Origin: Parasphaerochaeta coccoides DSM 17374
GTDB lineage: Bacteria; Spirochaetota; Spirochaetia; Sphaerochaetales; Sphaerochaetaceae
DNA: 64,000 nucleotides
Direction of reading: 5' to 3'
Assembly: GCF_000208385.1 (NCBI RefSeq)
Contig: NC_015436.1
Span: 558,001 to 622,000 of the forward strand
In this document: one piece after another, positions 1-64,000 of the stretch
Numbering within the stretch: position 1 is the first letter of the stretch
Layout: each line of letters begins with the position of its first letter
Position numbers and translations under genes: made by a program
Notes under the pieces: model-generated
The model's input: the letters and a program-made list of their open reading frames with translations, nothing else
What the model was told of the DNA's origin: nothing
The model's database searches: none

Positions 1-1
1 T

Positions 2-1087
2 GACACGCGCATCGTAGCGGCGCTTCCTACTGTCAAGCATATCCTGGGCAAGAAGGGTACGTCACTTGTTGTCATGACCCATCTCGGACGTCCCAAGGGA
101 CAGAAGAACATGGAGTTCAGCCTTGCCCCAGTCGCCCGGCGTTTTGAAGAACTGCTTGGTTCTCCCGTCAAGCTTGCTTCTGATGTCATCGGCTCTCAGG
201 TGAAGGAAGATGTCGCTTCCCTTAAGCCCGGAGAAGTCCTGTTGCTTGAGAACGTTCGGTTCTACAAAGAAGAAGAGGCGAACGATCCTGCTTTTGCAAA
301 AGAATTGGCATCATTTGGAGATATCTACGTGAATGATGCTTTCGGCACGGCACACCGCGCCCATGCCTCAACGGAAGGCGTCGCGCATTTTCTTCCCGCC
401 TACGCCGGATACCTCATTGAGAAAGAGGTCCGTTTCATGGCTCCGCTTCTTGAGAATCCTGCGCATCCCTTTGTCGCCATCATCGGCGGCGCCAAGGTTT
501 CATCGAAGATCACCGTCTTGGAATCTTTGCTCAAGACAGTGGATACAATTGTCATTGGCGGTGGCATGGCCTATACCTTCCTTAAGGTACAGGGACGTGA
601 GATCGGGGGCAGTCTGTTTGAGCCGGACTATATCGGAACCGCTGAAAGTTTCCTCAAGAAGGCAGAGGACAAGGGCGTGAAGGTAATCCTTCCCGTCGAT
701 TATGTCTGCGCTTCGGAATTTTCCGAGACAGCCGTGCCTGTGTATGTTGATGCGCCGGATGTTCCGGCTGACATGATGTCCTTGGACATCGGTCCCAAGA
801 CGACCCAGCTGATCATCGACGCTATTTCCACTGCAAAGAGCGTGGTGTGGAATGGTCCGATGGGTGTATTTGAGTTCGAAGCATTTGCCAAGGGCACTCT
901 GGCAGTGGCCCAGGCTCTTGCGGCCAGTTCCGCAGTGACCGTAGTAGGTGGCGGGGACAGTGTCGCGGCCATCAACAAATTCGGATTGGCAGACAAGATT
1001 TCCCATGTATCCACCGGGGGTGGAGCTTCACTTGAGTTCCTTGAAGGCAAGGAACTTCCCGGCATCGTGGCATTGGAGGCAAAATAA
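2..1087 (+). CDS. pgk: Phosphoglycerate kinase, 5' end cut by window edge
   Basis: Interconverts 1,3-bisphosphoglycerate and 3-phosphoglycerate with ATP/ADP in cytosolic glycolysis. The frame is already open at base 2 and reads [10 protein letters not shown] before the internal HLGRPKG motif, so the true start lies outside the window. 361 residues are visible; the family is usually about 390-420. Seen motifs are [30 protein letters not shown], and near the C-terminus GGGDSVAA and [13 protein letters not shown] (nucleotide and substrate sites). The stop codon shares one base with the tpiA start (TAATG), so the two glycolytic genes are probably translationally coupled. Identification is secure. 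Confidence 0.97.
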
Positions 1088-1845
1088 TGAGAAGATACTA
1101 TATCGCCGGAAACTGGAAGATGAACTTGACTCCTTCAGAAGGAGCGCTTTATGCCGCTGAGCTTGCGAAAGCGGTACAAAAGGGCAAGCCTGACGCGAAG
1201 GTCATGATTGCGCCAGCTTTCGTTGCGATTCCGGCTGTCCTTGAGGCTGTGAAGGGGAGTCCGATCATCGTTGCTGCCCAGAATGCCGCTGACCATCTTT
1301 CCGGTGCTTATACCGGGGAAGTTTCCCTGTCCATGCTGAAGGATCTGGGAGTCGGGACGGTAATACTGGGACACAGTGAACGCCGCGCAATCTACGGTGA
1401 GTCAGATGCTTTGATTAATGCCAAGACTAAACTTGCCTTGTCCGAAGGTTTCGAGGTCATCCTCTGTGTCGGTGAAACTCTGGAAGAAAGAGAGGCCGGA
1501 AAGTTGGAAGATGTCCTCTCCCGGCAGGTAAAGATAGGTCTTGGGGGAGTATCTTCCGCTGATATGTCTCGCGTGGTCATTGCTTATGAACCTGTCTGGG
1601 CTATCGGTACCGGAAAGACTGCCACTCCTGATGATGCTGACAATGCTCATGCCTATATCCGTGGACTCATCAATGGACTTTATGGTAAAGATGTTGCAGA
1701 ACAGCTCATAATACAGTATGGTGGTTCGGTAAAGGCAGATAATGTGAAGGAGCTCATGGCCAAGCCTAATGTTGATGGCGCTTTGGTCGGCGGGGCATCA
1801 CTTTCCATTGATAAGTTCCTGCCTATCATCGAATTCGGTCTCTGA
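1087..1845 (+). CDS. tpiA: Triosephosphate isomerase
   Basis: Interconverts dihydroxyacetone phosphate and glyceraldehyde 3-phosphate. The 252-residue length is normal. Visible catalytic landmarks are the N-terminal NWKMN lysine, the ILGHSERR histidine, the AYEPVWAIGTG glutamate with its mobile loop, and the C-terminal phosphate-binding stretches YGGSVK and GALVGGASL. The ATG overlaps the pgk stop by one base, and secG follows after 14 bases, giving a pgk-tpiA-secG order common in bacteria. Nothing unusual. Confidence 0.98.
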   Translation: MRRYYIAGNWKMNLTPSEGALYAAELAKAVQKGKPDAKVMIAPAFVAIPAVLEAVKGSPIIVAAQNAADHLSGAYTGEVSLSMLKDLGVGTVILGHSERRAIYGESDALINAKTKLALSEGFEVILCVGETLEEREAGKLEDVLSRQVKIGLGGVSSADMSRVVIAYEPVWAIGTGKTATPDDADNAHAYIRGLINGLYGKDVAEQLIIQYGGSVKADNVKELMAKPNVDGALVGGASLSIDKFLPIIEFGL

Positions 1846-1859
1846 TAGATGGAGTTGAT

Positions 1860-2213
1860 ATGGTTGTTCTAAGCATCATCCTGACGGTTTTCTTTGTTAT
1901 TGCCAGTGTCGTGCTGGTAATTTTGGTTGGCCTCCAGAGCGAAGGGGGCACAGGACTGGGCGGCATCTTCGGTGGAGGAAGCGACACTGCTTTCGGTGCC
2001 AAGAGCAATAGTGTCGTGACACGCATCACGGCAATCGTGGCGGCCTCTTTCATGGTGCTTGCCTTGGTCGTTGCCCTGCTGAACAAGTCCTCCTCCCGTG
2101 ACTATGTCCTGGAGACTCTCCCGGTGCAACCTGCTGTTGCCTCCGAAGTAGTGGAGGAATGGTGGAATGCCGCGCCTCCGGCTCCGGAGGCCGCACTGTC
2201 GGTCGTAGAGTAG
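1860..2213 (+). CDS. secG: Preprotein translocase subunit SecG
   Basis: Small inner-membrane partner of SecYE. The 117-residue protein has a first membrane helix at about residues 2-25, the conserved cytoplasmic loop QSEGGTGLGGIFGGGSDTAFG, here named by its glycine-rich GGIFGG core, and a second helix at about 47-70. The C-terminal tail after about residue 75 is longer than in minimal SecG proteins and rich in Pro, Ala, Glu and Val; no known function. It is the last gene before a terminator hairpin at 2251-2289, so it probably ends the glycolytic transcription unit. Confidence 0.93.
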   Translation: MVVLSIILTVFFVIASVVLVILVGLQSEGGTGLGGIFGGGSDTAFGAKSNSVVTRITAIVAASFMVLALVVALLNKSSSRDYVLETLPVQPAVASEVVEEWWNAAPPAPEAALSVVE

Positions 2214-2250
2214 GGAAGGTAGTCATCGTCCGTATGTTGGACACTCCCTT

Positions 2251-2289
2251 TGCCGTACACCCCTTGATGTACGGCATGGGGATTTTTTT
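2251..2289 (+). terminator. Probable intrinsic terminator after secG
   Basis: A perfect 9-bp stem (TGCCGTACA / TGTACGGCA) with an 8-base loop is followed, after a short TGGGGA stretch, by seven T residues. It lies 38 bases after the secG stop and before a weakly spaced gene, as expected for the end of pgk-tpiA-secG. The gap between stem and T-run makes it slightly non-ideal. Confidence 0.65.
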
Positions 2290-2418
2290 GTTTATGTCGG
2301 ATGTGTCTGATATGATAAAATACGTGTGTAGTTTGTGTCATGATGCCATGCATGAGGTGACGGCACTGCCGGATATATGGTACATTCCTATATATATCCT
2401 GCTACAAAGGGGAAACGT

Positions 2419-2847
2419 GTGAGAGTATGTATTCTGTATGCCTCATCAGGCAATGAAAACAAGTCGCTCCGGGCCATTGTGTCTGCTCTATCTGAAGGTA
2501 TCAGCACACAGGGACATGATGTGGAAATGTTCGATATGCGTCTCGAAGGGCAGAAAGTTGTTTCATATTATGATTACATCATCGTCGGTACGGAAGCCGC
2601 TGGCTTCTGGGGAGGAAAGATTCCTTCCATAGTCCCGTCGTTTCTCAAGCAGGCGGGTACGGTGTCCGGGAAGCGGTGCATGGCTTTCATCACCAAGGGA
2701 GGACTGCGCAAGCAGAAGACTCTCGGCGCGCTGATGAAGACAATGGAAGCGGAGGGCATGTATCTCAAGACTTCCGATGTCGTGTCGAAGCCTGATTATG
2801 CCCGGATTATAGGAAAGCGTCTGCATATCGATGCAAACAAAAAATGA
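2419..2847 (+). CDS. Flavodoxin-like fold protein
   Basis: A 142-residue protein with the alternating strand/helix pattern of flavodoxin-fold proteins: an N-terminal strand VCILYASSGNE followed by a helix, the strand DYIIVGTEAAGFWGGKIP in the place of a second FMN-contact loop, and KRCMAFITKGG as a central strand. It could bind FMN, but the phosphate-binding loop is not a textbook TxTGNT, so the cofactor is uncertain. I place the start at a GTG preceded at good spacing by AAAGGGG (2406-2412); an upstream ATG at 2377 has no Shine-Dalgarno. Physiological role unknown. Confidence 0.7.
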   Translation: MRVCILYASSGNENKSLRAIVSALSEGISTQGHDVEMFDMRLEGQKVVSYYDYIIVGTEAAGFWGGKIPSIVPSFLKQAGTVSGKRCMAFITKGGLRKQKTLGALMKTMEAEGMYLKTSDVVSKPDYARIIGKRLHIDANKK

Positions 2848-2897
2848 GGCAACCCTCTGTGACAAGGGGTATGCATGAGAGTGAAGGAGCGGTTTTC

Positions 2898-3962
2898 ATG
2901 AATAATATGTCCGTCAGAAAGTTTTTTATCATGGTATCCATAGCCGTATGCGCGGCCGGTACTCTTGCCGCCGCAGTGATCAGCCAACCGGCAGCTGTGG
3001 TGAACCTGACAAAGAATACAGTGATCACCACGGAACAACTAAATGCCAAGGTGAAGGAATATCAAGAGGCGGCTGCGACGGCTGGAACGGCAGCACCTGA
3101 TGCACTCCGTGTCCTTGAAATCATGATTAACGATGAGTTGGTCATGCAAGGTTCGGCGCGTGATGGCATAGTCATTACTGATGCCCAGGTTTCTCAGCTT
3201 GTCGTCGATCAGAAACAAACTCTGGAACAACAGTATGGAGTAACCTTGACAGACGCCCAGTTCCAGCAGGCCGTTACAGCGCAATTTGGTTCCATGGAGG
3301 CCTTCCGCAAGGCATTGAAGGAGCAACTTCTGGTCGATACGTATGTCAGAAAAGCAAAATCGGATGTTATCGCACAAGTGAAGCAGCCGACAGATACTGA
3401 AATCTCTAGTTTTTTCAGACAGCGTCGTTCGGAATTTTTTAGTCCCGAAAGCATCAGGCTGAGCCATGTATTCATACCTTTTGCGGAAGGCACTGACGCA
3501 CAGAAGACGAATGATGCCAACAAAGCGACGCTCATATCGCTTGTCTCCAGCATCCGTTCAGGTTCCCTGACTTTTGAGAAAGCGGTTCAGGATTATTCCC
3601 AGGATGCCGCCAGTCGGCAACTCGGTGGCAGCATCGGATGGCTGACAGCGGATAACTCTGATGTTGTGGCTTCTTTGGGACAGGGTTTTTATGACGCGGC
3701 GTTCGCTCTTGAAGTCGGACAGATCAGCAATGTGGTTGAGTCCGCCAGCGGCTATCACATCCTCAAGTCGGTCAGCCATCTGGATGCCAAGATGCTGGGA
3801 TTGGACGACACCATCAATCCTGAGACTACAGTGACGGTGCGTGAGTACATCCGCCAATATCTCCTGGCGCAGAACCAACAGACGGCTTATGTAAACGCGG
3901 TCAATGCGCTGATTCAAGACTTGCGTTCTCTGGCAAACATCCGTATCCTGTATGCAAACTGA
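2898..3962 (+). CDS. SurA/PpiC-type peptidyl-prolyl isomerase, exported
   Basis: 354 residues. A hydrophobic signal segment at about residues 7-27 suggests export to the periplasm, probably membrane-anchored if not cleaved. A SurA_N-like helical region follows, with a typical EIMINDELVMQGS helix. A single parvulin domain begins near RLSHVFIPF and contains GGSIGWLTADN and the closing GYHILKSVSH. The expected role is folding or chaperoning of envelope proteins. The ATG at 2898 is chosen because AAGGAGC lies just upstream; an in-frame start at 2844 would add a non-hydrophobic leader. nusB follows 18 bases later. Confidence 0.88.
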   Translation: MNNMSVRKFFIMVSIAVCAAGTLAAAVISQPAAVVNLTKNTVITTEQLNAKVKEYQEAAATAGTAAPDALRVLEIMINDELVMQGSARDGIVITDAQVSQLVVDQKQTLEQQYGVTLTDAQFQQAVTAQFGSMEAFRKALKEQLLVDTYVRKAKSDVIAQVKQPTDTEISSFFRQRRSEFFSPESIRLSHVFIPFAEGTDAQKTNDANKATLISLVSSIRSGSLTFEKAVQDYSQDAASRQLGGSIGWLTADNSDVVASLGQGFYDAAFALEVGQISNVVESASGYHILKSVSHLDAKMLGLDDTINPETTVTVREYIRQYLLAQNQQTAYVNAVNALIQDLRSLANIRILYAN

Positions 3963-3980
3963 GTAAGGAAAGGCATTTTC

Positions 3981-4484
3981 ATGAAGTCACGGCACAAAGG
4001 AAGGGAGCTTGCGGTACAGACTCTCTATGCGATGGATTTTAATGGCTCTTTGCATTCAGGAGCCTATATGGAAGATCTTTTTCCTGGACTTACACAGGAA
4101 GAGCAGGATGAATTTGAGCCGGAGGTGGTTCTTTTCGCTCGCTATCTGGTTGCAGGAACATTGGAAAACATTGACGGGATAGATGATGTCATTGCCGCCT
4201 ATTCCGTAAGACGCGCCTTTGACAGGATTGATGTGATTGACCGGAACATCCTGCGCATCAGCGTCTTTTCTTTGTTTTTTTCTGAAGATACACATCCTCA
4301 TGTAATTATAGATGAAGCGGTGAAGTTGTCTCAGGAATTCAGCAGTGAGGTCAATTATCGTTTCATAAACGGTCTGCTTGATGCTCTGATGCAGGAATTG
4401 TCTGCATACCGGACAACGTATCCTGATGTATCCACCGACAAACTGCTTTCGTCATTTGTCGCTGGCAAAAAAAAGACAAGTTGA
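3981..4484 (+). CDS. nusB: Transcription antitermination factor NusB
   Basis: RNA-binding partner of NusE/S10 in rRNA antitermination. 167 residues, a little longer than E. coli NusB (about 140). Typical family features are an Arg-rich N-terminus (RHKGRELAVQTLYAMDF), the helix DRIDVIDRNILRISVF, and VIIDEAVKLSQEF followed by the signature RFINGLLDAL. Preceded by a good AAGGAAAGG-type ribosome site and closely followed by map. Confidence 0.93.
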   Translation: MKSRHKGRELAVQTLYAMDFNGSLHSGAYMEDLFPGLTQEEQDEFEPEVVLFARYLVAGTLENIDGIDDVIAAYSVRRAFDRIDVIDRNILRISVFSLFFSEDTHPHVIIDEAVKLSQEFSSEVNYRFINGLLDALMQELSAYRTTYPDVSTDKLLSSFVAGKKKTS

Positions 4485-4517
4485 GGGATGAGCACTTTCA
4501 TGCCGGGAGGAAGTAAG

Positions 4518-5279
4518 ATGATTCAATTGAAGAATGAGCAGCAAATAGAGGGGATCCGACGTTCCTGTCGGCTTCTCGCCCGCTTGCTCGATTCTCTGGA
4601 AACTTGGATCCAAGCCGGCATGTCAACTAAGGATATTGATAAATACTGTCATGATTTCATGGTTAAGAACCATGGCAAGCCTACTCTCTTAGGCTATATG
4701 GGATTCCCCGCTGCAACCTGCATTTCCGTGAATGAGGAAGTAATCCACGGTATTCCGAACAAGCACAAGGTCGTCAGGGATGGTGATTTGGTCAGCGTTG
4801 ATACTTGCATTGACCTTGAGGGTTATATCAGCGATAGTTCCCGTACATACATCATTGGCGGGAAGACAGATTCAGAGTCCGCCCGCCTCGTCAAGGTTAC
4901 TCGTGAATGTCTCGACCTTGCGGTCAAGGCAGCCGGAAGGCCGGGAGCTCGCCTGCACGACATCGGCAGGGCGGTTTTCAATCATGCGGATCGCAACGGG
5001 TTCGGTGTTGTCCGTGATTATTGCGGGCATGGCGTGGGACTGGCTGTGCATGAGCCTCCCGAAGTGCCTAACTATGTGAATCCTTTGGCTCCGAACCCCC
5101 GCCTGCGTCCGGGCATGGTGATAGCCGTGGAGCCTATGATTACTATGGGTTCCAAAGCTATTCGGGAACTTAAGGACGGCTGGACTGTCGTCACGGCAGA
5201 CGGAAAGCCCGCGGCGCATTTTGAACACACAATCGCCATTACAGCAAATGGCGCAGAAATTTTGACAGTCGATAAATAG
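4518..5279 (+). CDS. map: Type I methionine aminopeptidase
   Basis: Removes N-terminal methionine from nascent proteins. 253 residues, the normal size for a bacterial type Ia enzyme. The five metal ligands can be placed: aspartates in SVDTCIDLEGYISDSSRT, the histidine in DYCGHGVGLAVHEPP, and the glutamates in VIAVEPMIT and HFEHTIAIT. The start at 4518 follows GGGAGGAAG at correct spacing and begins MIQLKNEQQIEGIR, the family's usual beginning; the upstream in-frame start at 4488 is not needed. It lies between nusB and a phosphoribosyltransferase gene. Confidence 0.96.
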   Translation: MIQLKNEQQIEGIRRSCRLLARLLDSLETWIQAGMSTKDIDKYCHDFMVKNHGKPTLLGYMGFPAATCISVNEEVIHGIPNKHKVVRDGDLVSVDTCIDLEGYISDSSRTYIIGGKTDSESARLVKVTRECLDLAVKAAGRPGARLHDIGRAVFNHADRNGFGVVRDYCGHGVGLAVHEPPEVPNYVNPLAPNPRLRPGMVIAVEPMITMGSKAIRELKDGWTVVTADGKPAAHFEHTIAITANGAEILTVDK

Positions 5280-5297
5280 ACGACGAAGGTGACGCCT

Positions 5298-5915
5298 ATG
5301 AAAAAAGAATTCATCAGCTCCGATACTATCAGGGATGCGGGATTGAAACTCGCGCACAAAATGTATTTTGAAGATGGCTTTGTCCCTGATGTCATCTATG
5401 TGTCTTTGCGAGGCGGCGCGTACATGGGCAATGTCATCAGCGAATACTACAAGTTGGTCAGGAAAAAGACTGGCGGTCGTCCTGTTTTTTATGCCGCCGT
5501 AGTCGCTCGTTCTTACAGTGACGTGCGTGCCCAGTCGAAGATAATGGTAGATGGCTGGACATATTCTCCCGCTCATCTCAGGGCTGGCGACCGCATTTTG
5601 ATTGTAGACGACATCTTTGATACCGGCAATACGGTCAACGAACTGACATCACACATCATGGAGCATGGCATTCCCCGTGAAGACATCAAGATAGCAGTGT
5701 TCGACTACAAGGTTCCGCTGTACAAGAAGCAGGAGCCACTTCCCATCCAACCGGACTACTGGTGTCGTAAGCATGTGATGCAGCATGAAAGCGATGAAGC
5801 ATGGATACACTATATGTGCCACGAGATGGTAGGACTTTCCAGCGAAGAAATCGACAAGCAGTTCAATGACCCCGAAATACGTGCCATCCTTCATAATGTG
5901 CGAGGAGAGGCGTAA
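5298..5915 (+). CDS. Phosphoribosyltransferase (hypoxanthine/xanthine-like)
   Basis: 205-residue type I phosphoribosyltransferase. The PRPP-binding motif ILIVDDIFDTGNT is perfect at about residues 98-110, and the N-terminal strand DVIYVSLRGGAYMGNVI supplies the usual pyrophosphate loop. Probably purine salvage (hypoxanthine, guanine or xanthine plus PRPP to the nucleotide), but the base specificity cannot be read from the sequence. The start at 5298 follows GAAGG. The gene ends before a strong bidirectional terminator at 5964-5997. Confidence 0.82.
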   Translation: MKKEFISSDTIRDAGLKLAHKMYFEDGFVPDVIYVSLRGGAYMGNVISEYYKLVRKKTGGRPVFYAAVVARSYSDVRAQSKIMVDGWTYSPAHLRAGDRILIVDDIFDTGNTVNELTSHIMEHGIPREDIKIAVFDYKVPLYKKQEPLPIQPDYWCRKHVMQHESDEAWIHYMCHEMVGLSSEEIDKQFNDPEIRAILHNVRGEA

Positions 5916-5963
5916 AGGAGTTCATGCTGGCTATGTGACTGCTGGGATGTAATATGGGAGTAT

Positions 5964-5997
5964 ATGAAAAAGAGGCTGCTGGCAGCCTCTTTTTCAT
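5964..5997. terminator. Bidirectional intrinsic terminator
   Basis: A perfect 16-bp inverted repeat with a 2-base centre. The arms carry AAAAAGAGGCTGC on one side and GCAGCCTCTTTTT on the other, so a T-run follows the GC-rich stem on both strands. It separates the phosphoribosyltransferase gene (+) from the convergent lipoprotein gene (-). Confidence 0.92.
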
Positions 5998-6020
5998 GTA
6001 GGGTGATAATGCTTTTTGCC

Positions 6021-7010
6021 TCAATAGAAATACACGCCGTTGCTTTCTGTAACAAAGACATACAGGGAACTATCCGACCAAGCCGAGACGATTTTAGTTC
6101 CGGTTTCAAGTGTCTTGAAAGGCTCCGTGCCGATTGCCTGAACCGAATCAGTCCCGATGGTCCACATCTTGCTATTGGTGACAAGGTAGTATGTGCCATT
6201 AGATTCAAAGATGAGCGTAGTCCCGCCCAGGTTGGAAAGATCCGTGACCTTTGTGGCGATTGTTCCGTTTATTTTCCATAATGTCCCGGTCGTTGATAAC
6301 GTTCCTGAGGATGTCAAGTCTTGCGTGACAACGTAAGAATTAAAATAAGCAATAGGTTTCTCTGCCGTGTCGAGTCCCGTGATGGTAGTATTGCCATCCT
6401 GTATGATTTGGAATTTGCCATCACTATCTTTAGCCACGATGAAGTAGGAGGAAAGGGTGTCTTCCAGCAGAGAGACGAATTTTCCTCCTTGAGGAAGACT
6501 GATGGGGGTGGTTCCATCGACCTTCCATTCACCCGCAGCGTCTTCCATAACATATGTTCCGTATTCTGCGAAGAAGGGTGCGCTCGGTGCAGATGTAAAC
6601 GGCGAGGATGATGAACCGAGAGTAAGCGTGTAGTCCGTCGGGTTTACATTCATCACATGACTGACAATACTGTTCTGGTTCTCCATGAAAATGACAAATC
6701 CTGCCGAAGTCTTATCGCGGGTTGCGATGAACCGATTCGACAAAGAAGAATCAATAGCGGTCAGGTCAATTGTTTTCGCGTCGATGACCTGTGGATCAGA
6801 TGGATTTTTGCTGTAGAGCAAAATGTCTTGGTCAGCTTGTACATACACCGCCGAACCGTCTGTCCAGAGCAGGTTGATGTTCGTATGCGTACTGGCTTTC
6901 TTTGAATGAGCCACATCGTGGAAAAGCCCCGTCCCATCCAGATTGCAACCGACAAGGACGGCAAGGACAAGGAACAGGGGAACAAAAATTTTCAAGGTAG
7001 TCTTCATCAT
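6021..7010 (-). CDS. Predicted outer-surface or periplasmic lipoprotein
   Basis: 329 residues. A basic start, a hydrophobic segment and a lipobox ending LVGC near residue 22 make it a probable lipoprotein. The body is rich in Thr, Ser, Asp and Gly with repeated strand-like stretches (for example GSAVYVQADQDILLYSK and GTYVMEDAAGEWKVDG), suggesting a beta-propeller-like or repeat fold, but I recognise no family. The start is the third in-frame Met, because AGGAGG sits directly before the first Met and 6 bases before this one. It lies 10 bases after an outer-membrane-like gene on the same strand, so the two probably form an envelope operon. Confidence 0.75.
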   Translation of the reverse strand: MMKTTLKIFVPLFLVLAVLVGCNLDGTGLFHDVAHSKKASTHTNINLLWTDGSAVYVQADQDILLYSKNPSDPQVIDAKTIDLTAIDSSLSNRFIATRDKTSAGFVIFMENQNSIVSHVMNVNPTDYTLTLGSSSSPFTSAPSAPFFAEYGTYVMEDAAGEWKVDGTTPISLPQGGKFVSLLEDTLSSYFIVAKDSDGKFQIIQDGNTTITGLDTAEKPIAYFNSYVVTQDLTSSGTLSTTGTLWKINGTIATKVTDLSNLGGTTLIFESNGTYYLVTNSKMWTIGTDSVQAIGTEPFKTLETGTKIVSAWSDSSLYVFVTESNGVYFY

Positions 7011-7020
7011 CTCCATCCTC

Positions 7021-7668
7021 CTAGTTACGGTATGTCACTGACAGGGCAATTGGTACGATTCCGAGCAAGCTGTTGTGTTCAGGCTTGTCCGTGAGCAGGT
7101 AGATGTCCGGTATCAGCCAGAGACCGCTGGTCAGACCGACTCCCCAGTTGTCGCTCGGAAACCATGTGACGCCAACCTCTAGAGCAGCGAAGAAGGAAAA
7201 TTTTCCTTTCGGTTCCGTTCCGCCCAAACTCAAGTATGACAGTCCTGCGCTGACGGACAAGGGAGTCTCAATAATCCCTTGAAGGGGAATCCATGTCAGT
7301 TTGGCGGCGATCGGTATGATCGTCAGGAGCTTTCCGCCCCTGTCAAACCCAAATGAATATCCCAACTCACCGCCAAAAGCTGCCACCGGTGAAATAAAGG
7401 CTTGGTAAGCAATGCCTCCATAACCGCCGATACTCAACCCGGTTCCTTTGTTTTCTTCACCCCCAGGCCCGACAGGAAAACTGTTATCTCCAGCTTTAGG
7501 ATTGAAGAACCACATGAAGGCTGGTATGGTTGGGCCTGCGCGGAATGTGAACATCTGGCTACCTTTATCATAACGTGTATAGCTGGATTCCTGGGAATCG
7601 GCGGCAACCAGAGAGGATGTCGCAACCATCAGGACAGCCAACATCAAAAACAAGCATTTTTTCGTCAT
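7021..7668 (-). CDS. Predicted outer-membrane beta-barrel protein
   Basis: 215 residues with a signal peptide (KKCLFLMLAVLMVATSSLVAA, cleavage likely after VAA at about residue 23). After that the sequence alternates hydrophobic and polar residues in short strands rich in Gly and aromatics (FTFRAGPTIPAFMWFF, GGELGYSFGFDRGGK, GVGLTSGLWLIPDIYLL) and ends in a C-terminal strand VPIALSVTYRN. This pattern fits a small 8-10-strand barrel, as in treponemal outer-membrane proteins. The ATG at 7668 is preferred to an earlier GTG because GAGG lies upstream of it. First gene of a two-gene operon with the downstream lipoprotein. Confidence 0.68.
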   Translation of the reverse strand: MTKKCLFLMLAVLMVATSSLVAADSQESSYTRYDKGSQMFTFRAGPTIPAFMWFFNPKAGDNSFPVGPGGEENKGTGLSIGGYGGIAYQAFISPVAAFGGELGYSFGFDRGGKLLTIIPIAAKLTWIPLQGIIETPLSVSAGLSYLSLGGTEPKGKFSFFAALEVGVTWFPSDNWGVGLTSGLWLIPDIYLLTDKPEHNSLLGIVPIALSVTYRN

Positions 7669-7830
7669 ATGCACCTCATTCTAGCTTACTTGACAGCATA
7701 CCTCATATGACTTGTAAAGAAAATACCGTCTTGCCAGCTACAAGAAAATGCCACACTGACTCTATGGTTGCGCCCTCATGCCTCTTTGCGGTATACATAT
7801 TCCGTAGAAACCCGTAGAAAAGGAAATAAA

Positions 7831-8724
7831 ATGCAAGTTCTTTCTGGAAAAGACGTGGCGATGTCTGTGTTGGAACACGTAAGAAAAGAAGCAGTGATAT
7901 TTGGTGAGAAATATGGCAGGATGCCGTCCATTGCAGTCATCTTGGTCGGTGAAGACCCCGCCAGCCAGACCTATGTGGCAGCCAAGAAAAAATCCGCCCT
8001 TGAGCTTGGCTACGGACATAAGGACTACCATTTGTCCGTCCATGCCACACAGCAGGAACTCCTTGAGCTTGTCAGGGAACTGAATGCCGACGATGATGTC
8101 GATGGTATTTTGGTTCAGATGCCTCTGCCTCCACATATGGATGAGAATTGCGTCATCGATACAATCGATCCGGCGAAAGACGTTGACGGATTTCATCCGG
8201 TCAACGCGGGGAAAATACTTCTCGGCCGCTCATCCTTGGTCAGTTGCACCCCGAAAGGAGTCCTGAGAATCATGGATCATTACGGTATCCGGACTGCTGG
8301 AAAAGATGTCGTGATAATCGGTCGAAGTTCCATTGTCGGGAAACCCATGGCCGCGCTTCTGATGCAGAAAGGTCGTGACGCCACGGTAACTGTCTGTCAT
8401 TCGTGTACGTTAGGACTCAAGGAACACGTGCGACGTGCGGACATCATCATAGCGGCAGTGGGTCATCCCCATATGATAACCGCTGACATGGTGAAATCGG
8501 AAGCTGTCGTCATTGACGTGGGTATCACCCGCGTCACCGACCTGACAAAGAAAAAAGGCTGGCGACTGGTCGGCGATGTCGATTATGACAATGTTGCGCC
8601 ACGAACATCTGCCATCACGCCTGTGCCGGGAGGGGTAGGCCCCATGACCATAGCAATGCTGATGGAGAACACCCTGCAAGCCGCCCAAGAACGTAAAAGA
8701 GAACAAAAAGGAGAGAATGCGTGA
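7831..8724 (+). CDS. folD: FolD: methylene-THF dehydrogenase / methenyl-THF cyclohydrolase
   Basis: Bifunctional one-carbon enzyme that interconverts 5,10-methylene-, methenyl- and 10-formyl-tetrahydrofolate with NADP. 297 residues, normal length. Seen are the substrate motif SQTYVAAKKKSALELG with catalytic Tyr and Lys, VDGILVQMPLPPH, VDGFHPVNAGK, and the nucleotide loop GRSSIVGKPMA. The start at 7831 is preceded by AAAAGGAAA. Its stop overlaps the miaB GTG start by 4 bases. Confidence 0.97.
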   Translation: MQVLSGKDVAMSVLEHVRKEAVIFGEKYGRMPSIAVILVGEDPASQTYVAAKKKSALELGYGHKDYHLSVHATQQELLELVRELNADDDVDGILVQMPLPPHMDENCVIDTIDPAKDVDGFHPVNAGKILLGRSSLVSCTPKGVLRIMDHYGIRTAGKDVVIIGRSSIVGKPMAALLMQKGRDATVTVCHSCTLGLKEHVRRADIIIAAVGHPHMITADMVKSEAVVIDVGITRVTDLTKKKGWRLVGDVDYDNVAPRTSAITPVPGGVGPMTIAMLMENTLQAAQERKREQKGENA

Positions 8725-10052
8725 GCGACCGCAGCAATCCACATCCCAAGACATACTGGATTGAGACATATGGCTGCCAGATGAACGTGGCGGAATCACA
8801 TGAGTTGGAAACCATGCTCCAAGGAGTCGGTCTCCAACCGGCCAGCAGCGCGGAAAATGCCGACTGTGCTATTCTCAACACATGTTCAGTGCGCAAAACG
8901 GCGGAGAATCGAATCTGGGGACGTCTCGGACTGTTCCAGCATATCAAGCAGGAGAGGCTACAGACCTTGATAGTCACCGGATGCATGGCAGAGCGTCTCA
9001 AGGAAGAATTGATCAAGGAAGCACCCGCCATAGACCATGTGGTCGGAACCAATGACAAGCATAGGATTGTAGAGCTTCTCACTGGCGTCGCGTCCGGAAC
9101 CTGCCTGCTTGACGGCGCACGTTATGAATTTGGTGAAACCTATCATAAGGATGGCGATTATTCTTCTTTCGTACCAATCATGAATGGCTGCAATCTGTTC
9201 TGTTCCTACTGCATAGTCCCTTTCGTCCGGGGAAGGGAAATATCTCGTAATCCGCAGGCGGTCATCAATGAAGTGCGACGCCTCGACTCTCTGGGAGTCA
9301 AGGAAATCACGCTTCTGGGGCAGACGGTCAATAATTATCGGTACAAGAAGGAAGATGGTACGTTCATGCGCTTTCCTGAGCTGTTGGAGCTCATCTGCGT
9401 GGAGCTCGACTCCATCCGATGGGTGCGCTTTGAGAGTCCTCATCCCCGTTTCTTTACACGTGAGCTGATTGATGTTATTGCCCGTAATCCACGCATCGCC
9501 CGACATCTGCACATTCCCATGCAAAGCGGGAGTTCTTCCATCCTCAAAGCAATGATGAGGGACTATTCCAGGGAAAAGTTCCTGACTTTGATTGCCGATA
9601 TACGGGAAAAGATACCGGATGTGACATTCGCTACTGATGTGATGGTCGGTTTTCCCGGTGAAACGGAAGAAGATTATGAATTGACGCTTTCTGCGATGGA
9701 TGAATGCCGCAACGTGGAAGCGTTCATGTATTACTGGAATCCTCGTGAAGGTACCAAAGCGGTCGATTTGCCCGACCATGTTCCAGAGACTGTCAAGCTT
9801 GCCAGGCTTCAGATCCTCATTGACCGGCAGCTTGCCCTCCAGAGTGTGGAAAAGACGGCACGTCTGGGAAAAGATGAGGATATCCTGGTGACCGGACATT
9901 CGCGGGATGACAAAGACGCGCTTCTTGGCAGGACGGAACACAATGGCATGGTCGTCTTCATTCCCTATGCTCCGCTTCATCCGGGGGATGTTGCCAGGGT
10001 TCGCCTTGATTCTTTGTCCGGCGGTACCTTCCGGGGTACTCATGTCTTGTAG
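8721..10052 (+). CDS. miaB: tRNA-2-methylthio-N6-dimethylallyladenosine synthase MiaB
   Basis: Radical-SAM methylthiotransferase acting on i6A37 of tRNAs that read UNN codons. 443 residues in the order UPF0004 domain (cysteines in ETYGCQMN, LNTCSVRKTAENR and VTGCMAERL), radical-SAM domain with CNLFCSYC at about residues 155-162, and a C-terminal TRAM domain. These six cysteines ligate two 4Fe-4S clusters. GTG start, overlapping folD. Confidence 0.96.
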   Translation: MSDRSNPHPKTYWIETYGCQMNVAESHELETMLQGVGLQPASSAENADCAILNTCSVRKTAENRIWGRLGLFQHIKQERLQTLIVTGCMAERLKEELIKEAPAIDHVVGTNDKHRIVELLTGVASGTCLLDGARYEFGETYHKDGDYSSFVPIMNGCNLFCSYCIVPFVRGREISRNPQAVINEVRRLDSLGVKEITLLGQTVNNYRYKKEDGTFMRFPELLELICVELDSIRWVRFESPHPRFFTRELIDVIARNPRIARHLHIPMQSGSSSILKAMMRDYSREKFLTLIADIREKIPDVTFATDVMVGFPGETEEDYELTLSAMDECRNVEAFMYYWNPREGTKAVDLPDHVPETVKLARLQILIDRQLALQSVEKTARLGKDEDILVTGHSRDDKDALLGRTEHNGMVVFIPYAPLHPGDVARVRLDSLSGGTFRGTHVL

Positions 10053-10061
10053 GAGGCACGT

Positions 10062-10910
10062 ATGGGAGAATTCACCGGAAAGAGAGTTGTCATCACAGGC
10101 GGTGCGCTGGGCATAGGCTTTGCGACGGCGGAAATCTTCGTCAAAGCCGGTGCCAGGGTAGCTATCCTGGAGATTGAGGAATCATATGCACAGGGGACGC
10201 TCTCCAGACTGGGGGGAGAAGCCGCTGATGTCCTGTTTCTTCCCTGCGATGTATCAGACGCTCTGGCGGTTGAAAAGAATCTTGCCGTACTCATGGAAAG
10301 GTTTTCCGGCATTGATATTCTTGTCAATGTAGCGGGATGGGAGTTGAACAAACCGTTCCTCGATACGACATGGGATGAATACCGGGCTGTGATGGACGAG
10401 AATGTCGGAGGAGCTTTCCTTGTCTCCCGCGAGGTTGCACGTCTCATGATTGGGAGCATACCTGCGGACAACACGAGTATGTGTGAAGCACACCGGAGGG
10501 GAGCCGAAGCTCAAGCGCAGCCTCCGGTGATGGTACGCAAGAGCGGAGGCGTCATCATCAACGTAGCAGGGGCATTATGTCGTGGCGGTCATGAGGGTTA
10601 TGCGCTATATCAGGCATCCAAAGCCGCCCTCATTGCCCTGACACGTTCCATGGCTGCTGAACTGCTTCCCTATGGCATCAGGGTGAATTCCGTATCTCCG
10701 GGCTTTGTGTTGTCTCCCGGTCTGCGGGTCGGCTTGAGAGGGACGGGAAATGAAGAAAAGGCTTTACGGGAGTTCAAGGAAAAGCAACCTCTCAAGCGGT
10801 ATGGCATGACGCAGGAGATTGCCCGTACCATCATGGCGGCATGTGGCGGTGACTTTGCTTTTGCATGGGGGAGTGATATTCTTGTGGATGGTGGCTATAC
10901 GTTGGCATGA
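10062..10910 (+). CDS. SDR-family oxidoreductase with atypical active site
   Basis: 282-residue Rossmann-fold short-chain dehydrogenase. The cofactor loop TGGALGIG is at residues 12-19, NVAG at 89-92, and the catalytic pair Tyr183/Lys187 in YQASK. Two oddities. The position 13 residues before the tyrosine, normally the catalytic serine, is Gly170 (context NVAGALCRGG). About 25 extra residues rich in Ala, Arg and Gln precede the strand GGVIINVAG. The C-terminus ends in the usual GSDILVDGGY. The substrate is unknown. A sirtuin gene follows 28 bases downstream. Confidence 0.85.
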   Translation: MGEFTGKRVVITGGALGIGFATAEIFVKAGARVAILEIEESYAQGTLSRLGGEAADVLFLPCDVSDALAVEKNLAVLMERFSGIDILVNVAGWELNKPFLDTTWDEYRAVMDENVGGAFLVSREVARLMIGSIPADNTSMCEAHRRGAEAQAQPPVMVRKSGGVIINVAGALCRGGHEGYALYQASKAALIALTRSMAAELLPYGIRVNSVSPGFVLSPGLRVGLRGTGNEEKALREFKEKQPLKRYGMTQEIARTIMAACGGDFAFAWGSDILVDGGYTLA

Positions 10911-10938
10911 GAGCCTGAATCTGACCTGGGGAGGGCAT

Positions 10939-11700
10939 ATGGCATATAGCTCGGATATCCAGAAACTTGAGGAACTTATCGCTTCTTCCCATAGGATGGT
11001 GATTTTCACCGGAGCCGGTGTTTCTACGATGAGCGGAATCCCGGATTTCAGGGGAACCCATGGAGCTTATTCTGACGCATGGCACGGAATGGATGTGGAA
11101 GACATCCTGTCCATCGATTTTTTCAAACGCTCTCCGGAAATCTTCTACGCGTGGGCGCGTGATGTCTGGTACAGGCTGGATGAGTATGAACCCACCATTG
11201 TCCATCGTGTCGTAGCGGAACTTGAGGCAAAGGGATATATCAAGGATGTCTGGACGCAGAACATAGACATGCTCCACCAGAAGGCGGGTAGCAGGGTAGT
11301 CCATGAGATTCATGGAAGTCCTGCCCGTCATCATTGCATCCAGTGTAATGCCTTTCGCTCGTATGACGAGGTCGTTCCGGAGGTTCTGGCGGGTAAGGTT
11401 CCTCTTTGCAAGCGTTGCGGAGGGGTGGTGAAGCCTGACATCATTTTCTACGGCGAGAATTTGGATGCCCAGCAATTGATGATGGCACGGGAGGAGTTTT
11501 TCCATGTGGATCTGTGTGTCGTCATGGGTTCTTCCTTGGTAGTGCAGCCTGCGGCAAGTTTCCCTTTGCTTAGCTGTCGTGGTGGAGGAAAACTTGTCAT
11601 CGTCAATGCGCAGCCGACTCCCTTGGATGCTTACGCGTTCTTGAGATTTCCCGATCTTGAGGCTGTATGTGCCGATATACAAGCGTGGTTATGGAAGTAG
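10939..11700 (+). CDS. cobB: NAD-dependent protein deacylase (sirtuin)
   Basis: Removes acyl groups from lysines using NAD. 253 residues. Motifs seen are GAGVSTMSGIPDFRG (NAD binding), TQNIDMLHQKAGS, the catalytic histidine in EIHGSP, a four-cysteine zinc site (CIQC and CKRC), and GSSLVVQPAASFP. The start at 10939 follows GGGGAGGG; in-frame codons upstream overlap the SDR gene and encode unlikely sequence. No terminator is evident before the tRNA gene. Confidence 0.93.
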   Translation: MAYSSDIQKLEELIASSHRMVIFTGAGVSTMSGIPDFRGTHGAYSDAWHGMDVEDILSIDFFKRSPEIFYAWARDVWYRLDEYEPTIVHRVVAELEAKGYIKDVWTQNIDMLHQKAGSRVVHEIHGSPARHHCIQCNAFRSYDEVVPEVLAGKVPLCKRCGGVVKPDIIFYGENLDAQQLMMAREEFFHVDLCVVMGSSLVVQPAASFPLLSCRGGGKLVIVNAQPTPLDAYAFLRFPDLEAVCADIQAWLWK

Positions 11701-11761
11701 TTTGAATAAAGGCTGGCTGGTGTGATAGCAGGCGAAAATCCAAGAAATGATGCCGGCTTGC

Positions 11762-11790
11762 TTGACTTTCATTTTCATTTACGTTATAGA
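11762..11790 (+). promoter_or_regulatory. Sigma-70-type promoter for tRNA-Gly
   Basis: TTGACT, a 17-base spacer and TATAGA, with the expected start about 6 bases before the mature tRNA 5' end. Confidence 0.75.
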
Positions 11791-11802
11791 TTATCCCTGC
11801 TT

Positions 11803-11874
11803 GCGTCTGTCGTATAACGGCTATTACCTCAGCCTTCCAAGCTGAAGACGTGGGTTCGACTCCCATCAGACGCT
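11803..11874 (+). tRNA. tRNA-Gly (anticodon TCC)
   Basis: A 7-bp acceptor stem (GCGTCTG / CAGACGC) encloses a D arm, the anticodon arm with CCTTCCAAG giving TCC, and a T arm with GGTTCGACTCC. The discriminator is T and CCA is not encoded. It reads GGA and GGG codons. It sits at the left edge of the accessory island, a position typical of integration sites. Confidence 0.95.
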
Positions 11875-11908
11875 TCTCAAATTAAAGCATATAAAGTAAG
11901 ACTTTATG

Positions 11909-11940
11909 AAACTCCTGTTCAAGCGACAGGAGTTTTTTGT
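11909..11940 (+). terminator. Intrinsic terminator after tRNA-Gly
   Basis: A 10-bp stem (AAACTCCTGT / ACAGGAGTTT) with a 7-base loop and a run of six T residues, 34 bases after the tRNA. Confidence 0.9.
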
Positions 11941-12224
11941 ATCTTCCTGATGGCTTGACATACATCAAAATCGGCATAAAAAGGCTCAACGCGGAAAGTT
12001 GTGGGATGGACGATAAAGTAGGCGAAGAGAAAAGCGGAAAGAAATAGAAAGAGGCTCAATTCCTAAGTCAACAAAAAGTTGAGTTTCTACGGAATAAATA
12101 TTCAAAAATCTGCAAAATACAACCCAAAATAACCAATAGAATTATCTCAACCAACATTCTTCTTTGAAGTGATAATAGATATAACTTATTACATGAAAAG
12201 AAAAAAGTTAAAATTATAAGAAAA
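11941..12224. other. AT-rich non-coding stretch, no gene seen
   Basis: About 280 bases that become progressively AT-rich from about 12060. I see no convincing open frame with a ribosome site on either strand and no clear RNA fold; only a weak local inverted repeat around TCAACAAAAAGTTGA. This marks the start of the low-GC part of the island. Confidence 0.5.
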
Positions 12225-12263
12225 TTGTTGAGATGATATCCAATATGCAATATATTGCATATT
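12225..12263 (+). promoter_or_regulatory. Promoter overlapped by a perfect 22-bp palindromic operator
   Basis: A candidate -35 TTGTTG (12225-12230) and -10 CAATAT (12248-12253), 17 bases apart, lead to the first gene of the amidohydrolase operon. A perfect 22-bp palindrome occupies 12242-12263 (half-site AATATGCAATA followed by its reverse complement) and covers the -10. A dimeric repressor bound there would block transcription. The GntR protein encoded at 27070-27804 is the best candidate in the window. Confidence 0.7.
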
Positions 12264-12286
12264 AGTAAATTTAAGGAGGCAATATT

Positions 12287-12952
12287 TTGGATGAAATGAA
12301 TGTACTAAAAAAAGAAAAGATTGGTGTCGGTGGTTATCTTTGGCTACTGTTCGCAATCACGGCATTCTCTGGGATTTTCAGGAACGCTGAAGGACTTCTT
12401 CACGTATTGGACTATAATACGTGGCTTGGAGCCTTCGGCAAGATTACTGAAGACGCAGCCGCCGGCATCATGGGAAGGGGAGGCTCTGGTGTAAACAATG
12501 GGTTCTTTCAAGCCCTATCAATTGCACCTGGAGTATTTCTTGGCGTAGCTTTCATGACAACAGTAGAGCATTACAAGGGGCTTGCCGCTGCACAAGTTCT
12601 TTTGTCGCCGCTTTTGAAACCTGTGCTTGGGGTCAATGGCGGAGGAGGGCTTGCCTTGGTATCGAACCTTCAAAGCTCTGACACAAGTGCCGCACTTTGT
12701 ATGACTGCTTATCAGTCCGGAATTCTTACATCCCGTGAAAGAGATATTCTCATGACCACCTTATACATCGGAGCCGCACTCATTGGACGTTTCTTTAGTA
12801 ATGGACTTGTTTTGTTTCCCTATTTGACCTGTTCGACCGGAGTAATCCTCGTTGTTGTAATAGTCATGAAATTCCTTGCTGGAAATCTTATGAGATTGTA
12901 CTTGACGTTAACGGATAACAGAGCATCGAAAAAAGCCGAAGCGGCACATTAA
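12287..12952 (+). CDS. YjiH-like membrane protein with nucleoside-recognition/Gate domain
   Basis: 221 residues with about five to six membrane segments. The central part (GFFQALSIAPGVFLGVAFM, then NGGGGLALVSNLQSSDTSA) has the Gate-domain style of the YjiH/SpmA group. In E. coli yjiH and yjiG lie together next to a dipeptidase gene, a layout matched here by the following YjiG-like gene and an amidohydrolase. Transport of a peptide-like or nucleoside-like substrate is possible but unproven. The start is TTG at 12287, because AAGGAGG lies 7 bases upstream; the next ATG is too far away. Confidence 0.7.
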   Translation: MDEMNVLKKEKIGVGGYLWLLFAITAFSGIFRNAEGLLHVLDYNTWLGAFGKITEDAAAGIMGRGGSGVNNGFFQALSIAPGVFLGVAFMTTVEHYKGLAAAQVLLSPLLKPVLGVNGGGGLALVSNLQSSDTSAALCMTAYQSGILTSRERDILMTTLYIGAALIGRFFSNGLVLFPYLTCSTGVILVVVIVMKFLAGNLMRLYLTLTDNRASKKAEAAH

Positions 12953-12966
12953 GAAGGAGGAATATT

Positions 12967-13461
12967 ATGGCAATTAATAACATACAAACAACACCGGTTG
13001 ATGTCCCGGTTAAGAAGGAAAGCTTTGTTGATGTCTTTATCAACGGAGCAAAGAAGGGTGTGGGCGTTTGGTTGAATGCTCTTTTGCCTGGAGTCGTGTT
13101 TGGATATGCGTTGACACAGATTCTTCAAGTTTCCGGTCTTCTTGGCTTACTTAGCAAAGTGTTTGGTCCTATCATGGGCATCTTCGGACTTCCTGGTGAA
13201 GCTATTGGACCTTACTTGACTTCATTTTTTACTCTGGCTGGAGGCTGTGCTTCCGCAGCTGCTTTGGCTGCCAACGGTATCCTGACGGGCACTCAAGCAA
13301 CTATCATCCTCCCGATGCTGATTTGTATCGGATCGGACATCCAATTCTTTGGTAGAATGCTTGCTGTAGCAGATGTTCCAGGAAAACAATATAAAGTCAA
13401 CTTTGTGATAAGTATTATCTGTTCTATCGTTGCTGGTTTTATAATGAGATTTATCGCTTAG
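12967..13461 (+). CDS. YjiG/SpmB-like membrane protein
   Basis: 164 residues with a soluble N-terminal 30 residues and four hydrophobic segments. The stretch GVVFGYALTQILQVSGLLGLL and the small-residue-rich TLAGGCASAAALAANGILTG resemble the second half of Gate-family protein pairs (SpmB, YjiG). It lies 14 bases after the YjiH-like gene with AAGGAGG upstream. The two half-size Gate proteins probably form one heteromeric membrane complex. Confidence 0.68.
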   Translation: MAINNIQTTPVDVPVKKESFVDVFINGAKKGVGVWLNALLPGVVFGYALTQILQVSGLLGLLSKVFGPIMGIFGLPGEAIGPYLTSFFTLAGGCASAAALAANGILTGTQATIILPMLICIGSDIQFFGRMLAVADVPGKQYKVNFVISIICSIVAGFIMRFIA

Positions 13462-13476
13462 GGGGAGGGAGGAGAG

Positions 13477-14907
13477 ATGGATAATTCCGTGTTGCTTGAA
13501 AAAGCTGAAAACCTGATTAAGAAATGGTTCTCGGAAAATGAAACTAGAATTACATATTTAAGCGATACAATCTGGAATATTGCTGAGGTGAAGTTTACAG
13601 AATTTGAATCCATGAAAGTCCTTGTTTCCCAATTTGAGAAAGAAGAATTTTTGGTAAAGACTGCTGTTATTGAAGGACTGCCGACTTCATTCATTGCTGA
13701 ATGGAAAAATGGAGAAGGCCCTGTTATTGCTTTTATCGGTGAATATGATGCTCTTCCCGGATTAGGGAATGAAATGTGTACAGAAAAAAAGCCAACAGGT
13801 AAGAATGGGCATGGCTGTGGACATAATCTCCTTGGCGTTGGAAGTATGGCAGCCGCAATCTCCGCATCTCATGTTATGAAAGAATTGGGGATAAGTGGAA
13901 CATTAAAGTACTTTGGGTGTCCTGCCGAAGAAGGTGGTGCCGCAAAAGTATTTATGGTTCGTGATGGAATTTTCAATGAGATTGATGCAATTGTACGCTG
14001 GCATCCGAACAGCGCAACCTTTGTAAGTGTTTCTTCATCTATGGCAATGATGTCGATCAGATATCGTTTCCACGGAAAAACGTCCCACGCTGGTACTGCT
14101 CCACATCTTGGGCGGAGTGCTTTGGATGCTGCAATACTCATGGATGTCGGTGCGAATTATCTCCGTGAACATGTGATAACGGATGTAAGAATTCATTCAG
14201 TGATTTCAGATGGTGGACGGGCGCCGAATATTGTTCCTGATTATGCGGAGATTTGGTATTACATTCGGGCTCCACATATGGCAGACGTTCATACAGTAGC
14301 TGCACGAATGGAAAAGATTGCCAAGGGAGCTGCTCTCATGACGGAGACGGAGTGTGAAATTGTTGTTGTTTCAGGATCTTCTGATACGCTGCCCAACAAG
14401 GTTCTTTGTAAAGAGATGTTGAAAAACTTAAAGCGTATGGGTGGTCCTAAATTCACAGACGAAGATAGGAAATTTGCCACAGCCATCAATGAATCTGTTT
14501 CCATATCAGATCGAATCAATAATTTGAAGACATGCGGCGTATTTGATTCCAAGTATCAGAACTTGGATCTGTATGAAGATATTTCAGAAAATCTTCAAGA
14601 AGGAGTTGTATCACCTTATTCTACGGATTCAGGAGATGTTAGTTGGCAAGCGCCTATGTGCCAAGTCTTTACTTCTGCTCAAAGCATTGGCAGCGCTAAC
14701 CATTCTTGGCAACAGGTGGTTTGTTCAGGAAATCATATTGGACATGCGGGAATGATATGTGCTGGCGAAACAATCAGTATTACTGCAATTGATATTTTGA
14801 CTAATCCAGAATTATTAAAGGAAGCAAAAAAAGAATTCAACGAAGAAATTTCATTGAGGCCATATGTTAATCCTCTTCCAAAGAATTTAAAACCGGGAGT
14901 TGTCTAG
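13477..14907 (+). CDS. M20-family amidohydrolase, AbgB-like
   Basis: 476 residues, close to E. coli AbgB (p-aminobenzoyl-glutamate hydrolase subunit B, about 480). Metal and catalytic landmarks are GHGCGHNLLG at about residues 108-117, PAEEGG at about 149-154, RWHPN, and GKTSHAGTAPHLGRSALDAA in the lid/dimer domain. No signal peptide, so cytoplasmic. It probably hydrolyses an amide of an amino acid or aromatic amide brought in by the membrane proteins around it. Folate breakdown products are one candidate, but other N-acyl amino acids are equally possible. Base composition is AT-rich compared with the core genes. Confidence 0.82.
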   Translation: MDNSVLLEKAENLIKKWFSENETRITYLSDTIWNIAEVKFTEFESMKVLVSQFEKEEFLVKTAVIEGLPTSFIAEWKNGEGPVIAFIGEYDALPGLGNEMCTEKKPTGKNGHGCGHNLLGVGSMAAAISASHVMKELGISGTLKYFGCPAEEGGAAKVFMVRDGIFNEIDAIVRWHPNSATFVSVSSSMAMMSIRYRFHGKTSHAGTAPHLGRSALDAAILMDVGANYLREHVITDVRIHSVISDGGRAPNIVPDYAEIWYYIRAPHMADVHTVAARMEKIAKGAALMTETECEIVVVSGSSDTLPNKVLCKEMLKNLKRMGGPKFTDEDRKFATAINESVSISDRINNLKTCGVFDSKYQNLDLYEDISENLQEGVVSPYSTDSGDVSWQAPMCQVFTSAQSIGSANHSWQQVVCSGNHIGHAGMICAGETISITAIDILTNPELLKEAKKEFNEEISLRPYVNPLPKNLKPGVV

Positions 14908-14930
14908 AAAGTCAAAAAAGGAGCCTTACA

Positions 14931-15641
14931 GTGTCACCGAGAATGGAAACATTAGAACTTGCAGATAGTTTGATAATGTGGCTTTTCTGTATATTAATTA
15001 TTAGTGTGATAGTAATTCAAGTCATTGTTTTTTATCTGCTTGGAAAAAGATACTCATCAAAATTTGGGGTTTCCCCAACAGAAATGCGTAAGGCATTGAA
15101 ATCTGGAGCAATTACAGCGATTGGACCGGCTATGAGCAGATTCATAGTCGGTTTGGGACTCATTGCCAGTCTTGGTGCCCCGTTGGTTTTAGCTCATGCG
15201 AATGTTGCAGGCAATACTCAATACGAAGTATCTTCTTCACAACTTGCGGCCAATGTATTTAATACTGCCTTGACCGCAGATAATTTTTCTCCACAAGTAT
15301 TTACCAATGTGGTGTGGGTGCTAAGCCTTGGTTGTATCTGCATGATGATCTTACCCTTGATTGCAGTGAAACCTTTGACGGTGCTACGTGATAGGGCAAT
15401 CAACAAAACAAGCGTAGGAATGATAATTGGGATAAGTGCTTCAATTGCTTCATTTGCTTACATGAGTTTTGGCTATGCCGCAGGAGGTAAACCGACAAAT
15501 TTAACTGCGGTGCTCATTGGCTTTTTTGTCATGTCAGCCGTTTGCGTTTTCTCAAAAAAGGATAAGTTCAAAACATTGAAGGACTGGGGTTATGTTATTT
15601 CATTAATGACAGCGTTTGTCGTAGTCACAGTTGCTTTTTAG
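14931..15641 (+). CDS. DUF5058-family membrane protein
   Basis: 236 residues with about six membrane segments. The conserved-looking core GAITAIGPAMSRFIVGLGLI followed by SLGAPLVLAHANVAG matches my recollection of DUF5058 proteins, which in clostridia and other anaerobes often sit beside M20 peptidases. Function unknown; probably one half of a transporter with the next gene. The start is GTG at 14931, with AAAAGGAG 7 bases upstream. Confidence 0.62.
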   Translation: MSPRMETLELADSLIMWLFCILIISVIVIQVIVFYLLGKRYSSKFGVSPTEMRKALKSGAITAIGPAMSRFIVGLGLIASLGAPLVLAHANVAGNTQYEVSSSQLAANVFNTALTADNFSPQVFTNVVWVLSLGCICMMILPLIAVKPLTVLRDRAINKTSVGMIIGISASIASFAYMSFGYAAGGKPTNLTAVLIGFFVMSAVCVFSKKDKFKTLKDWGYVISLMTAFVVVTVAF

Positions 15642-15650
15642 GAGCAGAAA

Positions 15651-16340
15651 ATGGAAATTGAAAGAAGAGATTATTATGGTCACGTTCATTTCCTTGGCCG
15701 GCTCTCGATTTGCTTGGAAATGATTTTTTTAGTTGGTATCGCATTATATTTGAGTTTTGTAAAAGGATATCATCCTGGCTGGGATAAAATTTCCATTGCT
15801 TTCTTAGGTGTAGCTGCAATGGTTGGACATGTATGGTTCAACATTACAGACTACATTACGTATGTTTTGGTCATGGGACCCGCCGCTACTTATTTGTCCT
15901 CAATAACGGGCGATATAAAGAATATGCGACTTCCTTCTGCGATGGCAGCTGTTTCCTCCGTTGATGAAGAAGCGAAAGAAGGAAAACGGGATATTCTTGC
16001 TACTTGTGGAGTTCTGGTATCCGTAATCTTGAATCTCATTCTTTCAATAATACTGGTGATTTTTGGCTCCTTAATTTTAAAATGGGTTCCTCAAGAATTA
16101 AAGGCTGGTCTGGATGCTTTTGTCCCGGCTCTTTTTGGAGCTGTATTCGCTCAATTAGCCGCATCGAACTGGCGTATCGCCGCAATAGCTTTACCCATTT
16201 GCGTTGCTATTTATTATGTTCCTTTCGTCCCCGATATGATAAAGACTTTAGTAGCGATTCTTTTGACAGTTTTCTTACATGTTTTGCTGTATAAACTGAA
16301 AAGGAATGAAGCAATAAACGAAGAAAAAGAATCAAATTAA
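15651..16340 (+). CDS. Multi-membrane-segment protein, partner of DUF5058 protein
   Basis: 229 residues with about six membrane segments and short loops, a cytoplasmic-looking middle loop (VSSVDEEAKEGKRD) and a charged C-terminus. I do not recognise a named family. It starts 9 bases after the DUF5058 gene and ends the operon. Two adjacent half-size membrane proteins suggest a second two-subunit transporter for the substrate or product of the amidohydrolase. Its stop codon overlaps the left copy of the 16-bp direct repeat at 16339-16354. Confidence 0.6.
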   Translation: MEIERRDYYGHVHFLGRLSICLEMIFLVGIALYLSFVKGYHPGWDKISIAFLGVAAMVGHVWFNITDYITYVLVMGPAATYLSSITGDIKNMRLPSAMAAVSSVDEEAKEGKRDILATCGVLVSVILNLILSIILVIFGSLILKWVPQELKAGLDAFVPALFGAVFAQLAASNWRIAAIALPICVAIYYVPFVPDMIKTLVAILLTVFLHVLLYKLKRNEAINEEKESN

Positions 16341-16354
16341 TAATTATGATGTGA
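16339..16354 (+). repeat. 16-bp direct repeat, left copy, at composition junction
   Basis: AATAATTATGATGTGA, matched 15/16 by the copy at 26969-26984. It starts at the last two bases of the membrane-protein stop codon. To its left the DNA is AT-rich; to its right it becomes GC-rich. It may be a target-site duplication or attachment-site remnant. Confidence 0.6.
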
Positions 16355-16402
16355 AGGAATGTGGGACTTTTATGCGAGAAATCTCGGAAGCAGCGTAGAA
16401 TA

Positions 16403-17407
16403 TCAGGTGGACTCCCGCACGATCAGCTCCGGTCTGAGGAGTACCTGGGGTTTTCTGGCCTTGGGATCGTTCGCCCGGATGTGGTCAATGAGGAACTGCA
16501 CCAGCATCCCGCCAATCTCGTAGGTGGGCTGCCTTATGGTGGTGAGCGGGGGACGGTAGAACGGCGCCATGGTGTTGTCATCGAAACCGGTGACAGCCAG
16601 ATCACGTCCTATCTTCAGCTTGCGGTTCTTGGCGGCGTTGATGATGCCGAAGGCTATCATGTCGTTGAAGCCCACGATCGCCGTAGGAGGGTTGTCCAAG
16701 TCCAGCAGCGCCATCGTCTGCTCATAACCGTCCTTCTGGTCGAAAAATCCTTCCCTGACCAGATCGGGAGCCAACTTTATGCCCTGCTCCTCAAGACCTT
16801 TGACCAAGCCTCTGAGACGGATATGGGAATACATGACAGATGATGGCGGACAGATGCAGGCGATGCGGCGGTGACCTTTGGCCGCCAGGTGACAGGCGAT
16901 CAGTCCCATCGCGTATTCGCCGTCCTCGTCGATGTAAATGTAGTCGCTGATGTTCTCCACCTGGCCGAAAGTGGCAAACGGCATGCCGATGCCATGCAGG
17001 TAGTTCACCCGCGGATCATCGCGCAGCGTCCTGTAGATGATGAAACCGTCGACCCGGCGCCCTTCGACGAGCTTGCGATAAGTCGCAACCTGATTTTCCT
17101 CGGAGATATAGGTGACCAGCAGGTCATACCCGTACTCGGTGGCCTTCTCGCCGATACCGGCCAGGAACTCGCTGAAGAACGGCTCCGCATGACCGCGCGA
17201 AGTGGAAGGAACCACGATACCGATAGTGTCGGTGGACTGCTTCTGCAACCGCTGTGCGTAGACGTTGGGTACGTAGCCCATACGCTTGGATGTTTCCCTG
17301 ATCTGGCTGGCGGTCTCGGCATTGACATCGGAGCAGCCGGATAGCGCGCGCGACACCGTGGTAACCGACCGGTTTACTGCCTGCGCGATGTCCTTCAATG
17401 TGACCAT
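16403..17407 (-). CDS. LacI-family transcriptional regulator of the sugar cassette
   Basis: 334 residues. The N-terminal helix-turn-helix (VTLKDIAQAVNRSVTTVSRALSG) is followed by the hinge (YVPNVYAQRLQKQ) and a periplasmic-binding-protein-like effector domain starting TIGIVVPSTSRG. It is the gene closest to the transporter genes and on the same strand. AAACGTTT-type sites occur upstream of it (17431-17460) and upstream of the solute-binding-protein gene (26801-26844). I infer that it represses its own gene and the whole cassette until a sugar binds. Confidence 0.9.
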   Translation of the reverse strand: MVTLKDIAQAVNRSVTTVSRALSGCSDVNAETASQIRETSKRMGYVPNVYAQRLQKQSTDTIGIVVPSTSRGHAEPFFSEFLAGIGEKATEYGYDLLVTYISEENQVATYRKLVEGRRVDGFIIYRTLRDDPRVNYLHGIGMPFATFGQVENISDYIYIDEDGEYAMGLIACHLAAKGHRRIACICPPSSVMYSHIRLRGLVKGLEEQGIKLAPDLVREGFFDQKDGYEQTMALLDLDNPPTAIVGFNDMIAFGIINAAKNRKLKIGRDLAVTGFDDNTMAPFYRPPLTTIRQPTYEIGGMLVQFLIDHIRANDPKARKPQVLLRPELIVREST

Positions 17408-17430
17408 CTGTTGCCTCTTTGACCCATCAT

Positions 17431-17460
17431 AAACGTTTTCATTTTATTGGCAAAGCGTTT
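17431..17460 (-). promoter_or_regulatory. Probable LacI-type operators upstream of the regulator gene
   Basis: AAACGTTT at 17431-17438 (a perfect 8-bp palindrome) and AAAGCGTTT at 17452-17460 lie in the 54-base gap between the permease gene and the regulator. The same core occurs before the cassette's first gene, supporting autoregulation. Confidence 0.6.
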
Positions 17461-17461
17461 T

Positions 17462-18349
17462 TCAGCCTTTTATCGCTCCCATCATGATGCCTTTCTCGAA
17501 ATATTTCATGATAAACGGGTACGCGATGACCATCGGCAGGCTCGCGATCACGATGGTGGCGTACTTGATCCGTTCTATCTCGAAGAAACGGGTGGACAGC
17601 ACTGTGTCGCTAGTAGCCATGTCCGCAGACTGGGCACTCTGCAAGATATCGCGCAGGATCACTTGCAGAGGGTACATCACCTTGCGCGAGAAATACATGA
17701 TTGGTCCGAGGTAGGCGTTCCAATGCCCCACCGTGTAGAACATCGCGATGATGACCAGGATTGTCGTCGAAAGCGGCAGCACGATGCGCAGGAGAAACTT
17801 CGTGTTGGAGCAGCCATCGATGAGCGCCGCGTCTTGCAGCTCCTGCGGGATATTGTGCTGAAAATAGGTGCGCGTGATGATCAGGTTGTAGGTACTGATT
17901 ACTCCCGGCACGATGATCGCCCACATGCGGTTCATCATCCCCAGGCTGCGCACCACAAGGAACAGCGGGATTATGCCCCCTGAGAAGAACATCGTGAAGG
18001 TGATCAGCTTCATCAACAGGCTTCGACCCACCAGGTCGCGCCTGGACAGGGGGTAGGCGGCCAGCACCGTCATGATCACGTTCAGCAGAGTCCCGATTAC
18101 CGTGTAGCGCAGGGAGTTGGCAAAGCTGCGCACAATGTCCTGGTTCTGGAATACCTTGCGGTAGGATTCGAAGCTGAAACCGACCGGCAGCAGTTTCACC
18201 TGGCCACGCACAATCGCCACGGGATCGCTGACCGAATTGCTCAGAACGAGCACCAGGGGATACAGCATCGCGACGCAGATGATCGCCAAAGTGACGTGGA
18301 TGAAAAACATCAGGAAAGTGTCGCTGTTCACATACAGGTTCTTTCTCAT
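17462..18349 (-). CDS. Carbohydrate ABC transporter permease, LplC-like
   Basis: 295 residues with about six membrane segments (binding-protein-dependent inner-membrane component, MalG/LplC type). The EAA-loop ATPase contact is seen as LQDAALIDGCSNTKFLLRIV. It ends in the short family tail (KYFEKGIMMGAIKG). ATG at 18349 is chosen because AGGGAG lies just upstream, overlapping the end of the lplB-like gene. No ATPase gene is present in the cassette, so it must use a shared MsmK/MalK-type ATPase. Confidence 0.92.
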   Translation of the reverse strand: MRKNLYVNSDTFLMFFIHVTLAIICVAMLYPLVLVLSNSVSDPVAIVRGQVKLLPVGFSFESYRKVFQNQDIVRSFANSLRYTVIGTLLNVIMTVLAAYPLSRRDLVGRSLLMKLITFTMFFSGGIIPLFLVVRSLGMMNRMWAIIVPGVISTYNLIITRTYFQHNIPQELQDAALIDGCSNTKFLLRIVLPLSTTILVIIAMFYTVGHWNAYLGPIMYFSRKVMYPLQVILRDILQSAQSADMATSDTVLSTRFFEIERIKYATIVIASLPMVIAYPFIMKYFEKGIMMGAIKG

Positions 18350-18360
18350 GACTTTCTCCC

Positions 18361-19290
18361 TTACCACAAAGACGAGCCGCTGAGGCGCTTTGAGGTGTGG
18401 TTCGCCACCAGCAGCAGGATGAAGTTTATCACGTTGTTGAACAGGTCGATCGCCGCCGCGTAGCTAAAATCTCCGTCCCGGATGCCCGTCCGGTAGACAT
18501 AGACCGGAATCACGTCGCTGGAGGAGATGTTCAGGTCGTTTTGCATCAGCAGTACCTTGTCCACTCCCAGATCCATGATCCCCCCGATTTTCAGGATCAG
18601 CATGATCATGATTGTCGGGGCGATGCAGGGCAGGGTGATGCGCCAGATTTGCTGATACTTGCTGGCTCCATCTACCTGCGCCGCCTCATACCACACCGGA
18701 TCGATGCCAGCCAGCGCTCCCAGGTAAACCAGAGAGCTCCAGCCCATGTTCTGCCAGATGCCCGAACCGATATAGACCGTCTTGAACCAGGAGGAGACTT
18801 CCATGAAACGGATCGGCTTCCCTCCAAAACTCTCGATTATAGCATTGATGACGCCGTACTCCGGATTGGTCACCGTCGAGACCAGCGCCACGATCACCAC
18901 CGTGGAAAGGAAGTGCGGTATGTAAGTGAGATTGAGCACTGTAGACTTGAACCATCTCCTGCGCACCTCGTTGACGATGATTGCGAAGAAGATCGGCAAA
19001 GGGAACTGGAACAGCAGCTGGTAGACGTTGATCAGCACCGTGTTGAGGATCATCCGTCGGAAACGGAAAGATGAGAAGAAGCGGGTGAAGTTGTCCCAGC
19101 CGACAGTTGGGCTGGCAGTGAATCCCAACCCGGGATTGTAATCCTTGAAGGCGATTTGGATGCCGTACATCGGGATGTACTTGAAGATCACGTAGAACGC
19201 AATCACCGGTAGGAGCATCAGGTAGAGATCATAGTTGCGGAGGATCAGCTTCACCTTCGGGTTCCTGCGCAATCTGTCAAATGTATGCAT
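18361..19290 (-). CDS. Carbohydrate ABC transporter permease, LplB-like
   Basis: 309 residues with six predicted membrane segments. The N-terminal YDLYLMLLPVIAFYVIFKY and the phrase YGIQIAFKDYNPG are characteristic of LplB-type permeases. The EAA motif is YEAAQVDGASKYQQIWRITL. Pairs with the LplC-like permease immediately downstream. GGAGGAATG precedes the start. Confidence 0.92.
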   Translation of the reverse strand: MHTFDRLRRNPKVKLILRNYDLYLMLLPVIAFYVIFKYIPMYGIQIAFKDYNPGLGFTASPTVGWDNFTRFFSSFRFRRMILNTVLINVYQLLFQFPLPIFFAIIVNEVRRRWFKSTVLNLTYIPHFLSTVVIVALVSTVTNPEYGVINAIIESFGGKPIRFMEVSSWFKTVYIGSGIWQNMGWSSLVYLGALAGIDPVWYEAAQVDGASKYQQIWRITLPCIAPTIMIMLILKIGGIMDLGVDKVLLMQNDLNISSSDVIPVYVYRTGIRDGDFSYAAAIDLFNNVINFILLLVANHTSKRLSGSSLW

Positions 19291-19294
19291 AGTT

Positions 19295-20545
19295 TCATTC
19301 CTCCTCCAGTGCCTCGGCGATCAACCGGCCTTCGTTCTGCGCCGGAGCCTCGGCATCCAGCAGCTTCGCCATTGTAGGGGCGAAATCGATATTCCTGATC
19401 CTTGTATCAACGGTGGTGTTCTTCCTGATTCCGTTGCCCCACATAAGGGAGAAAATACGCAGCGCGCTGTCGTCCAGCGAATCATGGGTCGCCCCGACCG
19501 CCGGGGCGGCATCCTTGAAGATGTAGGGTATCGCAGGGGATATATAGAGATCGCAGAAGTCCATACTGCCGGTAGCAGCGATTTCACGACCGGTCATTAC
19601 CTTGCCAACATACCACTTTCCTTCCAGTTCTTCCTTTAGGCTCGCAATCTGTGAGATAGGCATCGCTTCGGTGAACGTGAGCATTAGAGATAGCCCCGCG
19701 CTGCACAGCACCACATCGGTGGAGGCATCAGGAGACTGTCCGCCGACAAGCACCTCATAACGATACCCGCGGTCCTTCAGCACAGCCAGCAGGTATTCGT
19801 AGGCCATCTTCGTCTCAGGAGAGAAGGCGAACGGAGTCATGCCATGGTCGGTGATCAGGAAGAATGAGAGACGGTCGCAGATAGGCAGGGCGCTGACTTT
19901 TTCAAGGAAAATACCCAGTGCCGAATCCATCTGGTTGAGCCGCCACAGCACGTTCTCAATGCGACCTTCCTCTGATGCGGCCGCCGGAGCCAGCTTGCCG
20001 TTGTTGTGCCCCACCGTATCGAGGTCGTCCATGTAGACGGCGATGAAGCGCGGCGGGGCGCCAAGTTCGACCAAGGTATTGCCGGTGTGAACCTTCTCGC
20101 TGGCCAGGAGCCGGTATAGCTCGCTGAAACGCTGGATGAAATTCGAGTCGGATGTTGCAATGTACGGCCTTTCCTTGTCCCCGGCATAGGTGCCGTTCTC
20201 CTCAAAGGTAAAGTGGTGGATTGAGGCTACCGACAAGCCCTGGCGCCAGAAGGACTGGGCGAGGTTTTCCGCCCTGTTCTCGTGCCTCTGGTCGATCACC
20301 TGCCTGATCTTCCTGTCGTAGTGCAGTTTTACGTTGCCAGTCTTTCCCGCATACGCGCCTGATGAAATTGCCGTCTGCATCGGGTTGGTTATCGCAGGCA
20401 GACCACACCAGGCGTTTTCAAAGAACACTCCCTGGTCGCGCAGACGGTCGAGCACCGGGATGAGTCCCCTCTTAGTGGCGATATCATAGTAATATTTCGC
20501 AAAGCCATCCCAGTTGATGTAGACGACATGCCTATCTTCGTTCAT
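19295..20545 (-). CDS. Alkaline-phosphatase-superfamily phosphodiesterase/phosphatase
   Basis: 416 residues. Metal and nucleophile positions of the type I phosphodiesterase / nucleotide pyrophosphatase group are visible: NWDGFAKYY near the start, ITNPMQTAISSG with the likely Thr nucleophile, DDLDTVGHNNG, ITDHGMTPF, and GATHDS. No signal peptide, so it acts in the cytosol. It could split a phosphodiester or phosphomonoester on the imported sugar; the substrate is not readable. The start at 20545 follows AAGGAG and overlaps the PHP gene by 14 bases, indicating coupled translation. Confidence 0.8.
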   Translation of the reverse strand: MNEDRHVVYINWDGFAKYYYDIATKRGLIPVLDRLRDQGVFFENAWCGLPAITNPMQTAISSGAYAGKTGNVKLHYDRKIRQVIDQRHENRAENLAQSFWRQGLSVASIHHFTFEENGTYAGDKERPYIATSDSNFIQRFSELYRLLASEKVHTGNTLVELGAPPRFIAVYMDDLDTVGHNNGKLAPAAASEEGRIENVLWRLNQMDSALGIFLEKVSALPICDRLSFFLITDHGMTPFAFSPETKMAYEYLLAVLKDRGYRYEVLVGGQSPDASTDVVLCSAGLSLMLTFTEAMPISQIASLKEELEGKWYVGKVMTGREIAATGSMDFCDLYISPAIPYIFKDAAPAVGATHDSLDDSALRIFSLMWGNGIRKNTTVDTRIRNIDFAPTMAKLLDAEAPAQNEGRLIAEALEEE

Positions 20546-21320
20546 ACAGCTCCTTCCTGCCGCTGATGAGGTGCGCTCCCGTCCGTTCAGCGATTTCATA
20601 AGCCCAACCGGTATTGCCCACCAGCGCCTCGCCGTGCGCGTCGCTGCCGGGAGTGAAGGGTACGCCCCTCTGTGCCAGTAGCCGCACTACCCATTCCCGT
20701 GGCGTCCTGGTGGCTGAGTGCAGCTCGCAACATTTGCCCGATGACAGTAGGTTGTCCGCCAGCTTCTCGACATATGGCCGGTCAAAATAACGGTCGACTA
20801 TTTCAGCGCAAATCCGTCGCCGGATTTCGTAGGTCGTTCCCATGCCCTCTATCAACGGCTCTATCGGCAGGTAATCCTCGCAATGCCCAAGGATGTCGCC
20901 CTCGCCGAGCGCCATTTGCAGCATGAATTCCTTACAGGTTTTCCAATAATGGTCATTGAAGTACTCTCCGGGGATAGCTGCCGGCGCGTCGGGTATGTAG
21001 TGGCAGCTGGTTATGATGGGCAGGCTCGCCTGGCGAACCAGCGTGCTGAACGTCAGCCTGCCGTCGGAGTCGGGCGTCGTCTCGAGGCCGCACAGCACAT
21101 CAATCTTTTGCCGTGTGGATTCCTCGCGGATTTCCTGGAAGTGGCGGAGCAACGCCAGCTCGCTGATGCTGGCAATCGCAGGCCGCCAGTCGCGCGGGTC
21201 GAAATGATCGGTGATGGCCAAGGTTCCGATGTTCCTTTGGGCAGCCAAGCGGAGCACATCCGAGATTGTGTTCCTGCCGTCCGAGAACACGGTGTGGACA
21301 TGGAAGTCGCTTCTAATCAT
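20532..21320 (-). CDS. PHP-domain phosphoesterase
   Basis: 262 residues with the complete PHP metal pattern: DFHVHTVFSDG at the N-terminus, ITDHFD, GLETTP, a HY pair in SCHYIPD, GHCEDY, and GSDAH near the C-terminus. PHP enzymes hydrolyse phosphate esters (histidinol phosphate, nucleotides or sugar phosphates). No polymerase domain, so a stand-alone enzyme. The start at 21320 follows GGAGG and overlaps the preceding stop (ATGA). A housekeeping role in histidine synthesis is possible, but the position inside the sugar operon argues for a catabolic role. Confidence 0.82.
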   Translation of the reverse strand: MIRSDFHVHTVFSDGRNTISDVLRLAAQRNIGTLAITDHFDPRDWRPAIASISELALLRHFQEIREESTRQKIDVLCGLETTPDSDGRLTFSTLVRQASLPIITSCHYIPDAPAAIPGEYFNDHYWKTCKEFMLQMALGEGDILGHCEDYLPIEPLIEGMGTTYEIRRRICAEIVDRYFDRPYVEKLADNLLSSGKCCELHSATRTPREWVVRLLAQRGVPFTPGSDAHGEALVGNTGWAYEIAERTGAHLISGRKELYERR

Positions 21321-23029
21321 CTCTCGACCTCCAGCCAGGCAAAGCCATGAGGTTCCAGCATAATGTGACCAGCATTGAGCGCGCCACTGCCGGCGATAAG
21401 GCATCCAGGGATCGGCAGTCTGACCGTTACAGGATGACCCGAAGCGTTAGCGAGCGTCAGTACCTGATCAGCGTCCCCGGCAGTGCGCAAGACGGCCAGC
21501 ACTGCCGGATGCAGTTCCATGATTTCCTGTCCGGAGGCAGGACTGAATGCCCGGAACTTTTTTCTGGTTTCGATTAACGCTTTCACCTCGCCGTAAATCC
21601 GGCCAGTCCTGCCGTTCTCAAGGTTCTGCCTTAATTCGGTCAGTGCGTACTTGCGACGGTTCACGCTGCGCTTCATGCCTGTTTCCCTGACGCCCTCATG
21701 ATCATTCTCCGCACCAAACAGCGAGTGACAATACAGCGCGGGAACACCGCGCAGCGCCAACAGGATGGCATGTGATGCCACGTACTTGCGGATGTTAGTC
21801 TCCATTGGCTCGGCAGGGTCGCTAATCAGCTCCCACCATGTGCAGTTTAATTCGTAGGGGACATCCTCACCGCCGTCGTTGGACTTGTAGGAGACATAGC
21901 CGCCGCGCGCAACCGCCAGGGCTGCCAGAGCGTCCATCTCCCTTTTATCGAGGATGTTGCCTACAGGGATGATGCCCACGCCGTCGTGGCTGGCCAGGAA
22001 ATTGAAGTAGCTGGTTCCCTCGCCGAAAGTCAATTCTTTTGCCCAGGCCGAGAGTTTGCTCATATCGCCGCTGAGATAGGAGTGAACCACCAGTGGCGGT
22101 AACGCGAATTGGTAGACCATCTGCGCCTCGCTGAATCCGTCGGCGAGATAGGTGATGTTGTCGGCATGCAGGATGTTGGTCTCAGTGATCAGCGGAATCC
22201 ACGGGCAGACGGCATCCAGCAACGCCCGCATCAGGCGGATGACCGCATGGCACTGCGGCAGGTTCGAACAGATGGTACCCGGTTCCTTCCAGAGGTAGTT
22301 GATGGCATCCAGCCTGATCGCGCTGGCACCCCTGGCCACGTAAAACAGCAGTACGTCCAGTACAGCCAGCAGCACACGCGGGTTATGGAAATTGAGGTCG
22401 ACCTGGTCGGGGCTGAAGGTTGTCCACAGGTCTTTGGTTCCTTTGAGGCTTTCGAAGGAAGTGAACAGAGGCGTGATGCGCGGACGCACCACGCGCGAGT
22501 AATCGGCGTTGACGTCGCGCTCGATGAAGAATTGCTCGAAAGTCGATTCCCCGGCCAGGAAGCCGGTGAACCAGTGGCTTTTCACGGAGATATGATTCAG
22601 TACGGCATCGAACATCAGGCGATAGCGTCCAGCAAGACGCTCCACATCGCTCCAGGAACCGAACCGCGGGTTGACCTCCTTGTAATCAACCACGGAAAAC
22701 CCGTCATCGGAAGAATAGGGATAAAAAGGCAAGATATGGACAAAACTGAACAGGCCGTTGGCATGCTCGGCCAGCAGACGGTGCAGCGAAGCCAGTGGAC
22801 TGGCGTCCTGCTCTCGGGCGACGTCGGCATAGGTGATGAGAAACACGTCATTCTGGTCGAATTCGTAGCGTGCGTTGCTGGCACCGTTTTTCAGCCGGTG
22901 GGTAACGATATCCCTCCGATGACGCTCCACGAGGTTGTCGATCATGTCAAGCAGCGTTTCGCTGTCATCTTCGGGATAAATTCCCGCCAGTAGCGAAGAC
23001 ATTCTGTCTTTCACGGTGCGGTCTATCAT
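21317..23029 (-). CDS. GH13_18 sugar phosphorylase (sucrose / glucosylglycerate phosphorylase type)
   Basis: 570 residues, cytosolic. Close in layout to E. coli YcjM (glucosylglycerate phosphorylase). Shared landmarks are FSFVHILPFYPYSSDDGFSV, LMFDAVLNH, the nucleophile region IRLDAINYLWKEPGT, the acid/base LITETN, MVYQFALPPLVVH, FLASHDGVG, and late GVPALYCHSLFG. These enzymes use phosphate to split an alpha-glucoside into glucose 1-phosphate and an acceptor, which would conserve energy in a fermenter. Whether the acceptor is fructose, glycerate, glycerol or something else cannot be decided here. The start at 23029 is preferred over one 210 bases upstream because the extra residues overlap the neighbouring gene. 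Confidence 0.85.
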   Translation of the reverse strand: MIDRTVKDRMSSLLAGIYPEDDSETLLDMIDNLVERHRRDIVTHRLKNGASNARYEFDQNDVFLITYADVAREQDASPLASLHRLLAEHANGLFSFVHILPFYPYSSDDGFSVVDYKEVNPRFGSWSDVERLAGRYRLMFDAVLNHISVKSHWFTGFLAGESTFEQFFIERDVNADYSRVVRPRITPLFTSFESLKGTKDLWTTFSPDQVDLNFHNPRVLLAVLDVLLFYVARGASAIRLDAINYLWKEPGTICSNLPQCHAVIRLMRALLDAVCPWIPLITETNILHADNITYLADGFSEAQMVYQFALPPLVVHSYLSGDMSKLSAWAKELTFGEGTSYFNFLASHDGVGIIPVGNILDKREMDALAALAVARGGYVSYKSNDGGEDVPYELNCTWWELISDPAEPMETNIRKYVASHAILLALRGVPALYCHSLFGAENDHEGVRETGMKRSVNRRKYALTELRQNLENGRTGRIYGEVKALIETRKKFRAFSPASGQEIMELHPAVLAVLRTAGDADQVLTLANASGHPVTVRLPIPGCLIAGSGALNAGHIMLEPHGFAWLEVER

Positions 23030-23049
23030 TTTATGTCTTTCTCTTTTTC

Positions 23050-24171
23050 TCAGATGATTTCCAGATGATCCTTGTCTCCCAGCGGCGGGAACGCGACCGT
23101 CGGCAGCGTCTGATACCAATAAGCCACCGACGAGATATCGTCCTGTAGCGGCAGGTATCTTCTGTCGGCACGCCAACCCAGAGCTTGGACGGTGATGCGC
23201 AGGTCTGTCTCGAAGCGGATTGGGTCGACGATATGCCAACGGTACATGCCGAATCGCTGCTGCGAAGCGTAGCAGCCGTCGCCGGCGATCACCTGCGCCA
23301 ATCCCGCGTAAGGGGTGGTGAAGGTTTCGTAACGGCCGCTCTTGCGCTTCTCATAGGCGACGGATTTGCGTTCGTATTCTATCCCTTCGAAGTTATAGGA
23401 GCCGCAGAAGTAGTCCTCTGTTCCGGTGCCGCAGATTGTCGGGTACTCGCCATCGCCGTCCAGAAAGAACTTGAATTCTCCCTCGCCCCACCAGCCGTTG
23501 TTGTTCACTCCCCAGCACATGTAGGTGCCAATGTACTGCCCTTTGCCCTGCACCCCGTCCAGCAGCGGATAGACTTCCTTGTACGGCAGCGGGTTGATGC
23601 GTCTGAACTGGGCGTGAAAGTACGCGGCGTCAGGTTCAACCTCGGTCAGGCAATAGTCGATCTGGTAAAAGAAAGTGCTGCTTTGAGTGGAACGGTTCTC
23701 GATCGTGATGCGGCAGTGCCGACGGAACGGCATCTGCCAGTAGCAGTTCAGCGCCGAACCTGGGTTCACGCAGACTGCAAGGGAGGAAATGTGAGCGTAG
23801 ATACCCCAACCGCAGGCAAAGAAATCGCCAACGGGGCATTCGACGGAAGGATGCTCCTGGTCATCCCAGTAGATGCGCAGAATCTGCTCCCGCCAGACGC
23901 CGGTGGGCGTCATCCAGATATGCTGAATCGCCCCGGAACCGGCAATGTCGGCAAGGACGATGGTGCTGTTGGGATGCAACGTCACGCACGGATTGACCTT
24001 CCATCCTTTGCCCAGATCCTTGGCGTTGACCGCGGACACCCCGTCGATCAGTTCGCACATCCCGCCTTTCCCCTTCGCTCCATCGGGGTTCTCGGCAGAG
24101 ATTGAACGCGACTTCGCACCCGAAGTGCGATACAGGTTGCCCATGTGAGTTCCCAATCCGTTGAATTCCAT
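23050..24171 (-). CDS. DUF2961 / GH172 glycoside hydrolase
   Basis: 373 residues. The DUF2961 pattern is clear: GSGAIQHIWMTP, ILRIYWDDQEHPSVECPVGDFF, WQMPFRR, then the two probable catalytic glutamates in GEGEFKFFLDGD and TGTEDYFCGSYNF. DUF2961 proteins have been shown to be GH172 enzymes acting on fructofuranosyl or arabinofuranosyl linkages. No signal peptide, so it works on imported oligosaccharide. GGAG precedes the ATG; the gene starts 3 bases after the upstream stop. Confidence 0.85.
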   Translation of the reverse strand: MEFNGLGTHMGNLYRTSGAKSRSISAENPDGAKGKGGMCELIDGVSAVNAKDLGKGWKVNPCVTLHPNSTIVLADIAGSGAIQHIWMTPTGVWREQILRIYWDDQEHPSVECPVGDFFACGWGIYAHISSLAVCVNPGSALNCYWQMPFRRHCRITIENRSTQSSTFFYQIDYCLTEVEPDAAYFHAQFRRINPLPYKEVYPLLDGVQGKGQYIGTYMCWGVNNNGWWGEGEFKFFLDGDGEYPTICGTGTEDYFCGSYNFEGIEYERKSVAYEKRKSGRYETFTTPYAGLAQVIAGDGCYASQQRFGMYRWHIVDPIRFETDLRITVQALGWRADRRYLPLQDDISSVAYWYQTLPTVAFPPLGDKDHLEII

Positions 24172-24174
24172 TTT

Positions 24175-25107
24175 TTATTCTCCATAGACGCCACGCGTGG
24201 CATCCTCATGCTCCGTAATCACATCAAGCATATGTCCGTCGCCGGTCACCAGTATCGTACCATACGCTGCGGTCACCAGCGTCCTGCTGCGGTTGCGCAG
24301 GGCGGACAGCGTGCTTTCGGTCGGCTCCCCGCTGGAAACCACTGTCAGCAGCGGTCGCACCGCCAGCAGGAACTGCAACGAGCTGGAAGTACCCAGCCCA
24401 TGGTGAGGCGCCTTCAGTACGTCGCTGGCCAGCCGGTCGCTGTACTGGCGTACCAACAGGTATTCGGTATCCTTGTAGATATCCCCGGTGAACAGGAAGG
24501 CATGGTCGCCGTAGCGCAGGCTGAAGACCAAGCTCTGCTGGTTTTCGAAAACAGTGCGTTCCTGTGAACCCGTGACACCATCGGGGTAATCAGTCGTTTC
24601 CGTGGGATGCAGTATCTCGATGGTCGTCCCGTCAGCCAGTTCAATGCGGTCACCTGCCGCAAGGTAACCATACGGGATGTCGCGTAGTTGGATGGCATCC
24701 ATGATCCGTTGCAGCTCAGGTCCCTCGTAGTTGTCAAAGCGCGGCATGAGTACCCGCCCGATGGCAAATGCGGCAGCCAGGCGGGAAAAATCCCCGGTGT
24801 GGTCGCCATGGAAGTGGGTGAAGATCACGTAATCGAGCTTCTTCAGTCCCGCAGTCTCCAGCATGGTCGCAAGCCTCGCATGATCCTCGCGACGCCCCGC
24901 GTCGACCAAGATTGCGGTGCCGCCAGGGGTAACGATCAGCGTCGACTCTCCGTTCTTCATGCCCAGCTTATGAAGTCCAAGAAACCGGACTGCCAGCTTG
25001 CCGTCCTGCGGCGCATAGACGTCGTTGACGGAAGCCGCCGGAACATGGGCACAGGAGACAAACAGAAAGAGAATGCCAATGATGAAACGTATCTTCCCTG
25101 TATTCAT
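24175..25107 (-). CDS. Exported metallo-beta-lactamase-fold hydrolase, probable lipoprotein
   Basis: 310 residues. An N-terminal hydrophobic segment ends FVSC at about residue 19, a plausible lipobox, so it probably sits in the periplasm tethered to a membrane. The hydrolase motif is THFHGDHTGD, with later metal ligands in FTGDIYKDTE and APHHGLGTS, as in the ComEC-like branch of the fold. It may process a phosphoester or ester of the extracellular substrate before uptake. Odd for a sugar operon; neighbouring genes suggest a phosphorylated or acylated glycoside. Confidence 0.78.
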   Translation of the reverse strand: MNTGKIRFIIGILFLFVSCAHVPAASVNDVYAPQDGKLAVRFLGLHKLGMKNGESTLIVTPGGTAILVDAGRREDHARLATMLETAGLKKLDYVIFTHFHGDHTGDFSRLAAAFAIGRVLMPRFDNYEGPELQRIMDAIQLRDIPYGYLAAGDRIELADGTTIEILHPTETTDYPDGVTGSQERTVFENQQSLVFSLRYGDHAFLFTGDIYKDTEYLLVRQYSDRLASDVLKAPHHGLGTSSSLQFLLAVRPLLTVVSSGEPTESTLSALRNRSRTLVTAAYGTILVTGDGHMLDVITEHEDATRGVYGE

Positions 25108-25183
25108 AATGCGACCGGTACTCCCTTGCCCATATTCTCAAAATAGCGCAGGGATGGCTGGCCTGCCATCCCTGCCGGATGAA

Positions 25184-26779
25184 TCACTTCAGCGCGTCCT
25201 GTACAATCGCGTAAGCCTGGCGGTAGATTTCCTGGAGCCGATCGACCTTCAACTGTTTCAGGGTGGTCACATAGATGTTCCAGTCCTTGTCGATGTCAAG
25301 CTTGCCAGTCATGAAAGCGGCGCGGGATTCCGAGTAATACTTGTTGATCTCACCCAGCAACGTGGTGCGCTCCCGTTCGATATCCGCCGGCAGGCTCGGC
25401 AGACTGTAGGCATGCTTGGTGTTGTAGGGAGCGAAGACGGGGATGGCTGACGGCGTTAGGGTCCCTTCGAACAGGGGCAACGTCTGCTTGGCAGTGTAGC
25501 GACCGGGAGTGGCATTCGGTTGAAGCCAGAACGAATACTTGGCCATCGCGAACTCGACGCCCTGCGGATCACTCTTGATTTTCTCACTATAGCTCAGCGA
25601 GCCGTCGGCGTTGGTGACGTATGTATCGCCCTCGACGCCCATGCGCACAAGGGTGGAACCATCATCGCCGTAGAGATAGTCAATCCAGCGTGCCGTCTCG
25701 CGCGGGTAGGGGTTCTTGGTGGTGATGGCGAAGGTAGCCACGCCAAGCAGCGGGGAAACCTTCCAGTTCCAGATCACGTTTTCTTTGCCCAGGATGCCGA
25801 AGGAAGGCTCAAGGATGCCGAACTGGCTCGAATCGGCCGGTGGCAGCAGCAGCGTCACGCCGTATTGGTCATTGGCCAGGCGAGCGAAGAACTCGGTCGT
25901 AGTTTTGGTGAACAGGTCGGGTTCGAGGTATTTCTCAGCATAGAGCTTGGCCAGGAAGCGCCAGGCTTCCTTCATGTTGTCGCTGGTGTACATCTGCGTC
26001 AGCTGGCCGTTGATCACGTTGAACGGCTGGCCGAAGATGTCGTCGATGCCTGCCAGAGCGCGGGCTGTCTTCTCCGTCTCATTGACATTGCCGAACGCAA
26101 TGGGATACTCGTCGTTCGGATCGCCGTTGCCGTTGGCATCGAGGTCGCGGAACGCTTTCAACACATCATACAGTTCGGTCAGCGTGGTCGGCTTCCGCTT
26201 GCCCACGCGATTCAGCCAAGTCTCGTTGACGTACATGAAGCGTCTGGTTGTATCGATATCATCGGGATAGTACGCCGGCAGTGTGTAGATCTTGCCATCA
26301 GCCGTCGTCAGCGCGATGCGCAGGTTCACGTCGTTATCGTAGGCCTCCTTGAAATTCGGCATCAGACCAGCATCCATGTATTGCTTCAGGTCTACCAGAT
26401 GGCCGGAAGCCGAGAACTTGACCACGTCGCTCATGTTCAGGGCGTTCTTGAGGAACAGGTCGGGCAGGTCGTCGGCCGCAAACAGTGTCTGAGCCTTGGT
26501 ACGCGCTTCGGTGTTGACCACCGTTTCCCACTCTATGCGGACGTTCGTGCGCTTTTCCAGTTCGCGCCAGACAAGCATGTTGTCATCCCACTCGGCGTTG
26601 CCCGCAAATTTTGATCCGTAGCCCCTGAGGGTGATCTTGTTCTCGACGATTTTCGTACCCGAAGGGATGAAGTTGTCTGCCTCCGTCGGTGCCGTACTCC
26701 TTACACCCTGGGCTGACGCCATCCCTGCGACAAGCAGGACGAGCAGCACGGCCATAATGATCCTGGATCGTTTACACAT
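25184..26779 (-). CDS. Extracellular solute-binding protein, LplA-like
   Basis: 531 residues with a classic signal peptide (MAVLLVLLVAGMASA, cut near residue 24). It has the family layout of large LplA-type sugar-binding proteins: DDNMLVWRELEKRTNVRIEW, LFAADDLPDLFLKN, DANGNGDPNDEYPIAFG, and a C-terminal helical part. No lipobox cysteine, so probably soluble in the periplasm. First gene of the cassette, preceded by AAAGGAG and by LacI-type operators. Permeases are encoded at the far end of the same operon. Confidence 0.92.
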   Translation of the reverse strand: MCKRSRIIMAVLLVLLVAGMASAQGVRSTAPTEADNFIPSGTKIVENKITLRGYGSKFAGNAEWDDNMLVWRELEKRTNVRIEWETVVNTEARTKAQTLFAADDLPDLFLKNALNMSDVVKFSASGHLVDLKQYMDAGLMPNFKEAYDNDVNLRIALTTADGKIYTLPAYYPDDIDTTRRFMYVNETWLNRVGKRKPTTLTELYDVLKAFRDLDANGNGDPNDEYPIAFGNVNETEKTARALAGIDDIFGQPFNVINGQLTQMYTSDNMKEAWRFLAKLYAEKYLEPDLFTKTTTEFFARLANDQYGVTLLLPPADSSQFGILEPSFGILGKENVIWNWKVSPLLGVATFAITTKNPYPRETARWIDYLYGDDGSTLVRMGVEGDTYVTNADGSLSYSEKIKSDPQGVEFAMAKYSFWLQPNATPGRYTAKQTLPLFEGTLTPSAIPVFAPYNTKHAYSLPSLPADIERERTTLLGEINKYYSESRAAFMTGKLDIDKDWNIYVTTLKQLKVDRLQEIYRQAYAIVQDALK

Positions 26780-26800
26780 ATATTTGATCTCCTTTTTCCA

Positions 26801-26844
26801 AAACGTTTGCGAGCATAGTAATTATTATCCGAAACGTTTTGAAA
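26801..26844 (-). promoter_or_regulatory. Cassette promoter with paired LacI-type operators
   Basis: Two perfect AAACGTTT palindromes at 26801-26808 and 26832-26839 have centres 31 bp apart, about three helical turns, so two regulator dimers could bind on one face. Read on the minus strand, a candidate -35 TTTCAA (26839-26844) and -10 TACTAT (26815-26820) are 18 bases apart and flank the upstream operator. A weaker relative (AAACGCTTT) lies at 26892-26900. Confidence 0.65.
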
Positions 26845-26968
26845 GTAAAGATAAATAATTGAGCCAATTTCAGTCTTTCGGGTGCAAGTTCAAACGCTTT
26901 ACGGAATGAACAAGGGATTTTCTCTATCCTCCGTCCTTTTTCCCCGTCATTTCATTCTGCCGCACGTA

Positions 26969-26984
26969 AATAATTATAATGTGA
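26969..26984 (+). repeat. 16-bp direct repeat, right copy, at composition junction
   Basis: AATAATTATAATGTGA, 15/16 identical to 16339-16354 and in the same orientation. DNA to the right becomes strongly AT-rich; to the left it is the GC-richer cassette. Together the two copies bracket the whole LacI-controlled sugar cassette. Confidence 0.6.
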
Positions 26985-27069
26985 GTTCTGAACTTGTTGT
27001 GTTAGACTAAATATAGTATTTTCTATTTGGGTTTTTTCAATTGCAAGTTTTTGAATCCATTTTGATTTT

Positions 27070-27804
27070 ATGTTGAGAATTTTTTATAAAAAGGATGAGA
27101 GACAATTGTACACATCTTCTGGAAAAAAGAATTTATTGACTGTCAATTCTTTAACAAACCAAACGTATGATTTAATTAAAGAAGATATACTTACTGGAAG
27201 AATTTGTTGGAATGAAAGGCTCGATATCCCACAGCTTTCTGAAAGATTTGGAGTAAGTAGGTCGCCAATTATCAAAGCTATTGAAAAGCTGGAACATGAA
27301 AATCTAGTAGTCATTATACCGAACAAAGGAAGTTTCGTGGTTTGTCCGACTGAAAAAGATATCAACGAAGCATATGAAATCCGTGTAATGGTCGAAGAAA
27401 CCAATTGTGAACTTGCTTTCCAGAAAAACCGGGAAAAACTGATAAAAGAACTTGACGATATCGAACAAGAGAAAAAAAGGAATAGAGAAAAAGGCTGGAA
27501 CTATGATTATATGCTGTATTATGATAGGTTATTCCACAATGCTATTGCTTCCTGTGCAGATAACCAGCAATTATATAAAATCTATACTTCTGTTCGGTGT
27601 CAGACCGATTTGTTTATGTCCAAGTCTTCAATAACGCGCAATGAAAGCATTCCGATCGAGTATTCTCATGATACCATTTTAGAAAATTTAAAAAAGGAAG
27701 ATTTATCCTCAGTATTACGCCTGATGCGGGTTCATTTAAGACAAAACTTTAACGATTCAATACTGGCACTAAATAAATATCTAGCAAAAACGAAAGATAT
27801 GTGA
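27070..27804 (+). CDS. GntR-family (FadR/FCD-type) transcriptional regulator
   Basis: 244 residues if begun at the first ATG. A winged helix (YDLIKEDILTGRI, then LSERFGVSRSPIIKAIEKLEHENLV and IIPNKGSFVV) is followed by an all-helical ligand domain (EAYEIRVMVEETNCELAF, LFHNAIASCADNQQLY) of the FCD class. A TTG at 27106 preceded by AAAAAGGA may be the true start, because the first 12 residues lie before the domain. Very AT-rich, like the amidohydrolase operon at 12.3-16.3 kb and unlike its immediate neighbours. I infer that it is the repressor of that operon. Confidence 0.85.
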   Translation: MLRIFYKKDERQLYTSSGKKNLLTVNSLTNQTYDLIKEDILTGRICWNERLDIPQLSERFGVSRSPIIKAIEKLEHENLVVIIPNKGSFVVCPTEKDINEAYEIRVMVEETNCELAFQKNREKLIKELDDIEQEKKRNREKGWNYDYMLYYDRLFHNAIASCADNQQLYKIYTSVRCQTDLFMSKSSITRNESIPIEYSHDTILENLKKEDLSSVLRLMRVHLRQNFNDSILALNKYLAKTKDM

Positions 27805-27951
27805 CTGTCCTTTCTAAGCAAATTTTCATTTGAAACGGAGAGATGGAAAGTTTAGAACCATACAGAAAAAATTCTGAAAGTCTATGATAAAGGCTTATAT
27901 AAAGGTGGATAGTTTTCCTGGTGCCTTCATTCTTTTCCTCACCACTATTTA

Positions 27952-27972
27952 GCCATAGCTTTAAGCTATGGC
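27952..27972. other. Short perfect inverted repeat upstream of metE
   Basis: A 10-bp perfect inverted repeat (GCCATAGCTT / AAGCTATGGC) around one central base. No T-run follows on the plus strand, so it is a weak terminator for gntR at best. It could also be an operator for metE. The rest of 27805-28066 shows no gene or recognisable SAM or cobalamin riboswitch. Confidence 0.35.
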
Positions 27973-28015
27973 CTGACATACAAATAAAGTGTTATGCACG
28001 TTACGGAAAAAACGA

Positions 28016-28021
28016 TATAAT
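28016..28021 (+). promoter_or_regulatory. Candidate -10 element for metE
   Basis: A perfect TATAAT 46 bases before the metE start. The -35 is poor (TTATGC with an 18-base spacer), which fits a promoter needing an activator. Confidence 0.45.
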
Positions 28022-28066
28022 CCACAAATAACCTAGCGAAATAGTATGAATTAAAAGGAACGAGAT

Positions 28067-30334
28067 ATGAAAATTTCAGTGGTCGGTTATCCAAGGATAG
28101 GCGCGGACAGAGAACTCAAGCACATATCGGAACAATTCTTCAAGAAAGACGTAACCGCTACGGAATTGATGGCAGCCGGAGCCGCTATCAGGAAAGAGCA
28201 ATGGCTGTTCCAGAAAGAAAGTGGAGTAGATTTGATTCCCTCCAACGATTTTTCATTTTACGATACCGTCCTGGATACTGCGGTTCTGTTCAACCTTGTA
28301 CCTCATCGATACAGAGAACTCGAACTGGAACCATTGGATACGTATTTTGCCATGGCACGAGGCTATCAAGGAAAGAAAGGCGACGTGAAAGCTCTGTCCA
28401 TGAAAAAATGGTTTAACACCAATTACCACTACCTTGTCCCCGAAATTGAAGATGACACGCACATCACCGTAACAGGAACAAAACCATTCGATGAATTTCT
28501 TGAGGCAAGACAAGCTGGCGTCCACACGAAACCCGTCCTGCTTGGTCCTTTCACACTTCTCAAACTTGCCCGCTTCACTGGGAGCAAGACAGTGGATGAT
28601 GTCAAGGAGGACATCGTTACTGCATATCGGGAAGTCCTGACACGCCTTAATTCGCTCGATGCCACATGGATTCAGTATGATGAACCCGCTCTCGTCAGGG
28701 ACTTGACGGAAGATGACCTGTATCTTTTCCATGAACTGTATGACGGCATCCTGTCGGCGAAAGGTTCGAGCAAGATACTCCTACAGACATACTTCGGTGA
28801 TATCCGTGACATATATGGAACTGCCCCATTGCAAAAATTCGATGGAGTCGGCATTGATTTTGTAGAAGGAAGCCAGTCTCTTGAACTTGTCGCAGCCAAG
28901 GGATTCCCTGAGGACACAATCCTTTTCGCCGGACTTGTGAACGGAAAGAACATATGGCGGAATGACTATGAAAAAAGCCTGTACCTTCTTGGCAAACTCC
29001 AAGAAAAGACGACATCCATCGTACTCAGTACCTCATGCTCGCTTCTTCATGTCCCGTATTCAGTGAAAGCTGAGACAAAACTTCCCTCGGACTATATTGC
29101 CCATTTTGCCTTTGCACAGGAAAAAATCTGCGAACTTGCCGAACTCCGTGATATCTTTGACAATGCTGGGCGTGAACACCCGGCTTTCATCCGCAACCGC
29201 CAGCTCTTTTCACAAAAGAGGGAAGGAAGCAACCCTGCGGTACAGGACAGGGTAGGCGCAATATCTGGAAAAGATTACATCCGTGAACCAGCTTTTGTGG
29301 AACGGGAAAGAATCCAGAAGGCACGGTTTCATTTCCCGCTTCTGCCAACAACCACCATCGGCTCCTTCCCACAAACTTTTGATGTCCGGCGCAACCGTTC
29401 GCAGTTCAAGAAGGAACTGATTTCCGAGGAACAGTACAAAGACTTCAACAAGAAAAAAATCGCCGACTGTATCGCGCTTCAGGAAGAAATAGGTCTGGAT
29501 ATTCTTGTCCATGGTGAGTATGAAAGGAACGACATGGTGGAGTACTTCGGCGAATGCTTGGACGGATTTCTTTTCACAGAAAAAGCGTGGGTGCAATCCT
29601 ATGGGACTCGCTGTGTAAAACCTCCCATCATCTGGGGCGATGTGTCCCGCACGCGTCCCATCACTGTTGAATATTCTGTATTTGCCCAAAGTTGTACCGA
29701 CAAGACTGTCAAGGGAATGCTTACAGGCCCGGTCACCATTCTCAATTGGTCGTTTCCACGGGAGGACATCTCCTTGAAGGAAAGCACATTGCAGATTGCC
29801 CTTGCCATCCGGGATGAAGTACTCGACCTGGAAAGGAACGGTATCAGCATCATCCAGGTCGATGAAGCCGCCTTAAGAGAAAAACTGCCGCTCCGGAAAT
29901 CAGACTGGTTCACCGAATACTTGGATTGGGCAATCCCGGCCTTCCGTCTCGTCCACAGCAATCTGAAAGCGGAAACCCAGCTCCATACCCACATGTGCTA
30001 CAGTGAATTTTCCGACATCATCCGTTCCATCGATGACATGGATGCTGATGTCATCACCTTTGAGGCTTCACGTTCCGACCTGACCATCCTCACGGCGTTG
30101 AAAGACGCTGGTTTCAGAACCGAGGTAGGACCCGGCGTTTATGACATCCATTCTCCTCGTGTTCCTTCCGTCGCGGAAATAAAAAATGCCTTGGGGAGTA
30201 TGCTGGCGACAGTGCCTGTAGAAAAACTATGGGTGAATCCAGATTGCGGGCTTAAGACGCGGGGAACAGAAGAAACTATCTCCAGTCTCAGACATCTTGT
30301 TCAGGCGGCACGGGAACTGCGGACGGTCTTGTAA
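28067..30334 (+). CDS. metE: Cobalamin-independent methionine synthase
   Basis: Transfers the methyl group of 5-methyl-tetrahydropteroyl-glutamate to homocysteine. 755 residues with the two-barrel layout: the N-terminal half starts GYPRIGADRELK, and the C-terminal half starts TTTIGSFPQT near residue 426. The zinc site is seen in LHTHMCYSEF (His and Cys) and WVNPDCGLKTR (second Cys). Preceded by AAAAGGAACG. Its stop shares a base with the metF start (TAATG). Confidence 0.97.
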   Translation: MKISVVGYPRIGADRELKHISEQFFKKDVTATELMAAGAAIRKEQWLFQKESGVDLIPSNDFSFYDTVLDTAVLFNLVPHRYRELELEPLDTYFAMARGYQGKKGDVKALSMKKWFNTNYHYLVPEIEDDTHITVTGTKPFDEFLEARQAGVHTKPVLLGPFTLLKLARFTGSKTVDDVKEDIVTAYREVLTRLNSLDATWIQYDEPALVRDLTEDDLYLFHELYDGILSAKGSSKILLQTYFGDIRDIYGTAPLQKFDGVGIDFVEGSQSLELVAAKGFPEDTILFAGLVNGKNIWRNDYEKSLYLLGKLQEKTTSIVLSTSCSLLHVPYSVKAETKLPSDYIAHFAFAQEKICELAELRDIFDNAGREHPAFIRNRQLFSQKREGSNPAVQDRVGAISGKDYIREPAFVERERIQKARFHFPLLPTTTIGSFPQTFDVRRNRSQFKKELISEEQYKDFNKKKIADCIALQEEIGLDILVHGEYERNDMVEYFGECLDGFLFTEKAWVQSYGTRCVKPPIIWGDVSRTRPITVEYSVFAQSCTDKTVKGMLTGPVTILNWSFPREDISLKESTLQIALAIRDEVLDLERNGISIIQVDEAALREKLPLRKSDWFTEYLDWAIPAFRLVHSNLKAETQLHTHMCYSEFSDIIRSIDDMDADVITFEASRSDLTILTALKDAGFRTEVGPGVYDIHSPRVPSVAEIKNALGSMLATVPVEKLWVNPDCGLKTRGTEETISSLRHLVQAARELRTVL

Positions 30335-31191
30335 TGAAAATCCGTGAGATGTTCGGAGAGAAGGTCGTCTTTTCCCTTGAGGTCTTTCCTCCCCGACAGA
30401 TTGCGCCCGTCCAAACAATCTACCATGCGCTGGAGGAGATGAAGGACCTGAATCCCAGCTTCATCAGTGTGACATATGGGGCGGGAGGACGGGGAACCGA
30501 TAATGCTACAATTGGGATTGCTTCCGCCATCAAACACCAGTACGGCATAGAAAGTGTCGCTCACCTGACAGGTTTCCACTTGAGCAGGGAAGATGTCCGT
30601 CTGCAACTGGAGAAGCTGGCTGAGAACGGCATAGAAAATATCCTTGCCCTTCGTGGTGACATTGTTTCGGGAATCGCCGGGAAGGGAGAGTTCACGTATG
30701 CCCATGAGTTGATACGATTCATCAAGGAGAACGGGGATTTCCATGTCATGGCGGCATGCTATCCTGAAGGGCATCCGGAATCTCCCGATATTGTGTCCGA
30801 CATTCTTAACATGAAGGAGAAGGTGGACGCAGGAGCCGACCATCTGGTTTCACAGCTTTTTTTTGACAACGAGTTTTTTTTCCGTTTCAGGGAAAGGGCG
30901 CAACTCTCCGGAATCAAGGTTCCCATGGAAGCAGGCATCATGCCGGTCACCAACAGAAAGCAGATAGAGCGGATGGTATCACTGTGCAAGGTCGAGTTGC
31001 CTAAGAAATTTCTGACAATCATGAGAAAATATGAAGACAATCCTGTCGCCATGCGTGAGGCTGGCATAGCGTATGCCGTTGACCAGATTGTAGGGCTCAT
31101 TGCGGAAGGGGTTGAAGGCATTCACCTGTATACCATGAACAATCCCTATATTGCACAGCGAATCCATCAGGCGGTCAGCGCGCTCATCTGA
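30334..31191 (+). CDS. metF: Methylenetetrahydrofolate reductase
   Basis: Makes 5-methyl-THF, the methyl donor for the MetE protein encoded just upstream, so the pair is a functional unit. 285 residues, a single FAD-binding barrel. Motifs are FSLEVFPPR near the start, FISVTYGAGG, HLTGFHLSREDV, NILALRGD, and VSQLFFDNEFFF. Final GVEGIHLYTMNNP is the family's usual C-terminal strand. One-base overlap with metE indicates coupling. Confidence 0.95.
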   Translation: MKIREMFGEKVVFSLEVFPPRQIAPVQTIYHALEEMKDLNPSFISVTYGAGGRGTDNATIGIASAIKHQYGIESVAHLTGFHLSREDVRLQLEKLAENGIENILALRGDIVSGIAGKGEFTYAHELIRFIKENGDFHVMAACYPEGHPESPDIVSDILNMKEKVDAGADHLVSQLFFDNEFFFRFRERAQLSGIKVPMEAGIMPVTNRKQIERMVSLCKVELPKKFLTIMRKYEDNPVAMREAGIAYAVDQIVGLIAEGVEGIHLYTMNNPYIAQRIHQAVSALI

Positions 31192-31241
31192 CTGGGAGCC
31201 GCGCGGGAGCGAAGCGCATGTGGAAAAGAGCTTGACAGAGC

Positions 31242-32165
31242 TTAGGACAAGAGTGTGAAGCCATGGTGGGCAATGTGGGATTTGAGCTTGGTAATGTATT
31301 TCTCCGCAAAGGTACTAAGGCGGAGACGAGGATTTTCAATCCACCCAACCAGCATCGTTTCATCAGATTCCAGCGGAATGGCAATTATCTGATCCCCGTT
31401 GAGGTCCCGCGTCAGTACTCCCGTGGAAATGGTGTATCCATTCAATCCAATGACAAGGTTGAACAAAGTTGCCCTGTCGCTGACATGGATGATTTTGTTG
31501 CGTGGCAGGATACTCAACATTTCTTCTGAAAAATAGAAGGAGTTCATCTCACCTTGCTCAAAAGTGAGGAAAGGATAAGGCGTCAAATCATCCGTTGAAA
31601 CGCTTTGCCGATGAGCCAACGGATGTTTGGAGCTGATGAAAATATGCGGGCTTGCCTCAAAGAGGGGATGAAAAACCAAGTTATTATCTTTCAGGATATT
31701 GCTCAGCACATTCTGGTTGAACTGGCTCATGTAGAGGATGCCGACCTCACTGTGGAATTTTTTTACATCGTCTATGATTTCATAGGTTCGAGTTTCCCGC
31801 AGGGTAAATTCATACTCATCCCCGTCAAACTCGGTTACAAGGTCAACAAAGGAGTTGATGGCGAATGCATAGTGTTGTGTGGAAAAGGAGCATAGGCTTT
31901 TCAGGGGTTTTCGGTACAGATATCGCTGTTCCAGCAGGTCAGCTTGTTCCACGACCTGGCGCGCATAGGAGAGAAACTCTGTACCCTCGGCGGATAATGT
32001 GATTCCTTTGGAAGAACGGTTGAAGATTTCTATGCCAAGCTGGTTTTCAAGTTCTTTCACGGCGTTAGACAAGCTGGGCTGTGAGATGAAAAGCTGTTTG
32101 GCTGCCTCAGTGATGGAACCATAGTTCACAATGCCGATTACATATTTCAACTGCTGTAATGTCAT
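31242..32165 (-). CDS. LysR-family transcriptional regulator
   Basis: 307 residues. Winged-helix DNA-binding region MTLQQLKYVIGIVNYGSITEAAKQLFISQPSLSNAVKEL, here recognised by its SITEAAKQLFISQPS core, then an effector domain with the hydrophobic strand EVGILYMSQF. Convergent with metF. It could control sulfur-amino-acid genes, but nothing in the sequence proves this. It shares a 4-base overlap with the upstream membrane-protein gene. Confidence 0.9.
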   Translation of the reverse strand: MTLQQLKYVIGIVNYGSITEAAKQLFISQPSLSNAVKELENQLGIEIFNRSSKGITLSAEGTEFLSYARQVVEQADLLEQRYLYRKPLKSLCSFSTQHYAFAINSFVDLVTEFDGDEYEFTLRETRTYEIIDDVKKFHSEVGILYMSQFNQNVLSNILKDNNLVFHPLFEASPHIFISSKHPLAHRQSVSTDDLTPYPFLTFEQGEMNSFYFSEEMLSILPRNKIIHVSDRATLFNLVIGLNGYTISTGVLTRDLNGDQIIAIPLESDETMLVGWIENPRLRLSTFAEKYITKLKSHIAHHGFTLLS

Positions 32166-32842
32166 GGACTGTTCCCTGTCGGGGACTCTTTCTTCCGCAG
32201 CGTTCTGTCAAGCGCGTAGTATCCCCATCCTATGCAGATATATATGATGGAAATAACAAGGAGATTGAGCAGTACTTGGGAAAGACCATACGTATCAATG
32301 GCAATGAATGCGTATGGATATCGGGACGATGAACCGGGAAAGGGTTCCGCAAACTGAGCGCGGATGATGATGAATGTTAAGTAAACAATAGGAATCAAAG
32401 TCCATAGGAAGATGTCTTTTTTCAGAAACAGACCTTTTTTGCTGAACAGGAACCAATCGAGCAGAACCATGAGAGGCGTCAGGCCATGGACGAAAAGATT
32501 GGACAGGTTGAAGAAACTACGGGGGTCAGAGGCGAGATGCCCCGGCGCAAGAAGTGTCATGTAGACGATGCCGGTCAGCATGATTGCCATTGTGACCGCG
32601 CCTTTGAAACGTGGCGTCAGGGTGGCGGGTTCTTGTGATTCATGCCTGATCAACTCTTTCCATGAACGTATGGAAAGAAACAAGAAATACACGGATACGA
32701 GAATATTGCTTTGAATGGTGAAATAAGAAAGAATGACAGGTGAGAAACTTGGGGAAAACGGCCGGATTTGAAACAATGTGGCCGTTGCCGAAGCCGCGCA
32801 CAGGAAAGTACGGAAGATTAATGCACCATGTTGTCTATTCAT
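32162..32842 (-). CDS. Pr6Pr-family membrane protein
   Basis: 226 residues with six predicted membrane segments. The opening (FRTFLCAASATATLFQI), the segment ILSYFTIQSNILVSVYF, and FVHGLTPLMVLLDWF match the Pr6Pr family, whose function is unknown. It is the first gene of an operon with the LysR regulator (overlap ATGA), so the two may share one process. Confidence 0.78.
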   Translation of the reverse strand: MNRQHGALIFRTFLCAASATATLFQIRPFSPSFSPVILSYFTIQSNILVSVYFLFLSIRSWKELIRHESQEPATLTPRFKGAVTMAIMLTGIVYMTLLAPGHLASDPRSFFNLSNLFVHGLTPLMVLLDWFLFSKKGLFLKKDIFLWTLIPIVYLTFIIIRAQFAEPFPGSSSRYPYAFIAIDTYGLSQVLLNLLVISIIYICIGWGYYALDRTLRKKESPTGNSP

Positions 32843-32945
32843 ATGTTCTCCTGTATGAATCTGGATAAAATCATATGAAGCAGGGTACTAGTTGTCAAGG
32901 TCGTTAGTCTTGCTCCCATTTATTCCCATTATTCATTAAGGTCTC

Positions 32946-32974
32946 TTGTCGTTCCTTTGGCAAAACAGTACAAT
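32946..32974 (+). promoter_or_regulatory. Sigma-70-type promoter upstream of bpuR-like gene
   Basis: TTGTCG and TACAAT separated by 17 bases. Transcription would start near 32981, leaving a leader of about 110 bases before the gene. Confidence 0.55.
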
Positions 32975-33048
32975 AAGCCTCCTTCCATTCACCAAAGTGG
33001 TCGGGGAAACAGCGCAGGGTCGGGCTCAACAAGCCTGGATGTCAGAAG

Positions 33049-33072
33049 ACGGCTCCTGCGGGAGCTGTTTTT
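33049..33072 (+). terminator. Terminator-like hairpin in the leader of the bpuR-like gene
   Basis: An 8-bp stem with one G-U pair (ACGGCTCC / GGAGCTGT) around TGCG is followed by five T residues, only 17 bases before the start codon. It could be an attenuator or the end of a short RNA of about 90 bases. Confidence 0.55.
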
Positions 33073-33089
33073 AATTTACGGAGGACAAC

Positions 33090-33347
33090 ATGGCTTTGAG
33101 AGGGGAAGTTTTTTCCACCAAATTCACCAGCAATGACAGGACGTACTTCTTTAACGTCAAGGAAAACGTATACGAGGACATTTTCCTCAATATAGTGGAA
33201 AGCAAAGGAACCGCGGATGACGGACGTTTCATCCGACAGTCGCTGATAGTCTATCAGGAAGACTTGGGGAATTTCGTCCAGGAGTTCCAGAAGGCTCTCG
33301 ATTTCATCAAGCTGAGGGCAACACAGAAAAAGCCGCAACGTTCATAG
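33090..33347 (+). CDS. DUF3276 PUR-domain nucleic-acid-binding protein (BpuR-like)
   Basis: 85 residues, one PUR-alpha-like domain: RGEVFSTKFTSNDRTYFFNVKENVYED, recognised by GEVFSTKF and TYFFNVKEN, then IFLNIVESK and LIVYQEDLGNFV. The Borrelia homologue BpuR binds DNA and RNA and regulates gene expression. A strong GGAGG lies before the ATG. The last 6 bases overlap the end of the convergent rnhB gene. A terminator-like hairpin in its leader suggests feedback control. Confidence 0.88.
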   Translation: MALRGEVFSTKFTSNDRTYFFNVKENVYEDIFLNIVESKGTADDGRFIRQSLIVYQEDLGNFVQEFQKALDFIKLRATQKKPQRS

Positions 33348-33974
33348 TTCACCTACACTGTCTTCGGGATAATCCGGGACATGGAAGCTCAGGCGGTGCA
33401 GGGGGCAGGGACCATGGGTGCGATAGGCGCTGACATGCTGGCGTGAGGGATAACCTTTATGTTGCTCGAAGTTGTACTCCGGCCATTTTTCAGCCATTCT
33501 GCGCATGAACCTGTCCCGTGCAGTCTTCGCCAGGATTGACGCCGCCATGATTTCAGGAACCTTGGAATCCCCCTTTATGATAGCGGCAGATGGAATTGCA
33601 TGAGGGAACGTCCTGTTGCCATCGATGAGCAATAGTTCAACCTGTCTGTCTTGCGCAATGACTTTTTCCACAGCACGACGCATGGCGCGAAAGGTGGCCT
33701 GAAGGATGTTGTATCGGTCGATTTCCTGTGCCGATGCCCAACCGATGCCCCAGACGGCCTGTTCACGGATGATGATTTCCGCGGCAAGCCGCTGTTTTTC
33801 GGAGAGTTTCTTGGAATCGCCAAGTATGTCGCGGGGAAAATCCGGAGGAAGGATTACGGCCGCCGCGCAGACTGGACCGGCAAGAGGGCCGCGACCGGCT
33901 TCATCTATTCCGCAGATACGGGGAGAAGGTGATTCGTCCTGGTTGAAAAGCTCTGTATCATAAGAATTTGTCAT
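33342..33974 (-). CDS. rnhB: Ribonuclease HII
   Basis: Cuts the RNA strand of RNA-DNA hybrids, including single ribonucleotides. 210 residues. The metal site is visible in GIDEAGRGPLAGPV, LLIDGNRTF and the later VPEIMAASILAKTARD; the C-terminal stretch HKGYPSRQHVSAYRTHGPCPLHR is typical. ATG at 33974 is chosen because AAAGGGGAA lies upstream; longer in-frame starts run into smc. Divergent from smc and tail-to-tail with the bpuR-like gene. Confidence 0.95.
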   Translation of the reverse strand: MTNSYDTELFNQDESPSPRICGIDEAGRGPLAGPVCAAAVILPPDFPRDILGDSKKLSEKQRLAAEIIIREQAVWGIGWASAQEIDRYNILQATFRAMRRAVEKVIAQDRQVELLLIDGNRTFPHAIPSAAIIKGDSKVPEIMAASILAKTARDRFMRRMAEKWPEYNFEQHKGYPSRQHVSAYRTHGPCPLHRLSFHVPDYPEDSVGEL

Positions 33975-34089
33975 GGATTCCCCTTTGTATGCTACTTTCT
34001 GGAACACGGTTTGAACTGCATTGGTTGTTATGCTATAATTGGGCGGAATTTGCGTCAAGAACCTCGTTATTTTCCAGGAGAGTGCCCTT

Positions 34090-36936
34090 TTGTTCTTGAA
34101 AACTCTTGAAATGATTGGATTCAAATCCTTCGCCGATAAGACAAAGCTGGATTTCGCCGACGGTATCACATGTCTCCTGGGGCCGAATGGTTGCGGGAAA
34201 AGCAATATCGTTGACAGCATCAAATGGGTCTTGGGGGAACAGTCTACCAAAGCCCTGCGAGCCAGCCGCATGGACGATGTCATCTTCAACGGCACGGACA
34301 ACCGCAAGCCCATGGGATTTGCGGAGGTCTCCCTGACCATCAGCAATGAGGAAGGTCACTTGGCAATCGATGCCCCTGAAGTGGAAATCCGCCGACGCGT
34401 CTATCGTAATGGCAATGCTGAATACTACATCAATCGTTCTCCCGCTCTCCTGAAGAACATCAAGGAACTGTTCCTTGACACCGGTGTGGGTAAAAGCGCT
34501 TATTCCATACTGGAACAGGGAAAGATAGACCAGATACTCTCCCATAAACCTGAGGATCGGCGTTACATCTTTGAGGAAGCCGCGGGAATAAGCCGTTTCA
34601 AGACGCAAATGAATGAAGCCCAGCGCAAGCTGGAGCGGACCATGGAGAATCTTGAGCAGGTCGATGCCATCTTCACGGAAGCAAAACGGACCTACACGCT
34701 CCGCAAGGGTCAGGCTGAAAGGGTTGTCATCTTCAAGGAACTGGAAAAACAGAAGACACTCCTTGAAGTCGATACCCAGCTTTCCACGCTCAAGTCGTAT
34801 CTCTTGCTCAAAGATTCCTACATAGCGAACCAAACCAAGTTTGCCGGCGAACTGAAACATCTAACCGAGCTTCTTGAACAATTTGAAAATGAAATCGGAG
34901 CGGAACAGGAAAGGATGCAGGAGAAGATGTCGCGCCGTTCAGACATTCAAAGCTCGATCAGCCGTCTTGAAGCTGTGGTCGAAGGTCTCAACGACAAGCT
35001 GAGCCTCATTTCCGACAGGTTCCGTGAGATGCTTCGTCGTAAGGACGAGGCGGAAAACCAGGAACAGACATATTCCGAACGCCTTGAACGGGAAAGGAAC
35101 GAACTTGCGGGGAAAAAGCAGATACTCGCCGATTTCGTCCAGCGAAAGGAGCGGATTGAAGCGGAGATAACCGGCTACCAAGGCAACATCGAACTGTCAA
35201 GGAACATGATTGCCAAACAAGAGGGAGAAATTGAACGGAAAGAAGCAGACACGCTTGAGCAGGAAACAATCCAGGCGGGATTGAACGAATCCCTACAGAA
35301 GATTACAGATGACATTGTCATGGAACTGGACAAACAGTTGAGTGAAAGTGGATATTCTTCCCAGGCACGCAAGAGGACGGAAAAGCAGCTCATTGAATAT
35401 ATCACCGCGCTGGTCAATTCCCTGGGGACGCAGAAGAAATTCCTGTCCGACCTGGGAAAAACAAGCGGACTTTCTGCGACGGCCATCATGGAAAGCCAGG
35501 AGAAATACCTCGATTCGCTTGAAGAATCCCTAGATGAACTGAAAAGCCTGTTCCAGGAGTACAGCGGTACTGTTCCCGTGTTCATTGATGAATTTCTTGC
35601 TCCGCAGGGCATCATCACACAGAAGCATGATTTGGACAAAAGGATGGCGGCAAGCAGACGCCGGGTACAGGATAATCGTATTGCCGTGGTTTCCCTGAGG
35701 GAAAGCAACCAAAGACTGGACGAGCAGGTTGAACTTTTCCGTGTCCAACTTCAGGACGCGCAGCTTGATTTAGCTGACCTTGAGGGAAAACGCAATGCCG
35801 CACGGGACATGGCGGCCCAGATACAGCGTATCATTGATGAAACGGAGATGAGTCTTGGAGACGTGCGCCGCACCCGCAGGAATGTGGAGGCGCAGATTGC
35901 CGACACCCAGGAAATGATCCGCAAGGTGGAGAAGGACCGGCAGGAAGCCAAGGACAACATCATGACCTTGCGTGAGGAGCTGGAAATCCTTCGCAACGAG
36001 ATGGACGCCCAGTCCAGCGAACTAAGCGGCAAACGGAATCTACAAAGTACATCACTTTCCCGTCAGCAGGAACTTCGTGTTGAGATTGAAACCCTGAACA
36101 GCCGCATCATGAGTCTCGACGAGATGATTCAGAAAGTCTATACCGATTTCTATGATAACACGGGCAAAAGCCTCAAAGAATATGACAAACGGCTTGAGGA
36201 GGATATCCCGGATACTTCCTATCTTCGCGAGCAACTGAATGCCATCAAGCAAAAGATTGCCAATATGGGTACTATCAACCATATGGCGGAAGATGAATTT
36301 GAACAGGCAAAGGAACGCTATGAATTTCTCAACACCCAGATAGAAGATCTGAACAAGGCCAAGCGCGACCTGGAAGAAGTTGTCACGGAGATACGCAGCC
36401 GTAGTGAAGAACTGTTCATGGATTCATACACGAAGATCAGCGCAAATTTCCAGTCGATGTTCCGCCGTCTCTTTGGTGGGGGCAGGGCGGAGCTGAACTT
36501 GGTTGATCCTGAGAATATCCTGGAGTCGGGCATTGATATCCTTGCGCAACCTCCGGGGAAGAAACTGACGAACCTTACGTTGCTTTCCGGTGGGGAACGT
36601 TCCATGACGGCCGTGGCTATGCTTTTCGCGACCTACATGGTCAAACCGTCTCCGTTCAGCATCCTGGATGAGATTGATGCTGCGCTGGATGATAAGAATG
36701 TCGGAAACTTCCTGAGCGTACTACAGGAATTTGGCTTAAAGAGCCAGTTCATCATCATCACCCATAACAAGCATACTGTGACTGGCGGACAGACGCTTCT
36801 GGGTGTCACACAGCAGGAAGCAGGAATCTCCACCACGGTCAGCTACCGGGTCGGCAACCAGGCAGGGGCGCCTGTCATTGTCAGCGAACAAGGCAAGACG
36901 ATTAGTCTGGATAGTCCGAGTGAATTCTTCAATTGA
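34090..36936 (+). CDS. smc: SMC chromosome-condensation ATPase, short, without recognisable hinge
   Basis: 948 residues; bacterial SMC proteins are usually about 1,150-1,200. Walker A is GPNGCGKSNIVD near residue 32, the R-loop/Q-loop region includes SILEQGKIDQIL, the signature is LLSGGERSMT near 832, and Walker B is FSILDEIDAALDD near 860. Between them lie two long coiled coils. The middle (about residues 485-515) is only a short break around GTVPVFIDEFLAPQG rather than the 150-200-residue hinge. The start is TTG at 34090 because AGGAGAG lies 7 bases upstream and the protein then begins FLKTLEMIGFKSFADK, the family's standard start. Confidence 0.9.
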   Translation: MFLKTLEMIGFKSFADKTKLDFADGITCLLGPNGCGKSNIVDSIKWVLGEQSTKALRASRMDDVIFNGTDNRKPMGFAEVSLTISNEEGHLAIDAPEVEIRRRVYRNGNAEYYINRSPALLKNIKELFLDTGVGKSAYSILEQGKIDQILSHKPEDRRYIFEEAAGISRFKTQMNEAQRKLERTMENLEQVDAIFTEAKRTYTLRKGQAERVVIFKELEKQKTLLEVDTQLSTLKSYLLLKDSYIANQTKFAGELKHLTELLEQFENEIGAEQERMQEKMSRRSDIQSSISRLEAVVEGLNDKLSLISDRFREMLRRKDEAENQEQTYSERLERERNELAGKKQILADFVQRKERIEAEITGYQGNIELSRNMIAKQEGEIERKEADTLEQETIQAGLNESLQKITDDIVMELDKQLSESGYSSQARKRTEKQLIEYITALVNSLGTQKKFLSDLGKTSGLSATAIMESQEKYLDSLEESLDELKSLFQEYSGTVPVFIDEFLAPQGIITQKHDLDKRMAASRRRVQDNRIAVVSLRESNQRLDEQVELFRVQLQDAQLDLADLEGKRNAARDMAAQIQRIIDETEMSLGDVRRTRRNVEAQIADTQEMIRKVEKDRQEAKDNIMTLREELEILRNEMDAQSSELSGKRNLQSTSLSRQQELRVEIETLNSRIMSLDEMIQKVYTDFYDNTGKSLKEYDKRLEEDIPDTSYLREQLNAIKQKIANMGTINHMAEDEFEQAKERYEFLNTQIEDLNKAKRDLEEVVTEIRSRSEELFMDSYTKISANFQSMFRRLFGGGRAELNLVDPENILESGIDILAQPPGKKLTNLTLLSGGERSMTAVAMLFATYMVKPSPFSILDEIDAALDDKNVGNFLSVLQEFGLKSQFIIITHNKHTVTGGQTLLGVTQQEAGISTTVSYRVGNQAGAPVIVSEQGKTISLDSPSEFFN

Positions 36937-36959
36937 ATGTTTCTATCTTCTGTTCAGCC

Positions 36960-36989
36960 TTGACATGTGAAGTGTTGACAGGCTATAAG
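36960..36989 (+). promoter_or_regulatory. Sigma-70-type promoter for the ffh operon
   Basis: A perfect TTGACA, an 18-base spacer and TATAAG, placed 35 bases before ffh in the gap after smc. Confidence 0.65.
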
Positions 36990-37023
36990 TCTATTTTGTG
37001 AATAGGGAAACGAGTATATAATC

Positions 37024-38358
37024 ATGTTCGAGTCAATCAGTCAGAAATTCAGCGGTATCATGCGCTCATTATCGGGAAAGTCGAAGATTTCCGAAAAGAA
37101 TGTGCGGGATGCTGTTGAGGAAATAAAGCTTGCCTTGCTTGATGCGGATGTCAACCTGCGTGTCGTCAGGCGTTTCGTCAATGGAACTCTGGATGAGGCA
37201 TTGGGCGAGAAAGTGTTGTCTGCGGTTGATCCAGGCCAGCAGTTCGTCAAGATTGTCTATGACCGCATGGTTGCGCTGCTTGGTGATCCAGAGGGGCAGA
37301 AACTCAGTCTTCGAGGTCCGGACGTCGTCACTGTCATCCTCATGATGGGTCTCCAAGGTTCAGGTAAAACCACTACATCAGCAAAACTTGCCCTCCGTCT
37401 CAAGAAAGAAGGCAGAAGACCACTCCTTGCCGCCGCCGACCTGGTGCGGCCCGCAGCTATCGACCAGCTTCAGGTTCTTGGCTCAAAGGTTGATGTTCCT
37501 GTCCATGTACTTCCCGGAGCATCAGATCCAGTAAAAGTCGCCGTTGACGCTCTTGCGCGCGCAAAACGTGAGCAGCGCGATGTGCTAATCATCGACACAG
37601 CCGGACGGATGCATCTTGACGATACCTTGATGACAGAGATTAAAAAGGTGCGCGATGCCGTCAAGCCCGATGAGACCCTGTTCGTAGCTGATGCCATGAC
37701 CGGTCAAAATGCGGTGAGCATTGCCGAAGAATTTGAGAAAAGAATAGGTATCAGTGGTGTCATCCTCAGCAAGTTCGATTCCGATGCCCGAGGTGGCGCC
37801 GCGCTTTCGTTGCGCTCCGTAGTTGGCAAGCCGATAAAGTTCATAGGCGTAGGTGAGAAACCAGAAGACTTTGAGCCTTTCTATCCGGAGAGGATGGCAA
37901 GCCGTATCTTGGGGATGGGCGATATCGTTTCCCTTGTGGAGAAAGCCCAAGAGACCATGGATATCGAGGAAGCCGAGAAAATGCAGAGGAAGATGGCGAA
38001 GAACACCTTCGACCTGCAAGATTATCTCGAACAGCTCGACCGCATGACCAAGATGGGTGGAGTAGGCAAGATGCTGGAGATGATTCCCGGAACACAGGGA
38101 CAAATCAGTGAAGATGACATCGACAAGGCTGAATTGAAACGTGAGAAAGCCATCATCCAATCCATGACCTATACGGAACGAGAGAATTGTCATATAATCG
38201 GTCCTACGCGCCGAAAACGCATTGCACGGGGCAGTGGGTCGAGCGTGAATGATGTGAACAGACTTCTGCGTAAGTTTGAAAAGATGAGACTTACCATGAA
38301 GAAATTCGCAAAAAACAAGAAATACCAGGCTGAAATGTTGAAGCAGATGGGTATATAA
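37024..38358 (+). CDS. ffh: Signal recognition particle protein Ffh
   Basis: GTPase that targets membrane proteins to the Sec translocon. 444 residues: helical N domain, G domain (GLQGSGKTTTSAKLA, DTAGRMHLD, SKFDSDARGGAA, GVGEKPEDFEPF), and a methionine-rich M domain (MGGVGKMLEMIPG, then RIARGSGSSVNDVNRLLRKF). First gene of ffh-rpsP-khpA-rimM-trmD-rplS. No 4.5S RNA gene is recognised in the window. Confidence 0.97.
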   Translation: MFESISQKFSGIMRSLSGKSKISEKNVRDAVEEIKLALLDADVNLRVVRRFVNGTLDEALGEKVLSAVDPGQQFVKIVYDRMVALLGDPEGQKLSLRGPDVVTVILMMGLQGSGKTTTSAKLALRLKKEGRRPLLAAADLVRPAAIDQLQVLGSKVDVPVHVLPGASDPVKVAVDALARAKREQRDVLIIDTAGRMHLDDTLMTEIKKVRDAVKPDETLFVADAMTGQNAVSIAEEFEKRIGISGVILSKFDSDARGGAALSLRSVVGKPIKFIGVGEKPEDFEPFYPERMASRILGMGDIVSLVEKAQETMDIEEAEKMQRKMAKNTFDLQDYLEQLDRMTKMGGVGKMLEMIPGTQGQISEDDIDKAELKREKAIIQSMTYTERENCHIIGPTRRKRIARGSGSSVNDVNRLLRKFEKMRLTMKKFAKNKKYQAEMLKQMGI

Positions 38359-38397
38359 TCCTAAATATTGTTGAGATTCGTGCAGGAGGAATTCGTT

Positions 38398-38664
38398 GTG
38401 AGCACAAGCATGAGATTGAAAAGATTCGGTTCCAAGAAGAGACCCTACTACAGGATAGTCGTCATGGACAGCCGTCAGGCACCGAGTAGCAAGACCATCG
38501 ATGAGGTTGGACAGTACCATCCCGTCGAGAACAAGGAAAAGCAGGTCATCGTCGATGCCGCCAAGGTAAAGAGCTGGCTGGCCAAGGGCGTACAGCCCAG
38601 CGCGACTGTGAAGCAGCTGCTGAACAAGCAGGGGATCACCATTGACCGGACTGTCCAGGAGTAA
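38398..38664 (+). CDS. rpsP: 30S ribosomal protein S16
   Basis: 88 residues. Typical sequence MRLKRFGSKKRPYYRIVVMD near the start and VIVDAAKVKSWLAKGVQPSATV later. The start is GTG at 38398, 7 bases after AGGAGGA; a downstream ATG at 38410 would begin at MRLKRF, the usual family start, so either is possible. Confidence 0.96.
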   Translation: MSTSMRLKRFGSKKRPYYRIVVMDSRQAPSSKTIDEVGQYHPVENKEKQVIVDAAKVKSWLAKGVQPSATVKQLLNKQGITIDRTVQE

Positions 38665-38682
38665 TCCGAGGAGGGTTCAGTC

Positions 38683-38916
38683 ATGGAAAAAGAACTTGTT
38701 GAATTCATTGTCAAATCACTGGTAGATACTCCGGATGAAGTGAATATCACGACCGTCGAAGGAGAAAAGTCCACTATCCTTGAACTCAGGGTTGCGGCGG
38801 ACGATGTCGGAAAGGTCATCGGGAAGCAGGGACGCATTGCAAAAGCAATCCGGACTATCCTGTCTGCCTCGGCGACCAGAGATGGCAAGCGGACTGTCTT
38901 GGAAATCCTTGACTGA
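38683..38916 (+). CDS. khpA: KH-domain RNA-binding protein KhpA
   Basis: 77 residues with one KH domain: [15 protein letters not shown], then the RNA-contact loop [18 protein letters not shown] with the GxxG core (GKQG). Probably a small-RNA or ribosome-related RNA chaperone. It sits between rpsP and rimM in the usual order; rimM begins 2 bases after its stop. Confidence 0.93.
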
Positions 38917-38917
38917 A

Positions 38918-39439
38918 ATGGACGTAGACAGACATATGTTCGCGACAGGAATGATTAAGACTCCCCACGGTATTCGCGGGGAAGTCAAAGTCGTCCTTTT
39001 CGGCGATGCTCCGGAATGGTTCAAGAAGCTGAAGAATGTTGAGCTCCGGTCTCCTGACGGGAAAGCAATCCGAACCTGCAAGGTGGAAACATGCCGGATG
39101 ACATCACGCATGTTGATTGTCAAGTTTCAGGAGTTTGATACGCCTGAAACTGCTCGTTCCGTCTCAGGCTGGGAAGTCTGGATACCTCGTGAGAAAGCTG
39201 CTCCTCTGGAGAAAGGGGAGTATTATCTGTCTGACCTCATGGGTTGTAATCTGACTGTCGATGGACAAGCCGTTGCGCATGTCGTAGGTTTCGTTGACAC
39301 GGTTCATCCTATACTCCTTGAAGTGGTCGCGTCAGTGGATGGGCGGACTTATTATGTTCCGTTCTCTGCGCATTTCACAGGAGATGTTGATGTCACTGGG
39401 AAAACCATAGTCCTGACCGCCCCTTGGGTATTGGCATGA
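38918..39439 (+). CDS. rimM: Ribosome maturation factor RimM
   Basis: Assists 30S assembly with S19. 173 residues: N-terminal RimM domain (GMIKTPHGIRGEVKVV), the motif GWEVWIPREKA, and a PRC-barrel C-terminus (EYYLSDLMGCNLTVDG, then YYVPFSAHFT). The start at 38918 is two bases after khpA. Its stop overlaps trmD (ATGA). Confidence 0.93.
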   Translation: MDVDRHMFATGMIKTPHGIRGEVKVVLFGDAPEWFKKLKNVELRSPDGKAIRTCKVETCRMTSRMLIVKFQEFDTPETARSVSGWEVWIPREKAAPLEKGEYYLSDLMGCNLTVDGQAVAHVVGFVDTVHPILLEVVASVDGRTYYVPFSAHFTGDVDVTGKTIVLTAPWVLA

Positions 39440-40167
39440 ACATCACTATCCTGACGCTTTTTCCAGAGATGGTTGAAGGTTTCTTTACCAATTCAATCAT
39501 GGCTCGATCGGTGGCAAGCGGACTGGTGATGTACAAGATTACGAATTTCCGTGATTACGCTGAAGATCGGCATCACACCTGTGATGACGCGCCCTATGGC
39601 GGAGGCGCGGGGATGGTGTTGAAACCGGAACCGCTTTTCAAGGCACTGGAAGCTGCGGATGCCAAAAATAAGCATGTGGTATTGCCTTCTCCTTCCGGTA
39701 GGAGATTTACGCAGGAAGTAGCTGAGCGACTGAGCAAGGAAAAGGAACTTCTGTTTATTTGCGGGCATTATGAAGGTATTGACCAGCGCGTGATTGACAC
39801 GTATGTCGATGAGGAACTGTCCGTCGGAGATTATGTGATAAGCTCCGGGGAGGTAGCTGTCCTGGTGATGGTTGATGCGATTTACCGGTTGATTGATGGT
39901 GTGATTAGCGAGGAATCGCTGAAAGAAGAAAGTTTTTCTGATGGTCTGTTGGAATATCCGCACTATACCAGGCCGGAAACCTATTGCGGAAAAAAGGTGC
40001 CTGATGTATTATTGTCGGGTCATCACGCCAACATAGCGCGTTGGCGTCAGAAAATGAGGCTTCGTAAGACTTTGTTGAACAGGCCGGAACTGCTGGAGAA
40101 TGTTGTGTTGGATGCGTTCTCCCGGAAAATATTGGATGAATTGAGAACAGAACGAGAAGGGGACTGA
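39436..40167 (+). CDS. trmD: tRNA (guanine-N1)-methyltransferase
   Basis: Methylates G37 of tRNAs with SAM. 243 residues. The trefoil-knot region is [33 protein letters not shown], identified by GHYEGIDQR and [11 protein letters not shown]; family members usually have SGGE at the latter site. Also seen: [12 protein letters not shown] at the start, PYGGGAGMV, and [10 protein letters not shown]. The ATG overlaps the rimM stop. Confidence 0.96.
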
Positions 40168-40171
40168 GAAA

Positions 40172-40540
40172 ATGGACGTAATCAAGGCAATCGAAGCCGA
40201 GCAAATCAAGGAAGACTTCGAAGATTTCAGCATTGGTGATACTGTCAAAGTGTATTTCAAGATAGTCGAGGGCGCTACTGAACGTGTCCAGGTGTATGAA
40301 GGTCTTGTCATTGCCAAGAACAACAGCGGAGTTCGTCGCACCTTTACTGTCCGCAAGATTTCCTACGGGGTGGGCGTGGAGCGTATTTTCCCCCTGCATT
40401 CCCCCCGTGTCGAGAAGGTCGAGGTCGTGCGTTATGGTCGTGTCCGTCGCGCTAAGCTATACTACATTCGCGATAAGGTAGGCAAGAAGGCCAAGGTGCC
40501 TGAGCTTATCAAGCGTAAGGTTGAAGCACCCAAGGTATGA
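40172..40540 (+). CDS. rplS: 50S ribosomal protein L19
   Basis: 122 residues. The family core [30 protein letters not shown], and [20 protein letters not shown] is intact. Last gene of the ffh operon; a terminator follows at 40573-40600. Confidence 0.97.
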
Positions 40541-40572
40541 TGTTCCCGCGATGCGGAAATTCTTTCTACTGA

Positions 40573-40600
40573 AAAGGCGGTCATGGTACCGTCTTTTTTC
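40573..40600 (+). terminator. Intrinsic terminator after rplS
   Basis: AAAAGGCGGT, a 6-base loop, then ACCGTCTTTTTT: a 10-bp stem with one G-U pair and a T-run. Ends the ffh-rplS operon. Confidence 0.85.
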
Positions 40601-40724
40601 ATTATTGGAATTATTGGAATCGCCGCAAAAACCACAGACATAGCTGGACTCTGCTACAGTCGGACTCTGCCATACGGAGATGCCGGGAAGCAAAGCCGAT
40701 GTCACCGGCAAGCGAGGGAGGGGA

Positions 40725-41105
40725 ATGGAAAACCGCAAGGATGTGTCCCGCAGAAACGTCTGGAAGAAGGGAGAGGATGCCGCTTGTAAGCTTCTGACTC
40801 GTTGGGGTTGGAAGGTTCTTGCTAAAAATTGGCATTCCATTCGTGGAGAGATTGACATAATAGCCATTGATTCGTCTCAGGATGTGGTGGCTGTCGAGGT
40901 GAAAGCCCGCAGTTCCGGAACATGGGACTCCGACCGGGCTGCAACTCTGGTTTCTCCGTGGAAGATTGTCAAGGTATGCCGCTGTCTTGCCGACTTTCTT
41001 GCATGTCACCCTGGATTGCTATATCATAGGCAACGTGTCGATGCAATATGTCTTGTAAACGGCGCGACATACTATTTCCGAGGAATAAATGATGAATGGA
41101 ACTGA
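40725..41105 (+). CDS. yraN: YraN family (UPF0102) endonuclease-like protein
   Basis: 126 residues with the Holliday-junction-resolvase-like fold of UPF0102: GEDAACKLLTRWGWKVLAKN, then the putative metal site GEIDIIAID and VAVEVKAR. Function uncertain. The start at 40725 follows AGGGAGGGGA. The last 17 bases overlap the next gene. Confidence 0.85.
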   Translation: MENRKDVSRRNVWKKGEDAACKLLTRWGWKVLAKNWHSIRGEIDIIAIDSSQDVVAVEVKARSSGTWDSDRAATLVSPWKIVKVCRCLADFLACHPGLLYHRQRVDAICLVNGATYYFRGINDEWN

Positions 41106-41604
41106 CCATCAGAAAATGCCGGTGAAAAATGCTTCTGGTTCCCCGCATGGAAAAGGGAGTACACATCGCCGTCGGCCACGTTCTTCCGCGCACGGTCAGA
41201 AGACTCCTCAAGCGAACCATGCGCAAAGCGGTCGGCAGCAGGCTCAACAGCAGAAACCACCGGTCCGTAAGTTCCAAGGTACGCTCCCCGGTCTTCCCGT
41301 CTACAAAGTCCATGAACCTCTTCCTGTCTGCATTGATTGCGGTCGGACGATTGACACTATTGCATCAGCCATTGCCGGGCAGGAGCCGGGTACATACCGA
41401 CATTTCGACTGTGTGATTGATGCAATAAAGAGAGAAGAAAGGCTGAACGAGAACCAGAGCGTAAGTTATATCGGTCGGGGAACCTTCGCTGTCATCGAGA
41501 AAACCGAGGGCACTCCCGGTTTTACTATTGTGAAAAGATTTGCCGTTGAGGAAGCCGTTGCTTTCAGCGGCATGAAGAAAACCGTGGAGGAGAGCAAGAA
41601 ATGA
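41089..41604 (+). CDS. Conserved-looking basic protein with zinc-knuckle-like cysteines, unknown function
   Basis: 171 residues. The first 60 residues are very basic, rich in Gln, His, Ser and Pro (GSTHRRRPRSSAHGQK), and look disordered. Then comes a compact part with CIDCGR and RHFDCVID, which could bind a metal, followed by YIGRGTFAVIEKTEG and VKRFAVEE strands. I do not recognise a family. It overlaps yraN by 17 bases and coaD by 4, so it belongs to the yraN-coaD operon; the basic tail suggests RNA or ribosome contact. Confidence 0.65.
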   Translation: MMNGTDHQKMPVKNASGSPHGKGSTHRRRPRSSAHGQKTPQANHAQSGRQQAQQQKPPVRKFQGTLPGLPVYKVHEPLPVCIDCGRTIDTIASAIAGQEPGTYRHFDCVIDAIKREERLNENQSVSYIGRGTFAVIEKTEGTPGFTIVKRFAVEEAVAFSGMKKTVEESKK

Positions 41605-42101
41605 ATGTAATCAAGCGCAGAGAGGCGATTCTTCCCGGTTCTTTTGATCCTCCGACGAATGGACATCTGGATATCATCCGGCGTTCCGCGTTGCTCTATG
41701 ACAAGCTGTATGTCATCGTGGCTGACAACGTTCAGAAGCACTATTTTTTTTCTTCCAGGGAACGGCAGGAAATGCTTGCTGACCTTTTGAAAGACAGTCC
41801 GAACATTGAAATCCATGTCTGGAGCGGTTTAGTCGTTGAATTTGCCCGCCAAAGAAAAATAGGTGTCATGATTCGTGGCGTCCGTGCCTTGGTTGATTTC
41901 GGATATGAGTTCGAGCTGGCAATGACGAACAAGCAGCTCTATCCTGAGCTGGAGGTGTTGTTCATGCCGACATCTCCCGAATACTTCATCCTGCGTTCCA
42001 GCGGGATTAAGGAAATGGCGGCATACGGCGCGGATATCTCCATGATGGTTCCGGCTTCCGTTGCGCTGAAGATTAAGGAACGTGTCACGTTATTGACATG
42101 A
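41601..42101 (+). CDS. coaD: Phosphopantetheine adenylyltransferase
   Basis: Penultimate step of coenzyme A synthesis. 166 residues, normal length. Nucleotide motif LPGSFDPPTNGHLDIIRRS, then VRALVDFGYEFELAMTNKQLYP, and ILRSSGIKEMAAYGADI. Starts in an ATGA overlap with the unknown gene. Confidence 0.95.
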   Translation: MNVIKRREAILPGSFDPPTNGHLDIIRRSALLYDKLYVIVADNVQKHYFFSSRERQEMLADLLKDSPNIEIHVWSGLVVEFARQRKIGVMIRGVRALVDFGYEFELAMTNKQLYPELEVLFMPTSPEYFILRSSGIKEMAAYGADISMMVPASVALKIKERVTLLT

Positions 42102-42156
42102 TTCCGGTGTTTTGTTATTCTCTGTCGAGTGCAAAAAAATGCTAAGAGGTTGAACA

Positions 42157-42345
42157 ATGGCAGTACCAAAATATAAGACGTCAAAAGCCCGCGCGGCTTC
42201 CCGTAAGTCAGCGAACATGCGTCTCGCAGCTCCCACGTTGACGGTGTGTGGAACCTGTGGGAACATGATTCTTCCCCACAGGGTGTGCCCCAAGTGCGGA
42301 TCGTATCGCGGCAAGCAAGTAATGAGCCGTGAAGAATTGAACTGA
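42157..42345 (+). CDS. rpmF: 50S ribosomal protein L32
   Basis: 62 residues. N-terminal AVPKYKTSKARAASRKSANM and a four-cysteine zinc ribbon (CGTCGNMI and CPKCGSYRG). Followed closely by acpP, a common pairing with fatty-acid synthesis genes. Confidence 0.96.
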   Translation: MAVPKYKTSKARAASRKSANMRLAAPTLTVCGTCGNMILPHRVCPKCGSYRGKQVMSREELN

Positions 42346-42361
42346 CAACAGGAGCTGAAAG

Positions 42362-42601
42362 ATGGATAGCAAGGAAGTTTTTGAAAAAATAAAGGCTTTG
42401 ATTTCCAAGAAACTGGAGATTGATGAGAATAAAGTAACGCTTGGGGCTTCATTCCGCAAGGACTTGGGCGCGGACAGCTTGGATACCTACGAGTTGGTCT
42501 ATGCGATTGAAGAAGAACTTGGCGTGTCTATTCCTGACGAGAAAGCCAATGAATTCGAAACAGTGAAGGATGCCGTAGACTTCCTGTCATCGCAGCTTTG
42601 A
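42362..42601 (+). CDS. acpP: Acyl carrier protein
   Basis: 79 residues. The phosphopantetheine-attachment serine is in GADSLDTYELVYAIEEEL; acidic helices are typical. AAAGATGG-type ribosome site; rnc follows 15 bases downstream. Confidence 0.96.
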   Translation: MDSKEVFEKIKALISKKLEIDENKVTLGASFRKDLGADSLDTYELVYAIEEELGVSIPDEKANEFETVKDAVDFLSSQL

Positions 42602-42616
42602 CATAGCGCACTCCAC

Positions 42617-43387
42617 ATGAAGATTGCGTTGTCACGCAAGATGGATTTTGGTAAAGCTCCCCCTGTCTCTCCGGAGAGAAAAAGGGAGCTTTTGTATTTC
42701 CAGAAGAATGCAGGTATAAAATTTCACAGTCTTGAACTGTTGAACCTTGCTTTCACCCACCGTTCTTTCTTTAACGAAAGCCGCCATGAGGTGGATAACA
42801 ATGAACGTTTGGAATTTCTCGGTGACAGCGTGTTGGGTTTCATGGTCAGTGAATGGCTTTTCCTTAATCTGCCTGCCCGTCATGAGGGTGACTTTTCCAA
42901 GATACGTAGTTATGTAGTCAATGAGGACAGTCTTGCGGAGATTGCCCTGAGTCTTCATGTGGATCGTTTCCTCATCATAGGAAAAGGCGAGGAGATGAAT
43001 GGCGGCAGAACCAAGAAAACAATCCTTGCGGACTGCATGGAAGCAATCTTTGCCGCTTATTATCTTGATGCGGGGCTTAAGCCTGTTCAGGAACTTATCC
43101 TGCGGCACCTGGTTCCCGCCATCATGGTTGTACTTGATGACAGGCATAAGAAAGATTACAAGACGCTTCTCCAGGAAATTATCCAGAAACGCTATCACAA
43201 GTACCCCGTCTATGAGCTGCTTAGGACATCAGGTCCTGAACACGACCGTACTTTCTGGGTACAGGTCAATGTAGTAGGGAACATCTTTGGTCCTGCATCC
43301 GGCGCAAATAAAAAAGAAGCCGAACAGAATGCGGCATGCGCTGCGTATGAAGCGCTTACTGGCCACCACAATAAAGATACAGAGTAA
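42617..43387 (+). CDS. rnc: Ribonuclease III
   Basis: Cuts double-stranded RNA, including rRNA precursors. 256 residues. The catalytic signature NERLEFLGDSVLGF is at about residues 55-68, with the second acidic site in LADCMEAIFAAYYLD. A C-terminal dsRNA-binding domain follows (DYKTLLQEIIQKR, then FGPASGANKKEAEQNAACAA). A structured inverted-repeat element lies just downstream. Confidence 0.97.
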   Translation: MKIALSRKMDFGKAPPVSPERKRELLYFQKNAGIKFHSLELLNLAFTHRSFFNESRHEVDNNERLEFLGDSVLGFMVSEWLFLNLPARHEGDFSKIRSYVVNEDSLAEIALSLHVDRFLIIGKGEEMNGGRTKKTILADCMEAIFAAYYLDAGLKPVQELILRHLVPAIMVVLDDRHKKDYKTLLQEIIQKRYHKYPVYELLRTSGPEHDRTFWVQVNVVGNIFGPASGANKKEAEQNAACAAYEALTGHHNKDTE

Positions 43388-43391
43388 GATT

Positions 43392-43504
43392 GTGACACGC
43401 TGATGTGATTCGTGATGCCTTGCGTGAGCTTGTATAGACCGTACAAGTACGCGACCAAGTCACCGTACAAGGCAACCCAGGTGTTATCACATGCGGCGTC
43501 TCAC
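43392..43504. repeat. Nested imperfect inverted repeat between rnc and cca
   Basis: Four nested complementary pairs share one centre: GTGACACGC with GCGTCTCAC (8/9), ATGTGAT with ATCACAT, GCCTTG with CAAGGC, and CTTGTA with TACAAG, plus GCGT/ACGC near the centre. The right end overlaps the cca stop codon. It may act as a bidirectional transcription end or mRNA 3'-end structure. No T-run, so it is not a standard terminator. Confidence 0.6.
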
Positions 43505-44928
43505 GTTCCTGAGAGAGTAGAGGACTGTTCCTTTATTTTTCGATATCTCATCTGCGCTTCGGCAATCAGGATTTCCGGCGTGTTCTTTTCCGGTGAATCC
43601 GTCACCAGTTCCAGCAAGTCCTGAAAGATGGTTCCCATGTGTCTGCCCGCAGGTATGCCAGCCGCCATTAGCACTTTGCCATCTACGGTCAAGTCCTTCA
43701 CGGAAAGAGCTGTCCCCGCATGAAGCTGCTCTCTGATACGGTCTGGGAGCCTGCCGAGGGTCAGCATTGAAGATTTTCCCGCAATGGCTTCCTGGTCAGC
43801 CATGTGGAGGGCAAAAAGCTCATCAAGCGCATCTACTCCTATCCGTCTGATGAACCGCCGTACCGCGGCATCCGTCCAGTCTTCCGTATAATGGAGCATG
43901 TGGGAACGAACCAGCAGAAGGATGCGTTCCGTATCGGCGCGGGAAAATTTCAGTCTCTCGCATACCATGGCTGTCAAACGTTCAGATACGAATTCATGCT
44001 TGTAGAACGTATGACCTCCCGCAATAGTGCCTCCGCGTGTTTCCGGCTTGCCAATGTCATGAAAGAGAGCGGCATAACGGACGTTCAAGGAGGCTCCGTT
44101 CTTGGCTGCGGCGTCACAGGCAAGCAGGGAATGTGTGAATACATCGTGGATATGGTATCCACCTTGCTCAATTCCGACACATGCATCAAGCTCAGGCATG
44201 AATATCTTCAAGGCATCACACTCCTGTAGCAACCGCAGACAGGCCGAAGGCCGTGCGCCGAGCAGCATGCGTGACAGTTCCTCATGGATGCGTTCCCCAC
44301 TGACAGCCTCCAGTCCAGGTGAGAGTTTCTTCATGGCAGTGAAAGTCTTGTCTTCAATGGCGAAGCCTAGCTTTCCGGCGAACCTGCATGCGCGGACAAT
44401 ACGCAAAGCGTCCTCGCTCAACCGTGCCTCCGGGTCGCCAATAGCTCTGATGACTTTCCTTTTCAAATCACCGATACCGTCATGGAGATCAGTGAGCACT
44501 CCTGTGTACGCATTGACAGCCAGTGCATTGATGGTGAAATCACGACGGGCCAGATCCTGCTCAAGATTGCGGACGAAGGCTACGGAATCAGGATGTCTGC
44601 CGTCCGAATAGTCACCATCGACCCGAAACGTAGTGACTTCGTACTGTTGTTTTCTGAACAGGACCGTAACCGTCCCGTGTTTGATTCCGGTGGGAATGAC
44701 CTTGTGGAAAGTATCCATGACTTCTTCGGGCATCGCATCGGTAGCAAAATCGAAATCCTCATTGCGGATGCCGAGCAACCAATCACGGACAGCTCCTCCC
44801 ACAATATAGAGGGAAAGTCCCTTCCGTGCGAAGAAGGAGGAAAATTCTTGGATATGAGCAGGCACAGGATAGTTTTTCACATGAAACAAGCTAGCGGGCG
44901 GGGGGTGTTTCGTCAAGTCTTCTGCCAT
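43501..44928 (-). CDS. cca: CCA tRNA nucleotidyltransferase with HD domain
   Basis: 475 residues. The class II nucleotidyltransferase core has YIVGGAVRDWLLG, the metal aspartates DFDFAT, the RRDFTINALAV motif and the head domain (EDALRIVRACRFAGKLGF). A C-terminal HD phosphohydrolase-type domain contains LFHDIGKP. Adds CCA to tRNA 3' ends, which matters here because the tRNA-Gly gene does not encode CCA. A second class II enzyme at 56765-58096 looks like PcnB. Confidence 0.88.
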   Translation of the reverse strand: MAEDLTKHPPPASLFHVKNYPVPAHIQEFSSFFARKGLSLYIVGGAVRDWLLGIRNEDFDFATDAMPEEVMDTFHKVIPTGIKHGTVTVLFRKQQYEVTTFRVDGDYSDGRHPDSVAFVRNLEQDLARRDFTINALAVNAYTGVLTDLHDGIGDLKRKVIRAIGDPEARLSEDALRIVRACRFAGKLGFAIEDKTFTAMKKLSPGLEAVSGERIHEELSRMLLGARPSACLRLLQECDALKIFMPELDACVGIEQGGYHIHDVFTHSLLACDAAAKNGASLNVRYAALFHDIGKPETRGGTIAGGHTFYKHEFVSERLTAMVCERLKFSRADTERILLLVRSHMLHYTEDWTDAAVRRFIRRIGVDALDELFALHMADQEAIAGKSSMLTLGRLPDRIREQLHAGTALSVKDLTVDGKVLMAAGIPAGRHMGTIFQDLLELVTDSPEKNTPEILIAEAQMRYRKIKEQSSTLSGT

Positions 44929-44959
44929 GCGTGTCGTCGTGTGTCGTCACGTATGCCCG

Positions 44960-44988
44960 TTGCCTTGTGAATGGAAAAAGACTATAGT
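44960..44988 (+). promoter_or_regulatory. Sigma-70-type promoter for ileS
   Basis: TTGCCT, a 17-base spacer and TATAGT, in the divergent gap between cca and ileS. Confidence 0.55.
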
Positions 44989-45029
44989 TGTATCATATAT
45001 CCATGAAAACACAGAGGAGTTCTCTCAAT

Positions 45030-48000
45030 ATGTTTCGAGCCGTGAATCCGAAAGTCGATTTTCCCGCTTTGGAAGAAAATATCCTGAAGTTCTGGGAAGA
45101 CGAAAAAATCTTTGAGAAATCTGTGGACTGCCGTCCGGAGGATAATTCCTTCGTGTTCTATGATGGCCCTCCATTCGCCACTGGCCTGCCGCATTTCGGG
45201 CATTTTGTGCCAGGGACTATCAAAGATGCGATTCCACGCTTCAAGACGATGAAAGGCTACCGTGTCGAGCGAGGTTTCGGCTGGGACTGCCATGGTCTTC
45301 CGGTTGAATATGAGATGCAGAAGACTCTGGATCTTGCAGGCTATTCCGATATAAACGCATATGGAGTGGGGGCTTTCAACGAGAAGTGCCGTTCCATTGT
45401 GCTCCGCTATACAGCCGAATGGCAAAAAGCTGTCACACGGATGGGTCGCTGGGTCAAGTTCGAGGGCGGCTACCGCACCATGGACTGTGATTACATGGAG
45501 TCCGTGTGGTGGATTTTCAAGACACTGTATGAAAAGGGACTCATTTACGAGGGCTATAACATTCTTCCGTTCAGTCCAGGTCTTTCTTCCCCGCTGTCTA
45601 ATTTTGAAGTGAACTTGGGCGGCTATCGGGACGTGACCGATCCGGCGATAACAGTGAAATTCGCCATAGATGGTCAGAAGGATACCTATTTCCTTGCATG
45701 GACGACGACACCGTGGACCCTGCCCAGCAACCTCGCCCTTGCCTTGGGCGCAGACATTGACTATGTGAAGGTCAAGGACAAGGCAAGCGATGAATGTTAC
45801 ATCTTGGGAAAAGCAAGGCTTGGCGCTTATTATAAGGATGGAGAAGGCTATGAAATCCTTACGCAGTACAAAGGCAGGGATTTGTCCGGTATGCGGTATG
45901 AGCCTCTGTTCCCGTATTTTGCTGATTTGAAAGAGAAGGGAGCCTTCGTTACTGTCCTCGGAGACTACGTTACCATTGAGGAAGGATGCGGCATTGTTCA
46001 TACCGCGCCAGGCTTTGGCGTTGATGACTATGAAGTGCTCAAGGATACCGGCATTCCTGTCGTCTGTCCCATCGACTTGGAATGCAAGTTCACTGACGAA
46101 GTCACGGACTGGAAGGGTGTGTTCGTCAAGGATGCCGATAAAGGAATCATAGCTTGGCTCAAGGAGCGTGGGAAGCTGGTCAAACGGGAAAATTATCTCC
46201 ATAGTTATCCTTTCTGCTACCGCACACACGGTCCGTTGATTTATCGCGCCATGAACTGCTGGTTCGTCAATGTCACGAAAATCAAGGAGACAGTTCTGGC
46301 ATGTAATGAGCAGATTACGTGGATACCGGAGCATATCAAGCATGGTCGTTTCGGGAAATGGCTGGAAGGTGCCCATGACTGGGCAATCAGCCGTAACCGC
46401 TTTTGGGGCAATCCGATTCCGGTCTGGAAATGTGACGGAAGTGATTATCTTGAAGTAATCGGCAGCAAGGAAGAACTGGAGAAAAAATCCGGACGGAAGC
46501 TGGATGACCTGCACCGTCATTTCATTGACGACCTCACGTGGCCGTCACCTGATGGAATGGGAACCATGCGGCGGGTTCCGGATATCCTTGACTGTTGGTT
46601 TGAATCAGGCTCCATGCCTGTCGGAGAGCTTCACTATCCCTTTGAGAATAAAGAATACTTCGAGACGCATTTTCCCGCTGACTTCATCAACGAAGGTCTC
46701 GACCAGACGCGTGGCTGGTTCTATACATTGACCATCATCGCTGCCGCACTGTTTGAAAAACCTGCGTTCCTCAACTGCATTGTCAATGGCATCATCCTGG
46801 CGGCGGACGGCAAGAAGATGAGCAAGAGCGAACATAACTACACCGACCCCATGGAGATTGTCAAACAGTATGGTGCGGACGCATTGCGTTTTTCTTTGAT
46901 GAACAGCAATGTCACCCATGCCGACGACCTGAAGTTTTCCGAGGACTCGGTCAAGGAAGTAATCAAGATGTTGCTTCTTCCTTTGTGGAACGCCTATTCA
47001 TTCTTTATCACGTATGCGAACATAGATGGCTATAAGCCTTCTGCGACCGCATATGAAGATTTGGAGAATCCTCTGGACAGATGGATTGAGTCGTCTCTCC
47101 AAAAACTGGTGAAAGACAGCACAGATGCCTATGAAGCCTATGATGTGCAGAAAGCCGCTTCGGCGCTTGTGAGCTTCATTGATGGACTGAACAACTGGTA
47201 CATTCGCCGTTCTCGTCGTCGTTTCTGGCGCAGTGAGAATGACAATGATAAAAAACAGGCATACGATACCCTTTACCACGTACTACTGACTTTCATAAAG
47301 GTCGGTGCGCCTCTGATTCCCTTCATCACGGAAGATATCTACGGCAACCTACGTTCCAATGGCATGCCGGAAAGCGTCCATCTTTGCGACTATCCTTGCT
47401 ATGAGGAAGAAAAGCGTGATTTTGAACTTGAGCAAAGGATGGATTTGACACAGAAAGCCATTTCCATGGGGCGTGCCCTGCGCAGCGCGGTGAACATCAA
47501 GATTCGCCAGCCGTTGAACATGCTCTATCTGGTTGACCGTGACGTGCAGGAGCAGACGATTCTGCGTGAGATGGAGGACATCATCGCCGAAGAACTTAAC
47601 GTCAAGTCCGTCCACATTCAGAGTGTCGAGGAAGGACTGGTCACCTACAGTGCCAAGGCAAACTTCAAGATTCTCGGCAAGAAGCTGGGCAAGGACATGA
47701 AGGAAGTCTCCGCTTTGATTGAAAACCTGGAGGGTAGTGTGATTTCCCGTCTCCTTGACGGCGGAAAAGCAGACATATCCTACAGCGGTGGTTTGCTGAC
47801 GATTTCCGGAGATGATGTCATTGTCCGCCGGGAAGAGAAAGACAATGTAAGGGTTCTCAATGATGGAAGCCTGACCGTTGGCTTTGATACGGAGATTACT
47901 GAAGAACTGCTTCTTGAAGGCATTGCGCGGGATGTGATACGTTCCGTGCAGAACCTGCGTAAGGAAAGTGGTCTTGAGGTCTCCGACCGTATCGAACTGA

Positions 48001-48164
48001 CCATCATGGGACCGGATGAAGTGAAACGTGCCGTCACAGCTTTCAAGGATCGTATCTCCGCAGAGACTCTCTCCGGGAATATCATGGTCGTCGATAAGCT
48101 GGACGGAGGCGCTGAAGTGGAATGCGGTGAACATTCGGTATGGCTTAAAGTAAGGAAGGCCTGA
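45030..48164 (+). CDS. ileS: Isoleucyl-tRNA synthetase, eukaryote-like form
   Basis: Charges tRNA-Ile. 1,044 residues. The HIGH-box equivalent is PPFATGLPHFGH near residue 53; the KMSKS loop is KKMSKSEHNYTDPMEIV. The large editing domain contains WTTTPWTLPSN. The FYDGPPFATGLPHFGH opening and the length fit the IleS2/eukaryote-like branch, some members of which tolerate mupirocin; this is an inference from family resemblance. The start at 45030 follows GAGGAG at 10 bases; in-frame starts at 44988 and 45003 are less likely. Confidence 0.94.
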   Translation: MFRAVNPKVDFPALEENILKFWEDEKIFEKSVDCRPEDNSFVFYDGPPFATGLPHFGHFVPGTIKDAIPRFKTMKGYRVERGFGWDCHGLPVEYEMQKTLDLAGYSDINAYGVGAFNEKCRSIVLRYTAEWQKAVTRMGRWVKFEGGYRTMDCDYMESVWWIFKTLYEKGLIYEGYNILPFSPGLSSPLSNFEVNLGGYRDVTDPAITVKFAIDGQKDTYFLAWTTTPWTLPSNLALALGADIDYVKVKDKASDECYILGKARLGAYYKDGEGYEILTQYKGRDLSGMRYEPLFPYFADLKEKGAFVTVLGDYVTIEEGCGIVHTAPGFGVDDYEVLKDTGIPVVCPIDLECKFTDEVTDWKGVFVKDADKGIIAWLKERGKLVKRENYLHSYPFCYRTHGPLIYRAMNCWFVNVTKIKETVLACNEQITWIPEHIKHGRFGKWLEGAHDWAISRNRFWGNPIPVWKCDGSDYLEVIGSKEELEKKSGRKLDDLHRHFIDDLTWPSPDGMGTMRRVPDILDCWFESGSMPVGELHYPFENKEYFETHFPADFINEGLDQTRGWFYTLTIIAAALFEKPAFLNCIVNGIILAADGKKMSKSEHNYTDPMEIVKQYGADALRFSLMNSNVTHADDLKFSEDSVKEVIKMLLLPLWNAYSFFITYANIDGYKPSATAYEDLENPLDRWIESSLQKLVKDSTDAYEAYDVQKAASALVSFIDGLNNWYIRRSRRRFWRSENDNDKKQAYDTLYHVLLTFIKVGAPLIPFITEDIYGNLRSNGMPESVHLCDYPCYEEEKRDFELEQRMDLTQKAISMGRALRSAVNIKIRQPLNMLYLVDRDVQEQTILREMEDIIAEELNVKSVHIQSVEEGLVTYSAKANFKILGKKLGKDMKEVSALIENLEGSVISRLLDGGKADISYSGGLLTISGDDVIVRREEKDNVRVLNDGSLTVGFDTEITEELLLEGIARDVIRSVQNLRKESGLEVSDRIELTIMGPDEVKRAVTAFKDRISAETLSGNIMVVDKLDGGAEVECGEHSVWLKVRKA

Positions 48165-48167
48165 ACC

Positions 48168-49103
48168 ATGAAAACCCGCCGTGCAGGAAAACAAGGGGCA
48201 ATGACTTCCGCTGCTTTTCTCACGGCGCTGTTCCTTATGCTTGTCTTGTCCATGATGACATTGCTTCTTTCCGGATGCGTCCATACATCGCCCTTCTCCA
48301 AAGGCGAGGAGTTTTATTTCCAAGCCCTCGGTGATGCTGACCACGTGGTAGCTACGATGGATGTCCCCGCCACCCGTGATTTGCTGGCATCTTCTTCCCT
48401 TGCATCTTCACGTCTTGGATCAGGGAGCGCAGACGTATTGTTAGATAAAGCGGAACGGCTTTCCGTGACTTTCAGCAGGATGGAGACTTCTGATGACTGG
48501 GATTACCGGGGGGCTTTTGAAGGGGATTATTCCCGTTTTCTCCTGAATATGGCATTGAAAAGCCAGAATGATTTGACACGGAACAAAGTGGATGGCGTTA
48601 CATGGTTCGAGGATGCTTCAGGTATGCAGTTCGGCGTTCCGAAAAACGGCATTGTCCTTTTTTCCACCAAAGACTGGGAAAGCCATTATCAGAATACGCT
48701 GGTGTCCCGTTCCTTGACCATTCCCGCGGACATAGCACGTAACATGGCCGCGGCAGACATAGGGATTTATCTCAATGCCCCGCGTTCGGTGCCTCTGTTC
48801 ATATTCGATGTTCCCGCCGCGCTGTTGATGCAGACATCAGAGGCGTATTTCACTATCACGCTTGCGGACGACGGAACCGGTGCGCTGGATGGTGTGGTAA
48901 GGATGCATGATCCCCGCCTTGCGAATTCCCTCAGCATGCTCGTCAGATCCCAGCACATCACTACGTTGAGGCGGGATGGACAGAAGATTGACATTCCTTC
49001 ATTGCAAGGGATGTTCACTCCGGAAGGGGATGTGCTGGTGATTCGTGATTATCCTCTTTCGTCCACCCAAGTCAGGGGAGTCCTGACTGGCTTCGGTTTC
49101 TGA
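48168..49103 (+). CDS. Predicted lipoprotein, unknown function
   Basis: 311 residues. A basic start, a hydrophobic helix and a lipobox LLSGC with Cys near residue 37 predict lipoprotein export. The mature part begins VHTSPFSKGEEFYFQALGDADHV and contains several amphipathic strands, e.g. RAFEGDYSRFLLNMAL-like and IGIYLNAPRSVPLF stretches. I do not recognise a family. It lies 3 bases after ileS on the same strand. Confidence 0.72.
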   Translation: MKTRRAGKQGAMTSAAFLTALFLMLVLSMMTLLLSGCVHTSPFSKGEEFYFQALGDADHVVATMDVPATRDLLASSSLASSRLGSGSADVLLDKAERLSVTFSRMETSDDWDYRGAFEGDYSRFLLNMALKSQNDLTRNKVDGVTWFEDASGMQFGVPKNGIVLFSTKDWESHYQNTLVSRSLTIPADIARNMAAADIGIYLNAPRSVPLFIFDVPAALLMQTSEAYFTITLADDGTGALDGVVRMHDPRLANSLSMLVRSQHITTLRRDGQKIDIPSLQGMFTPEGDVLVIRDYPLSSTQVRGVLTGFGF

Positions 49104-49116
49104 TGCGGCTTCTGGC

Positions 49117-50337
49117 CTAGGCATGGTCGGATGTCCCTTCACCGGGTACGTATTCCGTTCCATCATATCCAAAGTGGTACGTGACGGTTTTTTCTACGGC
49201 TTCCTCAAGAAGGGTCTCAATTCCCATTTTTTCAAAATGCTCCCGTTCGATATTCCTGTCAGGCTTGACGAGCGGATGCTTCGGGCTGAAGATGACGCAG
49301 CAATCTTCATAAGGGAGAATGCTGGTTTCATACGTTCCAATGGTACGGGCAAGGTGGATGATTGCTTGTTTTTCCATGCCGACGAGGGGACGGAGAACAA
49401 GCATGTCAGTCATGGAGTCCGTGAAAGACATGCTCTCAAGCGTCTGGCTGGCGACCTGTCCCAAGGCTTCTCCTGTGACAAGGGCTTGGGCTCCCCGCAT
49501 GAGGGAGAGTGCTTGCGCAACCTTCATCATGCTTGCACGGAGCATCAGAGTCTGTTCTTCCACGTTGCTATGCTGACGCATCCACAGCTGTGCTTTGGTG
49601 AAGGGAACGACATGGAGATGCATGCCATGGGTATAGGGGGCGATGAGGGAGGCAAGTGTCTTCACCTTTTCCAAGGCTTCATCTGATGTATAGGGGTAGG
49701 CATGGAAATAGACGCTTTCCAACGCCAGGCCACGACTGGCCATCATGTAACCGGCCACAGGGCTGTCAATGCCGCCCGACAACAGGAGCATGCCCTTGCC
49801 AGCGGTTCCGACAGGCAGTCCCCCCTGACCTGGAGAATCGCTCGCATACAGGTATATCTTGTCCCTTACTTCGCAATTCAGAACCATGTCAGGCTTCTTT
49901 ACATTGACTTTCATCTCCGGTTTCCTGTCCAGGATGTATCCTCCCAGCGTGCAGGAAAGCTCATGACTGTTCAATGGAAAACTTTTATCACTTCTTCGCG
50001 CTTCTATCTTGAATGTGCCTTTTCCTGTATCGAAAGGCGGAAGTGCAAGGAGCGTATCAGTCGCTGAGGTGAGGGATTCCATATCCTTTTCCACACGGAG
50101 AGCAGGCGCGAAACCGACGATTCCAAATGTCCTTGAAAGGATTGAGACGATTAACTCATCGGGACAGGCGGCATCCACATGAAGATAGAGGCGTCCTTTT
50201 TCCTTGGCAATGCGGTTTTCCCAAGGACGCAGGCAATCCTTGATATTGTTTTTCAGGCGACCTTCAAATACTTTTCTGTTCTGTCCTTTCAGGGAAATTT
50301 CTCCCAACCGGATTAAGTAGAGCTTTGTTTCCATCAT
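49117..50337 (-). CDS. thiI: tRNA 4-thiouridine sulfurtransferase ThiI
   Basis: 406 residues: ferredoxin-like and THUMP domains (residues about 60-165), then a PP-loop ATPase domain with LLSGGIDSPVAGYMM and a conserved cysteine in LPYEDCCVIFSPKHP. No C-terminal rhodanese domain, so it is the short, Bacillus-like form that takes sulfur directly from a cysteine desulfurase. That partner is encoded immediately upstream with a 4-base overlap. Makes s4U in tRNA and possibly thiazole sulfur. Confidence 0.95.
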   Translation of the reverse strand: MMETKLYLIRLGEISLKGQNRKVFEGRLKNNIKDCLRPWENRIAKEKGRLYLHVDAACPDELIVSILSRTFGIVGFAPALRVEKDMESLTSATDTLLALPPFDTGKGTFKIEARRSDKSFPLNSHELSCTLGGYILDRKPEMKVNVKKPDMVLNCEVRDKIYLYASDSPGQGGLPVGTAGKGMLLLSGGIDSPVAGYMMASRGLALESVYFHAYPYTSDEALEKVKTLASLIAPYTHGMHLHVVPFTKAQLWMRQHSNVEEQTLMLRASMMKVAQALSLMRGAQALVTGEALGQVASQTLESMSFTDSMTDMLVLRPLVGMEKQAIIHLARTIGTYETSILPYEDCCVIFSPKHPLVKPDRNIEREHFEKMGIETLLEEAVEKTVTYHFGYDGTEYVPGEGTSDHA

Positions 50338-51518
50338 TTTTTCCTTGCGTAGCCCAAGAGTGAGGCTTCTGATGCATAGAGGTGCGCGATGGTTTGGGCT
50401 AGTTTCCGCGCGTCGGTGGCTTCTGTAGCGTGCCCAAAAGAAATACGTACAGGAGAGTCGATGTCATGTGCTGCCATGCCCATATGTTCAAGGACACCGC
50501 TTTCCTGCTTGGCATTGTTTGAACAGGCCGAACCGGCGGAGACGGCGAAACCTTCCTGTGAGAGGCGACGGGTGAACACCTCGGACGGTATGCCGGATAC
50601 GGAAATTTCCATGATGAAAGGTGTCACGGGGGAAGTGCTGTCTATGGAAGGTGAGATGTGAATAATCCTTGGTGCTTGTTCCGTCAGGATTTTTTCCATG
50701 TCACGGCGTAGAGCAGCGCCTTTGTCAATTTTCATCTGGAGATTGTCCGTAGTTTCCTGCAAGGCCGCGGTCATGGCTGCGATGCCTGGCAGGTTCTCCG
50801 TCCCCGGACGCAGGCCGTTTTCCTGGTTCCCACCCCGTGACAATGCCCTGACGGAGGGGGATGAGCAGTAGAGCAGGCCGATACCACGCGGCCCGGTGAA
50901 CTTGTGGGCGCTGAAAGTGGCGGAATCGACGCCAAGTTGTTCCAGGGAGAACACCGTCTTGCCGACAGCCTGTACGCAGTCGCAGTGTACATGAATCTTG
51001 CGTCCGAACTTTTTTTCCGCGTCCCGGACGACGCGCACAATTCCCGCGACATCCTGTACTGTCCCTATAATGTTGTTGACCAGCATGCATGTGACCATGC
51101 GAGTATCAGCATCAATGTGGTGAAGGAGCTGTTCCGGCGCCATGTAGCCGCCATGAGCGGGAAGGCGGATGACGTCCCATCCTTTCTCACTCAAAATCGC
51201 TTCCCAACGTCCGACGGATGGATGCTCGAACCAAGGGATGAGGATTTTCCCCGGTGTCTTGTTCCACAACAAGGAACCCAGGATGATGCTGTTGCTTTCC
51301 GTTCCTCCGGAAGTGAAATACAAGGTTGAGGGAGGGACATCCAGAACCCGTGCGCATGAGGCACGGAACTGGGCGAGCATTTTTTTAGCCTGCATGCCGT
51401 CAGCATGGACTGATGAAGGATTGCCGAAGAACATACGTGCTGTTCGGGAATATACTTCCAAGGCGGACTCAGACATTGGACTGGTAGCCGCCCAGTCAAA
51501 GTAACCGGGATAAGTCAT
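50334..51518 (-). CDS. Cysteine desulfurase (NifS/IscS family)
   Basis: PLP enzyme that releases sulfur from cysteine. 394 residues. The PLP lysine is in SAHKFTGPRGIGLLY; HCDCVQAVGK and TSGGTESNS are typical; the active-site cysteine is in VSAGSACSNNAKQESG. Coupled to thiI (ATGA overlap), so it is probably the dedicated sulfur donor for tRNA thiolation. The start at 51518 begins MTYPGYFDWAATSP, the family's usual start; no strong ribosome site precedes it. Divergent from aroB. Confidence 0.93.
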   Translation of the reverse strand: MTYPGYFDWAATSPMSESALEVYSRTARMFFGNPSSVHADGMQAKKMLAQFRASCARVLDVPPSTLYFTSGGTESNSIILGSLLWNKTPGKILIPWFEHPSVGRWEAILSEKGWDVIRLPAHGGYMAPEQLLHHIDADTRMVTCMLVNNIIGTVQDVAGIVRVVRDAEKKFGRKIHVHCDCVQAVGKTVFSLEQLGVDSATFSAHKFTGPRGIGLLYCSSPSVRALSRGGNQENGLRPGTENLPGIAAMTAALQETTDNLQMKIDKGAALRRDMEKILTEQAPRIIHISPSIDSTSPVTPFIMEISVSGIPSEVFTRRLSQEGFAVSAGSACSNNAKQESGVLEHMGMAAHDIDSPVRISFGHATEATDARKLAQTIAHLYASEASLLGYARKK

Positions 51519-51612
51519 AGCCACTATAATGCGTAAAATCGTAAGGATGTGCAAGCGACTCAAAAGATAGATATGCTTGCCGTGTTGTCCTGACATGGGG
51601 TATAACCATCAT

Positions 51613-52680
51613 ATGGAAGAAAGAATATCGGTTGTCCTTGCCTCTGGCAGGAAATCATCGGTTTATATTGCCTCGAACACTTCCGAGCTTTCCGCCAGGC
51701 TCAGCAGTTATGGAGCCAATGTCCTGTGGGTGATGGACGAACATACATCCCAGCTCTTGCGTCCCTTGCCGCCGATTCATGTGATTTTGGAGGCCGGGGA
51801 GCCTTCAAAAAACTGGCGGAACGTGGAAATCATTCTTCGTACCGCCGTCCAGGAAGGCTTGGCGCGGGATGCTGCCTTCGTCGGCATCGGCGGGGGAGTG
51901 CTGTGTGACATGACGGCTTTCGCGGCATCTCTTTTCATGCGTGGTTGTTCACTTGTCCTTGTACCCACGACACTCCTGTGCATGACCGATGCGGCTTTGG
52001 GTGGCAAGACGGCTATTGATTACATGGGAGGAAAGAACCTGGTCGGTACATTCTATCCTGCCCGTGACATCCTTATTTTTCCTGAATTACTCAAGAGTCT
52101 GCCGGAAGGGGAATACGTCAATGGGCTTGCCGAAATGCTCAAGCATGCCCTGTTAACTGAAGATGAAAGTCTTTATCGCACATTCCTCACCAAGAAAAAG
52201 AATATCCTTGACCGTGATCCTGTCTTGCTCCGTACCCTGATAGGACTTTCCCTCGATGTCAAGGCGGCATACATTTCCCGTGACCCTGAGGAGAAAAACG
52301 GCATCCGTCAGGCTCTGAACCTTGGGCATACCTTTGGACATGCCTTGGAATCTCTCGGAGGCTTCCGTTCTTGGAGTCATGGCGCGGCGGTGGCGTGGGG
52401 AATAGGACGCGCGCTTGAGGCGGGAACGATGCTTGGGCTTACTGAACCGCGTTTTGCAGCCGGAGCCCAGAAACTGCTGGCCATGTACGGATACGATATG
52501 GATTACCGCATCGGCAGGGGAGAATGGATGCAGTTCCGTCAGAACATCCTCAGGGATAAGAAGAAGGAGGACGGACACGTGCATTTCATCTTGCTTGAGA
52601 AGCAAGGAATCCCGATTCGCAGGATGGTGGACGAACAGATGATACAGGCTCTGGTAATCAGCCCGCCCTTGAAGAAATAG
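51613..52680 (+). CDS. aroB: 3-dehydroquinate synthase
   Basis: Second step of the shikimate pathway, NAD- and zinc-dependent. 355 residues. NAD loop VGIGGGVLCDMTAFAAS; substrate motif GGKTAIDYMGGKNLVGTFYP; zinc histidines in NLGHTFGHALE and WSHGAAVAWG. Start at 51613 gives MEERISVVLASG; an in-frame ATG at 51577 overlaps the divergent gene's leader. No other aro gene is nearby. Confidence 0.93.
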   Translation: MEERISVVLASGRKSSVYIASNTSELSARLSSYGANVLWVMDEHTSQLLRPLPPIHVILEAGEPSKNWRNVEIILRTAVQEGLARDAAFVGIGGGVLCDMTAFAASLFMRGCSLVLVPTTLLCMTDAALGGKTAIDYMGGKNLVGTFYPARDILIFPELLKSLPEGEYVNGLAEMLKHALLTEDESLYRTFLTKKKNILDRDPVLLRTLIGLSLDVKAAYISRDPEEKNGIRQALNLGHTFGHALESLGGFRSWSHGAAVAWGIGRALEAGTMLGLTEPRFAAGAQKLLAMYGYDMDYRIGRGEWMQFRQNILRDKKKEDGHVHFILLEKQGIPIRRMVDEQMIQALVISPPLKK

Positions 52681-52721
52681 CAATCCTGTCTCTGGCATCC
52701 CTGTCTTGGGGGGAGGCTGCT

Positions 52722-55334
52722 TTAGGCGTCGAAGGCACTTAGGAGCTTTCTGTACAGGAGGGCGGTGTTTTTCGCTGTCGCGCCAAGGTTCGTCCGTCTC
52801 AGCTCGTCAACGAGCTGTCCAAGAGCATAGATTGAATTGTCCAGTGCCTCAAAGCAATTCTTTCCCGCTGTAAAGTAATAGAGCCCCTGCCCATTGGTAT
52901 CCAAGGTGATGAATCCCAGAGTCTGCATGTCTTTTTTCATCTTGCATGGAGCAAGAAGGACTTCCAGTTTTTCCTCCAGGTCAGAACCATCATACACGCT
53001 GTAGCTTCCCGATGGAGGCTTTTCCTGTATGCCGCGGCTCACGTTCACCTTGCCCACCAGTTCAAGCGCATTGAAGAATTTGTCCCCCGGATGCATGGCA
53101 AATCCCTTGTACATCACGGCGACGCGGAAATTGCGTGGACGTTGAGCCGCTTTATCATTTGCCTGTTTCAGTACCGGCAAATCATCCCAAGGAATGACCA
53201 CCAAAGATGCGTCTTTAGCCAGGGCTTTATCCTTGATGACAGGATAGGTGTGTCCATAGATGGAAAACTGGTGTCCGTCTTGGCTGTCTTGGCCTTGGCC
53301 GTTTTGCTTGTCCTGAAAGGCTGGACGTTGAGGCCGGGAGTCGGGAGAATCTTTCCGTGTCTTCCTGTCGGAGGCAATTTTCTTTCCCCTACCTTCATTC
53401 TTGGAGGAAACGAACGAATCCCTGCGCTCCTGCCGACCTTCATCATGCCGTCCCAGCCCGGCGAATTTCTTTTCCAAGCCAGGATGAATCTGTTCAAGCC
53501 ATTCAGGACGGAGCGGACTGACACTACGGGCATACAGACGGCTTGTCTGGACAATCTCGCCAGCAAGGATGTACTGAGGAAGATCGCGGAACCACGCGCT
53601 GCCCGGATGAATGTATATCATGTCGGCGGTCAGGCTCTTGTACACGTTGCCACGCATCCTGCAACAGACATATTGGAGCAATCCGGAGGCAAGGCAGCAG
53701 AGGTAATCACGCACTGAACCACCATGGGTCAGGGGGAATCCGATTTCACTGACGATTTCGGAAAGTTGCTCATTGACGTTAAGGATTTCATCCATGCACT
53801 GGCGATCCAGATAGCGCTCCTTGCAGAAGGAATCTTTCCGGGACAGTGCGATATGCTCGTATAAACTGAACAATTGGAGATACATGACAAAATCCCCGTA
53901 CTCCGGTGAATTTAGCGATTTGTGCGCCGCACGAGCCGCGTCTTCCTCACCCGGCGGGAAAATAAAGGGAGTCTTTGAAGTCAGGAAGGATACAGCCATG
54001 ATTACTTCCTGCATGACATCAGGGTAGTGGAGCATTCCTTCGACAATCACCCTGGATTGTCGGGGCGGGAGGGGGAACTTGACCATCTGCTCCCCTATGG
54101 AAGTCAGATAGCGTTCTTGGTCGATGGCACCAATGAACCGAAGGGTTTTCTCCGCGCTGGAGATGGCGCTGGTCTTTGGTGGGGAAATGAAAGGGAATGT
54201 TTCATATTCAAGGATTCCCAGATCACTCATCCGCAGGATGACCTCACTGAGGTCAGTGCGCTGAATTTCTTCAAGCGTGTAGGTATTGCGGGAATCATAA
54301 TCCTTCTTGCCATAGAGCCGGTAGCATTTCCCCGGCGCAGTCCTTCCTGCACGCCCGGCACGCTGGTCGCAGGATGAACGGCTTACCGGAAGAGGAACCA
54401 GAGATGACGTGAAATCTTTCTGATTATAGAAATTCATCTTGGCAAGCCCGCTGTCTATGACGACCTTGATGCCATCAATGGTTATGCTTGTCTCGGCGAT
54501 GTTCGTCGCGACGACAATCTTTGTCTTTGCATTCGGAGTGGGGATGAATACCTTTTCCTGGTCCTCCCGTGAGAGGCGTCCGAAAAGAGGGATGATAAAG
54601 AGGCTGTTGCCGACGGGGGATGAGAGAAGATTCTGGATGCACGTCTTAATCTCAAATTCTCCCGGCAGAAATATCAGGATGTCTCCACCTTTCTCCGTGA
54701 CTGTCTGGGTAACGATACTAGTGATAGTATTGACCAAGGTGTCAATCTGGTTGGAATTTTCGACCGAAAGGTAGATGATTTCCACTGGATGAACCCTGGC
54801 ATCAATGGAAATGACCGGCGCGTTATTGAAGAAGCGTGAGAAGATTCCTGTATTGATGGTCGCTGAACTTATCAGAACCTTGAAGTCGCTCCGCTGTTCC
54901 AGTATCTGTTTGAGGAGGCCAAGGATGAAATCAATGTTCAAGCTGCGTTCGTGGGCTTCATCGACCAGAATGACCGAATAACGGGACAACATGGGGTCAG
55001 CCTTCAATTCTTGCAACAGGATGCCGTCTGTCATCACTTTTATCCGTGTGTCATGTGTCGTGGTATCACTGAAACGCATTTTGTATCCAACAAAGGAAGT
55101 GCCAGGAGAGGAGTCTATCTGTTTCCTGATGAAATCACTTACCGATAGCGTAGCTATGCGCCGGGGCTGGGTAATTCCGATGACGCCAGTCTGAGAATAA
55201 CCTGCCTCGTGGAGGATGATGGGCAACTGGGTCGTCTTGCCACTTCCCGTAGGGCTTTCGACGATGATTACTTGATTCTTTGCCAGAGCGTCGAGGATTT
55301 CCTGCCGGTGTCTGTATACCGGCAGCTCTTTCAT
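52722..55334 (-). CDS. DEAH-box RNA helicase (HrpA/HrpB type)
   Basis: 870 residues. Helicase motifs in order: GSGKTTQLP, TQPRRIA, DEAHERS, SSATINT, ATNIAETSITIDG, and QRAGRAGRTAPGKCYRLY. Winged-helix and ratchet regions follow, then a low-complexity basic stretch (about residues 650-710, e.g. RHDEGRQERRDSFVSS) and a C-terminal folded part. The DEAH HrpA/HrpB group acts on RNA; the exact role is unknown. The start at 55334 follows GAAGGA, 5 bases after the hisS stop, so they form an operon. Confidence 0.88.
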   Translation of the reverse strand: MKELPVYRHRQEILDALAKNQVIIVESPTGSGKTTQLPIILHEAGYSQTGVIGITQPRRIATLSVSDFIRKQIDSSPGTSFVGYKMRFSDTTTHDTRIKVMTDGILLQELKADPMLSRYSVILVDEAHERSLNIDFILGLLKQILEQRSDFKVLISSATINTGIFSRFFNNAPVISIDARVHPVEIIYLSVENSNQIDTLVNTITSIVTQTVTEKGGDILIFLPGEFEIKTCIQNLLSSPVGNSLFIIPLFGRLSREDQEKVFIPTPNAKTKIVVATNIAETSITIDGIKVVIDSGLAKMNFYNQKDFTSSLVPLPVSRSSCDQRAGRAGRTAPGKCYRLYGKKDYDSRNTYTLEEIQRTDLSEVILRMSDLGILEYETFPFISPPKTSAISSAEKTLRFIGAIDQERYLTSIGEQMVKFPLPPRQSRVIVEGMLHYPDVMQEVIMAVSFLTSKTPFIFPPGEEDAARAAHKSLNSPEYGDFVMYLQLFSLYEHIALSRKDSFCKERYLDRQCMDEILNVNEQLSEIVSEIGFPLTHGGSVRDYLCCLASGLLQYVCCRMRGNVYKSLTADMIYIHPGSAWFRDLPQYILAGEIVQTSRLYARSVSPLRPEWLEQIHPGLEKKFAGLGRHDEGRQERRDSFVSSKNEGRGKKIASDRKTRKDSPDSRPQRPAFQDKQNGQGQDSQDGHQFSIYGHTYPVIKDKALAKDASLVVIPWDDLPVLKQANDKAAQRPRNFRVAVMYKGFAMHPGDKFFNALELVGKVNVSRGIQEKPPSGSYSVYDGSDLEEKLEVLLAPCKMKKDMQTLGFITLDTNGQGLYYFTAGKNCFEALDNSIYALGQLVDELRRTNLGATAKNTALLYRKLLSAFDA

Positions 55335-55339
55335 GTCCT

Positions 55340-56641
55340 TCACGCGTTTTCCTTTGTCAGATGTTCGCACACCTGCGTGTCAGTCAGACCGTCCACGGTT
55401 TCCCGTGTCGCCAGATTCTTCACAGTCCATTTTTCTCCGTCCTCGGCTATGACCGCATAGGGAATATGACCGGATTCTGCGTATTTATACTGTTGTCCCG
55501 CTTTCTTGCTTGCTACGTATACGTCAACGGCAAGGCCGGAAGAACGGAGCAGGCGGGACAACGCAATGCACCGCGTCCTGTATTTTTCATCAACGACCAT
55601 CACCAACACATGCGCGGAGGCTGTATCGGTCATCAATGGGCTGTCCAGTTCGGCAAGCCCTGACATCAGTCGGTCAAGGCCGATCGAGGACCCGACTCCC
55701 GGTATCCGTTCCGGAGAATACATGGAGGCAAGGTCGTTGTACCGTCCTCCGCTGCACACCGAACCGATTGTTTGCAGGTCATCAAGGAATGTCTCGTACA
55801 CTATGCCCGTATAATAATCCAATCCGCGGGTGATTGAAGGATCAAGCTCGAATTTACTGGCGATGCCGGCATCGGAGAGCAGGTGGTATATCTCACGAAG
55901 ACGTCCGGAATGCTCTTGCTCCCCACCTGCAAGGGATGAAAGGTTCTCCAGTCTTTCCAGGAAATCCGTTCCTGCCGCGGGTGAAATATAGGACAGGACG
56001 GCATTGGCTTTTTCAGATGAGCCGGTCAGGACTTCAAGTTCCTCCCGCGTCGCCTCGGAACCAATTTTGCGCAGCTTGTCGACTGTCCTCAGGACATCGA
56101 CCGAATGATCCTGAATGCCGAGATGGGCAAGGAAAGCGTTAAAAAGCCCTCTGTGGGCGACATGAAAGGTTACTTTGTCTATTCCCATAGCCGTGAAGGA
56201 TTCATTCATGATGGAGAGAATCTCGAAGTCTGCCCACGCATTGTCTACGCCGACGATATCGAAGTCACACTGAGTGAACTCCCGGAAGCGTCCTTTCTGC
56301 GGATTTTCACCCCGCCAGACTTTGTCGATGTGGAAACGTTTGAAAGGTAGGGCAATCTCATGAGCATGGGCAGCCAGGAAACGTGCGAATGGTACGGTGA
56401 GGTCGAAGCGCATGGCGACATCCCTTCCCCCGTTGTCCGTGAAGCGGAATATCTGCTTGTCGGTTTCTCCGCCGCCTTTTCCCAGGAGGACTTCAGTATA
56501 TTCCAGCGCGGGAGTGTCAATGGGTACGAAGCCGAATGTGGAAAAAACGTGTTCCAGTCGGGAAATGATTCTTTTCTTCACAATTTCCTGCGCGGGAAGT
56601 GAATCTCTGAAGCCTTTCAGTATCTTTGGTTCAATTGGCAT
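55340..56641 (-). CDS. hisS: Histidyl-tRNA synthetase
   Basis: Class II synthetase, 433 residues. Motif 2 is VWRGENPQKGRFREFTQCDFD; the histidine-A signature is RGLDYYTGIVYE; motif 3 is GVGSSIGLDRLM. The C-terminal anticodon-binding domain includes KYRTRCIALSRLLR. First gene of an operon with the helicase. Confidence 0.96.
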   Translation of the reverse strand: MPIEPKILKGFRDSLPAQEIVKKRIISRLEHVFSTFGFVPIDTPALEYTEVLLGKGGGETDKQIFRFTDNGGRDVAMRFDLTVPFARFLAAHAHEIALPFKRFHIDKVWRGENPQKGRFREFTQCDFDIVGVDNAWADFEILSIMNESFTAMGIDKVTFHVAHRGLFNAFLAHLGIQDHSVDVLRTVDKLRKIGSEATREELEVLTGSSEKANAVLSYISPAAGTDFLERLENLSSLAGGEQEHSGRLREIYHLLSDAGIASKFELDPSITRGLDYYTGIVYETFLDDLQTIGSVCSGGRYNDLASMYSPERIPGVGSSIGLDRLMSGLAELDSPLMTDTASAHVLVMVVDEKYRTRCIALSRLLRSSGLAVDVYVASKKAGQQYKYAESGHIPYAVIAEDGEKWTVKNLATRETVDGLTDTQVCEHLTKENA

Positions 56642-56764
56642 GAAGGATGCTCCTGTTGCATTTTAAGCCCGGATGTTGTAAACCATAGTAGACAAATCCA
56701 GTGGAAACTGCAAGAAGCAGGGCGTGCCCGGCTGACTGCATGTTACGTACATTTCAGGTGAGGC

Positions 56765-58096
56765 ATGCTGATACGATATAAGCAGGATGAACGGGGAAAA
56801 AGTATTCCTGTTGCCAGAATCTATACACGCGGGGAACACGGCATTGATGATTCCCTGATTGATGCCGACGCGGCATGGTCGGTTCGGAAACTTCAACAGT
56901 CCGGAGCCGAGGCATATATCGTCGGTGGAGCAGTGAGGGATCTGCTGGTAGGTCATGTCCCCAAGGATTTCGACATTGCTACCAACGCCAGTCCACGCCA
57001 GGTTCAGAGGATGTTCTGGAACGCGCGAATCATCGGAAAACGTTTCAAACTTGTCCATCTTGTCTTCAATGACAAGATATTGGAAGTCTCGACCTTCCGT
57101 AGTGATGAGGAAATGGCGGAAGACGGAAGCAACAATGTCTTCGGTACGATAGAGCAGGATGCCCGGCGGCGGGACTTTACCATAAACGCTCTCTATTATG
57201 ACCCGATGACAGGGCATCTGCTGGATTTCAATGATTCCCTCCAGGATTTCAAGAAAAAACGCATCAGATCCTTGATTCCGCTCAAGGAAACCTTCATTGA
57301 GGATCCTGTGCGGATGATCCGCGCCATCAAATATGCTGTATCCACGGATTTTTCCCTGCCGTTGTCCCTCCGAATGGCCATCAGGAGTCATTCCAGGGAG
57401 CTGTCACGTGCGTCGGTAAGCCGTTTGACCGAGGAAGTGAATAAGATACTCGCGTCGGGTGTTTCCGCGCGAATCTTCAGGAAATTGAAAGATTACCAGC
57501 TTCTCGGATACATGCTCCCCGGCATAGCTCCCCATATCGGAACCCCGGCAATGAACGCATCCCTTGAAGCAATGGATGACGCGGTGATGTCAGCCAAGCA
57601 TGGCCGTGGCTCCGCAGTCTCCCGTGGGGAGATGATAAAGGCATTGGTTGCTCCCCTTGTCTCCCTTGGCGATGCATCGCTTTCCGTTGATGAGAGGTTC
57701 AAGGAAGTCTATAAGTCCATCAAGGCCATCATTGCTCCCATGACGCCGAGCAACTATGAGATTGAACTCGCTTGCGAACGCATACTTAGGGAAAATGGGT
57801 TCCGTACCCCGCGCAATTGTGTACGGCCTCGACCGTCCGGCATCCGTCCTCCCGGTCAGGCTCGTCGGAAAGGGGGGAGGCAGGAGAGCGGACGCCGTCG
57901 GCAGTCACCGAAAGCGGTCAAGCCCGGAGTCAAGCAGCTGGACATGGAAGAATCTGCCAGTGTGACTGCCCCTGGGACCGAAGCTGATATGCCGAAGACG
58001 TCTTCCCGTCCTAAGCGCAAGCGTCCGCACAGGCGCAGGAAAAAAAGCCCTGCAACTGCCACGCAGCAGCAAGCGGACTCTGTCGCCGTTGAATAA
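56765..58096 (+). CDS. pcnB: Poly(A) polymerase / class II nucleotidyltransferase, PcnB-like
   Basis: 443 residues. Core motifs are YIVGGAVRDLLVG, the catalytic DFDIAT, RRDFTINALYYDP and EDPVRMIRAIKYA. Unlike the cca product it has no HD domain and ends in about 100 residues of very basic sequence (PRPSGIRPPGQARRKGG, then RPKRKRPHRRRKKS), as in gammaproteobacterial PcnB. Probably adds poly(A) to RNA for decay. PcnB is preferred over CCA enzyme because of its motif flanks, the basic tail and the separate cca gene. Confidence 0.85.
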   Translation: MLIRYKQDERGKSIPVARIYTRGEHGIDDSLIDADAAWSVRKLQQSGAEAYIVGGAVRDLLVGHVPKDFDIATNASPRQVQRMFWNARIIGKRFKLVHLVFNDKILEVSTFRSDEEMAEDGSNNVFGTIEQDARRRDFTINALYYDPMTGHLLDFNDSLQDFKKKRIRSLIPLKETFIEDPVRMIRAIKYAVSTDFSLPLSLRMAIRSHSRELSRASVSRLTEEVNKILASGVSARIFRKLKDYQLLGYMLPGIAPHIGTPAMNASLEAMDDAVMSAKHGRGSAVSRGEMIKALVAPLVSLGDASLSVDERFKEVYKSIKAIIAPMTPSNYEIELACERILRENGFRTPRNCVRPRPSGIRPPGQARRKGGRQESGRRRQSPKAVKPGVKQLDMEESASVTAPGTEADMPKTSSRPKRKRPHRRRKKSPATATQQQADSVAVE

Positions 58097-58128
58097 GGTT
58101 AAGTAAGAAGCCAGAGGAAAATTCTCTT

Positions 58129-59001
58129 TTACATGCCCCATTCTTCAATTTCAAGGTTCACGCCGGTCGTTGCTATGCTGCCATATCTTTCCAGACTCTC
58201 AGCAATATAAACTTGCAGTTCCTGGAGCGTCGATGAAATTCTGTGGGAAATTGGCACACGCAACTTCACGGTCAGGTTGTAGCCTTCCGGAAGTAGTTGT
58301 ACGGAGACTTTTTTTACTTTCAGATGGGTGTCAAATTCATTGAGGCAGTGAACTACCATCTGTGTGAGGGCTACGTCACTGACGGCGACCCTGCCATGCT
58401 TGCTGAATCGAGGACGTACTATCGTTTTTTCAAAGACTTTTTTCTTCAACCATGGCAACTTGAGCTTGCTTCTGAAAAAAACGCTGAGAGAATCATAGAC
58501 AATCTGGGGATAATTGCGGGTTATCTCTATGGTAGGGACGGGGATGACATGCTTGCCTTCGGTGTAGCGTATCCGCATGGCGGTGTCGATTTCTTCCTTG
58601 GTGGCGATTTCCTCGATATGGAATATCTTCTCAGGCTCAGGCAGATTGAGGCGAGCCGCAATTTTCCGAACCATTTTCTCGCTTGTTCCGATGATGAGAA
58701 TTCTGTGATATTTTTCCTTCTGGAGGGCATTGATTACATCACTTTGCTTCTGGAGGTCATCAAAAAGAGCAGTTTTCACCGCAGTCAGGAAATTAGGCTC
58801 CTGCTTGGCCGAGCTTCCCGCGAGTATCCTGTCTCCACGTATCAGAAGTCCATCATCAATGATCAGCTCTATGTTGTATTTTTCAGCGACAAGTTTTGAG
58901 CGGAAACTCTTTCCTGTTCCGCTACGTCCAACCAGGGCATAAACCTTTATTCCTTTGAACTTCCAGAAAGCATAACGAAAAACTCGATTCATTGTTCTCA
59001 T
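58129..59001 (-). CDS. P-loop ATPase fused to an Asp23/Gls24-like C-terminal domain
   Basis: 290 residues. A Walker A loop GRSGTGKS lies near residue 25 with FDD and IDDGLLI acidic strands after it, resembling a small kinase or ATPase. From about residue 205 the sequence changes to an Asp23-like module: VAVSDVALTQMVVHCLNEFD, KKVSVQLLPEGYNLTVKLRV, VYIAESLERYGSI, TGVNLEIEEW. I infer a fusion of an ATPase with a domain known from envelope- or stress-related proteins. No known function. ATG at 59001 is chosen; an upstream TTG is possible. Confidence 0.65.
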   Translation of the reverse strand: MRTMNRVFRYAFWKFKGIKVYALVGRSGTGKSFRSKLVAEKYNIELIIDDGLLIRGDRILAGSSAKQEPNFLTAVKTALFDDLQKQSDVINALQKEKYHRILIIGTSEKMVRKIAARLNLPEPEKIFHIEEIATKEEIDTAMRIRYTEGKHVIPVPTIEITRNYPQIVYDSLSVFFRSKLKLPWLKKKVFEKTIVRPRFSKHGRVAVSDVALTQMVVHCLNEFDTHLKVKKVSVQLLPEGYNLTVKLRVPISHRISSTLQELQVYIAESLERYGSIATTGVNLEIEEWGM

Positions 59002-59122
59002 TATAGTCCAAATCAACTACAATGAACAGGAATTCCCTGTTGATATGTGAGTGAATTCACAATTTTAAATTCTTGGACAGGATGTCCGCATCCGTGTCCT
59101 CCGGTTGTTTTAAGGGGTATGT

Positions 59123-60439
59123 ATGATACGAAGCGTGACGTTCAGGCGTGGTGGAGTTCATCCGGTGGATTCAAAGTCATTTTCAGTAAACGTGGCGATT
59201 ACCCGCATGCCCATGCCGTCGGAACTGGTCATTCCTCTCGGTGCGCACATCGGTGCGCCTTCCACGTGTCTTGTAAAAGCGGGCGACAGAGTGGTGAGGG
59301 GACAGAAAATTGGTCAGTCTACAGGAAATGTCAGTACGAACGTACATTCGTCCGCCACGGGCGAGGTCAGGGCGATCCGTGAGATACACTTGTTCAATGG
59401 GGCAGTGTGCCAAGCGGTTGTCATTGCGCCGGACGCAATCCAGCCTGACATGGACGGTACTGCTGCCAGTACGGCTCCGGAGTGGAAGACGCTGACTCCG
59501 GCTGAATTGTCTGCCCTGATTCACGAAATGGGGGTCGTCGGTGCAGGAGGGGCGGCATTCCCGACTCATGTGAAACTTGCCGTACCCCCTGGACGCAGGC
59601 TTGATGCCTTGATTATCAACGGCAGTGAATGTGAACCTTATGTGACTGCCGACCATAGGCTCATGCTGGAACATGCCGACGAGTTGCTGGAGGGAATCGC
59701 CATCCTGAAGCGTATTCTGTCGCCTCCCGCCGTCTATATAGGCATTGAAAAGAACAAGATGGATGCGGTCACCTTGCTCCAGGATAAAATAAGTGCCCAA
59801 GGATTGGCCATCACGGTCTGTCCACTCCAGACAAAGTATCCCGAAGGTGATGAAAAGATTCTGATTAATGCCATACTGGGACGGGAGATTCCCCAAGGCA
59901 AGCTGCCCATCGATGCCGGAGCAATCGTAACGAACGTATCCACCGTATATGCCATCCGACAAGGTTGCGCATGCAAGATGCCGTTCATCGACCGGGTTAT
60001 CACCGTGACAGGCGAGTGCATTGCCCGTCCTGCGAATCTCCTGGTGCCGATTGGGGTCAAAGTCCGCGATGTGGTGGAATACTGCGGGGGATATTCCTCG
60101 ACTCCCGGTAAACTTATTACCGGAGGCCCCATGATGGGCTTCGAGGTTGATGAAGACGCTCCTGTGACCAAGGGCATGGATGGCATCGTCGCATTGCCTT
60201 CTGTCCCAGTCAGGCCGACAACCCCATGTATCTCATGCGGTCGATGTCTTGATGCCTGTCCCGTGGGTCTTTCTCCCACGACTATGTTTAAGTTAATTGC
60301 CAGCGGAAACATCAAGGCTGCTCTGGGCTTGAATTTAATGGACTGTAGGGAATGCGGGGCTTGTGCCTATGTCTGTCCCGCGCATATACCGCTTGCAGCG
60401 GGGTTCTCATGGGGCAAGAAAATGCGGAGGACGGTGTAA
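59123..60439 (+). CDS. rnfC: Rnf complex subunit RnfC
   Basis: Soluble electron-input subunit of the Rnf ion pump. 438 residues. The flavin/NADH-type domain contains GAGGAAFPTHVKL and INGSECEPYVTADHRLM; two 4Fe-4S binding motifs are intact (CISCGRCLDACPVG and CRECGACAYVCPAH). AAGGGG lies 5 bases before the ATG. First gene of rnfC-D-G-E-A. Both FeS motifs are complete, in contrast to the degenerate RnfA/RnfE downstream. Confidence 0.93.
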   Translation: MIRSVTFRRGGVHPVDSKSFSVNVAITRMPMPSELVIPLGAHIGAPSTCLVKAGDRVVRGQKIGQSTGNVSTNVHSSATGEVRAIREIHLFNGAVCQAVVIAPDAIQPDMDGTAASTAPEWKTLTPAELSALIHEMGVVGAGGAAFPTHVKLAVPPGRRLDALIINGSECEPYVTADHRLMLEHADELLEGIAILKRILSPPAVYIGIEKNKMDAVTLLQDKISAQGLAITVCPLQTKYPEGDEKILINAILGREIPQGKLPIDAGAIVTNVSTVYAIRQGCACKMPFIDRVITVTGECIARPANLLVPIGVKVRDVVEYCGGYSSTPGKLITGGPMMGFEVDEDAPVTKGMDGIVALPSVPVRPTTPCISCGRCLDACPVGLSPTTMFKLIASGNIKAALGLNLMDCRECGACAYVCPAHIPLAAGFSWGKKMRRTV

Positions 60440-60440
60440 A

Positions 60441-61805
60441 ATGGCTTTTGATGCTTTCATAAAAAAGGGTTCTCCCTATATCCATGATGGCTCGACCAGT
60501 TCCGTAATCATGTGGTCGGTTGTCATTGCGCTTTTACCCGCCGCGGCGTGGGGGGTGTGGATGTTTGGAATATCCGCGCTGTGGGTGCTTCTGGTTTCCG
60601 TCATTGTCGCCATGGGGACTGAATATCTTCTTGGGTTGATTGGGAGCGAAGCGCATGACATGAGCATCCTTGATGGTTCTGCGTGTGTTACCGGGCTGCT
60701 GGTCGGCATGAACATGCCTTCCTCTGTTCCCCTCTATGTTCCCGCGATAGCGTCGGTCTTTGCCATCGCAGTGGTCAAATGGCTTTTCGGAGGACTTGGC
60801 GCCAACTGGATGAATCCGGCGTTGGGAGGTCGTGCCTTCGTATTTTTCTCGTTCACTTCGGCCATGTCATCCTTTCCCGTGCCTGGTGTCCTTACGCAGG
60901 CATCGGTTCCTGTCGCCGCCGCAGCAAGTACCGTAGCCGCAGCAAGTACCGTAGCCGCAGCAAGTACCGTAGCCGCAGCAAGTACCGTAGCCGCAGCAAG
61001 CACCGTAGCCGCAGCAAGCACCGTAGCCGCAGCAAGCACCGTAGCCACAGCAAGCACCGTAGCCACAGCAAGCACCGTAGCCACAGCAAGTACTGTAGCC
61101 ACAGCAAGCACCGTAGCCACGGCAAGCACCGTAGCCACGGCAAGTACCGCTGTAGTCGCTGATGCAGTGGCAAGTGCTACTCCTCTTGCCTTGATAAAGA
61201 CAGCTCTTGCCTCCGGAAAAGGGGTGGGGCAGGGTTTTGCTGAACTGATGACCGCACAAGGATATCCTGCCACTGAATTTGCCAAGAGCATATCAGACTT
61301 CTTCGGTGGTCACGTCTCTCCCTATGCTGTCGATGCTTTCTTTGGGAATATAGGCGGCTCCATTGGTGAAATCAGCGCAATCCTGCTTCTTGCAGGGGGC
61401 ATATTCCTCCTTGTGAAGAAAATCATTTCATGGCATATCCCCGTGTCTTATCTTGGTTCCTTTGGACTTTTGGCGTGGATATTCGGCGGACTCCGTTCGG
61501 AGCTACCTCTTTTCCATGGCGATGTCCTTCTTCCTTTGCTAACCGGCGGTCTTGTCTTGGGAGCCTTATTCATGGCCACGGATATGGTCACTTCACCTAT
61601 CACCAATCCGGGACGGCTTGTTTTTGGCATTGGATGTGGCGTCCTGACATTCCTTCTTCGTTACTATGGTTCCTTGCCGGAAGCGACATCCTTGGCAATT
61701 CTCATAATGAACATTCTGACTCCTACCATTGACAGGTACATCCGACCGAGGCTGTATGGAACCGGACGACAGGCAAAATTGGGAAACAGGGAGGTGACGG
61801 CATGA
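60441..61805 (+). CDS. rnfD: Rnf complex subunit RnfD, with internal hexapeptide repeat
   Basis: 454 residues; the family is usually about 310-350. Membrane segments begin at about residue 22; the periplasmic covalent-flavin site is recognised as DAVASATPLALIK with Thr247. Immediately before it, residues 161-238 are 13 copies of AASTVA or TASTVA (the last is TASTAV), encoded by an 18-bp tandem repeat. The C-terminal half keeps normal features (NIGGSIGEISAILLLAGGIFLL, GALFMATDMVTSPI). ATG at 60441 directly follows the rnfC stop. Confidence 0.9.
   Translation: MAFDAFIKKGSPYIHDGSTSSVIMWSVVIALLPAAAWGVWMFGISALWVLLVSVIVAMGTEYLLGLIGSEAHDMSILDGSACVTGLLVGMNMPSSVPLYVPAIASVFAIAVVKWLFGGLGANWMNPALGGRAFVFFSFTSAMSSFPVPGVLTQASVPVAAAASTVAAASTVAAASTVAAASTVAAASTVAAASTVAAASTVATASTVATASTVATASTVATASTVATASTVATASTAVVADAVASATPLALIKTALASGKGVGQGFAELMTAQGYPATEFAKSISDFFGGHVSPYAVDAFFGNIGGSIGEISAILLLAGGIFLLVKKIISWHIPVSYLGSFGLLAWIFGGLRSELPLFHGDVLLPLLTGGLVLGALFMATDMVTSPITNPGRLVFGIGCGVLTFLLRYYGSLPEATSLAILIMNILTPTIDRYIRPRLYGTGRQAKLGNREVTA
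60921..61154 (+). repeat. 18-bp tandem repeat, 13 copies, inside rnfD
   Basis: The unit is GCAGCAAGTACCGTAGCC. Copies 1-4 are identical; 5-7 change one base; 8-12 change the first codon to ACA or ACG; 13 is diverged. It stays in frame, so gains or losses of units change protein length without a frameshift. No spacers, so not a CRISPR array. Confidence 0.97.
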
Positions 61806-62362
61806 CTGAAAAGATTAAGACTGTGCTTATAGTCACCATATCCTTTGTCGTTGCTTGTTTTCTTCTTGCAGGACTCAATGCCATTACCGCGCCGATTGTC
61901 TCTGCCGCTGCGTCATCACAGGAGCAGGCAGACTACATTGGGGTTGCGTCAGGAAACAGTCTGGGACTGAAGGAAGCGGTGGAAGGCGTTGCCTCGGTAA
62001 ACTATCGCCTGGAGATGAAGGATGTGAACGGAAAACATGTGGGCTGGGTGCTCGACCTTACAGGTAGCGGCTTCGGCGGACCAATGCGCATCGTTGCAAG
62101 CTATGACCTTTCCGGAGCCATCATCGCTGGTACGATACTGGAGAATACCGAAACACCCGGTATCGGGACACGGAGCCAGGAGCCTGGGTATTTCGATATG
62201 TTCACAGGAACAGGAGGTCAGGTTCCCGTACCCGTTTCCGCAGCCAGGCTCAGTGCAGGTCATGTACAGACAATGAGTGGTGCGACGATTACTTTTACTG
62301 GCATTGCCCGCGCACTTGCAGCAGGTTCCGACTATATCAAGAGTCTGGGAGGTACAAGGTGA
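61802..62362 (+). CDS. rnfG: Rnf complex subunit RnfG
   Basis: 186 residues with one N-terminal membrane anchor (residues 7-30) and a periplasmic FMN-binding domain. The covalent-flavin motif is TMSGATITFTG with Thr162 as the probable attachment residue. GYFDMFTG and NTETPGIG are typical. ATGA overlaps on both sides. Confidence 0.93.
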   Translation: MTEKIKTVLIVTISFVVACFLLAGLNAITAPIVSAAASSQEQADYIGVASGNSLGLKEAVEGVASVNYRLEMKDVNGKHVGWVLDLTGSGFGGPMRIVASYDLSGAIIAGTILENTETPGIGTRSQEPGYFDMFTGTGGQVPVPVSAARLSAGHVQTMSGATITFTGIARALAAGSDYIKSLGGTR

Positions 62363-62997
62363 TGAAATTCACAACATATGAGCAAGACGGACAGACATCA
62401 ATGCCAGCAGTATGCCTTGCTCTGGGCATATGCACTGCGCTGGAAGCTGCTGCCGCCGTCAATTCCGCCATTGTCCTTGGACTTCTTCTGTTGTCAATCA
62501 TGATGCTTTCTTCTCTTGTCACATCGTTCCTGCGGAAGGTCATAACTTCTGATGCCGCTCTTTTGGTGCCGCTCATCGTCATTGCTACCTTCACATCCGC
62601 CGCATCCCTTTTGCTTCAGGCTTTTGCTCCCGCGTTGCATGGGACATTGGGAATTTCGCTTCCTTTGCTGACAGTGAACGCTCTTATTCTCAGTCGGATA
62701 CATGGTTTTGCCCGTGGACATGGAGTTATAGCTTCAATGCGTGACAGCCTCCTGAGCGGGCTTGGTTTTCTGGGGAGTCTGACAGTCATAGCCCTGGTCA
62801 GGGAAGTACTGGGGAAGGGGACTGTCACCCTCTTTCCCATAGGGGATTGGAACGGTGTCATCACGCTGCCTTTTATTTCCTCCGCGCCCATCAAGGTTGC
62901 AGTGAGTATGGCAGGAGGTCTGATGGTGCTGGGCATGTTCATGGCATTCCATTCCGTTGTCTTGGCTAATCGGGCAGAGAAGGAGAAAACAGCATGA
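62359..62997 (+). CDS. rnfE: Rnf complex subunit RnfE, one membrane cysteine replaced
   Basis: 212 residues with six membrane segments. It aligns by eye with RnfE/NqrD: CLALGICTALEAA keeps the first conserved cysteine (Cys25), but the second, normally in a TNC or VNC sequence, is Ala108 (LLTVNALILSRIHGFA). In well-studied Rnf/Nqr complexes these cysteines bind a shared intramembrane 2Fe-2S cluster. Overlaps rnfG and rnfA by ATGA. Confidence 0.87.
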   Translation: MMKFTTYEQDGQTSMPAVCLALGICTALEAAAAVNSAIVLGLLLLSIMMLSSLVTSFLRKVITSDAALLVPLIVIATFTSAASLLLQAFAPALHGTLGISLPLLTVNALILSRIHGFARGHGVIASMRDSLLSGLGFLGSLTVIALVREVLGKGTVTLFPIGDWNGVITLPFISSAPIKVAVSMAGGLMVLGMFMAFHSVVLANRAEKEKTA

Positions 62998-63584
62998 GTT
63001 ACATTGGCATACTTATTACCTATATCCTTGTCAGCAATCTTGTCCTTGTCCACGGGCTAGGAATTGGGACGCTTGCGGCTCCTTGCCCCACACGCACAAA
63101 GACTTCCGTGGCTGCTTTGATAGCAGTTTCAACTGTCCTTTCCGGCATCTTGGGCTGGATAGTCAGAACTGTCATTCTGCTTCCTTTGAAAGCGGATTAC
63201 TTGTCCGTGCTGGTCTCTGTCATGATTGTGGCAGGCATCGGCATGGCGGTGTTGGCTGTTGTCAGGGCATATGCGCCGGAATTTCATGAAGACGTCAAGG
63301 CGTTTGCTCCCCATGTCCTGACTGATGGCATAGTCATGGGACTGCTCCTGATTATTGCTATGGAAGGTTATGGTTTTGGTCAGGCTCTCTTTGCGTCGGC
63401 AGGGACAGGACTGGGCTTTCTTTTGGTTGCCGTTCTCCTGGGGAATATCCATGAACGCCTGCTTCTTCATCCTGTAAGGAAATCTTTTTCCGGTCTTCCC
63501 ATCTTGTTCGTTTCGTTGGGACTGATGGCTTTGGTATTTTCTGCGGTTGATTCCACGCTTCTCACGAATCTAAATCTCATGTAA
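62994..63584 (+). CDS. rnfA: Rnf complex subunit RnfA, both membrane cysteines absent
   Basis: 196 residues with six membrane segments. Relationship to RnfA is clear from ILVSNLVLVHGLGIGTL and LLVAVLLGNIHERL. The two family cysteines are missing: the LGxC position is Gly25 and the TNC position is Gly112 (VLTDGIVMG). A single unrelated Cys31 is present (APCPTRTKTS). No rnfB follows; the next gene is unrelated. Confidence 0.85.
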   Translation: MSYIGILITYILVSNLVLVHGLGIGTLAAPCPTRTKTSVAALIAVSTVLSGILGWIVRTVILLPLKADYLSVLVSVMIVAGIGMAVLAVVRAYAPEFHEDVKAFAPHVLTDGIVMGLLLIIAMEGYGFGQALFASAGTGLGFLLVAVLLGNIHERLLLHPVRKSFSGLPILFVSLGLMALVFSAVDSTLLTNLNLM

Positions 63585-63852
63585 CACTGTAGTAGGTTCA
63601 TGATAGCTGCCTTGACGGATATTTTTCAGAATTATATTCGTCCAATTGTATGCGATTGAATGATTGAAACAGACGAGCAGAGCAAAAAAAGAAGCATTGG
63701 CAAATTTCACTTTTACACTATCCTCCGGATGGCGTTGCATAGCTTCAGGAAAAAGTATAGTTTGTTCCAAACACAGTCGGGTAGTATCGACTTCCGGCTT
63801 TCTGTGGATTATGCTTGTGTTTAGACTTTCTTTGTAGAGGAGCCTTCCGTCC
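63585..63852. other. Non-coding gap after rnfA
   Basis: 268 bases with no convincing gene or terminator on the plus strand. A TTGACG box at about 63613 with a TATTCG 17 bases later is a weak promoter candidate. The minus strand has a 96-codon open frame without a ribosome site. Importantly, no rnfB is present here. Confidence 0.5.
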
Positions 63853-64000
63853 ATGTTCATTGGCGCATACAGTCAGATTCCCCATGGTTCTTCACCCCAG
63901 GCATTCAAGAGGGTGGTGGACTGTGCGCTGAAGCCCCTCCTTACTCATCTGTATCAGAAGCCTTGGGTACGGCTGCATCTTTATCTTTCCGGTGCATTGC
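63853..64000 (+). CDS. Probable GH57-type glycoside hydrolase, 3' end beyond window
   Basis: The first 49 codons are visible. The sequence GAYSQIPHGSSPQAFKRV and then WVRLHLYLSGAL resembles the opening of family 57 glycoside hydrolases, where a strand with a HxP-type turn is followed by a strand ending YSG. GAGGAG lies 10 bases upstream of the ATG. Too short for certainty; it could also be another (beta/alpha)7-barrel hydrolase. Confidence 0.5.
   Translation, partial: MFIGAYSQIPHGSSPQAFKRVVDCALKPLLTHLYQKPWVRLHLYLSGAL

Follow-up and report, generated by a model that had tools for sequence, protein, structure and literature searches.

What does an rnf operon do when it encodes no RnfB and when the RnfA-RnfE pair has lost most of the cysteines that hold the shared [2Fe-2S] cluster? 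To our knowledge, this cluster has been regarded in both Rnf and Nqr as a core cofactor that is strictly conserved. The question is raised by a locus of Parasphaerochaeta (Sphaerochaeta) coccoides DSM 17374, which we take to be a termite hindgut spirochaete. Its genome is a single contig of 2,227,296 bases (2.23 Mb), and the window, i.e. the whole stretch of DNA analysed here (64,000 nucleotides), covers bases 558001-622000 of it; the nearest relatives of the window are Sphaerochaetaceae MAGs. A first-pass annotation, made from the sequence alone, had recorded the gene order rnfC-D-G-E-A without rnfB. The open reading frames for this order were found, every one of the five frames is open, and profiles confirm the families. 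The features, in window coordinates, are:

58129..59016, minus strand: P-loop ATPase gene, an upstream neighbour conserved at the spirochaetal rnf locus and used as a synteny marker only
59123..60439, plus strand: rnfC, the NADH/FMN subunit, both of its 4Fe-4S motifs intact (TIGR01945 480 bits, PF01512, PF13375)
60441..61805, plus strand: rnfD, membrane flavin subunit (TIGR01946 287 bits, PF03116 347 bits)
60918..61149, plus strand: 18-bp tandem repeat of 12.9 copies, in frame within rnfD
61802..62362, plus strand: rnfG, periplasmic FMN-binding subunit (PF04205 39 bits, TIGR01947 54 bits)
62359..62997, plus strand: rnfE, Cys25 kept and Ala108; the ion pair R67/E115 replaced by Ala67/His115
62994..63584, plus strand: rnfA, Gly25 and Gly112 in place of the cluster cysteines; His107 and Asp111 at the gating Leu/Asn
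63585..63852, no strand: gap of 268 bases, the position of rnfB in relatives
63853..64000, plus strand: first part of a gene of the GH57 family (632 aa, extending beyond the window) that follows rnfB in relatives

RnfC and RnfD score above their NCBIfam cut-offs; RnfG, RnfE and RnfA fall in the correct families, far under theirs (54/102, 102/213 and 91/229 bits, respectively), and a PF02508 match above cut-off meets the test of RnfA/RnfE family membership. The cofactor sites that the first-pass annotation had described as kept were all recovered: both 4Fe-4S motifs of RnfC (CISCGRCLDAC and CRECGACAYVC), the flavinylation motif ASATPL of RnfD and the flavinylation motif SGAT of RnfG, present as MSGATITF. 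RnfD also keeps the riboflavin-site motifs NWMNPA and ATDMVTSP. The genes rnfG, rnfE and rnfA are joined by 4-base overlaps, and the operon region has no Rfam match.

In the A. woodii structure the [2Fe-2S] ligands are C25 and C113 of RnfA together with C25 and C108 of RnfE (PMC11889175). The reading of these positions in the window as Gly25/Gly112 in RnfA and Cys25/Ala108 in RnfE is borne out by alignment and by the codons (GGG/GGC and TGC/GCT, respectively): the four-cysteine set is absent, and the two proteins contain in total three cysteines, only one of which is in a ligand place. AlphaFold models of RnfA and RnfE (mean pLDDT 85 and 80) match the solved RnfA/NqrE and RnfE chains, with a TM-score of 0.86 for RnfA against chain A of 7zc6, 8ahx and 9eri and of 0.70 for RnfE against chain E of 9eri. 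The fold test is met in this sense; the models were built on alignments of canonical relatives and the fold similarity is partly built in. It had been set beforehand that Cys31 of RnfA and Cys19 of RnfE at cluster positions would refute the loss of the site. In the models the former lies in the loop after the half-helix 24-28 and the latter six residues before the ligand site, and this objection fails. One alignment pairs Cys31 with the canonical Cys-Pro, as a shifted ligand; this pairing was rejected, as it costs an insertion of five residues plus a deletion of seven, against one single-residue gap, and the model places Cys31 in a loop. Judged by its ligand positions, the RnfA-RnfE pair is no longer able to bind the four-cysteine [2Fe-2S] cluster.

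The other refuter named in advance, a sequence error in these codons, fared no better. To get from a Cys codon to the window codon takes two, one and two base changes in the three codons, and a read error is very unlikely because several changes across three codons would be needed. We give practically no credence to sequencing or assembly error in general: no evidence supporting it was found, the genome is a single contig, and it would have to account for about five substitutions and a missing 0.8 kb gene, together with concordant changes at many further RnfA/RnfE positions.

The residues assigned to the Na+ pump are affected as well. In A. woodii, R67 and E115 of RnfE form an ion pair of the Na+ site, and L108 and N112 of RnfA have roles in gating and binding (PMC11889175). 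In the window RnfE has Ala at position 67, RnfA has His107 and Asp111 at the sites of L108 and N112, and the RnfB-contact residue R154 is also absent. The pair seems, by these residues, to have neither a redox role nor an ion-gating role, and its genes are nonetheless retained.

A profile search for rnfB in the complete genome gave best matches of 22 and 20 bits to unrelated FeS proteins; one of these is a pyruvate-formate-lyase-activating-like protein, and neither was accepted as RnfB. The search for an rnfB elsewhere, proposed earlier both as a check and as a possible refutation, thus found none in this complete genome; in a stricter search rnfB is above cut-off in 102 of the 139 genomes of the family. 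There is only one RnfA/RnfE pair in the genome, one RnfD and one ApbE, the flavin transferase. The locus of the relatives reads CCA-transferase, P-loop ATPase (on the opposite strand), rnfC-D-G-E-A-B, GH57 gene, prfB and ftsY; in the window both flanks are as in the relatives and rnfB alone is missing, between rnfA and the GH57 gene. The first-pass annotation had described 268 bases followed by an unrelated gene: the gap without rnfB stands, but the downstream gene is the regular follower of rnfB in relatives. No rnfB remnant was detected in the gap, and the NqrF input subunit is absent beside the operon, where the GH57 gene comes next.

Could the complex nevertheless still be a ferredoxin:NAD+ oxidoreductase, with another ferredoxin protein in place of RnfB and a cluster on Cys31 of RnfA, Cys19 and Cys25 of RnfE and a non-cysteine ligand? 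Three cysteines are left in the pair and the genome has kept pyruvate:ferredoxin oxidoreductase; as this enzyme is present, we also rejected the idea that RnfB was lost because ferredoxin was no longer reduced. We consider such an arrangement very improbable: two of the three cysteines are misplaced in the models, R154 and the gating residues are gone, no membrane-anchored polyferredoxin was found at the locus or as a match to RnfB, and mutation of the cluster cysteines abolishes the Fd:NAD+ activity of the A. woodii complex (PMC11889175). From these mutants it follows, as had been inferred earlier, that electrons cannot take the standard route here.

The state of the window is derived, because a tree built on the concatenated RnfC, RnfD, RnfE and RnfA, for which the ligand columns were masked, nests it, on a long branch, within the rnfB-containing clade of Sphaerochaetaceae (99/96 support). 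Hence the RnfB-less, cysteine-poor condition is, on tree and synteny, a derived state of a vertically inherited operon. A common origin with other RnfB-less clusters, suggested by shared GH57/ATPase neighbours, was rejected: the same neighbours also flank canonical rnfCDGEAB, and the tree puts the window in the canonical family clade. Among 18 relatives a contig search found none with the same state (best RnfA identity 39%), and all have the canonical cysteines where readable.

Divergence is uneven among the subunits. Of the positions that are invariant in 45 canonical relatives, RnfC keeps 90% (94/104), RnfD 98% (79/81), RnfG 78%, RnfE 53% and RnfA 38%. The identities to relatives, against those within the family, are.49/.59 for RnfC,.55/.59 for RnfD,.36/.45 for RnfG,.33/.69 for RnfE and.38/.77 for RnfA: the last two are at about half the within-family level and the first three close to it. 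These figures point to altered selection that is, so far as conservation can tell, specific to the RnfA-RnfE pair. When neutral decay of RnfA/E to 38-50% identity was simulated, 8-10 stops accumulated on average and never fewer than three in any of 100 runs. This is not simple decay, because the frames are open though simulated decay always leaves stops, and the earlier argument from intact frames holds in quantitative form.

That the operon is a remnant losing function had been offered as an alternative; in the form considered here, it has had no function since the loss of rnfB and is decaying slowly with RnfA/E first. This fits RnfA/E, whose divergence is about twice the expectation, and the missing RnfB, the gap of which is clean, and the exact state of the window is found in no other genome. 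It does not fit the near-normal divergence rate of RnfC and RnfD with nearly all of their invariants kept, the five open frames or the retained ApbE, and the RnfB-less state persists in several deep lineages. We regard it as unlikely.

Those lineages come from a sample made up of the 139 family genomes and the low-scoring or rnfB-less cases from 395 genomes of the class; part of the RnfB-less set was chosen by low profile score. In Spirochaetia other than that of the window, where RnfB or NqrF is adjacent and both genes are readable, 104 of 105 loci keep all four cysteines (CCCC), the one exception (L101) being truncated where its contig ends. Of the 15 loci that have no input subunit, 14 are short of one to four cysteines in varied combinations (Fisher p 3e-16, uncorrected for kinship and sampling). 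The fifteenth (L114) is CCCC although its genome has no rnfB, and its congener (L115) is short of two, which looks as though RnfB is lost before the ligand cysteines. RnfE E115 shows the same division: Glu stands there in 103 of the 105 loci that have an input subunit (exceptions L122 and L123) and is missing from all 15 that have none, and also from the window, which has His. On the tree, again with ligand columns masked, the RnfB label must change at least four times, and well-supported branches force each of these changes. Among independent pairs, cysteine state agrees with the label in 3.7 of 4 on average and is never opposite; the pairs are too few for a significant sign test. High-scoring RnfA/E pairs from genomes without rnfB, when considered as further cases, were Nqr with NqrF or rnf cut at a contig end. 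The rnfE-rnfA pair is retained in every RnfB-less locus readable in full. On these distributions, RnfB and the cluster site were lost together several times in spirochaetes, which suggests that the remaining half is reused differently; that the loss is recurrent and coupled across spirochaetes is, on this genomic evidence, what goes beyond the earlier annotation.

A second RnfB-less type occurs in other Sphaerochaetaceae at another location, with the genes apbE, rnfC, rnfD, a larger FMN_bind rnfG, rnfE, rnfA, NusG_II, Hpre_diP_synt_I and those of an ECF-type transporter. Three such loci (L056, L076 and L085) have Glu/Ser in RnfA and Cys/Ala or Thr/Met in RnfE at the ligand sites, with no complete cysteine set. 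They lack RnfB, as does the window, and are unlike it in belonging to a separate clade (100/100), in their genomic context, in their larger RnfG and in their linked apbE. We counted the adjoining apbE and larger RnfG of these separate clusters for the export model set out below. Some older RnfB-less clusters are seemingly without rnfG too, and these cannot work quite alike for this reason.

What remains in the window is most economically read as an NADH-driven, flavin-only half-Rnf that sends electrons outward, with RnfA/E as a scaffold; we put the probability of this reading at roughly 0.55, direction and acceptor being inferred. The ferredoxin-input half of Rnf, namely RnfB and the RnfA/E cluster, has been removed. 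NADH would be oxidised at RnfC, with its FMN and two 4Fe-4S clusters, and electrons would traverse the membrane via the flavins of RnfD, reach the RnfG FMN and exit to a periplasmic acceptor without the U-turn through RnfA/E. The latter two would remain as a non-redox scaffold holding RnfG and RnfD; since RnfG contacts chiefly the RnfA/E cavity in the known complex (PMC11889175), RnfG may be held less firmly now that this docking partner has diverged. The acceptor would be sought in an FMN_bind and fumarate-reductase lipoprotein of the same genome.

Three FMN_bind proteins are encoded in the genome: RnfG, a membrane-anchored protein of 132 aa whose gene adjoins a flavodoxin-like gene, and a protein of 609 aa. 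The last has a lipobox (LIAGC) and combines an FMN_bind domain, in which a GAS motif is present, with a fumarate-reductase domain; it matches Shewanella flavocytochrome c (1d4c, FccA-like) with 502 bits and conserves all four catalytic residues of the Shewanella fumarate reductase (H365, R402, H504 and R544). A flavinylated reductase in the periplasm has to be supplied with electrons across the membrane, which makes the half-Rnf a candidate donor. The link is circumstantial: the reductase gene lies outside the rnf operon, and other membrane donors have not been surveyed. Of the ideas put forward earlier, a flavin-only branch fits the conservation of RnfC, RnfD and RnfG, with its direction inferred; a different periplasmic acceptor now has a candidate in this lipoprotein, while both direction and acceptor remain inference.

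Against export it must be said that moving electrons outward without accompanying ions is paid for in membrane potential, and the Na+ gate of RnfA/E looks broken. The direction is not fixed by sequence, and flow could be inward, from a periplasmic donor to NAD+; otherwise RnfC-RnfD alone could be an NADH-linked ion pump or a unit that reduces flavin, RnfG serving as a shuttle within it. In RnfB-less clusters seemingly without RnfG, RnfC-RnfD-RnfE-RnfA may act alone. Export is the better match for the fumarate reductase-like lipoprotein and for ApbE, and no periplasmic electron donor has been identified; these other uses are in our judgement rather unlikely, though they remain in play. Outward transfer through the half-Rnf remains the preferred reading.

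How does this operon compare with known systems? Its subunits are homologous to those of canonical RnfABCDGE from A. woodii, C. tetanomorphum and A. vinelandii and to Sphaerochaetaceae rnfCDGEAB. With the latter it shares gene order, syntenic locus and the redox motifs of RnfC, RnfD and RnfG; it differs from canonical Rnf in being without RnfB, three of the four AE1 ligands and the Na+ gate residues, and in the much weaker or different constraint on RnfA/E. By homology and synteny it is an Rnf descendant, but one that fails two defining features (RnfB and the four cysteines) and is not to be annotated as a ferredoxin:NAD+ oxidoreductase. More widely, the annotation of rnfCDGEA as a sodium-pumping ferredoxin:NAD+ oxidoreductase is probably wrong for these organisms.

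In the model for the origin of Na+-NQR, a duplicated rnf operon lost rnfB and then the RnfC cofactors (Reyes-Prieto et al., 2014; PMC4014512). The window resembles this in its rnfCDGEA-type core without RnfB; Na+-NQR, however, acquired NqrF and retained the A/E cluster while the RnfC cofactors disappeared, whereas the window and the other spirochaetal cases show the opposite, keeping RnfC and losing the cluster. An NqrA-type replacement of RnfC without cofactor sites was not met, the RnfC of the window being intact. Our results bear on the 2014 model, and they suggest, by inference, that an early arrival of NqrF was needed for the A/E cluster to survive in the Nqr lineage. Apart from the hypothetical intermediate of that model (PMC4014512), we found no literature on RnfB-less Rnf or on loss of the RnfA/E cysteines.

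In the NQR/RNF-like two-subunit systems, an NqrB/RnfD homologue has been proposed to pass electrons one way, from NAD(P)H to an FMN domain in the periplasm (Meheust et al., 2021; Huang et al., 2024; PMC8238504, PMC11334425). These have RnfD fused to a PF00175 NAD domain and no RnfC, RnfA or RnfE; the RnfD of the window has no PF00175 fusion and matches PF03116 only. The eLife survey of 2021 scored RNF as present only if RnfB was encoded (Meheust et al., 2021; PMC8238504); RnfB-less operons would not have been counted as RNF there because of this criterion, and surveys that score RNF by RnfB miss a class of complexes. A 'noncanonical RNF', an atypical RNF-type complex, has been proposed for Treponema pallidum (PMC7512555). 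A 1.1 Mb genome of the Treponema family in our set (G211), probably of the T. pallidum group, encodes no member of the RnfA/RnfE family and only a distant RnfD.

The spirochaetal loci provide a natural test of the parts of Rnf: RnfA/E persist although their redox cofactor and the proposed Na+ gate are gone, and may therefore serve a structural purpose; the other half, RnfC-D-G, may be of use by itself. Extended to the class, the proposal becomes more tentative, at somewhat under even odds: spirochaetes would have repeatedly made Rnf into an NADH oxidoreductase that works with flavins only, needs no ferredoxin, does not pump and delivers electrons to the periplasm, with RnfA/RnfE kept as a cofactor-free scaffold, the [2Fe-2S] site and E115 usually being lost without an input subunit, and these complexes would be living analogues of the postulated RnfB-less precursor of Na+-NQR.

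The RnfD of the window also has a long insert of the ASTVAA type upstream of its flavinylation site; the segment with the tandem repeat is 115 aa in the window against 23-101 aa in relatives.

A candidate periplasmic acceptor is encoded in the same genome as the window's RnfB-less operon, and the catalytic residues of its fumarate reductase domain are kept:
L157:91-1920 (own locus, at about 404 kb in the genome), lipoprotein with an FMN_bind domain and a flavocytochrome-c-type fumarate reductase domain.

Among the Spirochaetia loci compared, a second type of Rnf cluster without RnfB (L056, L076 and L085; also L124 and L181) carries apbE, a larger FMN_bind RnfG, and NusG_II, Hpre_diP_synt_I and ECF transporter genes, with Glu and Ser at the RnfA ligand sites. 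These clusters look like an extracytosolic electron-transfer system. Directly upstream of the cluster in L076 and L085 lie genes for secreted proteins with repeats.

In RnfB-less clusters of other Spirochaetia (L120 and L121, perhaps also L118, L125 and L127-L130), no rnfG was recognisable between rnfD and rnfE; RnfC-D-E-A may be all that is left of the complex. Upstream of several of these stand genes for a DUF212 (divergent PAP2) protein and an unknown membrane protein of ~500 aa. Reduced still further is the Rnf relative in a Treponema-family genome of 1.1 Mb, which probably belongs to the T. pallidum group: only a distant RnfD (L135, 66 bits) was recovered, and no RnfA/RnfE family members were found in this genome.

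Two RnfB-containing operons (L122, L123), within a mostly RnfB-less clade, keep all four cysteines, yet residue 115 of their RnfE is Asn or Lys.

The RnfD of the window has an Ala-Ser-Thr-Val-rich stretch ahead of its flavinylation site, encoded by a repeat:
60918-61149, 18-bp tandem repeat, in frame within rnfD (12.9 copies, 96% match).
A comparable Ala/Thr/Ser repeat is present in L088, and a shorter low-complexity insert in L087.
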